A stretch of 60,801 bases of DNA from Aquabacterium sp. (lineage in GTDB: Bacteria; Pseudomonadota; Gammaproteobacteria; Burkholderiales; Burkholderiaceae_C). The stretch is from NCBI RefSeq assembly GCF_014378415.1, contig NZ_JACMNS010000018.1, positions 1 to 60,801 on the forward strand, written 5' to 3'. The notes under the pieces are model-generated. The model was not told where the DNA came from, made no database searches, and saw only the letters and a program-made list of their open reading frames with translations. Positions 1-60,801 of the stretch are shown in pieces (positions within the stretch are counted from its first letter, which is position 1; each line of letters opens with the position of its first letter). The position numbers and the translations under genes were made by a program.

Positions 1-950
1 AAAAGGCCTCGGGCATCAAGCAGCGCTATGTGCTTGAAAAGACGGGCATCCTGGACCCGGCCCGCATGTACCCTCGTTTTGAGGAACGTGCAGACGACCA
101 GCTGTCGCTGATGGCCGAGATCTCGGTTGATGCAGCGCGAAAGGCCATGGCCCAAGCCGGCAAACAAGGCAAGGACATCGACGCGGTGTTGTGCTCGACC
201 GCGAACATGCAGCGAGCCTACCCCGCCATGGCGGTCGAGATCCAGCAAGCCTTGGGCGCGGGTGGCTACGGCTTCGACATGAACGTGGCCTGCTCATCGG
301 CCACCTTCGGCATCGAGCAGGCAGTCAACGCCGTGCGCTCGGGCAGCGCCAATTGCGTGCTGGTCGTGAACCCCGAGATCACCTCGGCCCACCAGGAGTG
401 GAAAGACCGCGACTGCCACTTCATCTTCGGTGATGTGTGCACGGCGGTGATCGTTGAGCGGGCCGACACGGCCACGTCCAGCGACCAATGGGAAGTGCTG
501 GGCACCAAGCTGGCCACACAGTTCTCCAACAACATCCGCAACAACTTCGGTTTCATGAACCGCAGTGAAGACAGCGACCCCAACGCCCGCGACAAGACCT
601 TCCGCCAAGAGGGCCGCAAGGTGTTCAAGGAGGTTGTGCCGCTGGCCGCTGCGCACATCGAGGCCCATTTGGCCTCGATGGGCAAAGAGCCCACACAGAT
701 TCGCCGCTTCTGGTTGCACCAGGCCAATCAAAGCATGAACCAGTTCGTCATCCGCAAGCTCATCGGTGGTGAAGCCACAGAAGACATCGCGCCGCTGATC
801 CTGGACGAATACGCCAACACGGCTTCGGCTGGCTCGGTGATTGCATTCCACGATCACCACGCCGACCTGGTGACAGGCGATGTGGGTGTCATCTGCTCGT
901 TTGGCGCTGGCTACTCGGTGGGCAGTGTGGTGGTGCGCAAGCTGTCATAG
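1..950 (+). CDS. Beta-ketoacyl-ACP synthase III family protein (FabH2-like), 5' end missing
   Basis: The reading frame is open from the first bases of the window (first whole codon at 3) to the TAG ending at 950, so the true start lies outside. It is a thiolase-fold KAS III enzyme: condensing-enzyme Cys at about 291-293 in NVACSSATFG, His at 717-719 in WLHQAN, and Asn at 816-818 in YANTASAG, which together form the Cys-His-Asn triad. KAS III enzymes condense an acyl-CoA with malonyl-ACP in the cytoplasm. The opening GIKQRY and the LQRAYPA-like stretch recall, from memory, the Pseudomonas PA3286 (FabH2) type that primes with medium-chain acyl-CoA rather than the housekeeping acetyl-CoA-primed FabH. 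That subtype call is inference. It converges on tadA with 24 bases between the stops. Confidence 0.85.
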   Translation, partial: KASGIKQRYVLEKTGILDPARMYPRFEERADDQLSLMAEISVDAARKAMAQAGKQGKDIDAVLCSTANMQRAYPAMAVEIQQALGAGGYGFDMNVACSSATFGIEQAVNAVRSGSANCVLVVNPEITSAHQEWKDRDCHFIFGDVCTAVIVERADTATSSDQWEVLGTKLATQFSNNIRNNFGFMNRSEDSDPNARDKTFRQEGRKVFKEVVPLAAAHIEAHLASMGKEPTQIRRFWLHQANQSMNQFVIRKLIGGEATEDIAPLILDEYANTASAGSVIAFHDHHADLVTGDVGVICSFGAGYSVGSVVVRKLS

Positions 951-974
951 CTTGCCGCCACGGGCGACCACGCC

Positions 975-1541
975 TCAGTGGTCGTCGCCCATGGGCAGTT
1001 CAATGACCTGCCCGATGGGGATGGGCTCGTCAAGCCCCCTCGCCGCGTCGCGCTCGGCTTTCAGCTGCGCACGGCGTTCGGCAAAAAAATCCTTCAGCAA
1101 TTTGGATGCGGGCTCGGCCAGCAAACCGCCCACGATCTGCGTGTGATGATTCAACTGCCGGTGGCTGAACAGGTCCAGCACCGAACCGGCCACGCCAGTC
1201 TTGGGGTCGGGCGCGGCAAAGATCACGCGCTTGAAACGCGCGTGCATCAAGGCCATGGCGCACATGGCGCAGGGCTCCAACGTGACGTACAACTCGCAAT
1301 CGGGCAGGCGGTAGTTCTCCAGCAATTGAGCGGCGTGGCGCAGGGCCACGATCTCGGCGTGCGCGGTCGGGTCGTGCGTGGTGATGGGGCGGTTGTAGCC
1401 GGTGGCAATGACCTGGCCCTCGCGCATGATCACGGCGCCCACGGGCACCTCGCCAGCCAGCCAGGCGTTGTGGGCCTGGTCCAGCGCGATGCGCATGGCA
1501 CTTTCGTCGGCAGGGGTGAAGCTTTGCCCTTCCCCGCTCAC
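975..1541 (-). CDS. tadA: tRNA-specific adenosine deaminase TadA
   Basis: Zinc-dependent deaminase that converts A34 to inosine in the tRNA-Arg(ACG) anticodon, in the cytoplasm. The CDA-fold signature is intact: HAE at residues 61-63 (zinc His and catalytic Glu) and PCAMC with Cys91 and Cys94 (zinc ligands). The 188-residue length is typical, with a short charged C-terminal tail. The chosen GTG start at 1541 overlaps the TGA of the upstream small membrane protein gene by 4 bases (GTGA), which suggests translational coupling. An internal ATG at residue 16 (MRIALDQAHNAW) would also give a complete deaminase domain. Confidence 0.93.
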   Translation of the reverse strand: MSGEGQSFTPADESAMRIALDQAHNAWLAGEVPVGAVIMREGQVIATGYNRPITTHDPTAHAEIVALRHAAQLLENYRLPDCELYVTLEPCAMCAMALMHARFKRVIFAAPDPKTGVAGSVLDLFSHRQLNHHTQIVGGLLAEPASKLLKDFFAERRAQLKAERDAARGLDEPIPIGQVIELPMGDDH

Positions 1542-1804
1542 GGCTTGGGCTCGATTTGTTGATCAATGTCGGCGGGGCGGCTTTGCATCAGCTTGTTGAC
1601 GTCATCCTGAACTTGCTTTTGCAACTGATGCCCCTGCTGGGGCGTGCTGACCTGCGGGGCAGTGCCCGCCAAGGCATCGCTGACGGGCGATGATGATGCC
1701 GCCGCCGCTTTGTGCGCGTTGGATGCCGTCAACTGCTGCTTGGCCACCAAGCCAACGATGGCCAGAACAACCAACAATCCCACCAATGAAAACAGGCCGC
1801 GCAT
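1538..1804 (-). CDS. Small single-pass membrane protein, function unknown
   Basis: 88-residue protein that I do not recognise. Residues 4-20 form one hydrophobic segment (LFSLVGLLVVLAIVGLV). This is followed by an Ala/Ser-rich linker and a polar C-terminus (KLMQSRPADIDQQ), so it is probably anchored in the inner membrane with the tail in the periplasm. It precedes tadA with a 4-base overlap and should share its transcript. Base composition matches its neighbours, so I regard it as a real gene and not a chance frame. No enzymatic motif or cysteine is visible. Confidence 0.7.
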   Translation of the reverse strand: MRGLFSLVGLLVVLAIVGLVAKQQLTASNAHKAAAASSSPVSDALAGTAPQVSTPQQGHQLQKQVQDDVNKLMQSRPADIDQQIEPKP

Positions 1805-1899
1805 TTATGTCATCCTTTTTGGGCTGGGTCGTCATTCTCCATCCCTGAGGGGATTATCGCCTGGCTCCAATTTTTGCAGATGGCCTGGGCGGTAACGCT

Positions 1900-4110
1900 T
1901 TAAGCCACTGGCGGCAAACGATCCAGCAGCTTGTCGAGCGTGATGGGGTAGTCGCGCACCCGCACACCGGTCGCGTTGTAGATGGCGTTGGCCACGGCGG
2001 CACCCAAGCCGCAAATGCCCAGCTCGCCGACGCCCTTGGCCTTCATGGGCGAAGAGATCGGGTCGGTCTCGTCCAGAAAGATCACGTCCTGATGGGGAAT
2101 GTCGGCATGCACGGGCACCTCGTAACCCGCCAGATCGTGGTTGACGAAAAAACCGTGGCGCTTGTCCACGGCGAGCTCTTCCATCAAGGCCGCTCCAACG
2201 CCCATGGTCATCGCACCGATCACCTGGCTACGCGCGCTCTTGGGGTTGAGGATGCGCCCGGCGGCACAAACGGCCAGCATGCGCCTGACCCGGATTTCGC
2301 CGGTGACCGCATCGACGCCAACCTCCACAAAGTGGGCGCCAAAAGTCGATTGTTGGTACTTCTTGTCGAGGTCGCCAAATTCGATGCTGTCCTCGACCAC
2401 CAGGCCATCTGCTCCGGCCGCCTCTGCGAGTGGAACCGCGCGATCACCGCTCTTGACCATGCCATCCGCGAACACCACATCCGGCGAGGTGATGCCGAGC
2501 TTCGCTGCCACGGTCTCGCGCAGCTTCATGCAAGCCGCGTAGACGCCCGACGTTGAGCTGTTCGCGCCCCACTGGCCACCAGAACCGGCCGACACCGGGT
2601 GGGCCGAGTCACCCAGTCGCACTGCCACCTGACTCAAAGGCACGCCCATCACCTCAGCAGCGGTTTGCGCGATGATGGTGTAAGAGCCGGTGCCGATGTC
2701 CGTCATGTCGGTCTCGACCGTGACCAGGCCCCGGTTGTCCAGGCGAACGCGGGCGCCCGACTTCATCACCACGTTGTTGCGAAAGGCCGCGGCCACGCCC
2801 ATGCCCACCAGCCAACGGCCATCGCGGACCTGGCCCACCTTGGCCTGGCGCTGACCCCAGCCGAAACGCTCAGCGCCAGTGCGCAGGCATTCGACCAAGC
2901 GACGTTGCGAGAAGGGGCGCCCGGGCTTTTCAGGGTCGACCTGCGTGTCGTTCAGCACCCGAAACTCGATGGGGTCAAGACCGAGCATTTCCGCCATTTC
3001 GTCCATCGCGATTTCGAGCGCCATCATGCCCGGCGCCTCGCCCGGCGCGCGCATCGCATTGCCCTCGGGCAGGTCCAGCACGGCCAGGCGTGTAGTCGTC
3101 AGGCGATTAGCGCCGGCGTACAACAGGCGGGTCTGGTTGACGGCGGTCTCTGGCTGCCCGTTCGGCAGATCGCCGGACCAGCTTTCATGGCCGATGGCGG
3201 TGATCTTGCCGTCTTTCGTGGCCCCAATGCGGATTCGCTGGATCGTCGCCGGGCGGTGTGTGGTGTTGTTGGCGATCAAGGGCCGCTGCAGCGCCACCTT
3301 GACCGGCCGCCGCGCCGCCCGCGCGCCCAAGGCGGCCAGGAGCGCATCGGCCCGCACGAACAGCTTGCCGCCAAAGCCTCCGCCAATGAAGGGCGAGACC
3401 AGGCGGACGTTGGCCTTGGGTATGCCCAAGGTCTTGGCGACGTCACCCACGCTCCACGCGATCATCTGGTTCGAGGTCCAGACCGTGAGCTTGTCACCCT
3501 TCCACGCTGCGGTTGAAGCGTGCGGCTCCATCATGGCGTGCGACTGATTGGGCGTGGTGTAGGTGGCATCAAGCTGCACGGGCGCCCCGGCGTATGCACT
3601 GACGAAATCACCCACCTTGGACTCGCGCGCCCCCCCGAAGTCCGAAGGCTTGGGCAGCTTGGCCGCGTCCTTTTCCTTGGCAAGGTCGAACTTGCCTGGC
3701 GAGCGCGCATAGTCGATTCGGATCAGTTGTGCTGCTGCGCGCGCCTGCTCGAAGGTGTTCGCCACCACCAGGGCCAACGCCTGGTGATAGTGCTGGATTT
3801 CGGGGCCGCCCAGCAGCGTGGCCGTGTTGAAATCACCTTTGCCCAGCTTGCCGGCATTGCGCGCGGTCACGATGGTGATCACGCCGGGCGCAGCGCGGGC
3901 CGCGCTCAAGTCCATCGAAGCGATGCGCCCTTTCGCGATGCCAGCGCCCACCACGTAGCCATAGGCGGCGTTGGGCGCGACGTCATGGCGTTCATAGGCA
4001 TAGGGCGCGCGACCCGAGGTTTTCAGCGGACCGTCGATGCGGTCTATCGGCTTGCCGATGACCTTGAGTTGGTCGATGGGGTTGGTCGTGGCGGGCGTGT
4101 CAAATTTCAT
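1900..4110 (-). CDS. paoC: Periplasmic aldehyde oxidoreductase, molybdenum-binding subunit PaoC
   Basis: Large catalytic subunit of a xanthine-oxidase-family molybdoenzyme that oxidises aldehydes to carboxylic acids. The start is the ATG at 4110 (MKFDTPATT); the frame stays open further upstream, but that part is the antisense of paoB. The 736 residues compare with about 732 in E. coli PaoC. Visible landmarks are FIGGGFGGKL (molybdopterin-binding loop), MRAPGEAPG, and KGVGELG near the C-terminus, with the catalytic Glu at about residue 696. There is no signal peptide; export would be with PaoA, which carries the Tat signal. The gene starts 2 bases after the paoB stop and is third in the operon. 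The expected cofactor is the cytosine-dinucleotide form of Moco (family knowledge). Confidence 0.92.
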   Translation of the reverse strand: MKFDTPATTNPIDQLKVIGKPIDRIDGPLKTSGRAPYAYERHDVAPNAAYGYVVGAGIAKGRIASMDLSAARAAPGVITIVTARNAGKLGKGDFNTATLLGGPEIQHYHQALALVVANTFEQARAAAQLIRIDYARSPGKFDLAKEKDAAKLPKPSDFGGARESKVGDFVSAYAGAPVQLDATYTTPNQSHAMMEPHASTAAWKGDKLTVWTSNQMIAWSVGDVAKTLGIPKANVRLVSPFIGGGFGGKLFVRADALLAALGARAARRPVKVALQRPLIANNTTHRPATIQRIRIGATKDGKITAIGHESWSGDLPNGQPETAVNQTRLLYAGANRLTTTRLAVLDLPEGNAMRAPGEAPGMMALEIAMDEMAEMLGLDPIEFRVLNDTQVDPEKPGRPFSQRRLVECLRTGAERFGWGQRQAKVGQVRDGRWLVGMGVAAAFRNNVVMKSGARVRLDNRGLVTVETDMTDIGTGSYTIIAQTAAEVMGVPLSQVAVRLGDSAHPVSAGSGGQWGANSSTSGVYAACMKLRETVAAKLGITSPDVVFADGMVKSGDRAVPLAEAAGADGLVVEDSIEFGDLDKKYQQSTFGAHFVEVGVDAVTGEIRVRRMLAVCAAGRILNPKSARSQVIGAMTMGVGAALMEELAVDKRHGFFVNHDLAGYEVPVHADIPHQDVIFLDETDPISSPMKAKGVGELGICGLGAAVANAIYNATGVRVRDYPITLDKLLDRLPPVA

Positions 4111-4112
4111 GG

Positions 4113-5063
4113 TCAGGTCCTCGCTTGGAGCAGCGCTGCGGCGAGCGAGCGCTCGGCCAGGAGCAACTTGAAGGCGTTGTCGTCGGTGGGCTGCGCGCCG
4201 GCCAGCAGTTGCGCCATCACTGCGGGGGCGCCACGGGGCATCGCTGCCTCGGCCGCTTCCATGCGCCAAGGCTTGTGCGCCACGCCGCCCAGGGCCACCC
4301 GCCCAGATCCATCGCGCTGCACGATGGCCGCCACGGACACGAGTGCAAAGGCGTACGAAGCGCGGTCACGCACTTTGCGGTAAATGTGGGTGCCACCCGC
4401 GGGCTTGGGGAGCGTGACCGAGGTGATCAGTTCGTCCTGCGCCAACGCTGTTTCAATGTGAGGCGTGTCGCCAGGCAGGCGGTAAAAATCAGCGATGGGA
4501 ATGACTCGCCTGGCGCCGTCGGGGCGCACGGTCTCGATGCTCGCATCCAGCACCCGCATGGCCACCGCCATGTCGCTGGGATGGGTCGCGATGCAGGCAT
4601 GGCTGGCCCCGATCACGGCGTGCTGGCGCGTGATGCCGCCGATGGCGCTGCAACCGCTGCCAGGCAAGCGCTTGTTGCAGGGCTGATCAGTGTCATAAAA
4701 ATAGGCGCAACGGGTGCGTTGCAGCAGGTTGCCCGCCGTCGTGGCTTTGTTGCGAAGCTGGCCTGAGGCGCCAGACAACAATGCGCGCGACAGCACCGCA
4801 TGGTCGCGCCGCACGCGTGGGTCGGCCGCCAGGTCGGTGTTGCGCACCAAAGCGCCGATGCGCAAGCCGCCTTCAGGCGTCGCCTCGATCTTGTCCACTG
4901 CCAGGCCGTTGACGTCAACCAGGTGCGTCGGCGCCTCAATCTGGAGCTTCATCAGGTCGAGCAGGTTGGTGCCACCAGCGATGAACTTGGCACCGGGGTG
5001 CCGGGCCACGGCCGCAGCGGCTTCGGCGGGGGATGTCACCCGCTCGTAGGTGAAGGGTTTCAT
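4113..5063 (-). CDS. paoB: Aldehyde oxidoreductase FAD-binding subunit PaoB
   Basis: Middle subunit of the PaoABC complex, passing electrons from the Mo and Fe-S centres to FAD. The N-terminal half is a PCMH-type FAD domain with [13 protein letters not shown] at residues 27-39, and the C-terminal part is a CO-dehydrogenase flavoprotein-like domain. Cysteines at 119, 129, 138 and 157 lie in the region where E. coli PaoB binds an additional 4Fe-4S cluster, and their retention suggests the same cluster here (inference). Length is 316 residues against about 318 in E. coli. It overlaps paoA by 4 bases (ATGA), so it is translationally coupled. Confidence 0.92.
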
Positions 5064-5707
5064 GCCTGAGCTCCCGCGACCTCGGTGATCGCATCCACGA
5101 TGTTGGAATAGGCGCCGCAGCGGCAGATGTTGCCGCTCATGCGCTCGCGCAACTCTTCAGCCGACAGGATGGGTCGCGCGGTGAGGTCCGCGCTCACATG
5201 GCTGGGAACACCGCGCTTGATTTCATCCAGCACACTCACTGCAGAACAGATCTGCCCCGGGGTGCAATAACCGCACTGGTAGCCGTCGTACTTGACGAAG
5301 GCGGCCTGCATGGGATGCGAACGCTGTGGGTTGCCCAACCCTTCGATGGTGGTGACCTGCGCGCCTTCGTGCATGACCGCCAGCGTCAGGCATGAGTTAA
5401 TGCGCCGACCATCCACGATCACCGTGCAGGCACCGCATTGCCCGTGGTCGCAGCCTTTTTTGGTGCCGGTCAGGTGCAGGTGTTCGCGCAGCGCGTCGAG
5501 CAAGGTCGTGCGCGTATCCAGCGCCAAGGCATGGGCTTGGCCATTGATGTTCAGTGAAACTTTTGCCAAGGGCGTCGGTAAATCCGACACTGGCGCTCGT
5601 TCTCCAGCCGTGGCCGGCGGTGCGGTCACGGCAGCCGCCGAGGCAGCCCCCGCGATGAGCAAGTCGCGTCGCGAGATGGTCGCGTCCAAGTCGAAAGGGT
5701 TGTCCAT
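5060..5707 (-). CDS. paoA: Aldehyde oxidoreductase 2Fe-2S subunit PaoA with Tat signal
   Basis: First gene of the operon. Residues 11-38 form a twin-arginine signal (SRRDLLIAG followed by an Ala-rich segment), which would export the folded heterotrimer to the periplasm. The plant-type ferredoxin domain carries Cys86, Cys91, Cys94 and Cys106. The helical second 2Fe-2S domain carries CGYC (Cys145, Cys148) and CRC (Cys195, Cys197). All eight ligands of the xanthine-oxidase small-subunit family are present. The length of 215 residues is close to the family norm. Transcription starts in the 99-base gap shared with the divergent acyltransferase operon. No paoD-type cofactor-insertion chaperone gene is visible in the neighbourhood. 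Confidence 0.93.
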
Positions 5708-5806
5708 GCCGGCTCCTGTCGTTCATGTCAGGGATAAGCGCAGAAAAGGGCAAATGACGTGCCGACGGATGTTCTAGACTGCACACACTCAACCCTGCAC
5801 CCCTGA
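5708..5806. promoter_or_regulatory. Divergent promoter region between paoABC and the pterin-like operon
   Basis: This 99-base spacer separates two divergent operons, so both promoters must lie here or inside the first codons. For the rightward operon the best -10-like hexamer I see is TAGACT at 5775-5780, 26 bases before the ATG, without a convincing -35. No clear inverted repeat was found. The functional reading is inference from gene order. Confidence 0.45.
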
Positions 5807-6676
5807 ATGCCTGCCGCCTCGTCGCCGTTAATCGATACGCTCACGGAGATCAACATCGTCGATTTGCTGGATTCAATCGGCCTGTTGCGTTTTCAAGGCA
5901 CGCCTTTGCGCCAGCTTTTTCGGCCTGCGGCACGCCGCTTTGCCCGCACAGCGAATGAGTTCGACAACCGCGTGGGCGACCACGGCCTGGCGCAAGGCAG
6001 CGCCTGGTTGATGGGCCAGATGACGGCTGGCGTGCGCACCTCTGGCCTGGAGCACATCCCGGCTCAGGGCCCCGTTTTCATCCTGGCCAACCACCCGGGC
6101 ATGACCGACACGGTGGCACTTTTTGCCAGCCTGGCGTCGCGCCCTGATTTGCGGGTGATTGCCCTGGATCGCCCATTCCTGCGGGCCTTGCCCCATGTCG
6201 CGCGGCAATTGATCTTCTTGCCCGATGAAGAATCCGGGCGCATGGCCGTGGTCCGCGCCGGCGCCAAACACCTCAAGGATGGTGGCGCCCTGTTGACCTT
6301 CCCGGCCGGAGAGATCGAACCCGACCCCGCCACCTTTGGCTCGCGACGGGCAGTGGCGTCTTTGCAGAATTGGTCCAGCAGTTATGCCCTGTTCGCCCGC
6401 CTGGCGCCCCAAACGCAGTTTGTGCCGGCGCTGGTGAGCCACGTCATCTCACCCGCGGCACAGCGCCATCCGCTCACGCTGTTGCGCCGCACGGCACAAC
6501 AGAAAGAGAAGCTGGCAGCAGCGTTGCAAGTGGCCTTGCCACGCTACCGCGACCTGGTCGCCAGGGTGACCTTTGGCGCACCGCTGACAGCCGATCAAAG
6601 CGATGCGAAGGCGCTCGGTGCTTGCGTCACAGCGCAGATGCGGCAACTCATCCTGGCGCAAGGATCGGTGGCCTGA
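5807..6676 (+). CDS. PlsC-type acyltransferase
   Basis: Glycerol-3-phosphate/lysophosphatidate acyltransferase-fold protein of 289 residues. The first signature motif is NHPGMTD, with the HX4D pair at His96 and Asp101. The substrate-phosphate motif is FPAGEIEPD at 165-173, a variant of the usual FPEGTRS in which the Arg is missing. There is no strong transmembrane helix, so it is probably peripheral to the inner membrane. It starts the six-gene operon at 5807-10808; its stop abuts the next ATG directly (TGAATG). The acyl acceptor cannot be read from the sequence. Because it is coupled to putative pterin and glycosyl enzymes, it may acylate a small molecule instead of a phospholipid (speculative). 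Confidence 0.8.
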   Translation: MPAASSPLIDTLTEINIVDLLDSIGLLRFQGTPLRQLFRPAARRFARTANEFDNRVGDHGLAQGSAWLMGQMTAGVRTSGLEHIPAQGPVFILANHPGMTDTVALFASLASRPDLRVIALDRPFLRALPHVARQLIFLPDEESGRMAVVRAGAKHLKDGGALLTFPAGEIEPDPATFGSRRAVASLQNWSSSYALFARLAPQTQFVPALVSHVISPAAQRHPLTLLRRTAQQKEKLAAALQVALPRYRDLVARVTFGAPLTADQSDAKALGACVTAQMRQLILAQGSVA

Positions 6677-7672
6677 ATGGCCGAGACCCTTGCCCAAGCC
6701 TGTTGGCTGACCGAACCCGGCCACGCCGAGTTGCGCACCGAGACTTTGCCGGAGCCGGGGCCTGATCAAGTGCTGGTCAGGGCCCTGCACAGTGGCATCA
6801 GCCGAGGCACGGAAACCTTGGTGTTTCGCGGCGAGGTGCCCGCCAGCGAGTTTGAGCGCATGCGCGCGCCGTTTCAGGCAGGCGACTTCCCCGCGCCCGT
6901 GAAGTATGGCTACAACAGCGTGGGCCTGGTCGAGCAAGGCCCCGCCCATTTGCTGGGGCGCACGGTGTTCTGCCTGTATCCACATCAAACCCACTATGTG
7001 GTGCCCGCCACCGCCGTGCACCTGCTGCCACAAGGCGTGCCGCCTGCGCGGGCGGTGCTGGCAGCCAATGTGGAAACGGCCGTCAATGCCCTGTGGGATG
7101 CGGCCCCTCGTTTGGGTGACCGCATCGCCGTGGTCGGAGGTGGCACCGTGGGCCTGCTGGTGGCCTGGCTGGCGGCGCGCCTGCCCGGCTGCCAGGTTCA
7201 GTTGGTGGACACGAACGAGGCCAGGCGTGCTGTCGCCGAACAACTCCATGTGGACTTTGCGTTGCCCGATGCCGCACGTGACGAGGCCGATCTGGTGATC
7301 CATGCCAGCGGGCAATCTGCAGGCTTGGCCACGGCCCTCAGCCTGGCCGCCTTCGAGGCCACGGTGCTGGAGCTGAGCTGGTATGGCGAGCGCCCGGTGA
7401 ACGTGCCGCTGGGCGGTGCTTTTCACTCGCGCAGGCTCACCCTCAAAAGTTCGCAAGTGGGCCAGGTGGCGACCGCGCAGCGCGCTCGCTGGAGCCACCG
7501 CCGGCGCTTCGAGCTGGCCTTGTCACTGCTGAATGACCCCGTGCTGGATGCCTTGATCACCGACGCCGCGCCCTTTGCCGCCTTGCCTGAAGTGCTGGCC
7601 CGCCTGTCGGCATCGATCACCGACACCACCTTGTGCCACCGCATCGATTATTCGCAGCACCCCGCCGAATGA
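6677..7672 (+). CDS. MDR-family dehydrogenase lacking the catalytic zinc ligands
   Basis: Medium-chain dehydrogenase/reductase of 331 residues with an N-terminal GroES-like domain and a Rossmann nucleotide-binding domain ([10 protein letters not shown] around residues 152-161). The usual catalytic zinc Cys is replaced (SGISRGTE at 39-46) and the GHE zinc/proton-relay motif reads YGYNSVG at 77-83. It therefore probably acts without catalytic zinc, as in BchC-like members. The likely reaction is NAD(P)H-dependent reduction or oxidation of an alcohol or ketone side chain. Upstream it follows the acyltransferase with no gap. Downstream its TGA overlaps the next ATG by 4 bases. Automatic pipelines would call it a zinc-binding alcohol dehydrogenase, which the missing ligands contradict. 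Confidence 0.8.
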
Positions 7673-8463
7673 CAACCCTGACCTCACCCTCCGGCAACGA
7701 AGCCGACTGGCAAGTCTTGCTGCGGGGAGAAGAGACCGGCGTGATCGATGGCGAATCCATCATCCAAATGCTCTACGGCCCGCTCTGCGCCAAGCGGCGA
7801 CAGGGCTCCTTCGTGGTCGGGCATCTGGCGCAAAGCCTGGATGGACGCATTGCCACCACCTGCGGTGTCTCGCGCTGGATCAGCGGCCAGGAAGACCTGC
7901 TCCACACCCACCGCATGCGGGCCATCGCGGACGCCGTCATCGTGGGCGCCAACACGGTCCTGCACGATGACCCCCAACTCACGGTGCGCCTGTGCTCGGG
8001 CAACAACCCGGTGCGGGTGGTGCTAGACCCAGAGCACCGGCTCGATCGCCGCCAGCGTGTCTTTCTCGATGACAGCGCGCCCACCCTCTTGCTCGTCGCC
8101 GCCGACCGCGCGGGGGCTGAGCGCCAATGGGGCCAAGCCGAGGTGATCCCGGTGCCACGCGGCCAGCAGGGCCTGGACCCCTTCGAGATCCGCCGGATCT
8201 TGGCTCTGCGCGGACTGTCATGGCTGTTCGTCGAAGGCGGCGGCATCACGGTATCCCGCTTCCTGGCCGCAGGTGCGCTCGACCGCCTGCAGATCACCGT
8301 GGCCCCCGTCATCCTAGGATCAGGCCGTCCCAGCCTGGTGCTGCCGGAAATCCACGATCTGACGCACAGCCTGCGCCCTCGCACACGCCGCTTCCAACTG
8401 GGTGAGGACACCATGATCGAATGCGACTTCACCTCCGACTTCGCCCCCGCCACCCACCACTAA
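7669..8463 (+). CDS. RibD C-terminal-type reductase (dihydrofolate-reductase fold)
   Basis: 264-residue protein with the RibD C-terminal/DHFR-like fold, which in riboflavin synthesis reduces the ribosyl group of a pyrimidine intermediate with NADPH. Visible elements are [11 protein letters not shown] at 52-62, [21 protein letters not shown] (substrate/NADPH loop, about 88-107, shown in pieces), NPVRVVLD, and the NADPH-binding [11 protein letters not shown]. The N-terminal zinc deaminase domain of full RibD is absent, so this is not the housekeeping bifunctional enzyme. Its start at 7669 overlaps the preceding stop (ATGA), which favours it over an in-frame upstream start at 7633. The operon context points to a pterin- or flavin-related reduction. 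Confidence 0.82.
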
Positions 8464-8479
8464 AAACTCATCCATCACC

Positions 8480-8884
8480 ATGTACAGCCTTGCCGTCTCT
8501 GATCATTTCATGATCGCCCACAGTTTCCGCGGCGAAGTTTTCGGCCCGGCCCAGCAACTCCACGGCGCGACCTACAACGTCGAGATCGATTTCCGCCGCC
8601 CGACACTGGACCAGCACGGGCTGGTGTGCGACATCGGCCTGGCCTTGCAGGTGCTGCGCGAAGTGCTGGGCGAGTTCAACTACAAGAACCTGGATGAGCT
8701 GCCGCAGTTCAAGGGCCGCAACACGACCACCGAGTTGCTCGCCGGTGAGATCTTTGCCCGCGTGAAGGCCCGTGTGGCCGAAGGCGCGGTGGGGCCTGGC
8801 ACGGCAGGCGAGCTGGCATCGCTGCGGGTCGTCCTGCGGGAATCGCCCGTCGCCTGGGCCAGCTTTGAGGGCGCGCTGCGCTGA
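8480..8884 (+). CDS. Divergent 6-pyruvoyl-tetrahydropterin synthase/QueD-family protein
   Basis: 134-residue T-fold protein, the usual length for the PTPS/QueD family. It retains an AHSF His and an LHG His, which align with two of the three zinc histidines. The third ligand of the family's HGH is Ala (LHGAT). The catalytic Cys between these motifs is absent, and the family's LDHxxLN relay reads FNYKNLDE. A C-terminal LRES Glu, the position that anchors the pterin ring in this family, is kept. It is therefore probably a pterin- or deazapurine-binding enzyme with altered chemistry, and should not be annotated as a true QueD. It lies 16 bases after the RibD-like gene and overlaps the glycosyltransferase start by 1 base (TGATG). 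Confidence 0.78.
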   Translation: MYSLAVSDHFMIAHSFRGEVFGPAQQLHGATYNVEIDFRRPTLDQHGLVCDIGLALQVLREVLGEFNYKNLDELPQFKGRNTTTELLAGEIFARVKARVAEGAVGPGTAGELASLRVVLRESPVAWASFEGALR

Positions 8885-9933
8885 TGGCTTTGGCTTTTCT
8901 GGTGCCCGGGCGGCTCGATCAGCTCACGGGTGGATACCTCTACGACCGCCACATCGTCGAAGGCCTGCGTGCGCGCGGCCAAACGGTCGATGTCGTGGAG
9001 CTGCCCGGGCAGTATCCGCAGGCCGATGTGCCCACCCGTGCATCCGCCGCAGCCGCACTCGCCCAACTGCCAGACCGCAGCACGGTCATCATTGATGGAC
9101 TGGCATTGCCTGGCCTCGCTGATTGCTTGCAGGCAGAGGCCACCCGCTTGAACCTGGTGGGCCTCATCCACCATCCACTGTCCCGGGAAACCGGGCTGGA
9201 TGCGGCCAGCGCACGCCAATGCGCCAAGCTTGAGGCCGAACTCTGGCCACGCCTGAAGGGCGCCATCTGCCCCAGCGAACACACGGCCGGTGCGCTCTTG
9301 GCGGCAGGCCTGCCAGCGGATCGGGTGGCGGTGGTCACCCCTGGCACTCACCGCCCCCCGGCCATCGCCAGAGCAACAAGAGGGGGGCCACTGCAACTGC
9401 TGGCGGTGGGCACCATCACGCCGCGCAAAGGCCACCTGCTGTTGATCGACGCCCTGGCTCAGTTGCCTCACCTGGGCTGGCAACTGACCTGCATCGGCAG
9501 CCTGACGAGGGACCCTGCCACCTCAGCTGCACTGCAAGAGCGCATCGTTGCCCATGGCCTTGGCGAGCGCATCGCGCTGCTGGGTGAGCAAGCCGCCGAG
9601 CGGCTGGCCCAGGCCTACCAGAGTGCCGATCTCTTCGTGCTGCCGTCGTACCATGAGGGGTATGGCATGGTCTTCGCCGAGGCACTGGCCCACGGGCTGC
9701 CGATCATCGCGACCACGGCCGTCGCCATGGTGGACACGGTGCCGGCTGAGGCCTCGCTGCTCGTGCCGCCGGGCGACCTGCCTGCTCTGCGCGATGCCCT
9801 TGAGCAGGCCCTGAGCGATCGCGCCCTGCGTGCACGGCTGTCGGCCGCAGCGCAGCAAGCTGCTCGCACACTGCCCGACTGGGACGGCACTGTGCTGAGC
9901 TGGATGGCCGCGCTCAACAAGGTGAGCCGATGA
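8884..9933 (+). CDS. GT4-family glycosyltransferase
   Basis: 349-residue retaining glycosyltransferase with the GT-B fold. The N-terminal acceptor domain opens with FLVPGRLDQLTGGYLYDRH, in which the GG lies in the nucleotide-sugar loop region. The C-terminal donor domain shows VGTITPRKGH and the EX7E motif in HEGYGMVFAEALAHG. No signal peptide or membrane segment is visible, so it should be cytosolic and transfer a sugar from an NDP-sugar to a soluble or membrane-surface acceptor. In cyanobacteria, GT4-type enzymes glucosylate tetrahydrobiopterin; the PTPS-like neighbour makes a comparable role plausible (inference). It overlaps the methyltransferase by 4 bases (ATGA). Confidence 0.87.
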   Translation: MALAFLVPGRLDQLTGGYLYDRHIVEGLRARGQTVDVVELPGQYPQADVPTRASAAAALAQLPDRSTVIIDGLALPGLADCLQAEATRLNLVGLIHHPLSRETGLDAASARQCAKLEAELWPRLKGAICPSEHTAGALLAAGLPADRVAVVTPGTHRPPAIARATRGGPLQLLAVGTITPRKGHLLLIDALAQLPHLGWQLTCIGSLTRDPATSAALQERIVAHGLGERIALLGEQAAERLAQAYQSADLFVLPSYHEGYGMVFAEALAHGLPIIATTAVAMVDTVPAEASLLVPPGDLPALRDALEQALSDRALRARLSAAAQQAARTLPDWDGTVLSWMAALNKVSR

Positions 9934-10808
9934 CTGGATTCTCGGCAGACTGGCTGCGCCAGCGCGAACCGTTCGACCTGGCCGCGCGCCACCAAACGCT
10001 CGCCCTCCAGTTTCGAGAAGCGCTGACACCGCGGCCCCCTCAGTCAGCCTTGCGCATTCTGGACCTGGCCTCTGGATCGGGCGCGAACTTCCGGGCGTTG
10101 GCCCCTGTGTTGCAAACCGACCAGGAGTGGCTCATGGTCGATCACGACCCCCTGCTGCTGGCGGCACAACGCACCGAAATCGCCCGGTGGGCGGCCCAGC
10201 ATGGCTGGCACTGCCAAGATCAGGAAGGCGCGCTCTCGATCCACGTTGGCACGGCCCGCTGGCTGGTCCGCGGCCAGCAACTTGACCTGGCCCGCGACCT
10301 CGAAAGCATCGACCTGGCTTCATGCGACGGCCTCGTCACCACCGCGTTTCTGGACCTGGTGTCTGCCGCCTGGCTGGATCGGCTGAGCGCGCTGCTAATG
10401 CGGACCCACCGCCCCCTGCTGGCCACCTTGACCGTGGACGGTCGACGTACCTGGTCGCCAGGCAGGCCCGCCGACTACCTTGTGGCTGACGCCTTCTTGT
10501 CCCACCAGGGTAGCGACAAGGGCTTTGGCCCCTCGCTGGGCGCGCGGGCAACACCCCATCTGGCCGCGGGTCTGGCCAAAGTGGGCTACCAGGTCAGCAC
10601 CCAAACCAGCGATTGGACCATCGGCCAGGAACACCGTGAAATGCTGCTGACCATGGCCCGAGAAGCGGCTGGCGTGGCCATCGAAGCAGAGCCGACCAAC
10701 GCACCCGCCGTGTCCGCCTGGTTGGCCGAAAAATTGGCCGATATTCAACAGGGCTTGCTGTCGCTGAACGTTGGTCACCTGGATTTGCTGGCCGTGCCTG
10801 CCGTGTAA
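9930..10808 (+). CDS. Class I SAM-dependent methyltransferase
   Basis: 292-residue protein with SAM-binding motif I LRILDLASGSGANF (about 41-54) and an acidic motif II in MVDHDP. It is the last gene of the operon, coupled to the glycosyltransferase by an ATGA overlap. The acceptor cannot be deduced. In this context it most likely methylates the same small molecule that the neighbouring reductases and glycosyltransferase act on. It ends 20 bases before the convergent HMA-like small gene, with no obvious terminator between them. Confidence 0.83.
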   Translation: MTGFSADWLRQREPFDLAARHQTLALQFREALTPRPPQSALRILDLASGSGANFRALAPVLQTDQEWLMVDHDPLLLAAQRTEIARWAAQHGWHCQDQEGALSIHVGTARWLVRGQQLDLARDLESIDLASCDGLVTTAFLDLVSAAWLDRLSALLMRTHRPLLATLTVDGRRTWSPGRPADYLVADAFLSHQGSDKGFGPSLGARATPHLAAGLAKVGYQVSTQTSDWTIGQEHREMLLTMAREAAGVAIEAEPTNAPAVSAWLAEKLADIQQGLLSLNVGHLDLLAVPAV

Positions 10809-10827
10809 ATTGACACCTGCACTTCTT

Positions 10828-11040
10828 TCACCACATTCGCGGGTGGAAGCCCTGTTCTTGAATGGCCATCAACACAGCCATCTCGGGCTGGGTGGTCACC
10901 ACGTCGACAAAGCCTTGCTGCAAATCGAACTGCACCAGCGCGGCCGGGTCGAGTTTTTGAATGGCCTGGGTCAGCCGCTGCACGCATTGCGGGCCTGCCA
11001 GGTCGTGCAGGTTCACATGGACTTCAGAACCGATGGTCAT
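10828..11040 (-). CDS. Small HMA-like (heavy-metal-associated fold) protein lacking the CxxC motif
   Basis: 70-residue protein whose order of hydrophobic and helical segments matches the beta-alpha-beta-beta-alpha-beta metallochaperone fold. VHVNL, then CVQRLTQAIQKL, VQFDL, FVDVVT, AVLMAIQEQG and a final FHP align with the corresponding parts of the CopZ-like protein at 29574. Only the second Cys of the MxCxxC metal site remains (GPQC); the first is Gly. The start is fixed by AAGGAG seven bases upstream of the ATG at 11040, although the frame stays open to 11136. Classical Cu(I) chaperone activity is therefore unlikely; it may act as an adaptor or bind metal through a dimer. No neighbour explains it. 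Confidence 0.68.
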   Translation of the reverse strand: MTIGSEVHVNLHDLAGPQCVQRLTQAIQKLDPAALVQFDLQQGFVDVVTTQPEMAVLMAIQEQGFHPRMW

Positions 11041-11534
11041 GGTCTTGCTCCTTTGAATTGATGTCATGAAACGCCTTTGGCGTGCTTGGACTTCTTTGTC
11101 GACCTTTTCCGGTTCACCGTCAAGCCAAGGCCTCACCCGAGGTTGGGAGAAAGCATTTTTTACGGCGATTCAATCAACAGGGATTGCACAACAAAATTGC
11201 TGGCACAAAGTATGCATCCACGTTGCCCTCGGGAGACACCTCGTGGACAGACAACGCGAACGGCGCTTTCAGCCAAATACCCTGTTTAGTGCCCCGCCCA
11301 TGCAAGGCGGGGATTTAGCCCGGATTCAAATCACACGGGTCAATGCTCGCGTGCCCATGAACAGTGCAGAACAACGGGTGGCGCTGCTGATCTGGATATG
11401 CTCGATCTGCATGGCTTTGCTGGCCGCATCCAAAGTCTGTGAAATGCTTTATTTGGCTTGCCTGGCGATCATCCAAGCCCTTGCCGGGGAGTGACGTGGA
11501 GCGCCAACACCGCAGCGGCCGCACCAAAGAAAAA
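11041..11534. other. Intergenic region without a supported gene
   Basis: About 490 bases between the HMA-like gene and the tRNA-Ser terminator. A GC-rich hairpin, CCCCGCC at 11292-11298 pairing with GGCGGGG at 11306-11312, stands in the middle but has no T-run on either side. A frame ending at 11494 contains a hydrophobic stretch (from an ATG at 11357, 45 residues). It has no ribosome binding site and is not called. Confidence 0.5.
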
Positions 11535-11563
11535 CCCCCTGCAAGCACAAGACTTGCAGGGGG
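11535..11563 (-). terminator. Rho-independent terminator of tRNA-Ser
   Basis: A perfect 11-base-pair inverted repeat, CCCCCTGCAAG at 11535-11545 and CTTGCAGGGGG at 11553-11563, with a 7-base loop. Read leftwards on the minus strand it is followed by a T-rich run (complement of AAAGAAAAA at about 11526-11534). It begins 11 bases after the tRNA 3' end. Confidence 0.88.
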
Positions 11564-11573
11564 ATCTCTGTTC

Positions 11574-11664
11574 TGGCGGAGACGAAGGGATTCGAACCCT
11601 TGATGCGCTTTTGACGCATACTCCCTTAGCAGGGGAGCACCTTCGGCCACTCGGTCACGTCTCC
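11574..11664 (-). tRNA. tRNA-Ser(GCU)
   Basis: The 91-base transcript begins GGAGACG and ends CGTCTCCGCCA, so the acceptor stem pairs and the CCA is encoded. The anticodon loop CTGCTAA sits on a CTCCC/GGGAG stem and gives anticodon GCU, decoding AGC and AGU as serine. The long variable arm (ATGCGTCAAAAGCGCAT region) is typical of class II tRNA-Ser. The T arm reads GGGTTCGAATCCC. A consensus -10 box lies 13 bases upstream and a strong terminator follows. Confidence 0.97.
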
Positions 11665-11677
11665 AGCAACAGCGCAG

Positions 11678-11683
11678 ATTATA
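11678..11683 (-). promoter_or_regulatory. -10 box of the tRNA-Ser promoter
   Basis: On the minus strand a perfect TATAAT ends 13 bases before the mature tRNA 5' end, which would place transcription start about 6 bases upstream of the tRNA. The -35 region at normal spacing (GAGGGT) is weak. Confidence 0.7.
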
Positions 11684-11746
11684 GCCGTGAAACGGCGCCA
11701 ACCCTCACGCTGGGCTCAAAACAACGCAGCTGTAATCAACGATCAA

Positions 11747-13006
11747 TCACGCATCGCGGGCTTCTTCCAGGCCAAAAGCCTTGTGCAAGGCGCGCACCGC
11801 CAACTCCATGTACTTTTCATCAATCACGACCGAGGTCTTGATCTCGCTGGTGGTGATCATCTGGATGTTGATGCTCTCTTCTGCCAGGCAGCGGAACATC
11901 GTGCTGGCGATGCCTACGTGGCTGCGCATGCCGATGCCCACAATGCTGACCTTGCAGATCTTGGGGTCGCCCACCACCTGCTGCGCACCCAAGGTGGGCA
12001 CCACAACAGTTTCCAGCAACTCCATCGTGCGAGCGTAGTCATTGCGGTGCACGGTGAACGAGAAGTCGGTCTTGCCATCGTGCGAGACGTTCTGAATGAT
12101 CACGTCCACGTCGATGTTGGCCTCGGCCACCTTGCCCAAGATCTGGTAGGCGATGCCGGGGGTGTCGGGCACGCCGACCACGGTGATTTTGGCTTCGTCG
12201 CGGTTGAAGGCGATGCCAGAGACAACGGCTTGTTCCATTTTTTCATCTTCCTCAAAACTGATCAGCGTGCCCGATGCGGCTTCCACATCGAGGTCAATGT
12301 CCCACGGGGTGAAGCTGGACAACACGCGCAAGGGCACACGGTACTTGCCGGCAAATTCAACCGAACGGATCTGCAGCACCTTGGAGCCCAGGCTGGCCAT
12401 CTCCAACATCTCTTCAAAGCTGATGCTGTGCAGGCGGCGCGCCTCGGGCACCACACGCGGGTCGGTGGTGTAGACGCCATCCACGTCGGTGTAAATCAGG
12501 CATTCGTCGGCCTTCATCGCGGCGGCAATCGCCACCGCCGAAGTGTCAGAACCACCCCGGCCCAGCGTGGTGATGTGGCCGTTGGGGTCCACACCCTGAA
12601 AACCGGTGATGACCACCACTTTACCGGCGGCCAGATCGGCGCGCACGCGGGCATCGTCAATGCTTTCGATCCGCGCTTTGCCGAACGACGAATCGGTCTT
12701 GATGGGCACTTGCCAGCCAGCGTAACTGACCGCCTCCAGGCCTTCGGCCTGCAGCGCGATGCACAGCAGGGCGACCGAGACCTGCTCGCCTGTCGAGGCG
12801 AGCATGTCGAGTTCGCGGGGGCTGGCGCGGTCGGAGATTTCTTTGGCCAGGCCGAGCAGGCGATTCGTGTCGCCGCTCATGGCCGAAGGCACGACCACCA
12901 ATTGATGGCCAGCCCGCACCCACTTGGCCACGCGCTTGGCCACGTTGCGGATGCGCTCTGTGGAGCCCATCGACGTGCCGCCGTATTTGTGAACGATCAG
13001 TGCCAT
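11747..13006 (-). CDS. lysC: Aspartate kinase
   Basis: 419-residue aspartokinase, which phosphorylates L-aspartate in the first step of lysine, threonine, methionine and diaminopimelate synthesis. The kinase signature KYGGTSMGS is at residues 8-16, with ITGFQGVD and GRGGSDTSAV in the catalytic domain. The C-terminal third contains tandem ACT domains (for example FSFTVHRNDY and VSIVGIGMRSHVG) that normally mediate feedback inhibition by lysine and/or threonine. The length fits the single-function beta-subunit-containing class. It stands alone upstream of the tRNA; the 94-base gap to tilS suggests its own promoter. The preferred ATG is followed directly by the conserved ALIVHKYGG. Confidence 0.96.
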   Translation of the reverse strand: MALIVHKYGGTSMGSTERIRNVAKRVAKWVRAGHQLVVVPSAMSGDTNRLLGLAKEISDRASPRELDMLASTGEQVSVALLCIALQAEGLEAVSYAGWQVPIKTDSSFGKARIESIDDARVRADLAAGKVVVITGFQGVDPNGHITTLGRGGSDTSAVAIAAAMKADECLIYTDVDGVYTTDPRVVPEARRLHSISFEEMLEMASLGSKVLQIRSVEFAGKYRVPLRVLSSFTPWDIDLDVEAASGTLISFEEDEKMEQAVVSGIAFNRDEAKITVVGVPDTPGIAYQILGKVAEANIDVDVIIQNVSHDGKTDFSFTVHRNDYARTMELLETVVVPTLGAQQVVGDPKICKVSIVGIGMRSHVGIASTMFRCLAEESINIQMITTSEIKTSVVIDEKYMELAVRALHKAFGLEEARDA

Positions 13007-13100
13007 GTCAGATGAAGTTGAAGGATAACGATTACTCGGTCGAGCCTTCGATTTTAGCCCGTTCAGTCACCGCCGCCCCGCTTCCCATGATCGAGACACG

Positions 13101-14444
13101 TTAAATTGTCAGATTGGGCACCCAAATCAGGGTCACTTGCGGCTCGCCTGGGGCGGCCAGGACACGAGCATCCACCCCCAGGCCCCGCACGAAAACCAGG
13201 CGCCCTTGGGCGTAAACCAGGGGGCCAAAGCGCTCCCACTCGGGCACCGCCTGCGCCTGAAACTGCTTTCGCAAAGCGCGCGAGGGGCGGTTAGGGCCCA
13301 GCTGAAAATTCTCGCCGCCTTCACGCGCACGGACTTGCGCATGCGCCAGGCTGGACAAGGGCACGCCACCGCTGTCCACCGCCGACACCACCAACTCGCC
13401 GCCCCATTCGGGCAAAGCATGGCGCCCTGGCCCTTCAATGCCCAGCAACACGGCGTCAGGCGCATCGTCGTTTGAGTGCCTGGCCAGCACCGCAGGTCGG
13501 CAAATCAACACGCCACGGTACAGACAGACATCAAAAGCACCCGCGCGCCACTGGATGGACCGGCCGGTGTCCACCAGCGGGGGCAACTCCTGCGTCAGGC
13601 GCGCCACCGCACTGGCGGGCAGATGCCGCGCGGTGCGGGTGGTGAACCAGTGCCGCAACAGTTCCCGCTGATGCGGCAAAGGCAGGGCCAACAAAGCCGG
13701 AGCACTCAAAGCATCCGCCTGCTCAGGCACCAGCAAGCCGGCCAGGGACTGAGTCAGCCAGTCATCCAGGCAAGCGCGAGCATCGGCGGCCCTGGAGGCC
13801 GACTGAGCCAGCGACACCTCGGCTTGCCCGAACGCGGCCTCCAGCGCAGGCCAGACTGTCAGCCTGAGACGGTTGCGGGCAAAGCGGGGGTCGGCGTTGC
13901 TGTCGTCCTCCACATGGCTGAGTCCATGTTGAGCCACATAGGCCTCGATCGCCTGGCGCGGATGGGTCAGCCAGGGCCGGGTCCAACGGATGCCATGGCG
14001 GTCTGCCACCGCCGGCATCGCCGACAAGCCGGAAATGCCAGCCCCACGCAGGGCTTGAAGCAAAAATGTTTCAGCCTGATCACGCCGATGGTGCGCCAGC
14101 AAGACCGTGTCGGCCCCGGCTTCGTGTGCCATCTCGGTCAAAGCGCGGTAACGCGCAGCACGCGCCAGGGCTTCAACGCTGTCGCCAGCGACTTGATCCA
14201 AGCTGAGCCGACGCCAGAGCAAACTGACGGGAAGGCCCTGCAGCGCCCAGGCATCGCATTGCGCCTGGGCATGCGCCAGCCATTGATCAGCCTGCTGGCT
14301 CAAGCCATGGTGAACATGCAGCGCGACAACACGCAAGCCAGGTTGCCCCAAAGCCGCCACGGCCGTGGTGTGCAACAAGGCTGTGGAGTCACGCCCGCCA
14401 CTGTAGGCCACAGCAATGCACGCGCCCTCGCCCACAACGTTCAT
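13101..14444 (-). CDS. tilS: tRNA(Ile)-lysidine synthase
   Basis: ATP-dependent enzyme that converts C34 of tRNA-Ile(CAU) to lysidine so that it reads AUA. The N-type PP-loop SGGRDST is at residues 15-21 from the ATG at 14444. Next come LLAHHRRDQAETFLLQALRG, typical of the catalytic domain, and a C-terminal TilS substrate-binding domain. At 447 residues it is the long form. A TTG at 14453 would overlap the accA stop and add three residues; the ATG lies only 5 bases beyond that stop. Coupling with accA is likely with either start. Confidence 0.92.
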   Translation of the reverse strand: MNVVGEGACIAVAYSGGRDSTALLHTTAVAALGQPGLRVVALHVHHGLSQQADQWLAHAQAQCDAWALQGLPVSLLWRRLSLDQVAGDSVEALARAARYRALTEMAHEAGADTVLLAHHRRDQAETFLLQALRGAGISGLSAMPAVADRHGIRWTRPWLTHPRQAIEAYVAQHGLSHVEDDSNADPRFARNRLRLTVWPALEAAFGQAEVSLAQSASRAADARACLDDWLTQSLAGLLVPEQADALSAPALLALPLPHQRELLRHWFTTRTARHLPASAVARLTQELPPLVDTGRSIQWRAGAFDVCLYRGVLICRPAVLARHSNDDAPDAVLLGIEGPGRHALPEWGGELVVSAVDSGGVPLSSLAHAQVRAREGGENFQLGPNRPSRALRKQFQAQAVPEWERFGPLVYAQGRLVFVRGLGVDARVLAAPGEPQVTLIWVPNLTI

Positions 14445-14449
14445 GAGGC

Positions 14450-15421
14450 TCAATGCTCTTTGGTGTCGTTGTAGCGGCCGTAACTTTGCAGACGGTCATA
14501 GCGTTGCTGCAGCAAGTCCTTCACTTTAAGGTCGCTGAGCTGGCGCATGGCGTCGTTCAGGCCGCGCTTGAGGTTGGCCGCCGCCTGCTTGTGGTCGCGG
14601 TGAGCGCCACCCACCGGCTCGCTGACGATCTTGTCAACCAGGCCCAGGGCCTTGAGGCGGTGCGCCGTGATGCCCAGGGCCTCCGCAGCCTCTTCGGCCC
14701 GGTCAGCCGTCTTCCACAAAATGGACGCGCAGCCTTCAGGCGAGATCACGGAATACACCGAGTACTGCAGCATCAACACTTGGTCGGCCACGCTGATGGC
14801 CAGCGCGCCACCGGAGCCACCTTCACCAATGATGGTGGTGATGATGGGCACTTCCAGGCGGGCCATCTCGAAGATGTTGCGGCCGATGGCTTCAGATTGG
14901 TTGCGCTCTTCAGCACCGATGCCAGGGTAGGCGCCAGGCGTGTCCACAAAGGTGAACAGGGGCAGGCTGAATTTCTCGGCGACCTTCATCAGGCGCAGGG
15001 CTTTGCGGTATCCCTCGGGGCGCGACATGCCGAAATTGCGCATGCCACGCTCTTTGGTATCGCGGCCTTTTTGGTGACCCAACACCATGCAGGCCTGGCC
15101 ATTGAAACGAGCCAGACCGCCCACGATGGAAAGGTCGTCCGCGTAGTGGCGGTCGCCGTGAAGCTCCTGGAAGTCGGTGAACAGCTCGTTGACGTAGTCC
15201 AGCGTGTAAGGCCGTTGAGGGTGGCGCGCGATCTGCGTCACCTGCCAGGGCGTCAGGCTTGAATAAACGTCCTTGGTCAGTAGCAGGCTTTTTTTGCTCA
15301 GCCGGTCGATCTCTTCCGAGATGTCCACGGCCGATTCGCTTTGCACGTAGCGCAGCTCTTCGATTTTGCTTTCAAGCTCCGCGATCGGTTGCTCGAATTC
15401 CAGAAAATGTCGTTTGCTCAT
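14450..15421 (-). CDS. accA: Acetyl-CoA carboxylase carboxyltransferase subunit alpha
   Basis: 323-residue alpha subunit of the carboxyltransferase that makes malonyl-CoA together with AccD (not in this window). Family landmarks are [17 protein letters not shown] at the N-terminus, [18 protein letters not shown], and [11 protein letters not shown], which forms the oxyanion-hole and CoA region. The start is supported by GAGGA about 10 bases upstream. It lies between a DNA glycosylase gene (34-base gap) and tilS, all on the minus strand. This is a familiar betaproteobacterial order (cysS, alkA-like, accA, tilS). Confidence 0.97.
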
Positions 15422-15455
15422 GGCAAGTTGTCCTCAGTCACGCAGCAACAGGTTT

Positions 15456-16160
15456 TTATGATGCAGAGGGCAGCGGGTCAAGGCTGCGCCACAGATACCA
15501 CGTTCCCACTGTGCGATAGGGGGCCCAGGCTTCCGCGATGTCGCGCGCCTCGGCACGCGACACGGGTTCGCCGCTGAAATAGCTCTGGCTGATCGCCGTG
15601 ATCAAGACCGTGTCATCCAGCGGCAGCACATTGGGCCGCATCAGGTGAAAAATCAGGAACATCTCGGCAGTCCAGCGGCCAATGCCACGGATGTCTACCA
15701 GCTCCTCGATGATGGTCTCGTCCTCCATGCGCTCCCAGTGGTTCACATGGACACGGCCTTCGGCGAAATGCTTCGCCAAGTCTTGCAAATATTCGGCCTT
15801 GCGCACGGACAAACCCGCCGTGCGGAGCTGGTCAACGCTCATGGCCAGCACCGCCTGAACCGACAGGGGCGCACGCGACTCGGGCGGTTGTTGCCCCATC
15901 AAGGTCAGCAAACGAGCCCAGACCGACTGCGCCGATTTGGGCGAAATCTGCTGCCCCACGATCGAGCGCGCCAGGGTGGTGAACGCATCGCGGCGGCTGT
16001 ACAGGCGACCCTGCCCGTAGTCGGCCACCAGTTTGCGCATGACCCGATCGCGCTTGGACAGGTGCTTGCACGCCTCATCCCAGTAATGGGGCGTCACCAA
16101 AGCGATCGGCAGAGGCGAAGCGTCGGCATCGGCCGCCGAGAAAAAAGCTGAGGACGGCAT
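15456..16160 (-). CDS. DNA-3-methyladenine glycosylase II family protein (HhH-GPD)
   Basis: 234-residue base-excision repair glycosylase that removes alkylated purines. It shows ARSIVGQQIS (about 64-73), the helix-hairpin-helix DIRGIGRWTAEM (156-167), and LPLDD (179-183) with the catalytic Asp. It lacks the N-terminal AlkA domain of E. coli, so it is a compact AlkA/MAG-type enzyme. The ATG at 16160 overlaps the cysS stop by 4 bases and is preferred; an in-frame ATG at 16175 inside cysS would add MGESL. There is no Fe-S cluster motif at the C-terminus, unlike EndoIII and MutY. Confidence 0.87.
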   Translation of the reverse strand: MPSSAFFSAADADASPLPIALVTPHYWDEACKHLSKRDRVMRKLVADYGQGRLYSRRDAFTTLARSIVGQQISPKSAQSVWARLLTLMGQQPPESRAPLSVQAVLAMSVDQLRTAGLSVRKAEYLQDLAKHFAEGRVHVNHWERMEDETIIEELVDIRGIGRWTAEMFLIFHLMRPNVLPLDDTVLITAISQSYFSGEPVSRAEARDIAEAWAPYRTVGTWYLWRSLDPLPSAS

Positions 16161-17563
16161 CAGGCTTTCACCCATGTCGTGCCTTGCGGACTGTCTTTCA
16201 ACACGATGCCTTGCTGAGCGAGCTCTTCTCGGATGCGGTCGGATTCGGCAAAATTTCGGGCCTTCTTGGCAGCAGCGCGGGCTTCGATCAAAGCCTGGAT
16301 CGCGGGGGCCTGCAGACCACCCAAATCACCGCCACCTTGCATGTAAGCCTGGGGGGACTGCTGAAGCAAACCCAGAACGCCCGCCAAAGCCTTGAGCAAG
16401 GCCGCAGGCTGCGCCGAGCCCGAACGATTCACTTCCGCCGCCAGGTCAAACAACACGGCCACCGCGATGGGCGTGCCGAAATCTTCGTCCATGGCCACCT
16501 TGAAGCGCGCCGCCTGAGGATGCGCCCAGTCGATGTCCCCTGAGGGCGCATCGGCCACGGTGCCCAAGGCGGTGTACAGGCGGCGCAGGCCATTGCGGGC
16601 GTCGTCCAGACCGGCATCGCTGTAATTGAAGGGGCTGCGGTAGTGGGTGCGCAGCATGAAAAAGCGCACCGTCTCGCCGTCGTAGCTCTTGAGCACGTCG
16701 CGGATGGTGAAGAAGTTGCCCAGCGACTTGGACATCTTCTCGTTGTCCACGTTCAGAAAGCCGTTGTGCATCCAGTAATTGACAAAGCGCTTGCCACTGG
16801 CCCCTTCGCTTTGGGCGATTTCGTTCTCGTGGTGAGGAAACTGCAAATCAAGCCCGCCGCCATGGATGTCGAATTGCTCGCCCAGCAAGGCGCACGCCAT
16901 GGCCGAGCACTCGATGTGCCAGCCAGGGCGGCCGGTGCCATAGGCCGAGTCGTATTTGGCATCCTGCGGCTCGTCAGGTTTGGCGGCTTTCCAGAGCACG
17001 AAATCCAGAGGATCCAGCTTGCCATCGGCGGTGCGGTTGCCAGCCCCGTTCAGCTCGCGTTCACCCGCGCGCAGTTGGTCCAGCGACTTGCCCGACAGCT
17101 TGCCGTAGCCCTCAAACTTGCGCACCGCGTAGTTCACATCGCCGCTGCTGGCCTGATAAGCCAGGCCCTTGGCCTGCAGTTTGCCGATCATGTCGAGCAT
17201 TTGCGGCACATATTGAGTGGCACGCGGCTCGTGCGTGGGTGGTTCGATGCCAAGGGCACTGATGTCCTGGTGCATGGCCACGGTCATCTCGCCGGTCAAC
17301 TGGCGGATCGTGATGCCGCGCTCCACTGCACGGCGGATGATCTTGTCGTCAATGTCGGTGATGTTGCGCACATAAGTGACCGTCAGGCCCGAGGCCCTTA
17401 GCCAGCGCTGCGCCACGTCGAATGACATCATCATGCGGGCGTGACCCACATGACACAAGTCATAAATGGTCATGCCGCACACGTACAAACCGACCTGACC
17501 AGGAACCAGGGGGACAAACGACTCGACCTGCCGCGACAGGCTGTTGAAAATACGCAAGCTCAT
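16160..17563 (-). CDS. cysS: Cysteinyl-tRNA synthetase
   Basis: Class I synthetase of 467 residues. Visible are the zinc-site Cys29, the HIGH-equivalent CHVGH at 37-41, later zinc-site elements (WHIECSAMA and [14 protein letters not shown]), and KMSKS in [12 protein letters not shown]. The start MSLRIFNSL matches the family N-terminus. No purine-rich ribosome binding site precedes it: the upstream bases are TTTTTCTCCA, so initiation may depend on weak pairing or an unstructured leader. The divergent TPR gene begins 286 bases away, and that spacer contains no other gene. A TACAAT hexamer near 17692 is the only promoter-like element I noticed there. Confidence 0.96.
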
Positions 17564-17849
17564 TGGAGAAAAATTCTGGTCAAGCGCCGAAGGCCACATC
17601 CGGTGTCGGGCGACACGGGTCATGCGGCACTTGCGGCAAAGCAACAAGTGCGCGGGGCATGCACGGGCCCCGTCAAACTTGCAACGCTCAGATACAATCC
17701 AACGAGTATAGCGGCCCGCCCACGCCCAAGGATGACAGATCCTATTCGGCTCCTGGTCGGCTGGTATCCTCGAAAAATGGCAGGCTTTTTGTCCAGCCGC
17801 TTTGTGTGCCCATCACAATCTACACAAACCCATCGGATAAATACAACTC

Positions 17850-18911
17850 ATGCAAGCTGTTGCGCCTAAGTTTGGAATCCGCTTCACGGCCTTAGCCGCC
17901 AAGTGCCTGGCCATTGCCGCCCTGTCCATGACCGCCTTCGCGGTGCGTGCAGACGAAGTCGGCGATGTTCAAAAACTGCTGTCCGCCGGCAAGAACACCG
18001 AAGCCTTGCAGCGTGCCGACCAGTTCCTGGCCGTCCGCCCGCGCGATCCCATGATGCGTTTCCTGCGGGCCATCAGCCTGTCGCAAGCTGGCCGCATCCC
18101 GGAGTCCATCACCGCGTTCACCAAGCTGACCGAAGACTATCCCGAGCTGCCCGAACCGTTCAACAACCTCGCTGTGCTGTATGCGCAGCAAGGTCAATAC
18201 GACAAATCGCGCAATGCGCTGGAAATGGCCATCCGGACCAATCCCAGCTACGCCACCGCCTACGAAAACCTGGGCGATGTCTACGCCAAGCTGGCCAGCC
18301 AAGCCTATTCCAAGGCCCTGCAGATCGACACCCGCTCCGCCGTGGCGCCCAAGCTGGCGATGATTCGCGACCTGTTTCCCAAAGAACGTGGCGGCACGGC
18401 CGTGGCTGGTCTGACCAACAGCAACACACCAACCACCACGCCAGCACTGGCGCCAGCTCCGTTGCCGCCCCCAGCCACCACCAAGCCCGCGCCCGTTCCG
18501 GCACCAGCACCGGTGCCAGCCCCCACCAGCAAGCCCACACCGCCCGCACCAACACCCGTGGAAGCCAAGGCTGAAGCGACGGAACGCGAAGTCGAATCAG
18601 CGCTGCAAGCCTGGGCCGCGGCCTGGAGCAAAAAAGACCTCAACGCTTACTTTGCGGCCTATAGCCGTGACTTCAACGGCGGCAAGACGCGCAAGGCCTG
18701 GGAACAAGAGCGCCGCGATCGTATCCAGGAAAAACGCAGCATCTCGGTCAAGCTCTCCAAGGTTAATGTGTCCATCAATGGCAACAAGGCCAGCGTTCGC
18801 TTCCGCCAGGATTACAAAGCAGACAGCCTGAACATCAGCAGCGGTAAGCGCGTGGACTTGGTTCGCACTGGTGGTGAATGGGTGATCGTGAAGGAAAGCT
18901 CCGGTTCGTGA
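17850..18911 (+). CDS. Exported TPR protein with C-terminal NTF2-like domain
   Basis: 353-residue protein. Residues 12-35 resemble a signal peptide (LAIAALSMTAFAVRA). Residues about 40-150 form tetratricopeptide repeats (for example PEPFNNLAVLYAQQGQYDKSRNALEMAIRTNP in two helices, quoted in part). A Pro/Ala-rich linker follows, from about 190 to 240 (repeated APAP and KPAP units). The final 110 residues form a compact alpha-beta domain resembling the SnoaL/NTF2 fold (LQAWAAAWSKKDLNAYFAAY). A related domain ends the next gene, an L,D-transpeptidase, whose ATG overlaps this stop. A periplasmic scaffold for peptidoglycan cross-linking is the likely role (inference). Confidence 0.78.
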   Translation: MQAVAPKFGIRFTALAAKCLAIAALSMTAFAVRADEVGDVQKLLSAGKNTEALQRADQFLAVRPRDPMMRFLRAISLSQAGRIPESITAFTKLTEDYPELPEPFNNLAVLYAQQGQYDKSRNALEMAIRTNPSYATAYENLGDVYAKLASQAYSKALQIDTRSAVAPKLAMIRDLFPKERGGTAVAGLTNSNTPTTTPALAPAPLPPPATTKPAPVPAPAPVPAPTSKPTPPAPTPVEAKAEATEREVESALQAWAAAWSKKDLNAYFAAYSRDFNGGKTRKAWEQERRDRIQEKRSISVKLSKVNVSINGNKASVRFRQDYKADSLNISSGKRVDLVRTGGEWVIVKESSGS

Positions 18912-20164
18912 TGATTGGTCATTTGGGCCGACCGCCGCAGCATGCGGCAGGTCGGCGGTTGTCCATGCTCGTCAAGCGCATGTTGGTGGTAAGCGCAATA
19001 GGCTGGGGTCTTCTTATTGCGGGGCCTGCCCATGCGCTCAAGCCGAATCAGCAAAGCCTGCCCGCAGAGTCTCGCCTGCTGGAAATCTACCGGCTCATCG
19101 GGGCTGGACAAGGCAAACTGGCCCTGAAAATGGCCCAGACGCTGGTCGAAGATGTTCCCAACTTCCAGTTGGCCCAAATGGTGTACGGCGACTTGCTGCT
19201 GTCCCAGACAGCGCCCCTGAAAATCATGGGCAGCGCGCCGGCCGACTTGACAAACCGGGCGCCTCAACGAATCGAACAACTGCGCACGGAAGCTGAGCGC
19301 AGGCTCTTCGCCTTGCGTGAAAGGCCTCCGGCAGACGCACTTCCAGCCCAATTCATCGAAACTCCACCCACGACACGGCATGCCATTGCGGTCGATGCCA
19401 GCCGTTCGCGCCTGTACCTGTTTGAAAACGGCCCCCATGGTCTGCATGTGATCGCAGACCACTACGTGTCCATCGGCCGCCTGGGTGCTGAAAAAGCAGC
19501 CCAGGGCGACCAACGCACCCCCTTGGGGGTCTACTACATCACCAGCCGCCTGGATGGCAAGCAGCTCACTGATTTCTATGGCGTCGGCGCCTTGCCTTTG
19601 AACTACCCCAACGAGTACGACCGTCGACAGGGCAGGACCGGATCGGGCATCTGGCTGCACGGCGTGCCCAGCGACAGTTATGCGCGCAGCCCCAACAGCA
19701 CCGACGGCTGCGTGGCCTTGGCCAACCCTGAACTGCAAAACATCCTGGAAAGCGTGCAACCCCGCACCACCCCTGTGGTCATTGCCAAAAGTCTGGATTG
19801 GGTGTCCCCAAAATCGGCCGAACTTGCGCGGCGTAACATGCGCAATCTCATCGAAGGCTGGCGTGTGGCACGCGCCAGTGGTGATCTTCCCCGGCTGGTA
19901 TCGTTCTATTCCAACCAGTTTTCCAACGGCACCCGTGATTTCAATCAATGGCGCCAATGGCTGGAAAAAGAAGTGGTCAGCCAGCGCGGCAAGTCCCTGC
20001 AACTCAAGGATCTGGCCATTCTGGGCTGGCGTGACAAAGGCGACATCCTCGTGGTGACCTTCGGCGAAGTCTCCGACGGTCAACGCACTGGGGCCATCAA
20101 GCGTCAATACTGGGGTAAAGAAGGTGGCCTTTGGAAAATTTTCTATGAAGGAGTGATCGGATGA
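18911..20164 (+). CDS. L,D-transpeptidase (YkuD domain) with C-terminal NTF2-like domain
   Basis: Periplasmic transpeptidase that forms 3-3 cross-links or attaches proteins to peptidoglycan. The YkuD active site is visible as LHGVPSD followed about 13 residues later by STDGCVAL, with the catalytic His and Cys. The start is uncertain. The ATG at 18911 overlaps the previous stop (TGATG). The ATG at 18965 begins directly before a good signal peptide ([18 protein letters not shown]). The last ~105 residues form an SnoaL/NTF2-like module ([22 protein letters not shown]) paralogous to that of the upstream TPR protein. Its TGA overlaps the cyclophilin start by 4 bases. Confidence 0.88.
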
Positions 20165-20736
20165 CCTGCCTGAACAAACTCATCAACGTTGGCCTGATGG
20201 CCGCGGCGCTCAGTGGTATCACCATGGGCTCTGCCCTGGCGCAAACGGTGAAACTGTCTACCAGCGAGGGTGACATCGTCGTCCAGCTTGACGCCGCCAA
20301 GGCGCCCAAGACGGTGGAGAACTTTCTTCAGTACGTCAAATCGGGCCACTACAACGGCACCGTGTTCCACCGCGTGATCAAGACCTTCATGGTCCAGGGC
20401 GGCGGCATGACCCCTGACATGAAAGAGAAACCCACACGCGCGCCCATTCCGCTGGAAAGCCGCAATGGCCTGAGCAACGTCCGGGGCACCCTCGCCATGG
20501 CCCGTACCAGCATTCCTGACTCGGCCACTGCGCAATTTTTCATCAACGTCAAGGACAATAACTTCCTTGACTCGACCCAATCCCCCGATGGCAACGGCTA
20601 CGCCGTGTTTGGCAAAGTCGTGCAAGGCATGGACGTGGTCGACAAGATCCGGATGGTGGAAACCGGCCAGAAGGGTCCTCACGGCGACGTGCCCCTCAAA
20701 CCCATCGTGATCAAACAAGCTACCCTGGAGAAATAA
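20161..20736 (+). CDS. ppiA: Periplasmic cyclophilin-type peptidyl-prolyl isomerase
   Basis: 191 residues with an N-terminal signal peptide ([17 protein letters not shown]). The cyclophilin domain shows [14 protein letters not shown], containing the catalytic Arg and Phe, and [11 protein letters not shown]. It catalyses cis-trans isomerisation of Xaa-Pro bonds in envelope proteins. The ATG overlaps the L,D-transpeptidase stop (ATGA), so the isomerase is made with a cell-wall enzyme. It is followed one base later by a cytoplasmic paralogue. Gene symbol by homology of location and length. Confidence 0.92.
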
Positions 20737-20737
20737 C

Positions 20738-21238
20738 ATGACCAAAACCGTTGAACTGCAAACCACGGCAGGCGTGATCCGCCTTGAACTGGACGACGCC
20801 AAGGCACCCGTCACCGTCGAAAACTTCCTGAACTACGTTCGCGCCGGCCACTACAACGGCACGATCTTTCACCGCGTGATCAAGGGCTTCATGGTGCAAG
20901 GCGGCGGCTTCGAGCCTGGCCTGAAGCAAAAGCCCACCACCGAGATGATCCAGAACGAAGCCAACAACGGCCTCAAAAACGAGCACTATACCGTTGCCAT
21001 GGCCCGCACCAGCGCGCCTCACTCGGCCAGCGCTCAGTTCTTCATCAACACCACCAGCAACGATTTCCTGAACTTCAAGTCGGAAACCGGCAGTGGTTGG
21101 GGCTATGCCGTTTTTGGCAAGGTGGTCGCAGGTACCGAAATCGTCGACCAGATGGAAAAGGTCAAGACGGGCCGCAGCGGTGGTCACGATGACGTGCCCG
21201 TGGAAAACCTGGTCATCACCCAAGCCACGGAAGTGTGA
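20738..21238 (+). CDS. ppiB: Cytoplasmic cyclophilin-type peptidyl-prolyl isomerase
   Basis: 166 residues, no signal peptide, so cytoplasmic. Catalytic and substrate residues are conserved ([35 protein letters not shown]). It begins immediately after ppiA, preceded by GGAG within the end of that gene. The two proteins are clear paralogues that probably arose by tandem duplication followed by signal-peptide gain or loss. Confidence 0.94.
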
Positions 21239-21242
21239 TGTT

Positions 21243-22040
21243 GTGATTGGGGACACACTCCCCTTTCCTGCCGCCGAGGCAATCAATGCACCGCCCTCGT
21301 GGCGGTGCATTGATTTTGTGTCCGATCTGCACCTGCATGCTGGCCTGCCACGCACCGCGTCAGCATTGGCCCGCTACCTGCAAAACACGCCCGCCGATGC
21401 CGTCCTGATCATGGGCGACTTGTTCGAGGCCTGGGTGGGTGATGACATGCGCCACACCGGCTTTGAAGCCGATTGCACCGCCTTCCTGGCGGATGCTGGC
21501 CAACGCCTTCACCTGGGCATGATGGTCGGCAACCGCGATTTCTTGTTGGGCCACGACATGGTCGCAGCCTGCCATGGGCACACCCTGGCCGACCCGACCA
21601 TCTTGCATGCCTTCGGCCAACAGCTACTGCTCACCCACGGCGATGCCCTGTGCCTGGCCGACCAGGCCTACCTTCGTTTTCGGGCGCAAGTTCGCCAACC
21701 CGCCTGGCGCGACGCCTTTCTGGCCAAACCGCTGACAGATCGCTTGATGGTGGCCCGCCAGATGCGCGAAGCCAGTGCCGCCCATCAACACCAACAAACA
21801 CCCGACAACTGGGCCGATGTCGATGAAGCTGCTGCAGGCTCGTGGATGCAAGCCGCCCACACGCCTGTGCTGGTCCATGGACACACGCACCGCCCTGAGA
21901 GCGCGCCCTTTGGCCTGCCTGGCGGGATCCGCCACGTCTTGAGCGACTGGGATTTTGACGGCGCCCCTCGACGCGGTGAAGTGCTGCGCCTCAGCGCCCA
22001 AGGCTTTGAGCGCTTGGCACTGCCAGCAGCCACGGGCTGA
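21243..22040 (+). CDS. lpxH: UDP-2,3-diacylglucosamine diphosphatase
   Basis: Lipid A pathway enzyme that hydrolyses UDP-2,3-diacylglucosamine to lipid X at the inner-membrane surface. All five metallophosphoesterase blocks are present: FVSDLHLH, MGDLFEAWVGDD, GNRDFLLGHD, LTHGDALC and HGHTHRP. The GTG at 21243 is chosen because it lies 4 bases after ppiB and gives a 265-residue protein, a little longer than E. coli LpxH (240). Upstream codons in this frame lie inside ppiB. Its linkage to ppiB is common in Burkholderiales. Confidence 0.93.
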   Translation: MIGDTLPFPAAEAINAPPSWRCIDFVSDLHLHAGLPRTASALARYLQNTPADAVLIMGDLFEAWVGDDMRHTGFEADCTAFLADAGQRLHLGMMVGNRDFLLGHDMVAACHGHTLADPTILHAFGQQLLLTHGDALCLADQAYLRFRAQVRQPAWRDAFLAKPLTDRLMVARQMREASAAHQHQQTPDNWADVDEAAAGSWMQAAHTPVLVHGHTHRPESAPFGLPGGIRHVLSDWDFDGAPRRGEVLRLSAQGFERLALPAATG

Positions 22041-22056
22041 AGAAGAAGCCGAAACA

Positions 22057-22086
22057 ACAAGGGCCCAGCCAAAGCTGAGCCCTTGT
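22057..22086. terminator. Bidirectional hairpin between lpxH and clpA
   Basis: ACAAGGGC-CAGC pairs with GCTG-GCCCTTGT across a CAAA loop, with one mismatch. It lies between the convergent stops of lpxH and clpA. Only short T-runs follow on either side, so it is probably a shared, moderately strong terminator. Confidence 0.65.
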
Positions 22087-22112
22087 CCAATCTAACCAAG
22101 CCAGACAAAAGA

Positions 22113-24430
<2,318 letters not shown>

Positions 24431-24434
<4 letters not shown>

Positions 24435-24784
24435 GCGGTCTCCAGAATGCACTGCAGGGGGTGCCCGGCTCTGCGGGCGGCGGCAAGAACGAGTTCGACC
24501 TTCGTGGCCGCGACGTCTTTGGTATAGACCCCGCACACACCACGCCCTTCGTGGTGGATTTTGAGCATGATTTGCGTCGCTGTCTCGATGTCGTGACGGA
24601 AATATTCCTGCAAGACGATGATCACGAATTCCATGGGCGTGAAGTCATCGTTGAGCATCACCACCCTATAAAGCTTTGGCGGCTCCAGGCTGACGGTTTC
24701 TTTTTCGGCAATGGCCAGCCCCTCTCCACCTTCACCTGGCCCTGACGGCGGTTCGGATGATTTGGGCTTTAACGGTTCAGTCAT
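24431..24784 (-). CDS. clpS: ATP-dependent Clp protease adaptor ClpS
   Basis: 117-residue N-end-rule adaptor that delivers substrates to ClpA. The conserved core is intact: [16 protein letters not shown] (with Asn-Asp-Asp of the N-degron pocket), Met in [12 protein letters not shown], and [11 protein letters not shown]. The N-terminal 35 residues are a disordered Pro/Gly/Glu extension. It precedes and overlaps clpA by 4 bases, the usual operon. Confidence 0.97.
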
Positions 24785-25014
24785 GAATTCATTCTACGAG
24801 ACGCGATTGCTTTGTGTCTTCACATGTTGCGGTAACCCACCTGACTTCAAGGGGGGAAATTCACCCAGGTTTCACGACTTTTCAAAGCACCGACGGTTGG
24901 TCGGCCGTGTCCGCGCTCAACGCAGCTTGGGGCCAAACAAAGAATCTCCAGTTAATTTCACATTGCAAAATTACAACCCTGTCAAGGCAAAAAACCCAGC
25001 TGGGTCCTGGGTGC

Positions 25015-25043
25015 TTGACACCTGTGGATTCGGACTAGAAAAT
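25015..25043 (+). promoter_or_regulatory. Sigma-70-like promoter of the cold-shock gene
   Basis: TTGACA at 25015-25020 is a perfect -35. TAGAAA (25036-25041, spacer 15) or GAAAAT (25038-25043, spacer 17) is the -10 candidate. Transcription would start near 25050, giving a leader of under 30 bases that includes AACTAACTAACTAAC and the strong AGGAGG ribosome site at about 25065-25071. This is much shorter than the long thermosensing leader of E. coli cspA. Confidence 0.55.
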
Positions 25044-25077
25044 AACGACAAACTAACTAACTAACAGGAGGGAAAGC

Positions 25078-25374
25078 ATGGCTATAGGCACTGTCAAATG
25101 GTTCAACGATGCCAAAGGGTTTGGCTTCATTGAACCCGATCAGGGTGGGGGCGATGTTTTTGCCCACTTTTCAGCCATCCAGATGGAAGGTTTTCGCACG
25201 CTCAAGCAGGGCTCGAAAGTTCAATACGAACTGATAGCCGGCCCCAAAGGCATGCTTGCGCAGAATATTCAGCCGGTTGACGACCTCACGGCGGAACAGG
25301 CTCAACCCGATGCTCTGAGTGACATGCACTTCAGGGATGTGTCCGGAGGACCTGGGCACAGCTTGCCGCACTGA
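25078..25374 (+). CDS. Cold-shock domain protein with C-terminal extension
   Basis: OB-fold nucleic-acid-binding protein of the CspA family: [15 protein letters not shown] (RNP1) and VFAHFSAI (RNP2) at residues 4-34, and KVQYEL later. The domain ends near residue 68. The remaining ~30 residues ([20 protein letters not shown]) are a polar tail not found in minimal Csp proteins. It binds single-stranded RNA or DNA and melts secondary structure. The consensus AGGAGG ribosome binding site suggests high translation. It is divergent from clpS, and a hairpin follows. Confidence 0.94.
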
Positions 25375-25387
25375 CGCCCCTCACCAA

Positions 25388-25418
25388 CAAGAACCCCGCC
25401 TTGAAGGCGGGGTTCTTG
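25388..25418. terminator. Terminator hairpin after the cold-shock gene
   Basis: CAAGAACCCCGCC (25388-25400) and GGCGGGGTTCTTG (25406-25418) form a perfect 13-base-pair stem with a TTGAA loop between two convergent genes. The stem's own A/T-rich ends can act as the T-run in both directions. Confidence 0.82.
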
Positions 25419-25440
25419 TATCAAGCTGTGACTCTTGTTA

Positions 25441-25974
25441 TCAGTCACAGCTCAGCTTGCCAGGTGCCGGGGTGCAGGTGTCTTTGCGTTTAACGGTGCC
25501 CCCGCCTTCGGTGGCGGCACGCCCCGCGCCAACCTCACCGATCACGCCGTTGCGCACTCGGGATGAAACATTGGCGCCAGTCGGTGCCTGCCCGGCTTCG
25601 GCCACGCAATCCAAACTGTTGGTTTTAGGCGTGCATTTGCCAGGCAGACGCAAAACGCGGCTACCTTCAGTCACTGGTTGGCCCGAACCAACCTGGGTCA
25701 TCAGTCCACCGCGAATGCTCAGGGCGTCGCCCTGCTTCAAGGACCGTGTCACCGGCGTGCCTTCGGTTTGGTCAATGGTTTTGACTGCAGAATTTTTGGC
25801 GGCCACACCAGGAGGCATGTCGGCTTCAGACTTCATGACGGATGGAGTCTGCCCTTCCGTGGGGGATGAGACAGTCTGCGCCCAGATCGTTGAAGACAAA
25901 CCGGCACAACAAGCCGCCAAAGCGACCTGAACCAGGCAACGCTGGGTGCAAGAGAAAGCTGATCGATCAGTCAT
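25441..25974 (-). CDS. Small secreted protein with an internal duplication, likely partner of the TpsB gene
   Basis: 177-residue protein that I cannot assign to a family. A signal peptide is visible (LVQVALAACCAGLSSTIWAQ, residues about 15-34). The mature part contains two related units. One runs from about residue 93, with VGSGQPVTEG and then CTPKTNSLDC. The other ends at the C-terminus, with VGAGRAATEG and then CTPAPGKLSC. Each closes with a Cys pair, so two disulfide-closed repeats are likely. It starts 21 bases after the stop of the outer-membrane TpsB transporter and should be co-transcribed with it. It lacks the TPS secretion domain and is far shorter than known TpsA exoproteins. Confidence 0.72.
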   Translation of the reverse strand: MTDRSAFSCTQRCLVQVALAACCAGLSSTIWAQTVSSPTEGQTPSVMKSEADMPPGVAAKNSAVKTIDQTEGTPVTRSLKQGDALSIRGGLMTQVGSGQPVTEGSRVLRLPGKCTPKTNSLDCVAEAGQAPTGANVSSRVRNGVIGEVGAGRAATEGGGTVKRKDTCTPAPGKLSCD

Positions 25975-25995
25975 GTATAGCCTCGGCCTTCAAGC

Positions 25996-27669
25996 TCAGA
26001 AGTTCTTGGCCAGCACGGCATTGGCGCGCGGCTGGTGGGTGTTGTTGTCTGCCAGCGGCTCGCCAGTGGCACGCCATGCCAGGTTCAGGCGCAGCGCAAA
26101 ATCACTGGGGCGTGCCCAGATCATGCCCAGGCCATAGCCGCTGAGGGTGCTGCTGGTCGATGGCGACACTGAGTTCTGCGCCAGCTTGGCGTGGCCCCAA
26201 TCATAAAAAGTGCTGAACGCCAGTTCATGCGCAAAGCGCCCCAACCAGGCCTCAGGCGGCAGGAAGCGCAATTCCGCAGTCACCACATGGGCGGTATCGC
26301 CAGCAGCTTCACCGGGGGCAAAAGCGCGAACGCCCGTGGGGCCACCCGCCGCGAAGCGCTCGGTCGCATCCAGGGTGGTCCCGGCAATCTGGCCTTTGTA
26401 GCGTGCGTACAGTTGCAATCGGCCGCTGACCAGGTTTTGCAGGCGGGAGTAGCCCAGACTGGCCTTGCCAAAATTGGTTTTCAGACCGGTGGTGGTCGTG
26501 TCGGCCGCATCAAACTTCATCCGCCCTTGCAGCCAACTGAGCTCGTACGTGTTGACCCCGCCATTCAGCCAGTTGTCGCGGAAATCACCGACCACCCCGA
26601 ACTGAACGTCGTCACTGATCTTGCGGGACGACACGCCAGAGTCCTGATCGTCGAATCGCTTGTTTTCATAGCTCAGCAAGCTGAACACATTGAGGTTGCG
26701 CGAACGCACCACCGGGTACAGCGCAAAGCCGCTGGCCGCGACGACCGTGCCGGTCAAGTCGGAAGCAACATACTCTATGTCCAACTCGTAGCGCACCTTA
26801 GACAGGGCCGCGCCCAGCTTCAAGCCATTCGCACCGACCGGCGAGACGTAGCTCACGCCCGCGAATGCCAGGCCACCATTGAAGGAAGTCAAAGCGTTGA
26901 CGGACACGGCATCGCCAAGCCCGGTGGGGCTGGCCACGGTCAGGCCGCCGCTGATGCGACCCATGCCGGTGTAGCGTGAGCCCAAGGAGTCCAACTCGAA
27001 CCGGCCGCTAACACGGGCTTCGGCGGTGGGGGTGACGATCAGCGATGCGGTGCCAGGCTCGCGACCCTCGCCAATTTCAAAGCGCGTGCGAACACCTTGC
27101 AGATCGTTGACCAGGAAAACAACCCGCTCGACATCTTTCACGCGGATGACCTTGCCTGGCTTCAACGCAGCCAGGTAGCTTTCAACCACGTCGCGGTGAA
27201 CAGGCACGGCGGTGTCGGGCCAGTTCAACTGCACTTGATCAAGGCGACCTTCGAGCACCGCAATGTGCACCACGCCATCTTTGGCCTGCTGTTCGGGCAG
27301 GTAGGCAAAGCCAACGTAGTAGCCCAGTTCGCGCTGCATGTACAAGGTCACGGCGGCCGTGGCATTCACCAGGGCTTCATAACTGCGACCCTTGCCGGTG
27401 AAGGGCGCGGTGATGGCGGCCAGCCTGGCGGCTGAAGCATCGGGCAAGCCATCGACTTGGTAGGCGATCACATCCAGGGCGATGTCTTCTTCGGGCTTGC
27501 CCAATTCTCGCAGGGGCGCTGTGGAAGCAGCTGCGCCTGGCGTGACGGGTTGAGCCCAGGCTCCACCGGTGGCCAGCATGATGGCCGCAGCGGCCAGAAC
27601 TTTCAAATTCAAAGACGCAAAACGCACGGCAACAATCCCTTTTGAAGTGGTGATTTCGCAAGGCTGCAT
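25996..27669 (-). CDS. TpsB/FhaC-ShlB-family outer-membrane transporter
   Basis: 557-residue protein of the two-partner secretion/Omp85 superfamily. A signal peptide ends near AWAQ. A POTRA-rich region follows (for example VDGLPDASAARLAAITAPFTGKG and YYVGFAYLPEQQ, quoted in part), then a beta-barrel with many alternating strands. The conserved loop-6 region is GGPTGVRAFAPGEAAGD, where VRAF replaces the usual VRGY/F. FhaC-type barrels export a TPS-domain protein. Start choice: ATG at 27669, or a GTG at 27627 that begins exactly at the signal peptide (VRFASLNLKVLAAAA) and has AAAAGGGA 7 bases upstream. I find the GTG at least as likely. No large exoprotein gene is adjacent. Confidence 0.86.
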   Translation of the reverse strand: MQPCEITTSKGIVAVRFASLNLKVLAAAAIMLATGGAWAQPVTPGAAASTAPLRELGKPEEDIALDVIAYQVDGLPDASAARLAAITAPFTGKGRSYEALVNATAAVTLYMQRELGYYVGFAYLPEQQAKDGVVHIAVLEGRLDQVQLNWPDTAVPVHRDVVESYLAALKPGKVIRVKDVERVVFLVNDLQGVRTRFEIGEGREPGTASLIVTPTAEARVSGRFELDSLGSRYTGMGRISGGLTVASPTGLGDAVSVNALTSFNGGLAFAGVSYVSPVGANGLKLGAALSKVRYELDIEYVASDLTGTVVAASGFALYPVVRSRNLNVFSLLSYENKRFDDQDSGVSSRKISDDVQFGVVGDFRDNWLNGGVNTYELSWLQGRMKFDAADTTTTGLKTNFGKASLGYSRLQNLVSGRLQLYARYKGQIAGTTLDATERFAAGGPTGVRAFAPGEAAGDTAHVVTAELRFLPPEAWLGRFAHELAFSTFYDWGHAKLAQNSVSPSTSSTLSGYGLGMIWARPSDFALRLNLAWRATGEPLADNNTHQPRANAVLAKNF

Positions 27670-27784
27670 GGGCTTAAGGCACCGCAGTCCTCCGAGCAAC
27701 CGTGAGGCCGAGATGATGGTATATCAACGCCCATTCAATTAACAGGCGCCACGGTAAAACACAACGGCGGCCACTTTCTTGGTC

Positions 27785-27816
27785 TTGACAGGCGGGAAAG
27801 GATGAACGTCTAGACT
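27785..27816 (+). promoter_or_regulatory. Possible promoter of chrA giving a leaderless or near-leaderless transcript
   Basis: TTGACA at 27785-27790 and TAGACT at 27811-27816 are separated by 20 bases, a spacing seen in MerR-type regulated promoters. The -10 ends 5 bases before the chrA ATG at 27822, so the transcript would begin close to the start codon. No Shine-Dalgarno lies at normal distance from that ATG. Confidence 0.35.
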
Positions 27817-27821
27817 TCAGC

Positions 27822-29174
27822 ATGACCGACGCCTCCCGCACCGAAACCACCACCCGCCCTGACCCCATCGCCTTCTGGGAAGCCTTTCGTTTCTGGCTCA
27901 AGCTGGGCTTCATCAGCTTTGGCGGCCCGGCCGGGCAGATCGCCATCATGCACACCGAACTGGTTGAGCGCCGCCGCTGGATCAGCGAGAAGCGCTTCCT
28001 GCACGCGCTGAACTATTGCATGGTGTTGCCCGGCCCCGAGGCCCAGCAACTGGCCACCTACATCGGTTGGCTGATGCACCGCACCTGGGGCGGCATTGTG
28101 GCTGGCGCTTTGTTCGTGCTGCCCTCGCTGTTCATCCTGGTCGCCTTGTCATGGGTTTATGTGGCGTTCGGGCAGGTGCCGGTGGTAGCGGGCATTTTCT
28201 ACGGCATCAAGCCGGCGGTGACGGCCCTGGTCGTTCACGCGGCGCACCGCATCGGCACGCGGGCCTTGAAGAACGGCTGGCTTTGGGGCATTGCGGCGGC
28301 ATCCTTCGTGGCCATCTTTGCGCTGGAGGCGCCCTTCCCCCTGATTGTGTTAATCGCCGCCCTCATCGGGCATCTCGGCGGCCGAATGGCCCCACAGATT
28401 TTTGTGGTGGGTGGCGGGCATGGCAGCACCCAGCACACCTATGGGCCCGCGTTGATCGATGACGACACCCCAACGCCAGCGCATGCGCGCTTCACCCGAA
28501 GCCACCTGGCCAAGGTGTTGATCATCGGGTTGGGCTTGTGGGCTGGCGCGATGGCCCTGCTGTTAGTTACCCATGGCGTGCAAGGCACACTCACGCAGAT
28601 GGGCTGGTTCTTCACCAAGGCCGCCCTGCTGACTTTTGGCGGCGCCTATGCCGTGCTGCCCTATGTCTACCAAGGCGCGGTGGAGCACTACCACTGGCTG
28701 ACGGGCCCCCAGATGATCGACGGTCTGGCCTTGGGCGAGACCACACCCGGTCCGCTGATCATGGTGGTGGCGTTTGTCGGGTTTGTGGGTGCCTGGACGC
28801 AGCAGGTGTTCGGGCCCGATGCCTTGATGCTGGCTGGCGTCGTGGCGGCCAGTGTGGTGACCTTTTTCACCTTCCTCCCATCGTTCATCTTCATCCTGGC
28901 TGGCGGCCCCTTGATCGAATCGACGCATGGCAAGCTGAAGTTCACCGCACCGTTGACGGCCATCACGGCAGCCGTGGTCGGGGTGATCCTGAACCTGGCG
29001 ATGTTCTTTGCGTACCACGTGCTGTGGCCCCAAGGCCTGAGTGGGCGCTTCGATTGGGTGTCTGCCGTGATTGTGCTGGGCGCCGCGGTGGCCTTGTTCC
29101 GCTTCAAACTGGGCGTCATGCCTTTGCTGGGCCTGTGCGCCCTCGTTGGCCTGGCCAGCACCTGGCTGCGCTAG
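27822..29174 (+). CDS. chrA: Chromate transporter ChrA
   Basis: 450-residue inner-membrane protein with two homologous CHR domains and about ten to twelve hydrophobic segments. The family signature FGGPAGQIAIMH is at residues 33-44, then GPEAQQLATYIG. The second domain repeats FGGAYAVLPYVYQGAV and GLALGETTPGPLIM. The long (bidomain) family expels chromate from the cytoplasm. The ATG has no ribosome binding site in the usual window; an upstream AAAGGATG opens a 3-codon frame (ATG AAC GTC TAG). It is divergent from the tpsB gene, and its 3' end overlaps the eroded copper ATPase remnant on the other strand. Confidence 0.93.
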   Translation: MTDASRTETTTRPDPIAFWEAFRFWLKLGFISFGGPAGQIAIMHTELVERRRWISEKRFLHALNYCMVLPGPEAQQLATYIGWLMHRTWGGIVAGALFVLPSLFILVALSWVYVAFGQVPVVAGIFYGIKPAVTALVVHAAHRIGTRALKNGWLWGIAAASFVAIFALEAPFPLIVLIAALIGHLGGRMAPQIFVVGGGHGSTQHTYGPALIDDDTPTPAHARFTRSHLAKVLIIGLGLWAGAMALLLVTHGVQGTLTQMGWFFTKAALLTFGGAYAVLPYVYQGAVEHYHWLTGPQMIDGLALGETTPGPLIMVVAFVGFVGAWTQQVFGPDALMLAGVVAASVVTFFTFLPSFIFILAGGPLIESTHGKLKFTAPLTAITAAVVGVILNLAMFFAYHVLWPQGLSGRFDWVSAVIVLGAAVALFRFKLGVMPLLGLCALVGLASTWLR

Positions 29175-29526
29175 TCGGCCAAACCGCAGTCAGCTTGGAG
29201 CTTGCTTTCCAGCGGCGCAGCATCAAGGCGTTGGTGACCACACTAACGCTGCTGAACGTCATGGCCGCACCAGCGATCACCGGGTTAAGCAGGCCCATGG
29301 CGGCCAGCGGGATGCCCACCAGGTTGCAGGCAAACGCCCAGAACAGGTTCTGGCGTATCTTGGCGTAGGTGCGCCGACAGATGTCGATGTCGATGGCGAT
29401 GCCCACGTCCGCAGCGGCGACGCCCGGGGCATCGTTGATGCCATCGCCCGCCATCGCCACGCGCAGGCCCGACGCCTTGAGCTCATTCACGATGGACGCC
29501 TTGTCTTCAGTAGCCTGCTTTTCCAA
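29116..29526 (-). pseudogene. C-terminal remnant of a copper P1B-type ATPase (copA-like)
   Basis: The minus strand encodes KQATEDKASIV, then AMAGDGINDAP (the P-ATPase hinge motif), ADVGIAI, IRQNLFWAF and SSVSVVTNAL, all from the C-terminal fifth of CopA-type ATPases. Everything upstream is missing: the metal-binding domain, the CPC membrane motif and the DKTGT phosphorylation site. About 30 residues are also missing between ADVGIAI and IRQNLFWAF; the junction shows a short ATCGACATCGACATC repeat suggestive of slippage or deletion. The frame then runs past the natural C-terminus into chrA. Non-functional as a pump. The adjacent intact CopZ-like gene suggests a former copper locus. Confidence 0.8.
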
Positions 29527-29573
29527 CGGCGGCCGACAGTTTGTGCCTGATCAACCCATTTCGAGGTCTCCCG

Positions 29574-29765
29574 ATGTTTGAATTCCAAGTTCCCGACATG
29601 TCGTGCGGCCATTGCGTCAAGGCCGTGACCCAGGCTGTTCAGTCGGTTGACGGCCAAGCCAAGGTTCAGGTTGACCTGGCGAAACACCAGGTCACCGTCG
29701 AGACGACGCACGAACGCCAGGCCATCGCGGCGGCATTGGCCGAGGCGGGCTACCCGGTGCAATGA
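29574..29765 (+). CDS. CopZ-like copper chaperone (heavy-metal-associated domain)
   Basis: 63-residue stand-alone HMA domain with the metal site MSCGHC near residues 9-14 and the full beta-alpha-beta-beta-alpha-beta pattern (VQVDLAKHQVTVE, IAAALAEAGYPVQ). Such cytosolic proteins carry Cu(I) to P-type ATPases or regulators. The ATG at 29574 follows GAGG by about 7 bases and is preferred over an upstream in-frame ATG at 29541. Its obvious partner, the ATPase on the opposite strand, is truncated. It must therefore serve another pump, or it is itself a relic under weak constraint. Confidence 0.88.
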   Translation: MFEFQVPDMSCGHCVKAVTQAVQSVDGQAKVQVDLAKHQVTVETTHERQAIAAALAEAGYPVQ

Positions 29766-30067
29766 CCTTCGTGGCCCTTGGGTTCGCGAACTGACATTCA
29801 AACTGAGGTGACGACACCTTGTCGACTTGGCGGGCGAGCCGCACCACAGGACCGGTCCACTCATCGGCCACCCCCGCTTTCAGGTCCTTGCGCACCTTGC
29901 GCAATTTCTCGTCATTCTGGGCTTGATCATTGCAGCGCTTGCCCTGGGCTGCAATGCCCACTTGAAGCGGCTGCTTGACCTCCAGACTTGCGTTTTGTCA
30001 CCAAGCTGACGCCAACCTCGGGTCTGATGCGGTGGCATGCATCTGCATGAACCAGACCAAGAGTGAC
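29766..30067. other. Intergenic region without a supported gene
   Basis: About 300 bases between the CopZ-like gene and the nucleotidyltransferase. A minus-strand frame covering 29692-29961 has a polar, coding-like stretch (KLRKVRKDLKAGVADEW) but runs into copZ and lacks a start site. It may be decayed sequence from the same lost metal locus. I see no promoter or hairpin that I can defend. Confidence 0.4.
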
Positions 30068-31171
30068 ATGACCAAAGCAATGATTCTGGCAGCCGGCCAG
30101 GGAACACGCGTCCGGCCCCTGACCAAGCGAACACCCAAGCCCATGATTCCGATCCTGGGCAAGCCGGTACTGGAGTACCTCATCGAGCTCTTGGCTCGAT
30201 ATGGGGTCAAAGAGATCATGGTGAACGTGTCTTCCAATCATTGGAAGATCGAAAACTACTTTGGTGATGGCCACCGCTGGGGGGTCGAAATCGGCTACTC
30301 CTACGAAGGGGTGCGTGAGCATGGCGAGATCATGCCGAAAGCTCTGGGTTCGGCTGGCGGCATGCGCAAGATCCAGGACTTCAGTGGGTTCTTTGACGAG
30401 ACCACCATCGTGCTTTGCGGAGATGCCATCATCGATTTGGACATCCATGCTGCACTGCTCGAACATCATGCCAAAAAGGCCATGGCCAGTGTCGTGACCT
30501 TGGCGGTACCAGACGATCAGGTCAGCAACTATGGCATCGTCGTGGCTGACCGTGAAGACAGGGTCACTTCCTTCCAGGAAAAACCCAAGACCGGAAAAGC
30601 CAAATCGAACTTGGCCAGCACGGGCATCTACATTTTCGAGCCCGCCATTTTAGAGTTCGTGCCCCCTGGGGTGGAGTTCGACATTGGCAGCCAGTTGTTT
30701 CCTTTGTTGGCCGAACAAGGCTTGCCGTTTTATGCGCAACGCCGAACCTTCAACTGGATCGACATTGGCCGTGTCAGTGACTACTGGTCTGTATGCCAGC
30801 GTGTACTTCGCGGAGAAATTTCCGACATGCGGATGCCGGGAAAAGAGGTTCGGCCGGGCGTTTGGGTTGGCCTGAACACGCGCATTGACTGGAACACAGT
30901 CAACATCACAGGACCTGTCTACATCGGCTCAGGATCGTGCATAGATTCTGGTGTGACCATCGAGGGCCCGAGCTGGATTGGACACGGCTGCACCCTGCGC
31001 AAAAACAGCACTGTGGTGAGAAGCACCTTGTTTGAATACACGCGCCTGAGTGAAACCGCTACCTTCAACGAGGTTGTTGCATCACCGCAGTATTGTGTAG
31101 ACCGCCATGGGCATACCACCTACCAAGGCGATGAAAGCACCACTTTGCGTTGGGGCGACGCACGCGCCTGA
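30068..31171 (+). CDS. NDP-sugar pyrophosphorylase-like nucleotidyltransferase
   Basis: 367-residue protein with an N-terminal nucleotidyltransferase domain: AGQGTRVRPLTKRTPKPM at residues 8-25 (NTP-binding signature and catalytic Lys), CGDAIID (metal Asp) and EKPK. It has a short C-terminal left-handed beta-helix (hexapeptide pattern in GPVYIGSGSCIDSGVTIEGP, quoted once). It resembles mannose-1-phosphate guanylyltransferase-type enzymes, but the sugar and nucleotide cannot be read. The start is ATG 30068, with AAGAG 5-10 bases upstream; an in-frame ATG at 30047 is possible. It stands alone with no glycan genes beside it. Confidence 0.83.
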   Translation: MTKAMILAAGQGTRVRPLTKRTPKPMIPILGKPVLEYLIELLARYGVKEIMVNVSSNHWKIENYFGDGHRWGVEIGYSYEGVREHGEIMPKALGSAGGMRKIQDFSGFFDETTIVLCGDAIIDLDIHAALLEHHAKKAMASVVTLAVPDDQVSNYGIVVADREDRVTSFQEKPKTGKAKSNLASTGIYIFEPAILEFVPPGVEFDIGSQLFPLLAEQGLPFYAQRRTFNWIDIGRVSDYWSVCQRVLRGEISDMRMPGKEVRPGVWVGLNTRIDWNTVNITGPVYIGSGSCIDSGVTIEGPSWIGHGCTLRKNSTVVRSTLFEYTRLSETATFNEVVASPQYCVDRHGHTTYQGDESTTLRWGDARA

Positions 31172-31293
31172 GAAAACAGCCAGGCAAGGGGGGGCACTCT
31201 GGCGCGGTGCTTCAATCGGATCATGCGTGATCCATCAATGCGTCATGTCACCTTGTTCTGATGCACGCCAAGCCTTTCAACTTGGAGCGTGTC

Positions 31294-31902
31294 ATGTCAT
31301 TCCTCAAATCCGCCCTGCTGGTAACACTGACCACCGCGGCGCTGGCAGCACATGCCACGTCAACACCCTTGGCTGCTGATGATCAGTGGCAGACGTTCGG
31401 CGTCGATAGCTACTCGGCCCTGTCCGGTGGCACCGAGTGGATCGACAACGACTACACCAATGAAACCGGTTACGGCACGGCGCTGGATTTCAATTTCACC
31501 ATCGGTGCTGGCTTCGTGGGACAGTTGACCGTGGTCGATGCCAGCATGGCAGGCGACGTCTTCAATGTGTTCAACCAAGGCCAACTGTTGGGCAGCACCA
31601 GCAGCGTAGCCGTTCAGCTGTACGGCAGCGCCCCCGACGTCGGCGATGACCATGACGCGGCCTTGCTGAGCAGCGTCTTCAGCCGTGGCTTGTTCGCCCT
31701 GGGGGCTGGCAATTACAGCATCAGCGGTGTGCTGACGCAGTCGCTGATGCTTGACGACGGCGCGGGTAGTTTAAGCCCGATCAATGCCACCTCTGGCGCC
31801 CTCAAGCTGAGCGTGAGTGCTGTCCCCGAACCCTCGACCCTGGTGTTCGCCTTGCTGGGCCTGGCCTGGCTCGTCGCCCCGCGTCGCACCTATTCGCGCT
31901 GA
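31294..31902 (+). CDS. PEP-CTERM sorting-domain protein
   Basis: 202-residue exported protein. It has a signal peptide (SALLVTLTTAALAAHA) and an Asp/Gly/Ser-rich beta-type body without Cys. The canonical C-terminal sorting signal follows: VPEPSTLVF, a hydrophobic helix (ALLGLAWLV) and a basic tail (APRRTYSR). Such proteins are processed by EpsH-type exosortase; no exosortase gene is in the window. The start at 31294 has GGAG about 8 bases upstream. The gap to the following nucleotidase gene is only 38 bases, so they may share a transcript. Confidence 0.88.
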   Translation: MSFLKSALLVTLTTAALAAHATSTPLAADDQWQTFGVDSYSALSGGTEWIDNDYTNETGYGTALDFNFTIGAGFVGQLTVVDASMAGDVFNVFNQGQLLGSTSSVAVQLYGSAPDVGDDHDAALLSSVFSRGLFALGAGNYSISGVLTQSLMLDDGAGSLSPINATSGALKLSVSAVPEPSTLVFALLGLAWLVAPRRTYSR

Positions 31903-31940
31903 TTCCTCACGCTGATCCACATCCATTCGGGAGTTTCAAC

Positions 31941-33881
31941 ATGATCGTTCGTACCTTGTGCGCCAGTCTGGCGCTGGCTTTTTCTGCTGCCGTGATCGCC
32001 CAGACCACCGCCCCCAAGCCCCCTTTCACCGTCAAGATCATTGGCTTCAATGACTACCACGGCAACCTCGAAACGCCAGGCACTTTCGGTGCCAACACCC
32101 TGGTGCCAACAGCCAGCCGTCCGGCAGTCGGTGGGGCCGAGTACATGGCAGCCTATGTGGCCCGCATGAAGGCGAGCAACCCGTTGAATGTCGTCGTCGG
32201 TGCGGGTGACTTCATTGGCGCCACGCCGCTGATCTCAGCCCTGTTCTTTGACGAGCCAGCCGTGGAAACGCTCAACCAGATCGGCGTGGAATTCAACGCT
32301 GTGGGTAACCACGAGTTCGACAAGGGCAAGACCGAACTCAAGCGACTGCAAAGCGGCGGCTGCAAATTCACCGGCAACGTCCAAGAGGCCAACAGCTGCA
32401 GGGGCTTTGGCTCCGCCACCCCAGGCACCTTCGACGGCGCCAAGTTCACATGGCTGTCAGCCAACGTGGTGGAAACCGCCACATCCAAACCGCTGCTGCC
32501 CGCTTATGGCGTGAAGACATTCAATGGCGTGAAGGTGGCCTTCATCGGCATGACGCTCAAGGGAACCCCGGGTATCGTCACGCCCGCTGGCGTGGCTGGG
32601 TTGAGCTTTCAAGATGAAGCGGACACCGTCAACGCCCTGATCCCGCGTCTGCGCGCCCAAGGCATCGAATCCATCGTGGTGCTGTTGCACCAGGGTGGTT
32701 TCCAGAACCAAGTCACTGGCGTGTCGAACCAAGCCATCACCAGCGACATCAACGGTTGCACCGGTGACTTGAAGAACACTGATGGCACCGATTCCGACCT
32801 TCGCGCCATCGTCAAGCGCTTGGACAATGCGGTGGACTTGGTGATCAGTGGCCACACGCACGCGGCCTACAACTGCTCGGCCAACACCATCGATGTGCGA
32901 GGTACCTCACTGAGCAATGCCGTGACGACAGCCCGCACGGCCGGCTTGCCCAACAAGGCAGGTCGCCTGGTCCCTGTGACCAGCTCCAGCGCTTTTGGCC
33001 GCGTCTTGACGGAGGTGGACGTGACCATCAACCCCACCACTCGCGACATCGTCGCCGTGAGTCCACGCAACGTGTTGGTGGACCGCACCGATGCCGCGAT
33101 CAACAATGCCATTGCGGCCCATCCTGAGGTTAAAAACGTGGTGAACGCCTACAAGGCCGCCGCGTCGCCTTTGGCCAATGCGGTCATCGCCAGCATCACT
33201 GCCCCGATGAACAACGCGGCCAACACGGCCGGCGAGATGGAAGCAGGTGACTTGATCGCGGATGCCCAACTGGCCGCGACGCAGCCCACAAGCCTGGGCG
33301 GTGCCGTGATCGCCTTCATGAACGCAGGTGGCGTGCGCAGCCCCGGCTTCGTCAATGGCACCAATGCCTACCCCTACGACCTGACCTACGGCAATGCTTT
33401 CACCACCCAACCCTTCGGCAACAGCCTGGTGACGTTGACCCTGACCGCCCAGCAAATCAAGGATGTACTTGAGCAGCAGTTCATTGGGTGCAATGGGCAG
33501 ACGGCCAACCGCATCATGCAGATCTCCAATGGCCTGAAGTACACCTGGAACTCGGCCGGCACCTGCGGCACCCGCATCACCGAGGTGACACTCACTCCGA
33601 CGGATGTGACCGTGACCCCGCCCGTGGTCACAGGCCCTACTGAGGTCCTGGTCCTGGGGGGCGTGGTTCACAGTCCAGCCAAAACCTACCGCGTGACCGT
33701 GAACAACTTCATGGCCACCGGGGGCGACGGCTTCGGCGTCTTTGTGGGTGGTGCGGCCCAACTTGGTGGCGCGCAAGACATCGATGCGCTGACCGCTTAT
33801 CTGACCGGATTCAAGAGCCCGAACCCGGCCTACAACCCCGCGAGCGCGGTGCTGGCCAAGCCTCGGATCACCCGCCAGTGA
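31941..33881 (+). CDS. UshA-family 5'-nucleotidase / UDP-sugar hydrolase
   Basis: 646-residue exported enzyme. It has a signal peptide ending at VIAQ. The metallophosphoesterase domain shows IIGFNDYHGNLE (Asp and His metal ligands), GNHEFDKG and SGHTHAAYNC. The C-terminal 5'-nucleotidase domain shows FMNAGGVRSPG and TYGNAFTTQPFGN for nucleoside binding. It hydrolyses extracellular nucleotides to nucleosides and phosphate in the periplasm or on the surface. GGGAG precedes the ATG. Its stop overlaps the GTG start of the next gene (GTGA), linking it to the TPR/pseudoprotease protein. Several Cys residues may form disulfides. Confidence 0.92.
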   Translation: MIVRTLCASLALAFSAAVIAQTTAPKPPFTVKIIGFNDYHGNLETPGTFGANTLVPTASRPAVGGAEYMAAYVARMKASNPLNVVVGAGDFIGATPLISALFFDEPAVETLNQIGVEFNAVGNHEFDKGKTELKRLQSGGCKFTGNVQEANSCRGFGSATPGTFDGAKFTWLSANVVETATSKPLLPAYGVKTFNGVKVAFIGMTLKGTPGIVTPAGVAGLSFQDEADTVNALIPRLRAQGIESIVVLLHQGGFQNQVTGVSNQAITSDINGCTGDLKNTDGTDSDLRAIVKRLDNAVDLVISGHTHAAYNCSANTIDVRGTSLSNAVTTARTAGLPNKAGRLVPVTSSSAFGRVLTEVDVTINPTTRDIVAVSPRNVLVDRTDAAINNAIAAHPEVKNVVNAYKAAASPLANAVIASITAPMNNAANTAGEMEAGDLIADAQLAATQPTSLGGAVIAFMNAGGVRSPGFVNGTNAYPYDLTYGNAFTTQPFGNSLVTLTLTAQQIKDVLEQQFIGCNGQTANRIMQISNGLKYTWNSAGTCGTRITEVTLTPTDVTVTPPVVTGPTEVLVLGGVVHSPAKTYRVTVNNFMATGGDGFGVFVGGAAQLGGAQDIDALTAYLTGFKSPNPAYNPASAVLAKPRITRQ

Positions 33882-35071
33882 TCACCCGACGATGGCCGCT
33901 GCGGGTGTGGGCCGTGGCGCTGAGCGTGTTGGCCTTGTCGGCGACGGCAGATGCGGAGCAAAAAAAGGCGCCGCCTGCCAAGCGCCATGCCCACGAGCAC
34001 TCTGAGGCAGGCAGCACACCGCAATCGCTGGCCGAGCGTCGGCGCCTGCTGTCAAAGGGCGAGAGTTGCCTTCGTGAAGGTGACGTTGAGTGTGCGCGGC
34101 AGGCATTCGAGCAAGCCGCATTGCAAGCACATGAAGCCCACATCGAGTTGGGCATTCTGCGCACCCAGATGCAGGCTGGTGAGTACCGCCAGGCACTCGC
34201 CTTTGCGGCCCACACCGCCGGCGTCCATGCTGACGAGGTAGAAGGCCGAGTGTTTTACGCTTGGCTGTTGAACCTGGGCGGCCAGGTGGCCGTGGCCAAT
34301 CAGACGCTCAAGCAAGCCGAAGCCAGCGAGCCTGATCACCCCATGGTGAAAGCGGCGCGCCACCGCTTTCAAACAGGCGCGCTGTTGGCGGACGGCGCCT
34401 TGTTGTCCCTGCCAGCCCGCTTGGCACCTTTCGCCACGGGCCTGACCGTGGGCCGGGATGCCCGAACGACCGGCACCGCGCTGCTGCTCGCCGATGGGCG
34501 CCATGCGCTGGCACCGCAAGCGGCTTTGCCGTCCTCTGGCGGAATCTGGTTGCGCAATGGCCTGGGACAAACAGTCGCGGCCTTGGTGGATCATCAGGAC
34601 GAGTCTCTGGGGCTGGTGTTGCTGACATTGTCGGCAGCCCTGCCCGTTGCAGGAGGAGCAATCGTTCCGCCAAATGACGCATTTTCCGGCTCGCCGGTGT
34701 TCGCCATGGACTACCCGAATGACCCAGCTGGGCAGCCTGCCTGGCCAGTCATGCGACCGGGTTTCCTTGGCGGCCCTGTCGCAGGCTCCTTGGCAGGCAC
34801 CCTGCGCCTGGGCGTGGAGTTGCCCGACAACGGCCCACACGGGGGCCCGGTGTATGACCAGGGTGGCCGGTTGGTCGGACTGGCGCTGGGACAGGCCTCA
34901 GGCAGCACGGCAGCGTCCGATCGCCTGATCTCCGTCGGGGCTTTGCGCGACCGATTCGGTGAGCACTTTGGCACGCAGGCGGTTGAGTTGCGACCAACCC
35001 CAATCGGGGCAGATGATGTGTACGAACGCGCGATGACGACCAGCCTGCAGGTGCTCGTGGTTGCACCTTGA
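33878..35071 (+). CDS. Exported TPR protein with a degenerate trypsin-like domain
   Basis: 397 residues starting at a GTG that overlaps the nucleotidase stop. A signal peptide (WAVALSVLALSATADA) is followed by a His-rich segment (KRHAHEHS) and about three TPR-like helical hairpins at residues 60-165. Residues 185-360 look like an S1C (Deg/HtrA-type) chymotrypsin fold (GTALLLADGRHALAP, DESLGLVLL, and GGPVYDQGGRLVGLALG). The nucleophile motif GNSGGP reads GPHGGP at 319-324: His replaces the catalytic Ser. It is probably a pseudoprotease that binds rather than cleaves. Function unknown; the coupling suggests it assists the nucleotidase. Confidence 0.7.
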   Translation: MITRRWPLRVWAVALSVLALSATADAEQKKAPPAKRHAHEHSEAGSTPQSLAERRRLLSKGESCLREGDVECARQAFEQAALQAHEAHIELGILRTQMQAGEYRQALAFAAHTAGVHADEVEGRVFYAWLLNLGGQVAVANQTLKQAEASEPDHPMVKAARHRFQTGALLADGALLSLPARLAPFATGLTVGRDARTTGTALLLADGRHALAPQAALPSSGGIWLRNGLGQTVAALVDHQDESLGLVLLTLSAALPVAGGAIVPPNDAFSGSPVFAMDYPNDPAGQPAWPVMRPGFLGGPVAGSLAGTLRLGVELPDNGPHGGPVYDQGGRLVGLALGQASGSTAASDRLISVGALRDRFGEHFGTQAVELRPTPIGADDVYERAMTTSLQVLVVAP

Positions 35072-35383
35072 TTTGCAACCAGCCCAAGATCTGCCCCTGG
35101 TCCAGGCGTTCTCAAGGTCTGCGCGACAGCGCTCCCCATGGCCGCCCGCCACACTCATTGAGATGATGCCGAGTTATTTCATGTGCTCCCGCCTTGTTGT
35201 GAAAGGCGGCTCCAGCCGCCGAGTTCTGGCTGCGCATGACAAGCCGTTTGCGGCGAAGTTTCGCTTCTGGCGTGTTCCGCACCCGCCGTCGTTGACAAGG
35301 AGGCACGCCCACCACTACAGTGACAAACGGTATGATGGCCCGCAGCTGTCTGCTGCTCAATGCCCCCCCTCGACCACACGCCC
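35072..35383 (+). promoter_or_regulatory. Leader and promoter region of the heavy-metal efflux operon
   Basis: This 312-base gap holds no gene. TTGACA at 35292-35297 and TACAGT at 35316-35321, 18 bases apart, form a plausible promoter, with start of transcription about 55 bases before the first ATG. Upstream, GGCGGC (35215-35220) and GCCGCC (35225-35230) form a short hairpin that could end the preceding transcript. No metal-responsive regulator gene (CusRS or CueR type) lies in the window. Confidence 0.5.
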
Positions 35384-35773
35384 ATGACCCGCGACTTCAA
35401 ACAAATGATCTGCCGACTGATGGTCGGGATCATACTGTTTGCGCAAATGAGCATCGCCGCCTACGCCTGCCCGGGGGTCTCGGCCCAAGGCGCCGCGCAG
35501 GCCAGCACCATGGAGGGCATGGCCAACTGCGAACAGATGGCGGGCTACCCCGACAAGACCTTCGCCAACCTCTGTGCCGAGCATTGCCACCAGGGTCAGC
35601 AAAGCGACCACACGCAGTTGCCCAGCTTGCCCGCCGTGGTACTGGTCAGCCTGTACCCGGTTGGCCAGACGGCTGGCGGCTCTGAGCCTTCATGGCGGGC
35701 TCTGACGACGGGCCTGCGCCCTGACCCGGCGCCTCCGCCCCTGTCGATACTCCACTGTTGCTTCCAAATTTGA
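35384..35773 (+). CDS. Small exported Cys/His-rich protein of a metal efflux operon
   Basis: 129 residues. A signal peptide or N-terminal membrane helix (LMVGIILFAQMSIAAYA) is followed by scattered metal-type ligands: ANCEQM, LCAEHCHQG and a terminal LHCCFQI. The C-terminal half is Pro-rich (DPAPPPLS). I do not recognise a named family. It stands first in an operon-like series with the RND genes, 128 bases before the outer-membrane channel, and a periplasmic metal-binding or sensing role is likely. The length and start (ATG 35384) are supported by the signal peptide, not by a strong ribosome site. Confidence 0.68.
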   Translation: MTRDFKQMICRLMVGIILFAQMSIAAYACPGVSAQGAAQASTMEGMANCEQMAGYPDKTFANLCAEHCHQGQQSDHTQLPSLPAVVLVSLYPVGQTAGGSEPSWRALTTGLRPDPAPPPLSILHCCFQI

Positions 35774-35901
35774 TCTTCCGAACGACGCGGCGTTGAGGAC
35801 CTCACCGGTCACTCGGACGCCACGGTCGCGCTGCCGCGTGTCTGAACTTTGTTCGCACGCCTGTCAGCAGGCGCGCCTTTGCGCTTCGTTTTGGAGACCT
35901 C

Positions 35902-37191
35902 ATGTTCACCGATTTTTTGCCCCTTGCCCAGCGGGGCGCGATCCTGCTGCTGGCAGGCAGCGCCTGGGCCTTTAACGCCCACGCCCAGGACACCTTGGAT
36001 TTCGACCAGGCGCTTGGTCTCTCGCAAGCGCGGTCCCGCCAGTTGGCCGCACAGGATCATGCGGTCGCCGCAGCCCGGGACATGGCCGTCGCGGCAGGCC
36101 AGCGGCCCGATCCCACCTTGACGCTGGGCATCAGCAACCTGCCCATTGACGGCCCCGACCGCTTCAGCCTGGGGCGCGACTTCATGACCATGAGGTCGGT
36201 CGGCGTCATGCAGGAGTACACCCGCGAAGACAAACGACTGGCCCGCTCCCGCCGTTTCGAGCGAGAGGCGCAAGCCAGCGAGGCCAGCCGCGCGCTGGCG
36301 CTGTCCAACCTGCAACGCGACACCGCCGTGGCCTGGCTGGAGCGCCATTTCCAGGAACGCATGCTGGCGCTGCTCAAAGCTCAGCGGGACGAGACCCGCC
36401 TTCAGGTCGAGGCGGCCGAAGCGGCCTACCGGGGTGGCCGGGGGGCCCAGGCCGATGTGTTCGCTGCCCGCTCGGCCCTCGCCCAACTCGACGACCGCAT
36501 CGAGCAAGCCGAACGCCTGGTGCGCACCGCCAAAACGCTGCTGGCGCGCTGGACGGGCGATGATCTGAACAAGCCGCTGGGCGCACCGCCCGACACCAGC
36601 AGTGTCCGCCTGCAACAGGCGAATCTGGAGAATGAACTGGCCATCGGCCACCCCGAAGTCGCCGTGATGGCCAGGCAAGAGGAGGTGGCCCAGGCCGATG
36701 CAGACCTCGCCCGCGCCAACCAACACGCCGATTGGAGCGTGGCATTCATGCTCAGCCATCGTGGCCCGGGCTACTCGAACATGGCCTCGCTGAGCGTGTC
36801 GGTGCCCCTGCAATGGGACCAGGCCAACCGCCAGGACCGGGAACTGTCCGCCAAGTTGGCCATCACGGACCAGTGGCATGCCCAGCGCGAAGAGGCCGTG
36901 CGCGACCACCTCGCCCAGGTGAGGGCCACGCTGCAAGCCTGGCAAAGCGGCCGTGACCGCTTGAGCCGCTACGACGCCACCCTGATGCCCTTGGCGGCTG
37001 AGCGCAGCAACGCCACGCTGGCCGCCTACCGTGGCGGCGGCATGCCCCTGGCCTCGGTGCTGGAAGCCCGGCGCATGGCGTTGGACACCGGCATGGAGCG
37101 CCTGAGCCTGGAGATGGAGACCGCCCGCCTGTGGGCCCAGCTCAACTTCCTGATCCCCGCCGACCACGACGTGGCCACGCCTCGGCCCTGA
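35902..37191 (+). CDS. TolC-family outer-membrane channel of a heavy-metal RND pump (CusC/CzcC-like)
   Basis: 429 residues with a signal peptide (GAILLLAGSAWAFNAHA). The rest is TolC-like heptad-rich coiled coil (QALGLSQARSRQLAAQD, RDETRLQVEAAEAAYRGG) in two repeats. It lacks a lipobox Cys. It forms the outer-membrane duct for the CusBA-type pump encoded directly downstream; GGAGACCTC lies before the ATG. It is short for the family, as is usual for CzcC/CusC-like proteins of metal pumps. Confidence 0.86.
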   Translation: MFTDFLPLAQRGAILLLAGSAWAFNAHAQDTLDFDQALGLSQARSRQLAAQDHAVAAARDMAVAAGQRPDPTLTLGISNLPIDGPDRFSLGRDFMTMRSVGVMQEYTREDKRLARSRRFEREAQASEASRALALSNLQRDTAVAWLERHFQERMLALLKAQRDETRLQVEAAEAAYRGGRGAQADVFAARSALAQLDDRIEQAERLVRTAKTLLARWTGDDLNKPLGAPPDTSSVRLQQANLENELAIGHPEVAVMARQEEVAQADADLARANQHADWSVAFMLSHRGPGYSNMASLSVSVPLQWDQANRQDRELSAKLAITDQWHAQREEAVRDHLAQVRATLQAWQSGRDRLSRYDATLMPLAAERSNATLAAYRGGGMPLASVLEARRMALDTGMERLSLEMETARLWAQLNFLIPADHDVATPRP

Positions 37192-37199
37192 CCTTTGCC

Positions 37200-38870
37200 A
37201 TGGAAAACAACATGAAAACCAAACACCTGGTGATCGCACTGGCCGCCGCGTCGGTGCTGGCTGCAAGCGGCTATGGCTTGTATGCCCTGGGCATGAAAAA
37301 TGGCAGCGGCATGGCGGCCACGGCTGACGCAGCCGCCCCGGCGAAAGCGGCAACAACGCCCGCCTCGACCATGCCGACACAGGCGGTGCCACAAGGCATC
37401 GCCGAGGGCGAAGAAGCCACCCGCCGCCACATCGCCTCAGGCATCAAGGCTGGCGACGTGGACCCCATCACCGGCAAGCAGGTCCTGTACTACCACGACC
37501 CCATGGTGCCGGGCAACAAGTTCGACAAGCCCGCCAAGTCGCCTTTCATGGACATGATGCTGGTGCCCGTCTACGCCGACAGCGAGGGCGACCAGGGCAA
37601 GGTCACCATCAGCGCGCGCATCCAGCAGAACCTGGGCGTGCGCACCGCCGAGGTCGTGGAGGGCACGCTGTCGCCTCAGGTCTCGGCCGTGGGCAGCATC
37701 GCCTACAACGAGCGCGACCAGGCCACCGTGCAGGCCCGTGCCACCGGCTACGTGGAGCGGCTCCATGTGCGCGCGACCCTGGACACCGTGAGCCAGGGGC
37801 AACCCCTGCTGGACCTCTACGTGCCCGAGTGGATCGCGGCTCAGGAGGAGTTCCTGTCCGTTCGTCGCATGAAGGGCACCGACCTCGCGCCCTTGGTCGA
37901 TGGTGCTCGCCAGCGCATGCGCCAAGTCGGCATGTCGGACGACCAAATTCGCCTGGTCGAACGCAGCGGCCAAACCCAGCCGCGCATCACTCTTCGCGCA
38001 CCGATCAGCGGCGTGGTCGCCGAACTGATGGCCCGCGACGGCATGTCGGTGATGCCCGGTGCCACCTTGCTGCGCATCAACGGCGTCTCCAGGGTCTGGG
38101 CCAATGCCGAGGTGCCCGAGAGCCAGGCGGCGCAACTGCGGCCCGGCGCCAAGGTCCAGGCCAGGAGCCCAGCGGTGCCAGGCACCCTTTTTGAGGGCAC
38201 CGTGCAGGCCCTGGTGCCCGAGGTCAGCGCGGCCACCCGCACGATAAAGGCCCGGGTGGAGTTGGCCAACCCCGGCGCGCGGCTGGTGCCGGGCATGTTA
38301 GTGACCATGCAGTTCATGGACATGCGAGCGGACAAGGTGTTGCTCGTCCCCACCGAGGCGGTGATTCAGACCGGCAAGCGCACGGTCGTGTTGCTGGCCG
38401 AGGAGCAAGGGCGGTTTCGCCCGGTGGAGGTCGAGTCAGGCATCGAGAGTGCGGGACAGACCGAGATCAAGCGCGGGCTGGAGGCCGGCCAGCGCGTGGT
38501 GGTGTCCGCCCAATTCTTGATTGATTCAGAGGCCAGCCTCAAAGGGGTCGAAGCCCGCCTCAACAAGGCCCCGGTGCCCACGGCCGCCAACACATCGCCC
38601 CGCCATGAAGGCCAAGGCAAGGTCGAAGCCATCGGCCGTGATGCGATCACGCTGTCGCACGAAGCCATCGCCTCGCTCAAGTGGGGACCGATGACCATGG
38701 ACTTCAAACTGCCGCTCAAAGGTGGTCTGCCGCGCAACCTGGAGGTCGGCGACCCGGTGAATTTCGAGTTCTACATGGATGCCGACGACACGCCCCAACT
38801 GACCAGCGTGAGCCCCAAAGCGCCCGACCCCAAGCCGCCAGCCACCCCCACTGCTGGGAGCAAGCCATGA
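37200..38870 (+). CDS. cusB: Heavy-metal RND periplasmic adaptor, CusB with fused CusF domain
   Basis: 556 residues. Its parts, in order, are an N-terminal membrane anchor/signal ([20 protein letters not shown]), a Met-rich linker, and a heavy-metal-binding domain at about 96-126 ([15 protein letters not shown], then MDMMLVPVY). The membrane-fusion core with lipoyl and beta-barrel domains follows, and a C-terminal CusF-like domain from about residue 480. That domain ([26 protein letters not shown]) keeps the Trp and the Met pair that bind Cu(I)/Ag(I) in CusF, but no free-standing cusF gene is present. It links CusC-like and CusA-like proteins. Its TGA overlaps the cusA ATG. Confidence 0.9.
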
Positions 38871-41800
38871 TCGCCCGGCTCATCCGCTGGTCCATCGTCA
38901 ATCGCTTCCTGGTGCTGTTGGCCACCGTCATGCTCAGCGCCTGGGGCGTGTACGCCGCCTTGAAGACACCGCTGGACGCCCTGCCCGACCTGTCCGACGT
39001 GCAGGTGATCATCCGCACCACCTACCCCGGCCAAGCGCCACGCATTGTGGAGAACCAGGTGACCTACCCGCTCACCACCACCATGCTGTCCGTGCCCGGG
39101 GCCAAGACGGTGCGGGGCTATTCTTTCTTTGGCGACTCGTTTGTCTACGTTTTGTTCGAGGATGGCACCGACCTGTACTGGGCACGCTCGCGCGTGCTGG
39201 AGTACCTGAACCAAGTGCAATCCCGCCTGCCTGCCAGCGCCAAAGCTTCGCTGGGGCCGGATGCCACGGGCGTGGGCTGGATCTACCAGTACGCGCTGAT
39301 CGACCGAAGCGGCACACAGGACGCCGGGCAACTGCGGGCGCTGCAGGACTGGTTCCTGAAGTACGAACTCAAGACCGTGCCCAACGTGGCCGAGGTGGCC
39401 TCGGTGGGCGGCATGGTGCGCCAGTACCAAGTCGTGCTCGACCCGGACAAGCTGGCCGCCTACAAGATCCCGCACACCAAGGTTGTCGATGCCATTCAGA
39501 AAGCCAACCAGGAAGCCGGTGGCTCGGTGTTGGAGTTGGGCGAAGCCGAGTACATGGTGCGCGCCTCCGGCTACCTGCAATCGCTGGAGGACTTTCGGCA
39601 AGTGCCACTGATGACGACGGATGCCGGTGTCTCGGTGCGCCTGGGCGACGTGGCCCGCGTCCAGATCGGGCCGGAGATGCGCCGGGGCATTGGTGAACTC
39701 GATGGCGAGGGCGAAGCCGCAGGCGGCGTGATCGTGATGCGCTCGGGCAAGAACGCGCTGGAGACGATTGCGGCGGTCAAGGCCAAACTCAAAACGCTGC
39801 AAGCCAGCCTGCCCAAGGGCGTGGAGATCGTGCCGGTGTATGACCGCTCCAGTCTGATCGAGCGTGCGGTGGAGAACCTCTCCCACAAGCTGCTGGAAGA
39901 GTTCGCCGTCGTGGCCGTGGTGTGCTTCATCTTTTTGTTCCACCTGCGATCAGCTTTGGTCGCGATCATTTCCTTGCCGCTGGGCATCCTGGCCGCCTTC
40001 ATCGTGATGCACTACCAGGGGGTGAACGCGAACATCATGTCGCTGGGGGGCATTGCGATTGCCATCGGTGCCATGGTGGACGCGGCCGTGGTGATGATCG
40101 AGAACGCGCACAAGCACCTGGAGCACTGGGCTCATGACCACCCTGACCAGACGCTGGAGGGGCCCGAGCGCTGGCGCGTCATCGGGGATGCGGCCGCTGA
40201 AGTCGGGCCCGCCTTGTTCTTCTCGCTGTTGATCATCACCCTGTCCTTCATCCCGGTGTTCACGCTGGAGGCGCAGGAGGGGCGGCTGTTCTCGCCGCTG
40301 GCGTTCACGAAGACCTACGCCATGGCGGCAGCCGCTGGCTTGTCCATCACGCTGATCCCGGTGCTGATGGGCTACCTGATCCGAGGCCGCATCCCCGACG
40401 AGAAGAGCAACCCGCTCAATCGCTTCCTGATCGCCGCCTACCGACCGCTGCTCAACGCGGTGCTGCGAAGTCCCAAGCTGACCCTGGTCATCGCAGCGGT
40501 GCTGCTGGTGCTCAGCTTGTGGCCCTTGCAGCACATTGGCGGCGAGTTCATGCCGCGCCTGGACGAAGGCGACCTGCTCTACATGCCCACCGCCCTGCCC
40601 GGCTTGTCGGCGGGCAAAGCCAGCGAGTTGCTCCAGCAGACCGACCGCTTGATCAAGACGCTGCCCGAGGTGGCCAGCGTCTACGGCAAGGCAGGCCGTG
40701 CCGAGACCGCCACCGACCCGGCGCCCATGGAGATGTTCGAGACCACCATCCAGTTCAAGCCGCGTGACCAGTGGCGCGCAGGCATGACGCAGGACAAGCT
40801 GGTGGACGAGCTCGACCGCATCGTCAAGGTGCCGGGCCTGGCCAACATCTGGGTGCCGCCCATCCGCAACCGCATCGACATGCTGGCCACGGGCATCAAG
40901 AGCCCCGTGGGCGTCAAAGTTGCGGGCACCGACCTGGCCACCATCGATCGCCTCACCGGCGAGATCGAGCGGGCGCTCAAAAACGTGCCCGGCGTGAGCA
41001 GCGCCTTGGCCGAACGCTTGACGGGTGGTCGCTACATCGATGTCGACATCCGCCGCGACGCTGCGGCGCGCTTTGGCATGAACATCGCCGATGTGCAGTC
41101 GGTCATCAGTTCGGCCGTGGGTGGCGAGAACATTGGCGAGACCGTCGAAGGCCTGCAGCGGTTCCCGATCAACCTGCGCTACCCGCGCGAAACACGCGAC
41201 TCGCTAGAGAAGCTGCGCACGCTGCCCATCGTCAACGAACGCGGCCAGCGCCTGGTCTTGTCGGATGTGGCCGACATCCGCATCACCGATGGGCCGCCCA
41301 TGCTGCGCAGCGAGAACGCGCGCCTGTCTGGCTGGGTCTATGTCGACATCCGGGGGCGCGATCTGCGCTCGGCGGTGCAGGACATGCAGCGTGCCGTGAC
41401 CGCCAAGGTGACGCTGCCGCCGGGCTATTCGATTTCGTGGTCTGGCCAGTTCGAGTTCCTGGAGCGGGCCACGGCCAAGCTCAAGGTGGTGGTGCCGTTC
41501 ACGCTGCTGATCATCTTCGTGCTGCTGTACCTGACCTTCGGCGCTTTGGATGAAGCCCTGTTGATCATGGCCACCCTGCCCTTCGCCCTGATCGGCGGCA
41601 TCTGGCTGCTGTACCTGCTGGGCTACAACCTGTCGGTGGCTGGGGCTGTGGGCTTCATCGCCTTGGCGGGCGTGTCCGCCGAGTTCGGCGTCATCATGCT
41701 GCTGTACCTCAAGAGCGCCTGGAACGAGCGCATTGAGCGAGGCGAGGTGACGACCGAGGACCTGCTGGACGCCATCCGCGAAGGGGCCGTTCTGCGTGTG

Positions 41801-42025
41801 CGGCCCAAGGCCATGACCGTGGCAGTGATCCTGGCAGGCCTGTTCCCAATCATGTGGGGAACGGGTACAGGCTCCGAGGTCATGCAGCGCATAGCAGCGC
41901 CCATGGTGGGCGGGATGATCACGGCGCCCTTGCTGTCGATGTTCGTGGTACCGGCCGTTTACCTGCTGATGAGGCGTCGGCGAAAACCGTCCACCTCAAG
42001 TCCTCCAGGCAGGGGGATGGGCTAG
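38867..42025 (+). CDS. cusA: Heavy-metal efflux RND transporter CusA
   Basis: 1052-residue inner-membrane proton/metal antiporter with twelve predicted helices and two large periplasmic loops. HME-RND features are [15 protein letters not shown] near the N-terminus, [15 protein letters not shown], and [19 protein letters not shown] in the fourth helix with the proton-relay Asp. Met-containing periplasmic positions agree with the Cu(I)/Ag(I) subclass. The companion CusF domain supports Cu/Ag over Zn/Co/Cd, but specificity remains inference. The ATG at 38867 overlaps cusB (ATGA). Confidence 0.94.
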
Positions 42026-42142
42026 GAAAAATTCACCGTGAATTCAACGAAAAACCCCTTTTCTTATCTTTACCCCCCAAGCAAAAGACGGCCACGCGCA
42101 TGCGGCAAACTGCAAGCAAAACAACAAACAGGCCACCTTGTC

Positions 42143-43411
42143 ATGACCCCCAATGCGATCCAGTCCTCCGTCAAAAACCAGACCGGAAAAGTCACCCCTT
42201 GGTTGATGGGCGTCGTTCTCGCACTGGGTGCATCAGGTGCCTGGTGGTACTCGCAGCACCGTGGCCAGGCAGGTCAAGACGGTGCCGGCCCGGCCAGCAG
42301 CGCGCCCCAAGGCAAAAATGCACCGCGTTTTGGCGGCGTCAACAAGGTCCAGCCCGTGTCGGTGGCCTTGGTCAAGCGGCAGGACATCCGGGTCACCGTG
42401 AACGCGATCGGCACCATTGCCGCGGCCAACACCGCCGTGGTCAAGGCCAAAATCGACGGTGAACTCAAAGCCATCTACTTTCAGGAAGGCCAGGTGGTGA
42501 AGGCCGGTGCCTTGCTGGCCGAGATCGACCCACGCCCGTTTCAGATTGCACTGGCGCAAGTTCAAGGCCAACTGGCCCGCGATCAGGCCCAGTTGCAGAA
42601 CGCCAAGCTGGATGCCGAACGCTTTCGTGATCTGCTGAACAAGGATGGCATCGCCAAGCAGCAGGTCGACACGCAAGATGCGCTGGTGCGCCAGTTGCAA
42701 GGCACCGTGCAATCGGACCAGGCCCAGGTTGACAGCGCCAAGCTGCAGCTCTCTTACACCCGCATCACCGCGCCGATTTCGGGCCGCCTCGGGCTCAAGC
42801 AGGCCGACCTGGGCAATGTGCTGCATGCCAGCGATGTCAACGGCCTGATCTCGATTGCGCAAACGCAACCCGTGAACGTGGTGTTCGCGGTGCCCGACAC
42901 CCAATTGCCCCAGATCACCAGCCAGCTCAAGGCCGGCCAGGCCCTGCCCGTCGAAGCGTGGGACCGTGAGCAGAAGCTCAAGCTGGCCGATGGCAAGGTG
43001 GCCAGCACCGACAACGCCATTGACCTGGCCACTGGCACGATCAAACTCAAGGCCTTGTTCCCCAATCTGGACGGCGGCTTGTTTCCGAACCAGTCGGTGA
43101 ACGTGCGCCTGCAACTCAAGGTCTTGCAAGGCACGCTGGCGGTGCCGAGCGCAGCGGTGTTGCGCGGCGCCAAAGGCACCTATGTGTACCTGGTCAACGC
43201 CGACAAAACGGTCAGCACCAAGGCGATCCGAGCTGGCGCCAACGATGGCGACTGGGTCAGCGTGCAGGGCGACTTGCAACCCGGCCAGCAAGTGGTGGTT
43301 GATGGCACGGATCGTCTGCGGGAAGGCGCTCAAATTGACATCATCACGCCAGGTGCCACCGCTTCAGCAGCCTCGTCACCCAAGCGCCGTCATCGCGAAT
43401 CCTCGAACTGA
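42143..43411 (+). CDS. mdtA: RND periplasmic adaptor, MdtA-like
   Basis: 422 residues from the ATG at 42143 (an upstream in-frame ATG at 42038 is possible). It has an N-terminal membrane anchor (LMGVVLALGASGAWWY), a lipoyl half-motif GELKAIYFQEGQVVKAGALLAEID, an alpha-helical hairpin rich in Gln (QGQLARDQAQLQNAKLDAER), and a second lipoyl half with TRITAPISGRLG. It lacks the metal-binding modules of the preceding cusB. It opens a second RND operon after a 117-base gap, followed by two RND subunits and an outer-membrane lipoprotein, the MdtABC(-OprM) arrangement for multidrug or bile-salt-like efflux. Confidence 0.9.
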   Translation: MTPNAIQSSVKNQTGKVTPWLMGVVLALGASGAWWYSQHRGQAGQDGAGPASSAPQGKNAPRFGGVNKVQPVSVALVKRQDIRVTVNAIGTIAAANTAVVKAKIDGELKAIYFQEGQVVKAGALLAEIDPRPFQIALAQVQGQLARDQAQLQNAKLDAERFRDLLNKDGIAKQQVDTQDALVRQLQGTVQSDQAQVDSAKLQLSYTRITAPISGRLGLKQADLGNVLHASDVNGLISIAQTQPVNVVFAVPDTQLPQITSQLKAGQALPVEAWDREQKLKLADGKVASTDNAIDLATGTIKLKALFPNLDGGLFPNQSVNVRLQLKVLQGTLAVPSAAVLRGAKGTYVYLVNADKTVSTKAIRAGANDGDWVSVQGDLQPGQQVVVDGTDRLREGAQIDIITPGATASAASSPKRRHRESSN

Positions 43412-43423
43412 TCCTGGGTCTGC

Positions 43424-46400
43424 ATGAATCCCTCCAAAATATTCATCGAACGCCCGGTGGCCACGGCGCTGCTGATGCTCGCCATCTTGCTGGCGGGCCT
43501 GCTGGCGTTCCGGCTGCTGCCGCTGTCAGCTTTGCCCGAGGTCGACTACCCCACCATCCAGGTGTCCACGCTGTACCCGGGCGCCAGCCCCGACGTGATC
43601 GCCTCATCGGTCACCGCACCACTGGAGCGGCAGTTCGGCCAGATGCCCGGCTTGAACCAGATGTCGTCGACCAGCTCCGGTGGCGCCTCGGTGATCACGC
43701 TGCGATTCACGCTGGAGGTGTCGCTGGACGTGGCCGAACAGCAAGTCCAGGCGGCCATCAACGCGGGCACCAGCTTGCTGCCCAGCGACCTGCCGATGCC
43801 GCCCACTTACAGCAAAATCAACCCGGCCGACGCGCCCATCCTGACCATCGCCGTCACCTCGCCATCGCTGCCGGTAATCAAGGTGCACGACCTGGTCGAA
43901 AGCCGCATGGCGCAGAAGATCTCGCAAGCGCCCGGTGTGGGTTTGGTCAGCATCGCCGGGGGCCGGCGGCCCGCCGTGCGCATTCAGGCCAACCCGGTAG
44001 CCCTGGCCGCAGTGGGCATCTCGCTGGACGACCTGCGCACCATCATCGGCAACGCCAATGTGAACCAGGCCAAGGGCAGCTTCGACGGCCCCGCGCGCGC
44101 CTCCACCATCGACGCCAATGACCAGCTCAAGGCGGCCAGCGACTACGCCAACCTGATCATTGCCTACAAGTCGGGCACCCCCATCCGCTTGAAGGACGTG
44201 GCCACCTTGGTGGACGATGCCGAAAACCTGCGCCTGGGTGCTTGGGCCAACACCACGGCGGGCGTGATCCTGAACGTGCAGCGGCAACCTGGTGCCAACG
44301 TGATCGAGACGGTCAACCGTGTCAAGGCGCTGTTGCCGCAGTTGCAGGCCACCCTGCCCGCATCGATTGATGTGAAGGTGCTGAGTGACCGCACGGTCAC
44401 CATCCGCGCGTCGGTCGAGGACGTCGGGTTCGAGCTGATGCTGGCCATCGTTTTGGTGGTCATGGTGATCTTCGTGTTCTTGCGCAGCCCCTCGGCCACG
44501 CTGATCCCGGCGGTGGCCGTGCCTTTGTCGCTGATGGGCACGTTCGGCGTGATGTACCTGGCGGGGTTCTCGATCAACAACCTGACCTTGATGGCGCTCA
44601 CCATCTCGACCGGCTTCGTGGTGGACGACGCCATCGTGATGATCGAGAACATCGCGCGCCATGTAGAGGCCGGCGACAGCCCCATGGAAGCCGCCTTGAA
44701 GGGCTCCAAACAAATCGCCTTCACCATCATCTCGCTGACCATCTCGCTGCTCGCGGTGCTGATCCCGCTGCTGTTCATGGGTGACGTGGTGGGCCGCCTG
44801 TTCCACGAGTTCGCCATCACGCTGGCCGTGTCCATTTTGATCTCGGCCGTCGTGTCGCTCACCCTGACGCCCATGATGTCGGCCCGGCTGCTCAAGCACT
44901 CGCCCGAAGACAGCCACGGCCAGCTCTACCAAGCCGTGGGCCGCATGTTTGACCGCACCATCGCCGGCTATGGCCGCATGCTCAACTGGGTGCTGGACCG
45001 CCAGGCCCTGACCTTGCTGGGCTTCGGCCTGACCTTGCTGATCACCGTGCTGTTGTACATGGTGGTGCCCAAGGGCTTCTTTCCGCTGCAAGACACTGGC
45101 GCCATCCAGGCCATCACGCAGGCCTCCCAATCGATTTCCTACGGCGCGATGGCCGAGCAACAACAGCGCCTGGCCGAGATCATCCTGAAGGATCCTGCAG
45201 TCGACAACCTGTCGTCCTTCATCGGCGTGGATGGTGCCAACGCCACGCTCAACACCGGACGCATGCTGATCACGCTGAAGCCCAAAGCAGAACGCGGCAT
45301 GTCGGCCAGTGAGGTCATCGCGCGGCTGTCGCAGTCGGCCCGCAACTTGCCAGGCATCTCGCTCTACATGCAGCCCGTGCAAGACCTGACCATTGAAGAC
45401 CGCGTTTCCAAGACGCAGTACCAGGTCACCTTGAGTTCGCCCGACACCAACGACCTGTCTGCCGCCACCGCGCTCATGCTGACGCGCATGCGGGCCTTGC
45501 CCCAGCTGAGCGACGTGGCCACCGACCAGCAGGACGAGGGCCTGCAAGCCTTTGTCGACATCGACCGCGACGCCTGTGGGCGCCTGGGCGTGACCGTGGC
45601 CGCCATCGACTCGGCGCTGTACAACGCCTTCGGGCAACGCATCATCTCCACCATCTTCACGCAGTCCATGCAGTACCGCGTGATCCTGGAAGTGGCGCCC
45701 AACTACCGGCTGGGTCCGCAGTCATTGGAGAGCCTGCATGTCTCGGGCACCAATGGCGTGCAAGTTCCCTTGTCGTCTGTGGCCCGCGTTAGCGAAAGGG
45801 CCGCGCCCCTGGTGATCAACCACGTGGCGCAGTTCCCGGCGGCCACCTTGTCCTTCAACCTGGCACCGGGTGTGGCGCTGGGCGATGCGGTGGACGCTAT
45901 CAAGGCCGCGCAGGCCAAGATGACGCTGCCCGCCAGTGTCGAGTCCAACTTCCAGGGCGCAGCCCGGGCTTTTGAAAGCTCGCTGAGCAACACACTGATG
46001 CTGGTGATCGCGGCCGTGGTGACGATGTACATCGTGCTGGGCGTGCTCTATGAAAGCTACATCCACCCGCTGACCATCCTGTCCACCCTGCCATCGGCCG
46101 CCGTGGGTGCTTTGCTGGCCTTGATGATCTTCAAGCTGGACCTGGGCATCATCGCCGTCATCGGCATCGTGCTACTGATCGGCATCGTCAAGAAAAACGC
46201 CATCATGATGATCGACTTTGCACTGGAGGCCGAACGCGACCAAGGCCTCAACCCGCGCGATGCCATCTACCAGGCCTGCCTGCTGCGGTTCAGGCCCATC
46301 CTGATGACCACGATGGCGGCCCTGCTGGGCGCCCTGCCCATGATGCTGGGCACCGGCGTGGGCAGCGAGTTGCGGCACCCGCTGGGCGTCACCATGGTCG

Positions 46401-46492
46401 GCGGGTTGATCGTCAGCCAACTGCTCACGCTGTTCACCACGCCGGTCATCTACTTGGGGTTCTCGGCGCTGGTGCGCCGATTCAAGGCATGA
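43424..46492 (+). CDS. mdtB: Multidrug RND transporter subunit, MdtB-like
   Basis: 1022-residue HAE-RND pump. It opens with [20 protein letters not shown]; the porter region has [10 protein letters not shown]-type sequence. The proton-relay helix reads [17 protein letters not shown] with its Asp pair, and the C-terminal half repeats the fold ([13 protein letters not shown]). In E. coli, MdtB2C1 heterotrimers form the pump. This gene overlaps mdtC by 4 bases, consistent with stoichiometric assembly. Assignment as B rather than C rests on gene order. Confidence 0.92.
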
Positions 46493-49400
46493 ACATCTCG
46501 GCGCCATTTATCACCCGGCCGGTGGCCACCACCTTGCTGACCATCGGCACGGCGCTGGTGGGGATTTTGGCGTTCTTCCTGTTGCCCATTGCGCCGCTGC
46601 CACAAATTGACTACCCGACGATTTCGGTGTCTGCCTCCTTGCCGGGGGCCAGTGCCGAAACCATGGCCGCCACCGTGGCCACCCCCCTGGAGCGGGCCTT
46701 GGGCAGCATCGCTGGCGTCACCGAGATCACCTCCAGCTCGTCACTGGGCAGCACACGGGTGACCTTGCAGTTCGACCTGGACCGGGACATCAACGGCGCG
46801 GCCCGCAATGTGCAAGCGGCCATCAATGCCGCCCGGGCCCTGCTGCCCACCGGCCTGCCCAGCAACCCGACCTACCGCAAAGTCAACCCGTCCGACCCGC
46901 CCATCATGATCTTGTCGCTGACGTCCAGCACGCTCAGCACGGCGCAGATGTACGACGCGGCCTCCACCGTGCTGGCGCAGCGCTTGGCTCAGATCGACGG
47001 CGTGGGCGATGTCTCCATCGGCGGTGGTTCGCTGCCCGCCGTGCGCGTGGACCTGAGCCCCAGCCAATTGGTGGCCAACGGCATTTCGCTGGACCAAGTG
47101 CGCATGGCCTTGGTCAACACCAACGCCAATCGCCCCAAAGGCACGGTAGAAGATGGCCTGCGGCAATGGCAAATCGGGGCCAACGACCAGTCCCGCACCG
47201 CCGCCGAATACGAGCCCATCATCCTGAGCTACCGCAACGGCGCCGCCGTGCGCCTGCAAGACGTGGCCAGCGTGAGTGACTCGGTGCAAGACGTGCGCGC
47301 TTACGGCCTCGCCAACGGCAAGCCCGCCATCATCTTGCTGCTCAGCAAGGCGCCAGGCGCCAACATCATCGAGGCCGTGGACCGCGTCAACGCCTTGCTG
47401 CCCCAACTGCGTTCGTCCATCCCCGCCGCCATCGACCTGGGCGTGGTGATGGACCGCACGCACACCATCCGCGCTTCGCTGCACGAGGTCGAGAAAACCC
47501 TGGCCATCTCTATCGGACTGGTCGTGGTGGTCGTCTATGCCTTCTTGCGCAATGCCCGCGCCGTGTTGATCCCATCGGTGGCCGTGCCCGTGTCATTGGC
47601 CGGCACCTTGGGCGTGATGTACCTGCTGGGCTACAGCCTGGACAACCTGTCTTTGATGGCACTGACCGTGGCCACCGGCTTCGTGGCGGACGATGCCATC
47701 GTTGTGTTGGAGAACATCACCCGCCACATGGAGCGCGGCAAGACCGCTGTGCAGGCCGCCCTGGATGGCGCCCGAGAGATCGGCTTCACCGTGTTGTCCA
47801 TCAGCCTGTCCTTGATCGCGGCCTTCATCCCGATTCTGTTCATGGGGGGCATTGTCGGCCGCCTGTTCCGCGAATTCGCGGTCGTGCTGTCGGTCGCCAT
47901 CCTGATCTCGATGGTGGTCTCCCTGACCACCACGCCCATGATGGCCGCCGCCTTGTTGCGGCCACAACAGGCCATCCGCCAAGCCCCGGGCCGAATGGCG
48001 CGCAGGCTGACGGCTTTGCAAGCGGCGGTGCAACGAGGCTACCGCCGATCTCTGAGCTGGACGCTGCGGCACCAGCCTCTGGCCCTGCTGGCTTTGATCG
48101 GCGTGATCGGGCTGAACGTTCACCTCTACCGCGTCATCGACAAAGGCTTCTTCCCCACGCAGGACACAGGCCGCATCATGGCCAATGTCCAGGCCGACCA
48201 GGGCAGCTCCTTCCAGTCGATGAAGATCAAGCTGGACAGCTTCATGGACATTGTTCGCAAAGACCCGGCTGTGGACACCGTCACGGGCTTCACCGGCGGG
48301 GGGCAACGCAACTCCGCCAACATGTTCATCGCACTCAAGCCTTTGAGCCAGCGCGATGCCACCGCCGAGCAAGTCATCGACCGCCTGCGCACGCAAGTGA
48401 CCAGAGTGCCGGGCGCGAACCTGTTCATGAGGTCGGCCCAAGACATCCGCATCGGCGGGCGCCAGTCGAACTCCGAATTCCAGTACACCCTGCAGGCCGA
48501 CGAGCTGCAAGACCTGCGCACCTGGGAGCCCAAAATCCGCCAGGCCCTGAGCAAGCTGCCCCAGCTTGAAGACGTCAGCAGTGACCAGGAAGACCGTGGC
48601 CAGCAAACCTCGCTGGTGATTGACCGGGACGCGGCCACGCGCCTGGGCCTGACCATGCGCAACATCGACAACACCTTGAACAACGCCTTTGGCCAGCGGC
48701 AGGTAGGCGTCATCTTCAACCCCTTGAACCAATACCGCGTGGTGATGGGCCTGGCGCCCGACTACCTGCAAAGCCCTGAAGCGCTCAAAGGCTTCTATAT
48801 GACCTCGGACAGTGGCGAGCAAGTGCCGCTCAGCACGGTGGCCCGGGTGGAGCCCACGCTGGCGCCACTGTCGGTCAGCCATGACAAGGGCACACCGGCG
48901 TCCACCATCAGCTTCAATTTGCCGGCGGGCGGATCGCTGTCGCAGGCCACCGATGCTGTCAACAACGCGGTGGCCGAACTGGGGGTGCCGGTGTCCGTGC
49001 GCGGTACCTTTGAAGGCACGGCCAACGCCTTCCAGGCTTCGCTGAAAAGTCAGCCGCTGCTCATTCTTGCTGCTGTGATCACGATCTACCTGGTGCTCGG
49101 CATCCTGTATGAAAGCCTGATCCACCCGATCACCATCTTGTCCACCCTGCCCTCCGCAGGCGTCGGTGCGCTGCTCGCCTTGATGCTGTTCAAGACCGAG
49201 TTCTCCATCATTGCCTTGATTGGCGTGGTGCTGCTGATCGGCATCGTCAAGAAAAACGCCATCATGATGATCGACTTTGCGTTGGCGCAGCAAAAGCGGG
49301 CCCGCGCACGCGGCGGCGAGATCAGCGCGGCCCAGGCCATCCACCAAGCCGCGCAGCTTCGCCTGCGACCCATCCTGATGACGACCCTGGCCGCCCTGTT

Positions 49401-49602
49401 TGGCGCCATCCCCTTGGCCTTGGGCACGGGCGGCGGCGCCGAGCTTCGCCAGCCACTGGGCATTGCCATCGTCGGCGGCCTGGTGCTCAGCCAGTTGCTG
49501 ACGCTGTACACCACGCCCGTGGTCTTCGTGTGCATGGACCGCCTGAGCCGTCGTCGCCAAAGGCCAGACCTGGTCCCCCACGCCCTGCCCTCTGCCGCCT
49601 GA
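46489..49602 (+). CDS. mdtC: Multidrug RND transporter subunit, MdtC-like
   Basis: 1037-residue RND paralogue of the preceding gene, with [21 protein letters not shown] at the N-terminus (quoted in part of 20), [17 protein letters not shown] in helix 4 and [12 protein letters not shown] in the second half. The ATG overlaps mdtB (ATGA). It ends 7 bases before the outer-membrane lipoprotein gene. The two RND genes arose from an old duplication common to MdtABC operons and not from a recent tandem event; their nucleotide sequences are well diverged. Confidence 0.92.
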
Positions 49603-49609
49603 GACCCCA

Positions 49610-51046
49610 ATGCCTGCCTCCTGCCTTCAACGCCTTCCTGTCATCGCCACACCATGGGTCTTCGCCTTGCTGCTGGGCGGCTGCGCGGTGACTCGGGTTG
49701 ATCCACCAACCCCGGCACCCTCGCCCTCCCAATTCAAGGAAACCGCGCTGTGGCAACGCGCGCCCAGCAGCGCGGTCGGCAAGGTGCCTGACGAATGGTG
49801 GACGCTGTTCAATGACCCGATGCTGAACGAGCTGCAAAGCCAGTTGGTCATCGGCAACGAGAACCTCAAGTCCGCCGTGGCCCAAGTGGCCAGCGCGCGT
49901 GCCGAGCTGGGAGCCAGCCGGGCCGCGCAGTTGCCAACCCTGTCAGCAGGCCTGTCGGGATCGCGCAGCGACAGTGGCAGCCAGAGCAGCAGCGCGAGCA
50001 ATCAACGGGGCCCACAAAACAGCGTCTCGCTGTCGGCCACCGCCGCTTGGGAGTTGGACCTGTGGGGCCGCCTGTCGCAAGCCACCAGTGGCAGCGAGGC
50101 CCGCTATCAAGCCAGTGTGGCCGACTTGGCCTCAGCCCGCTTGTCCGCCCAAGCCACCCTGGCACAAACGTATTTGTCCATGCGCGCGGCCGAAGCCCAA
50201 CAGGCCTTGATCGAACGCAGCATCGCGGGCTACCAGCGTTCGCTGGACCTCACGCAAGCCCGCTACCAGTCGGGCGTGGCCGCGCAGACCGATGTGTTGC
50301 AGGCACAAACTCAACTCAAGACCGCGCAAGTGCAGGGCCTGGAAGCGGCCACTCAGCGGGCCCAGCTGGAACACGCGCTGGCCGTGTTGTTGGGTAAAGC
50401 GCCCTCTGCATTCAGCATCGCGGTCAATGCCGCCCTGCCGCAGGCGCCCGAGGTGCCCACGGTCTTGCCCGCCACATTGCTGGAGCGCCGGCCCGACATC
50501 GCCGCGGCGCAGCAACGCGTGAATGCGGCCTATGCCCAGATCGGGGTGGCCGACGCGGCCTTCTTCCCGGCGCTCACCTTGTCGGCCACGGCGGGCTACC
50601 GCAACACCAGCCTGAGCAACTTGCTGAGCGCGCCCAACCTGTTCTGGTCCATCGGACCGGCGCTGGCGCAGACATTGTTGGATGGTGGCGCCCGCCGCTC
50701 TGCCAGCGACCAGGCTCGGGCCAATGCGGACCTGGCCACGTCCTCCTACCGCCAGACGGTGCTGACCGCGTTTCAGGAAGTGGAAGACAACCTGGTGCTG
50801 GCCAGCCAACTGCGGGCAGAAGCACAGATGCAGCAAGAGGCGCTGCAATACGCGCAGCGCAACCTGGACATCACCAACGAGCAATACCGCGTGGGCACGG
50901 TGAGCTACCTGAACGTGGTGACGGCGCAGACCTCGGCTTTGAGCAGCGAACGCACCTTGCTGGACGTGCGCAATCGCCAACTGGCTGCTGTCAATCAGTT
51001 GCTGAAGAACATTGCTGGGCGCTGGCAGGACGACAAGGCCCAGTGA
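49610..51046 (+). CDS. Outer-membrane efflux lipoprotein (OprM/NodT family)
   Basis: 478 residues. A lipoprotein signal with lipobox LLGGCAV puts the acylated Cys near residue 25. It is followed by two repeats of the OEP fold (EWWTLFNDPMLNEL motif, PTLSAGLSGSRS, RRPDIAAAQQRVNAAYAQIGVADAAFFP, partly quoted). It supplies the outer-membrane duct for the MdtABC-type pump. It ends 13 bases before the convergent CysB-family gene, and no hairpin was seen between them. Confidence 0.92.
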   Translation: MPASCLQRLPVIATPWVFALLLGGCAVTRVDPPTPAPSPSQFKETALWQRAPSSAVGKVPDEWWTLFNDPMLNELQSQLVIGNENLKSAVAQVASARAELGASRAAQLPTLSAGLSGSRSDSGSQSSSASNQRGPQNSVSLSATAAWELDLWGRLSQATSGSEARYQASVADLASARLSAQATLAQTYLSMRAAEAQQALIERSIAGYQRSLDLTQARYQSGVAAQTDVLQAQTQLKTAQVQGLEAATQRAQLEHALAVLLGKAPSAFSIAVNAALPQAPEVPTVLPATLLERRPDIAAAQQRVNAAYAQIGVADAAFFPALTLSATAGYRNTSLSNLLSAPNLFWSIGPALAQTLLDGGARRSASDQARANADLATSSYRQTVLTAFQEVEDNLVLASQLRAEAQMQQEALQYAQRNLDITNEQYRVGTVSYLNVVTAQTSALSSERTLLDVRNRQLAAVNQLLKNIAGRWQDDKAQ

Positions 51047-51059
51047 CTTTTGGCGTCAA

Positions 51060-52013
51060 TCAAACTTGATCGTCAATGAGCTCTTCGCCGTTGGTGTTGC
51101 GCATGGCCTGCTCGACCACCGCCCGCGTCAAAGTCGGCGCAAAGGTTTCGATCAGCGCGAAAATGTAGGCTCGCAAGAAAGCCCCACGCCTGAACGCAAT
51201 GCGCGTCATGTTGACCGCGAACAAGTGCCCGGCGTCAATGGCGCAAAGGTTGCGATCACGCTCTTCGTCATAAGCGATCGAGGCCACCACGCCCACCCCC
51301 ATGCCCAGCTCGACGTAAGTTTTTATCACGTCAGCGTCCATCGCGCTCAGCACGATGCGGGGTTGGATGCCCTCTTTGGCAAACGCCTCGTCGATGTGCG
51401 AACGGCCGGTGTAGCCCGCGTCGTAGGTCACCATTGGGAAGCGCGCCAGGCGTTGCAGTGTCAGGGGCTCTCCGTCCAGCAAGGGATGCCCATGCGGCAC
51501 CACCACGCTGTGCGTCCAGCGATAGCAAGGCAGGGTCACCAACTGATCGTACTGGTCCAGCGCCTCAGTGGCCACGCCAATGTCGGCCTCACCGCTCAGC
51601 AGCATCTCGGCCACCTGGCGCGGTGAGCCTTGGTGCAGGCTCAAGGTCACTTGCGGGTACAGCTCACGGAAATCGCGCACCACCGACGGTAAGGCATAGC
51701 GCGCCTGCGAGTGGGTGGCTGCGATCGACAGCGGGCCGGCGTCGTGCTGAGAAAAATCGCGCGAGGCATTGCGCAGGTTCTCGGCGTCGGCCAGCAGGCG
51801 CTCGATGATGGGCAGCACCTCAGCGCCCGGCACCGTCAGGCCCGTCAGGCGTTTGCCCGCGCGCACAAACAACTCGATCCCCAGCTCGTCTTCCAGCTCG
51901 CGGATCTGGCGGCTGACACCCGGTTGCGATGTGTGCAGTGCGTTGGCAACCTCGGTCAGGTTGAAGCCACGGCGCACCGCCTCTCTCACTGATCTCAATT
52001 GTTGGAAATTCAT
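51060..52013 (-). CDS. CysB-family LysR-type transcriptional regulator
   Basis: 317 residues. The N-terminal winged helix-turn-helix is of CysB/Cbl type (MNFQQLRSVREAVRRGFNLT; recognition helix around LHTSQPGVSRQIRELE). The inducer domain carries ATHSQARYALP, a stretch typical of CysB-like proteins that bind sulfate or N-acetylserine. The ATG at 52013 is preferred over an in-frame ATG at 52046. It lies downstream of, and on the same strand as, the sulfate ABC genes (13-base gap), so it is probably made from the same transcript and controls it. CysB and Cbl cannot be separated by eye. Confidence 0.9.
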   Translation of the reverse strand: MNFQQLRSVREAVRRGFNLTEVANALHTSQPGVSRQIRELEDELGIELFVRAGKRLTGLTVPGAEVLPIIERLLADAENLRNASRDFSQHDAGPLSIAATHSQARYALPSVVRDFRELYPQVTLSLHQGSPRQVAEMLLSGEADIGVATEALDQYDQLVTLPCYRWTHSVVVPHGHPLLDGEPLTLQRLARFPMVTYDAGYTGRSHIDEAFAKEGIQPRIVLSAMDADVIKTYVELGMGVGVVASIAYDEERDRNLCAIDAGHLFAVNMTRIAFRRGAFLRAYIFALIETFAPTLTRAVVEQAMRNTNGEELIDDQV

Positions 52014-52026
52014 AAGCCCTCGGGCA

Positions 52027-53079
52027 TCAGGAAATGGTGTCGGCAAAGCGGCGCACGCGGCGCGGCTTCAGGTGAACCGTGGCACCGGTGACCAGGATGC
52101 CGCTGTCGCGCAAGGCCGCGAACTCGCCACGGGGCAATTCCACATCGACCTCACCTTCGCCATCGACCCGGCGAAACTCCAGGCGAGTGTTCGGCCCCAC
52201 GGTCAGGACGTGCGCCAGGGTGACGGCCAAGCTGCCTTCTTCCGGATGGGCCAGCACCTGGATCTCGTGCGGACGCACATAGCTCACGTCATCCGTGCCA
52301 CCGGTGCCAGCCGACTCGGCCACGGCACCTGGCGCATGGTCACGGCCATGGAACAGGTTCACGTCACCCAGAAACTTCAGCACGAAGGGCGTGGCCGGGT
52401 GGTCGTAAACCTCGTCCGGCGGGCCGTCTTGCTCGATGCGGCCCTGGTTCATGACCACGATGCGGTCGGCCACCTCCATGGCTTCTTCCTGATCGTGGGT
52501 CACGAACACGCTGGTGATGTGGACTTCATCGTGCAGGCGGCGCAGCCAGCGGCGCAGTTCCTTGCGCACCTTGGCATCAAGCGCCCCAAAGGGCTCGTCC
52601 AGCAACAGCACCTTGGGCTCCACCGCCAGCGCACGCGCCAGCGCAATCCGTTGACGCTGGCCACCCGACAACTGGTGCGGGTAGCGGTCGGCAATCCAGT
52701 CCAGCTGCACCAGCTTGAGCAACTCGGTCACCTTCTTGCGGATCGTCGCCTCATCAGGACGTGTTTCCCGAGGGCGCACGCGCAGACCAAAGGCCACGTT
52801 CTCAAAGATGCTCATGTGCCCGAACAGCGCATAGTGCTGGAACACGAAGCCGACCTGGCGATCGCGCACCGACACATTGGTGGCATCGGCGCCATGGAAC
52901 AACACCGAGCCGCTGTCGGGCTGCTCCAGGCCGGCAATGATCCGCAGCAGCGAGGTCTTGCCCGAGCCCGAAGGGCCCAACAGCGCGACGAGTTCGCCCG
53001 AGGGGATTTCAATGTTCAGGTTGTCACACACCGTGACCGACCCAAATCGTTTGACGAGGTTCTTGACTTCAATGCTCAT
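52027..53079 (-). CDS. cysA: Sulfate/thiosulfate ABC transporter ATP-binding protein
   Basis: 350 residues. Walker A is [12 protein letters not shown], the ABC signature is [15 protein letters not shown], and Walker B is [16 protein letters not shown] with a following switch His ([10 protein letters not shown]). A C-terminal TOBE-type regulatory domain follows, as in CysA. It energises sulfate uptake by CysT and CysW. Its start overlaps cysW by 4 bases (ATGA). Confidence 0.96.
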
Positions 53080-53948
53080 GCGGAAACTCCAACATCCTTG
53101 ACTTGGGCCAGCTCTTGCCTGACCTGACGCTCAACGATGAATTTCAAAACCAGGGTCACCAGTGCCAGGCTGGCCAAAATCGAGGCCACCGCGAACGAGG
53201 CGGCAAACTGGTACTCGTTGTACAAAATTTCAATGTGCAAGGGCAAGGTGTTGGTCTGCCCACGGATGTGGCCGGATACCACCGACACCGCACCGAACTC
53301 GCCCATGGCCCGAGCGTTGCACAAGATCACGCCGTAGAGCAAGGCCCACTTCACATTGGGCAGCGTCACCTTGAAGAAGGTCTGCCAACCCGAGGCGCCC
53401 AGTACGCGCGCGGCTTCTTCCTGCTCCTGGCCTTGCGCCTGCATCAGCGGGATCAACTCGCGCGCGATGAAGGGGAAGGTCACGAAGATGGTGGCCAACA
53501 CGATGCCGGGCACCGCGAAGATCACCTTCAGGTCGTGGTCGCGCAACCACTCGCCCCACCAGCCTTGCAGGCCGAACACCAGCACATAGACCAGACCGGC
53601 GATCACCGGTGACACCGAGAATGGCAAGTCGATCAGGGTGAGCAACACGCTCTTGCCACGGAAGTCGAACTTGGCAATCGCCCAGGCGGCTGACACGCCA
53701 AACACGAGGTTCAAAGGCACGGCGATGACGGCGGCGGTGAGCGTCAGCACGATGGCCGACAAGGCATCGGGCTCGCTGATGGAGGCCACGTAGACCTCCC
53801 AGCCCTTTTTGAAGGCTTCGAAGAACACCGACACCAGCGGCAGGAACAGGAACAAGGCCAGGAAGACCAGCGCGAGGCCAATCAGCAGGCGGCGCACCCA
53901 GGCGGGCTCGGTGCGGCTGGCGGAAACATTGGGAGGAGACTGCGACAT
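53076..53948 (-). CDS. cysW: Sulfate ABC transporter permease CysW
   Basis: 290-residue inner-membrane permease with six hydrophobic segments. The EAA loop that docks to the ATPase reads [21 protein letters not shown]. The start is [12 protein letters not shown] at 53948; the open frame extends upstream into cysT but without homology. It lies one base after the cysT stop. It forms the heterodimeric channel with CysT. Confidence 0.94.
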
Positions 53949-53949
53949 G

Positions 53950-54792
53950 TCACTGGCCTTGACGTTTACGGGTCCATGCTTGCAGGGCGTTGATCGCCAG
54001 CAGCATGACAAAGGACATCATCAACATGACCACGGCGATGGCGGTGGCCCCCTGGTAGTCGTATTGCTCAAGCTTGGTGATGATGATCAGCGGCGTGATC
54101 TCGGACACCATGGGCATGTTGCCCGCGATGAAGATGATGGAGCCGTACTCGCCCAAGGCACGGGCAAAAGCCAGCGCGAACCCGGTCAGCAAGGCCGGTG
54201 TCAGGATGGGCAAAATCACCCGGGTGAAGGTTTGCAAGCGCGTGGCGCCCAAGGTGGCCGAGGCTTCTTCAAGCTCGCTGGCCAGGTCTTCCAGAACGGG
54301 TTGCACCGTGCGCACCACGAAGGGCAGGCCGATGAAGGTCATCGCCACGAAGACACCGATAGGCGTGAAGGCCACCTTCAAGCCCAAGGGCTCCAGGTAT
54401 TGGCCGATCCAACCGTTGCCGGCGTACAAGCCCGTCAAGGTGATGCCCGCCACCGCCGTGGGCAAGGCAAAGGGCAGGTCTACCAGCGCATCGATGATCC
54501 GCTTGCCAAAAAATTCGTAACGCACCAGCACCCAGGCGACCAGCAAGCCAAACACGGCATTGACCACCGCCGCCGCCAAAGAGGCGCCAAAGGTCAGTTT
54601 GTACGAGGCCACCACCCGAGGCGAAGCCACGGCCTCCAAGAAGGCCGACCACGTCATCGTGAACGTCTTCAGGAAGGCGGCAGACAAAGGTATCAGCACG
54701 ATCAGTGTCAGGTACATCAGCGTCAGGCCCAGCGCCAGGTCGAAACCCGGCAGCACGCTGGGCTTGCGCAATAGAGTTTTGGAGAAAATCAT
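53950..54792 (-). CDS. cysT: Sulfate ABC transporter permease CysT (CysU)
   Basis: 280 residues, six transmembrane segments, with the EAA motif in [21 protein letters not shown]. It begins with a polar N-terminus, then [23 protein letters not shown] 54792 is preceded by a short 26-base gap from the sulfate-binding protein gene, so they are co-transcribed. Confidence 0.95.
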
Positions 54793-54818
54793 GAATCAGC
54801 CGTTTGATACTGCCACGG

Positions 54819-55838
54819 TCACTTCTTGCCCACGCCCAGGATCTGGTCGTAAGCGGCGCCATCGTTGAAGTGGTCCTTCTGGGCCTTTTGCCAACCGCCA
54901 AAGACCTCGTCCACGGTGAAGGTCTTGACCTTGGGGAACTCTTTGGCGAACAAGGCCTGGGCCTTGCCGGTGCGGGGGCGCAGGTGGCTCTTGACCGCGA
55001 TGGCCTGGCCTTCGTCCGACCACAGGTACGTCAAGTAAGCCTCGGCCTGCTTGCGCGTCTTCTTGCGGTCAACCACCTTGTCGACCACGCTGACGGGGTT
55101 CTCGGCCAGCACAGTCCACTTGGGGTAGACCACTTCGAAGTCGCCGCCGAACTCGGTCAGGATCAGGGGCACTTCGCTCTCGAAGGTGACCAGGGCATCG
55201 CCAATGTTGCGCTGGGCGAAGGTGGTGGTAGCAGCTCGGCCGCCGCCATCGAACACCGGCACGTGGGCAAAGATCTTGTGGACCAGGGCCTTGGCCTTGA
55301 CCGCATCGCCACCTGTCTTGATCACCGAGCCCCAAGCTGCCAGGTAGGTGTAGCGGCCATTGCCCGATGTTTTGGGATTGGGGATCACCACCGAGATGCC
55401 GGGGCGGGCCAGGTCATCCCAGTCCCTGATGTTCTTGGGGTTGCCCTTGTGCACCAGGATCACCGTCACCGAGGCGGTGGGCGAGCTGTTGTTGGGAAAG
55501 CGCTTGGCCCAATCGGCCGGGATCAACTGGCCGCGCTCGGCCAGCAGGTCGATGTCATTGGCCTGGTTCATGGTGATGACGTCGGCTTCCAGGCCATCAA
55601 CCACGCTGCGGGCCTGCTTGCTGGAGCCGCCGTGCGACTGGTTGATGGTCAAGGTCTCGCCGGTCGTCTGCTTCCAGTACTTGGCAAAAGCGACGTTGTA
55701 ATTCTTGTAGAACTCGCGGGTGACGTCGTAGCTGGCATTGAGCAAAGCCGTGTCAGCCCAGGCAGAGCCGGCCAGCGCCGAGGCGGTCAGGACGCCGACG
55801 GCGACATGGAAAATTTGTTTCTTCAAAGAAAAACGCAT
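54819..55838 (-). CDS. Periplasmic sulfate-binding protein (proximal copy)
   Basis: 339 residues with a signal peptide (VAVGVLTASALAGSAWA). Sulfate-binding-family motifs are LLNASYDVTREFYKNYN, QSHGGSSKQARSV (Ser/Gly oxyanion contacts), PKTSGNGRYTYLAAWG, and the C-terminal LRPRTGKA. It captures sulfate or thiosulfate for the CysTWA channel. It is the second of two tandem binding-protein genes and the one directly joined to the permeases. Confidence 0.93.
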   Translation of the reverse strand: MRFSLKKQIFHVAVGVLTASALAGSAWADTALLNASYDVTREFYKNYNVAFAKYWKQTTGETLTINQSHGGSSKQARSVVDGLEADVITMNQANDIDLLAERGQLIPADWAKRFPNNSSPTASVTVILVHKGNPKNIRDWDDLARPGISVVIPNPKTSGNGRYTYLAAWGSVIKTGGDAVKAKALVHKIFAHVPVFDGGGRAATTTFAQRNIGDALVTFESEVPLILTEFGGDFEVVYPKWTVLAENPVSVVDKVVDRKKTRKQAEAYLTYLWSDEGQAIAVKSHLRPRTGKAQALFAKEFPKVKTFTVDEVFGGWQKAQKDHFNDGAAYDQILGVGKK

Positions 55839-55949
55839 GACAAGACCTTATTTGATGCAGCAAGCGAATGTTAAAGAGCCCGCTTCTTCATAAGAAGTAC
55901 GCTTTTGTCAGTTGCTTATTCGAAAAGTGATTATGCAAGACAAAAAATA

Positions 55950-55977
55950 GGCGGCTCTGACCTGAATCAGAACCGCC
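55950..55977 (-). terminator. Hairpin between the two sulfate-binding protein genes
   Basis: On the minus strand GGCGGTTCTGA pairs with TCAGAGCCGCC (one G-U pair, loop TTCAGG) and is followed by TATTTTTTG. It begins 38 bases after the stop of the distal sulfate-binding gene and is a good Rho-independent terminator, complete or partial. The region between it and the next start (55839-55949) also carries CTTCTT-CAT-AAGAAG (55883-55897) and may contain a second promoter. Confidence 0.8.
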
Positions 55978-56014
55978 CAAAACACTCCCCCACTCGCTAG
56001 AAATGGGTCAGGAT

Positions 56015-57058
56015 TTACTTCTTGGTGTAGATCTGGTCAAACACACCGCCATCGGCGAAGTGCGTCTTTTGGGCCTTGGCCCAGCCACCGAAGGTGTCGT
56101 CAATGCTGAACAGGTTCAGCTTCGGGAACTGCTTGGCGTACTTGGCGGCCGCAGTCTTGTCCAGTGGACGGTAGAAGTTTTTGCCGGCGATGTCTTGGCC
56201 TTCTGGCGAGTACAAGTACGCCAGGTAGGCCTTGGCCACCTCACGGGTGCCACGCTTGTCCACCACCTTGTCGACCACGGCCACGGGTGGTTCGGCCAGG
56301 ATGCTGATCGGTGGGTAAACCACGTCAAACTTCCCGGCACCAAACTCTTTCAAGACCAGGCCAGCTTCGTTTTCCCAACACAGCAACACGTCGCCTTGGC
56401 CGCGTTCTGCAAAGGTCACGGTCGATCCACGGGCACCGGAATCCAGCACAGGCACGTTTTCGAACAAGCGCTTGATGTAGTCACGGGCCTTGGCATCGGT
56501 GCCGCCAGCTTGCTTCAGGGCGTAGCCGTAGCCAGCCAGGTAGGCCCAACGCGCGCCGCCAGAAGTCTTGGGGTTGGCGGTGATCACACCCACGCCCGGC
56601 TTGATCAGATCGCCCCAGTTCTTGATGCCCTTGGGGTTGCCCTTGCGCACCAGAAAGATGATGGTGGATGAGTAGGGTGTGCTGTTGTTCTTGAACTGCT
56701 TTTGCCAGTCAGCGGCCAGCAGGCCCTTATCGGCGATGGCGTCAACGTCATAGGCCAAGGCCAAGGTCACCACGTCGGCTTCCAGGCCATCGATCACCGA
56801 GCGGGCTTGCTTGCCCGATCCGCCGTGCGAGGCCTTGACGGTGACGCTGTCACCTGTCTTGGCTTTCCAGTGCTTGGCGAATGCCTCGTTGTACTCTTTG
56901 TAGAGCTCACGGGTGGGGTCGTAGGACACGTTCAACAGGGTGATGTCTTTGGCTTGGGCGACCGCAGGAGCCAGAGAAGCCACCCCGGCCACGGCCGTCA
57001 AGGCCGCGAGCGCGAGAACGTTGAAGGTGCGACGAGTGCGGGTAGAGACTGCTTGCAT
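56015..57058 (-). CDS. Periplasmic sulfate-binding protein (distal copy)
   Basis: 347 residues. Signal peptide: [24 protein letters not shown]. It shows the same family motifs as its neighbour ([46 protein letters not shown]) but only moderate identity, so the duplication is old; one copy may prefer thiosulfate or another oxyanion. A strong hairpin follows, which would make this the more abundant product of the locus. It is first in the sulfate operon, with a palindromic element upstream. Confidence 0.93.
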
Positions 57059-57130
57059 GTTGGGTCGACTCGTGTGTTGTGGTGAATCAATGCACGAATC
57101 GTAAAACCTGCCGCATCAAAGCGAAACGAA

Positions 57131-57152
57131 TGAATATGCCTTTGCATATTCA
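57131..57152. promoter_or_regulatory. Palindromic operator candidate upstream of the sulfate operon
   Basis: TGAATATGC and GCATATTCA form a perfect 9-base inverted repeat separated by CTTT, 73-94 bases upstream of the distal sulfate-binding start. The AT-rich, LysR-type dyad and its position fit an activator site for the CysB-family protein encoded at the end of the operon. That link is inference. Confidence 0.55.
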
Positions 57153-57313
57153 CTTCATCAACTAGGCGCACCCAATGACCAACCTTTAATCATTGCGCTC
57201 AACCCATCTTGCGCCGCTTTGGGTTCGAGGCCACAGTGCGGCCTTCGCTGGCGTTTTACAACCCCACGGGTGAAGTTGACACACTGGTGAACACCTTGCA
57301 CCGTTCGGTCAGT

Positions 57314-58141
57314 TCAACCCGGTGCCTGAATCTTGGTCAGCGGGTTCATGGCCTGCAACTGCGACGACGAACTGGTGTAGGTCGTCAGGTCAGGCTGGTC
57401 ACCGCTCCAACTCGGGTCGGGGATCGAATCGAACACCTGGCGCAAACGCTGTCCCCACGAGCTGCGGATCATGCGGAAGTAGGCGTTGGTGTCGTCGATG
57501 TTGATGACCTTGTCGCTCTTCAAGGCATCAGCCTCGTAGACCAACAGGTCCAGCGGCAAACCCACAGAGAGGTTGGACTTCAAGGTCGAATCCATGGAGA
57601 TCAGCGCGCACTTGGCGGCCTCTTTCAGCGGCGTGCTCGGCGTAACCACGCGGTCGATCACCGGCTTGCCGTACTTGGACTCGCCGATCTGGAAGTAGCA
57701 AACGCCATCAATGCCCGCCTCGACAAAATTGCCGGCCGCGTAGACGTTGAACAGGCGCATGGTCTCGCCCTTGATCTGGCCGCCCACGATGAGGTTGCAG
57801 TTGAAGTCGATGCCATGGTGCTGCAGGGCTTCGGCGTCCCGCGCGTAGACCCTGCGGATGGCGCTGCCCACAATGCGGGCCACGTCGAACATGCTCTTGG
57901 CGTTCCAAAGGGTCACGGCTTTGCCGTCTGGGCCCTCGATGTGCTCGGTGCCCAGCAGCTGCTTAACGGCCTGGGTGATCGCCAAGTTGCCGGCGGACAG
58001 CATCACGATGACCCGGTCTTCGGTTTGCTCGTAGACCGTCATTTTTCGGAAGGTGCTGATCTGGTCCAACCCGGCATTGGTGCGCGAGTCTGAGAGAAAA
58101 ACCAGCCCGGCATTCAGCCGCATGGCAACGCAATAAGTCAT
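57314..58141 (-). CDS. Anbu-type proteasome-related peptidase
   Basis: 275 residues with the Ntn-hydrolase proteasome-beta fold of the Anbu family. Thr2 would become N-terminal after Met removal ([10 protein letters not shown]), with Asp18 in LSDSR and Lys33 in FRKM as partner catalytic residues. [11 protein letters not shown] and [16 protein letters not shown] are also visible. Anbu assembles into open rings or spirals; its substrates are unknown. In many bacteria it clusters with a transglutaminase-like gene, an alpha-E protein and an ATP-grasp gene; none lies next to it here. Its ATG overlaps the mutS stop by 4 bases. Confidence 0.88.
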
Positions 58142-60801
58142 GATGAACTAACAGATTTGAGTCGGTACAAAGCGTCGAGCGCCTCGCGTGGTGTGAGCGT
58201 ATCAGGATCGATGCTGGCCAGCATCGTCAAAGTCTCGGCTTCGGCCGGGGTCAAACCCTCACCCCCCGATGGCGCCAGCGTCAAACCATCGTGTGCGTCC
58301 AATATGGGATCTGATGCAACCGAGACCGCGAACAGGTCAATCTGGTCATCAGCGTGGCGTTGCTGGGCTTCCAGTGCCTCCAAAGTGGCGCGCGCTTGTC
58401 GAATCAGGGCATGTGGCATGCCTGCGAGACGCGCCACTTGCACGCCGTAACTGCGGCTGGCAGGGCCAGGCTGCAACTCGTGCAAAAAGACGATGTCGTC
58501 GCCCGACTCGGCCACGCCCACGTGCACGTTCATGGCGCGCGGGTGCTTTTCAGGCAGGGCGGTCAACTCGAAATAGTGGGTAGCGAACAAGGTGAAGGCC
58601 TTGTTCTTGTCGTGCAATTGGCTTGCGATGGCGCCGGCCAGGGCCAAGCCGTCAAACGTTGAAGTGCCGCGTCCGATCTCGTCCATCAGCACCAGCGAAT
58701 GCTCGGTGGCACCGTGCACGATGGCCGCAGCCTCGGTCATCTCCATCATGAAGGTGGATTGGGCGTTGGCCAGGTCGTCGGCCGCACCGATGCGGGTGTG
58801 GATGGCGTCGACCGGGCCCAGACGGCAACTGGACGCCGGCACGTAGGAGCCCATGGCCGCCAGCAAGGCGATCAACGCAATCTGCCGCATGAAGGTCGAT
58901 TTGCCGCCCATGTTGGGGCCGGTGATGACCAGCATGCGGTGCTTGGCGTCCAGGCGGCAGTCGTTGGGGATGAAGGTGACGCCGCTGGTTTCCATCAGGC
59001 TCGCTTCGACCACCGGGTGGCGGCCTTTTTCAATCTCGATGCAGGGGTGGTTGACGAACTCGGGCCGCGTCCACCCCAGGGTGCCGGCACGTTCGGCCAA
59101 AGCTGACAGGGCATCGAGCGAGGCCAAGGCACGGGCCAAAGCACTCAGCGCACCAAGGTGCGGCTGCAAGGTGTCCAGCAACTGGTCGTAAAGCCACTTT
59201 TCACGCGCCAGAGAGCGGTCTTGCGCAGACAGGGCCTTGTCTTCAAAGGCCTTGAGCTCGGGCGTGATGAAGCGCTCGGCGTTCTTCAGGGTCTGGCGGC
59301 GCTGGTAGTCCAGAGGCACCTTGTCGACCTGGCTTTGCGTGACTTCGATGTAGAAGCCGTGCACCTTGTTGTATTGCACGCGCAGGTTGCCGATGCCGGT
59401 GCGGGTGCGTTCGCGGGCTTCCAAGTCGAGCAAGAAAGCATCGCAGTTCTGCGAGATGGCGCGAAGCTCGTCCAGGTCTGGGTCCAGGCCGGTGGCGATG
59501 ACGCCGCCATCGCGCAGCAGCACGGCGGGAGTCTCGGCCAGGGTGCGTTGCAGGCTTGCGGCGATGGCCGGGTCGGGCTGCAGGGCCGCGTAGAGTTTTT
59601 GCAGCAGCGCAGAACAAGCCCCCTCCCCCTCACTGATGCCAGGCACGCGCAGGCGCAGCTCGGGCAGCACCAAGAGCGTGTCGCGCAGACCGGCCAGTTC
59701 GCGCGGGCGCACCTGGCGCAAAGCCACGCGGGCGGTGATGCGCTCGACATCGCTCAGACTGCGCAGGGATTCGCGCAAGGGCTCAAAGCCCTGCTCGGCC
59801 GACACGGGTTGTAGCAGGCAGGCCATTGCATCGTGGCGTTCGCGGGCAATGGCCCGATCACGCGGCGGGTGCGTCAGCCAGTGGCGCAAAGTGCGGCTGC
59901 CCATGCCGGTGCGGCAGGTGTCCAGCAAGGACAGCAGCGTGGGCGAGTCTTCACCGCGCAGGGTTTGGGTCAGCTCCAGGTTGCGCAAGGTGGCGGGGGG
60001 CAATTCCAGCAGGTCGCTGGCGCGGGCCACGTCCAGGCTGGCGACGTGGGCCAAGGCGCGGCCTTGGGTGTGTTCGGCGTAGCTGAGCAGGCCCGCCGCG
60101 GCCGCGTGGGCCAGGGTCAGGTCTTGCGCGTTGAAGGCTTGCAGACTGGCCACCTTCAGTTGCTCGCACAGCTTGCGTTGGCCCAGCGCGCTGTCAAACT
60201 GCCAAGTGGGGCGGGACGTGAGCGAGGTGCGGGTCTGGCTCAACAAGTTTTGCAAGCTGGCAGGGGTGCGGTCGCGGTCATACAGCAATTCAGCAGGTTG
60301 CAGGCGCGCCAGCCAGCCAGGCAACTCGCGCTCGGCGCATTCGCTCAGGCCCAGGTTGCCGCTGGACAGGCCCAACCAAGCCAGGCCGCAGCGAACCGGG
60401 CCATTGGCGCGCCCGCGCTTTTCAAGCACCACGGCCACCAGCAGCGCATCAGCGCGTTCGTTCAGAAGTTCGGTGTCGGTCAGGGTGCCGGGCGTGACCA
60501 CGCGGACCACCTTGCGCTCGACCGGGCCTTTGCTGGCGCCGACCTCACCTACCTGTTCACAGATGGCCACCGACTCGCCCAGCTTGATCAGCTTGGCCAA
60601 GTAGGTGTCGAGCGCGCTGACGGGCACGCCAGCCATGACAACGGGCTCGCCGCCCGACTGACCGCGCGCGGTCAAGGTGATGTCGATCAGGCGATTGGCC
60701 TTGCGAGCATCGTCGAAAAACAGCTCGTAGAAATCACCCATGCGGTAGAACAGCAGCGTGTCAGGGTGCTCCGCTTTGAGGCGGAAATACTGCTGCATCA
60801 T
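58138..60801 (-). CDS. mutS: DNA mismatch repair protein MutS, at the window edge
   Basis: At least 887 residues. The visible sequence opens with [14 protein letters not shown]. The family N-terminus normally has a few more residues before this, so the true start may lie beyond the window. The mismatch-binding Phe-x-Glu is in [11 protein letters not shown] (Phe and Glu of DFYELF). Walker A is [13 protein letters not shown] and Walker [19 protein letters not shown], with the C-terminal helix-turn-helix after DEIGRG and [13 protein letters not shown]. It recognises mismatches and recruits MutL. It is upstream of and coupled to the Anbu gene. Confidence 0.96.

Follow-up and report, generated by a model that had tools for sequence, protein, structure and literature searches.

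The six genes at 5807-10808 of the stretch of Aquabacterium sp. DNA analyzed here (60,801 nucleotides, referred to as the window) are this genome's version of a biosynthetic locus that is conserved but uncharacterised. On balance, we lean towards reading the operon as a variant of a dedicated pathway that leaves riboflavin synthesis at its first steps and leads to a glycosylated, perhaps membrane-attached pterin-like molecule. Re-reading of the sequence confirmed the operon as first drawn, including every coordinate and junction, with six head-to-tail open reading frames on the + strand:

5807..6676, + strand, 289 aa: acyltransferase, PlsC-like
6677..7672, + strand, 331 aa: putative zinc-less MDR dehydrogenase, BchC-like
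7669..8463, + strand, 264 aa: RibD C-terminal-type reductase (RibD-C), without a deaminase domain
8480..8884, + strand, 134 aa: PTPS-IV (FGPAQ) protein, as assigned by sequence
8884..9933, + strand, 349 aa: GT4 glycosyltransferase
9930..10808, + strand, 292 aa: predicted class I SAM methyltransferase

The acyltransferase and MDR genes meet stop to start at 6676/6677, the MDR and RibD-C genes overlap by 4 bases (7669-7672), and a 16-base gap (8464-8479) separates the RibD-C and PTPS-IV genes; the PTPS-IV/GT4 and GT4/methyltransferase junctions are overlaps of 1 base (at 8884) and 4 bases (9930-9933), respectively. The RibD-C start chosen is the ATG at 7669; the longest reading frame opens at a GTG at 7633. 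Promoter and terminator scans returned nothing useful.

The 8480..8884 protein contains a PTPS domain (85.9 bits, above the Pfam cut-off), and its closest solved relative is SCO6650 (3d7j, E 6.3e-42, whole-length match), whose crystal structure is reportedly the subject of a paper. Conserved positions are given in E. coli residue numbers. The motif FGPAQ is present in the window protein and exact in 108 of 114 relatives. According to PMC5445326, FGPAQ is the signature of PTPS-IV, and neighborhoods with PF00925 and PF01872 are already listed for this group; here RibD-C adjoins the gene, and both families recur in the relatives. By its sequence, the window protein is a member of the PTPS-IV (FGPAQ) subfamily of COG0720. 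The CxxxHGH motif and catalytic Asp-His pair of QueD/PTPS-I are missing: the relatives have HGA in 111 of 114 cases, the Cys position is Ala in 111 and Glu in 3, and Asp67-His68 is replaced mostly by Asn-Tyr/Phe. Residue counts over the 114 relatives show that PTPS-IV lacks one zinc His as well as the Asp-His pair, and that it has kept the ring-binding residues but not the PTPS lyase residues. The same Cys position is Ser in 21 control QueD-like proteins.

The original prediction had allowed for a deazapurine-like product, and the PTPS/QueD fold, together with two same-genus QueD copies that have a cluster ∼9 and 12 kb away, would suit a queuosine/deazapurine side branch employing a misplaced QueD. 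The curated QueD model, however, scores the window protein at 43.7 bits, far under its cut-off of 89.25, the source genome contains a separate QueD-like gene (108 bits), and the partner genes are those of the riboflavin branch. That part of the prediction is not supported, and we regard such a side branch as exceedingly improbable. The key protein is mostly labelled 6-carboxytetrahydropterin (queuosine) synthase in the plasmid records.

Distribution was evaluated in an even sample of 398 Pseudomonadota genomes, which includes the source genome and is the only draw free of selection by similarity to the window. The 80 genome-contig loci are those most similar to the window among at least 569. 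Of 23 plasmid records, 21 were used; the two left out, H12 and H16, are each a second record, of M. trichosporium OB3b and S. anthocyanicus, respectively. L048 and L051 duplicate L036 and L040 and were removed before counting. Neighboring genes were identified by codon-scored ORF calls and profile searches on stop-to-stop frames, and the 114-locus counts cover neighbors within 11 kb, with some loci ending at contig ends. PTPS-IV and MDR share the same 27 of 398 genomes and are adjacent in each. Their partners in the 26 cluster genomes besides the source are GT4 (25), the methyltransferase (24), RibD-C (22), CDP-alcohol phosphatidyltransferase (CDP-OH, 12), a flippase-like protein (11), GTP cyclohydrolase II (GCHII, 11), and GT2 (10), and the order MDR-PTPS-GT4-MT is found in 23. 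The methyltransferase is missing from L219 and L220, GT4 from L228, and RibD from L205, L209, L223, and L227. The control consisted of 20 hand-picked QueD-like genes, with the exclusion of G014 and G025, whose QueD genes have a PTPS-IV cluster at a distance of ∼9 and 12 kb; partner families were found in none of these 20 neighborhoods. MDR beside PTPS-IV in 26 of 26 other genomes and in 0 of 20 controls indicates linkage beyond chance.

The original prediction was to be given up if the genes proved unlinked elsewhere; PTPS-IV and MDR are linked in all 26 other PTPS-IV genomes sampled, most often together with GT4, the methyltransferase, and RibD-C. Recurrent linkage likewise supports its proposal that the genes work as a unit on a GTP-derived heterocycle, which would receive a glycosyl and a methyl group and might be linked to a membrane. 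The similar groupings it named for other Proteobacteria and Actinobacteria were found in the sampled Pseudomonadota, in Streptomyces, and in Microbacterium. Streptomyces, Microbacterium, and haloarchaeal plasmids also carry the locus. Three same-genus relatives have the arrangement GCHII-GT2-RibD-MDR-PTPS, L071 is without MDR although 10 kb of upstream sequence is present, and three Streptomyces plasmids have PTPS-IV without the cluster. A literature search, with most subscription papers outside its reach, returned no paper on the cluster or its product.

The MDR protein reaches the Pfam ADH_zinc_N profile only below cut-off (26.2 vs. 31.8 bits). No column among 109 MDR relatives has Cys conserved at 95%, although two columns are Cys in 96 of the 109; permutations in this analysis were uncorrected for shared ancestry. 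The conserved zinc-ligand Cys of zinc-dependent MDR alcohol dehydrogenases was not found, and the claim of a zinc-less enzyme is therefore supported at the level of sequence. The predicted structure (pLDDT 93.6) has MDR folds as its best matches, and the best curated model is BchC, the chlorophyllide hydroxyethyl dehydrogenase, at 64.5 bits over residues 7-250, well under the cut-off of 291.25. The adjacent 7669..8463 protein belongs to the RibD_C family (133.4 bits, Pfam cut-off 24.1) and falls slightly under the cut-off of TIGR00227 (ribD_Cterm, NCBIfam; 147.1 vs. 150.15 bits). Its best PDB match is 6p8c (E 3.9e-28), a 2,5-diamino-6-ribosylamino-pyrimidinone 5'-phosphate reductase. The bacterial RibD model scores slightly higher (121 bits) than that of the archaeal pre-deamination reductase (111.5), even though 6p8c is an enzyme of the archaeal type, and reduction before deamination is therefore not proven.

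The window contains no cyclohydrolase gene, and the operon no PF00925 member. GCHII occurs in only 38 of 114 loci, as compared with 88 for RibD; this disparity and the lack of a cyclohydrolase in the window weigh against the pathway. All three zinc Cys are present in 38 of 38 GCHII proteins and in 11 of 11 from the even sample; on a Haloarcula sp. GH36 plasmid, GCHIII (272.6 bits) adjoins MDR in place of GCHII. FolE is present in 26 of the 27 cluster genomes, 10 times on the cluster's contig but never nearer than ∼95 kb; the remaining 16 are on other contigs, where distance cannot be read. No RibB, RibH, or RibE was found in 140 loci, where a single weak deaminase-like hit appeared, and the RibB motif is in none of the 38 GCHII reading frames. 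Since GCHII or GCHIII joins the locus, FolE is never near on the same contig, and RibB, RibH, and RibE are missing, the precursor is likely a riboflavin-branch aminopyrimidine rather than FolE-derived dihydroneopterin. Of the FolE and RibA pools originally put forward as suppliers, the RibA side thus stood and the FolE side did not. An intact RibA-type copy is located on contig C165 of the source genome.

Three other origins were weighed against these data and rejected. Conversion of FolE-derived dihydroneopterin phosphate to a tetrahydropterin glycoside, comparable to the cyanobacterial pterin glucosides and with RibD-C as a dihydropterin reductase, would account for the PTPS fold, the GT4 gene, and the near-constant presence of FolE. 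It conflicts with the finding that none of the 27 genomes has FolE near the cluster on the same contig, with the recruitment of GCHII and once GCHIII instead, with the missing Asp-His pair and zinc His, and with a weak similarity to BGluT (see below), and is improbable. A second riboflavin/flavin branch, for secretion or internal use, appears very unlikely; it leaves MDR, PTPS-IV, GT4, and the methyltransferase unexplained and finds neither RibB, RibH, and RibE nor a RibB motif, despite its agreement with GCHII, RibD-C, and the creatininase-type formamidase genes (BrbF; PMC9478397). As to a deazaflavin (F420-type) branch, CofH occurs in 1 of 27 cluster genomes, and both CofC and CofH are absent from the source genome (92.5% complete). 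GCHII/RibD-type early steps are common to F420 synthesis, which would fit such a branch. PMC5041015 also assigns PTPS-IV to it, as unpublished work, but the distribution of CofC and CofH makes it highly improbable.

The GT4 protein contains Glycos_transf_1 (100.9 bits, above the Pfam cut-off), and its best PDB match is the Tll1590 protein (6e-22). The tetrahydrobiopterin glucosyltransferase BGluT (5ze7) is a low-ranking match (E 2.6e-4, residues 174-322), which leaves the analogy originally drawn with this enzyme a weak one. The 9930..10808 protein reaches Pfam methyltransferase profiles only below cut-off, and a sequence search of the PDB returned no match for it. In Foldseek, the best solved matches of its predicted structure (pLDDT 96.5) are class I SAM methyltransferases (3mgg, E 1.7e-12), and the model thus predicts a Rossmann fold of that class. 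GT4 and methyltransferase are fused in nine reading frames of relatives. The acyltransferase matches PF01553 (25.4 bits, Pfam cut-off 23) with an intact H-x4-D motif (NHPGMTD), and HX4D is present in 8 of the 8 relatives found; its best curated models, OlsF and the lyso-glycine-lipid acyltransferase GlsA, are far under their cut-offs. The gene occurs in 8 of 114 loci, six of them from the window's genus, and lies immediately upstream of MDR. Many loci add a CDP-alcohol phosphatidyltransferase, a flippase, or a GT2, and the window an acyltransferase, gene content that suggests a membrane-linked product. Single fusions join CDP-OH to a YceI, a sulfatase-family, and an FkbM domain, and an apparent mutual exclusion between CDP-OH and GT2 was not significant (p 0.086 for 86 loci and 0.051 for 26).

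A creatininase-family gene is present in 27 of 114 loci, once as a creatininase-RibD fusion, and absent from the window operon. SCO6655 reportedly forms a formyl intermediate, and Tyr105 of GCHII is, from the work on SCO6655, reported to control deformylation. It is changed to Met only in L139 and L146, both Streptomyces plasmids with a creatininase, and kept in the other 36 of 38 GCHII proteins (19 with and 17 without a creatininase) and in 11 of 11 from the even sample (4 with). Most clustered GCHII proteins may thus not need a second, deformylating enzyme, and creatininase as a universal deformylase of the GCHII intermediate was rejected as a general rule. According to PMC9478397, the creatininase-family formamidase BrbF deformylates a GTP cyclohydrolase intermediate.

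We infer the chemistry after the cyclohydrolase as follows. From the gene linkage in relatives, a riboflavin-branch GTP cyclohydrolase would supply 2,5-diamino-6-ribosylamino-4(3H)-pyrimidinone 5'-phosphate, in the source genome from the RibA-type copy on C165. RibD-C, judging by its family, would turn the ribosyl into a ribityl chain, and because the locus has no deaminase, the pterin 2-amino group would stay. Tentatively, MDR might then oxidize the ribityl 2'-hydroxyl, and ring closure between the resulting ketone and the 5-amino group would yield a dihydropterin, bypassing GTP cyclohydrolase I; PTPS-IV could hold or complete the ring. GT4 and the methyltransferase would add a sugar and a methyl group to the same molecule, and a lipid-type enzyme would tether it to the membrane. 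That enzyme would be the acyltransferase here; other loci would use a CDP-alcohol phosphatidyltransferase or a GT2, in many cases alongside a flippase-like protein. The rarity of the acyltransferase, the solitary PTPS-IV genes of the three Streptomyces plasmids, and the loci that lack MDR, the methyltransferase, GT4, or RibD count against this pathway.

The cyclohydrolase and RibD-C evidence fits equally a product with no pteridine ring, a glycosylated, methylated ribitylamino-pyrimidine (nucleoside-like) conjugate whose pyrimidine ring PTPS-IV merely binds, and the loss of the PTPS lyase residues agrees with it. It offers no clear chemical task for the most constant pair of genes, MDR and PTPS-IV, and we consider it unlikely. 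Returning to the pterin-like product, a bolder and doubtful extension would make it an exported, lipid-anchored pterin-type redox cofactor, its ring built by GTP cyclohydrolase II/III, RibD-C, and MDR with no GTP cyclohydrolase I, and its genes spread horizontally among Proteobacteria, Actinomycetes, and haloarchaea. Clades would differ in the lipid-linking enzyme, which would be a CDP-alcohol transferase accompanied by a flippase, a GT2 (in many cases together with cytochrome b561), or an acyltransferase. Beyond the cytoplasm, the cofactor would be served by cytochrome b561, YceI, and membrane sulfatase-family proteins.

Apart from the source genome, 26 of the 397 Pseudomonadota genomes sampled carry the locus, as do Streptomyces, Microbacterium, and haloarchaeal plasmids. 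If the pathway is correct, an unrecognised branch draws on the first riboflavin intermediate and ends in a heterocycle that is glycosylated and probably membrane-linked, either a new cofactor or a novel type of lipid. The pathway proposed here specifies a precursor, the sequence of its first steps, and hosts in culture, and so makes the orphan PTPS-IV/SCO6650 family directly testable.

Among known systems, BchC provides the best curated model for MDR, but its cut-off is far off and its gene context different. BGluT shares the GT4 fold with the window protein, and a pterin acceptor is proposed here too, although the similarity is weak. The enzyme families of the early riboflavin and F420 steps (GCHII or GCHIII, formamidase, RibD-C) adjoin PTPS-IV, whereas the present loci are without RibB, RibH, and RibE, and CofH is confined to a single cluster genome. 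Creatininase-family genes, the family of BrbF (PMC9478397), accompany some loci but not the window operon. The PTPS-IV neighborhoods of PMC5445326 are a further close case; PF00925 is named FolE2 there, whereas the Pfam name is GTP cyclohydrolase II, and the MDR, GT4, methyltransferase, and lipid genes of the present locus receive no mention in its accessible parts.

The original prediction of six head-to-tail genes at 5807-10808 (+), encoding in order an acyltransferase, an MDR dehydrogenase (6677-7672), a RibD-C protein, a PTPS-like protein (8480-8884), a GT4 glycosyltransferase and a methyltransferase (MT), was confirmed in both positions and junctions. The acyltransferase, RibD_C, PTPS and GT4 products each score above the Pfam cut-off, and the MDR and MT products each below it. 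A confident model was predicted for the MT (pLDDT 96.5); among solved structures it matches class I methyltransferases best, which settles its class at the level of predicted structure. The MDR model (pLDDT 93.6) matches MDR dehydrogenases; its top curated model is BchC, at a score far under the cut-off. The description of the MDR as zinc-less holds, since no cysteine column reaches 95% conservation among 109 relatives. Adjoining the cluster and divergent from it are three genes (1900-5707, -) that we take to resemble the large, FAD and 2Fe-2S subunits of a molybdenum hydroxylase; a relative of the large subunit was found in 8 of the loci used for neighbour clustering.

The PTPS-like protein belongs to PTPS-IV, a COG0720 subfamily for which FGPAQ is given as the signature in PMC5445326; the exact motif is present in 108 of 114 relatives. 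His14, His28 and Glu85 occur in all 114 and Glu121 in 113. The second histidine of the HGH motif is alanine in 111, and this zinc ligand is retained (as HSH) only in three haloarchaeal plasmid loci (L140, L156, L157). At the QueD Asp-His positions (67-68), 100 of the 114 have Asn and 100 have Tyr or Phe. HGH and Asp-His are both retained in 21 control QueD-like proteins, which have Ser at the PTPS-I motif Cys position; PTPS-IV is therefore not alone in lacking that Cys. Among solved structures the window protein has a single strong relative, Streptomyces coelicolor SCO6650 (3d7j, E 6.3e-42), which reportedly lacks zinc, the triad and PTPS activity and retains pterin-binding residues. The aligned PTPS-IV sequences fit that picture.

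We searched an evenly drawn set of 398 Pseudomonadota genomes with PTPS-IV (E <= 1e-20) and with the MDR of the window (E <= 1e-30). Both searches matched the same 27 genomes, the window genome among them, and the two genes were neighbours in all 27. The surroundings of the other 26 were scored with profiles built in this analysis. A larger set of 114 loci, picked by similarity and scored within 11 kb, comprised the window, 92 genome loci and 21 plasmid loci; contig ends cut some of these, and 86 have 8 kb on either side (full loci).

Partners of PTPS-IV (first number, other 26 even-sample genomes; second, 114 loci, within 11 kb)
Core: MDR 26, 109; GT4 25, 106; MT 24, 102; RibD-C 22, 88
Further: CDP-alcohol phosphatidyltransferase (CDP-OH) 12, 65; flippase-like LPG_synthase_TM 11, 34; GTP cyclohydrolase II (GCHII) 11, 38; GT2 10, 28
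Rarer: FkbM 8, 29; cytochrome b561 7, 15; creatininase 6, 27; YceI 4, 22; sulfatase family 3, 32; PfkB 1, 2

None of the partners scored in the even sample occurred in 20 control QueD neighbourhoods of similar size. Left out of this control were two separate QueD-like genes of the window's genus (G014:C29 and G025:C74), which lie roughly 9 and 12 kb away from a PTPS-IV cluster. The order MDR-PTPS-GT4-MT was found in 23/26 even-sample loci and 97/114 loci of the larger set. Of the six families, MDR, PTPS-IV, GT4, MT and RibD-C are present in most loci and the acyltransferase in 8/114. The five core proteins have correlated pairwise distances (r 0.63-0.84; 0/200 permutations as high, with shared ancestry uncorrected), which is compatible with joint inheritance. 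MDR is missing from five of the 114 loci: L071, L073 (at a contig start) and the Streptomyces plasmids L137, L138 and L147. The plasmids carry PTPS-IV without GT4 or MT, beside recurring cupin, MBL-fold or BTAD-regulator genes, and constitute a second context for the family.

A search of genome contigs confirmed at least 569 relatives, the best 80 of which are mostly from Beta-, Gamma- and Alphaproteobacteria; one or a few records each bear the titles Gemmatimonadetes/Gemmatimonadales, Acidobacteria and Nannocystaceae. Among the 23 plasmid records are Streptomyces, Microbacterium, Arthrobacter, Rhizobiaceae and three haloarchaea. Within the window's genus, PTPS-IV was found in 8 of 41 other genomes, in three layouts:

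acyltransferase-MDR-RibD-PTPS-GT4-MT, as in the window (4 genomes)
GCHII-GT2-RibD-MDR-PTPS (3 genomes, one cut after PTPS)
acyltransferase-MDR-PTPS-GT4-MT, RibD convergent (1 genome)

This patchiness may reflect horizontal transfer.

It had also been asked whether a cyclohydrolase joins the loci of relatives. GCHII does so in many, including three of the window's genus. FolE (GTP cyclohydrolase I) is present in 26/27 cluster genomes, 10 times on the cluster's contig, never nearer than about 95 kb, and 16 times on other contigs. The three zinc cysteines are intact in all aligned clustered GCHII copies (38/38; 11/11 in the even sample). In Haloarcula sp. GH36, the MDR is adjoined by GTP cyclohydrolase III (PF05165, 272.6 bits; the single case among the 114 loci), which serves the same entry step but belongs to another family. 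An early departure from the riboflavin route seems likely, because RibB, RibH and RibE were absent from 140 loci, which held a single weak deaminase-like match, and no RibB motif was found in 38 clustered GCHII ORFs. Many of these ORFs carry an N-terminal stretch of ~150-180 residues with a RibB-like start and no Pfam match, perhaps a dead RibB half, for example:

L148:6703-7809 (-), N-terminally extended GCHII
L099:13899-15116 (+), N-terminally extended GCHII

The window genome itself has a RibA-type copy (contig C165) retaining the zinc cysteines and Tyr105, and a RibBA copy without cysteines aligned at those zinc positions. A third, divergent homologue (51 bits; G000:C130:2180-2614, -; L132) lies two genes from what is presumably a uracil phosphoribosyltransferase-like gene and is perhaps of pyrimidine-degradation type. 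Evidence on whether reduction would precede deamination is mixed: the top PDB match of the RibD-C protein is a reductase acting before deamination, and its NCBIfam score is slightly higher for bacterial RibD than for the archaeal reductase.

Creatininase accompanies GCHII in 20/23 cases in the full loci (4/6 in the even sample, not significant). BrbF, a creatininase-annotated protein of Sinorhizobium, has been shown to deformylate the GTP cyclohydrolase intermediate (PMC9478397). Such a role would fit two Streptomyces plasmids with creatininase, in which GCHII position Tyr105 is Met, but as a general explanation it is contradicted by 19 creatininase loci whose GCHII keeps Tyr105.

In the later steps proposed from chemistry, MDR would oxidise the ribityl 2'-hydroxyl, and the resulting ketone would close onto the 5-amino group to give a dihydropterin. 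GT4 and MT probably work on one molecule, since they are fused in 9 ORFs. Genes for membrane enzymes are also recurrent. CDP-OH has one fusion each with a YceI, a sulfatase-family and an FkbM domain, and accompanies the flippase-like protein in 11/11 even-sample and 27/28 full loci; GT2 occurs with cytochrome b561 in 6/7 and 7/14, respectively. The window clade has no CDP-OH, flippase-like or GT2/cytochrome b561 genes and begins with an HX4D acyltransferase; all eight acyltransferase loci, six from one genus, are without CDP-OH and GT2. The full multi-step explanation, in which the operon is a version of a dedicated pathway branching from the first riboflavin steps, is one we hold at slightly better than even confidence.

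The literature searched describes neither the complete locus nor what it makes. PTPS-IV neighbourhoods containing PF00925 and PF01872 were reported in 2017, with PF00925 described as FolE2 (PMC5445326), whereas in Pfam it is GTP cyclohydrolase II; SCO6655 appears as GTP cyclohydrolase II in a table entry of PMC2853524. A PTPS-IV role in archaeal F420 synthesis, unpublished work cited by PMC5041015, does not fit these bacteria, since CofH is present in just 1/27 cluster genomes. The locus is read as a GTP-cyclohydrolase-initiated specialised pathway, with a reasonable likelihood that its product belongs to a new class.
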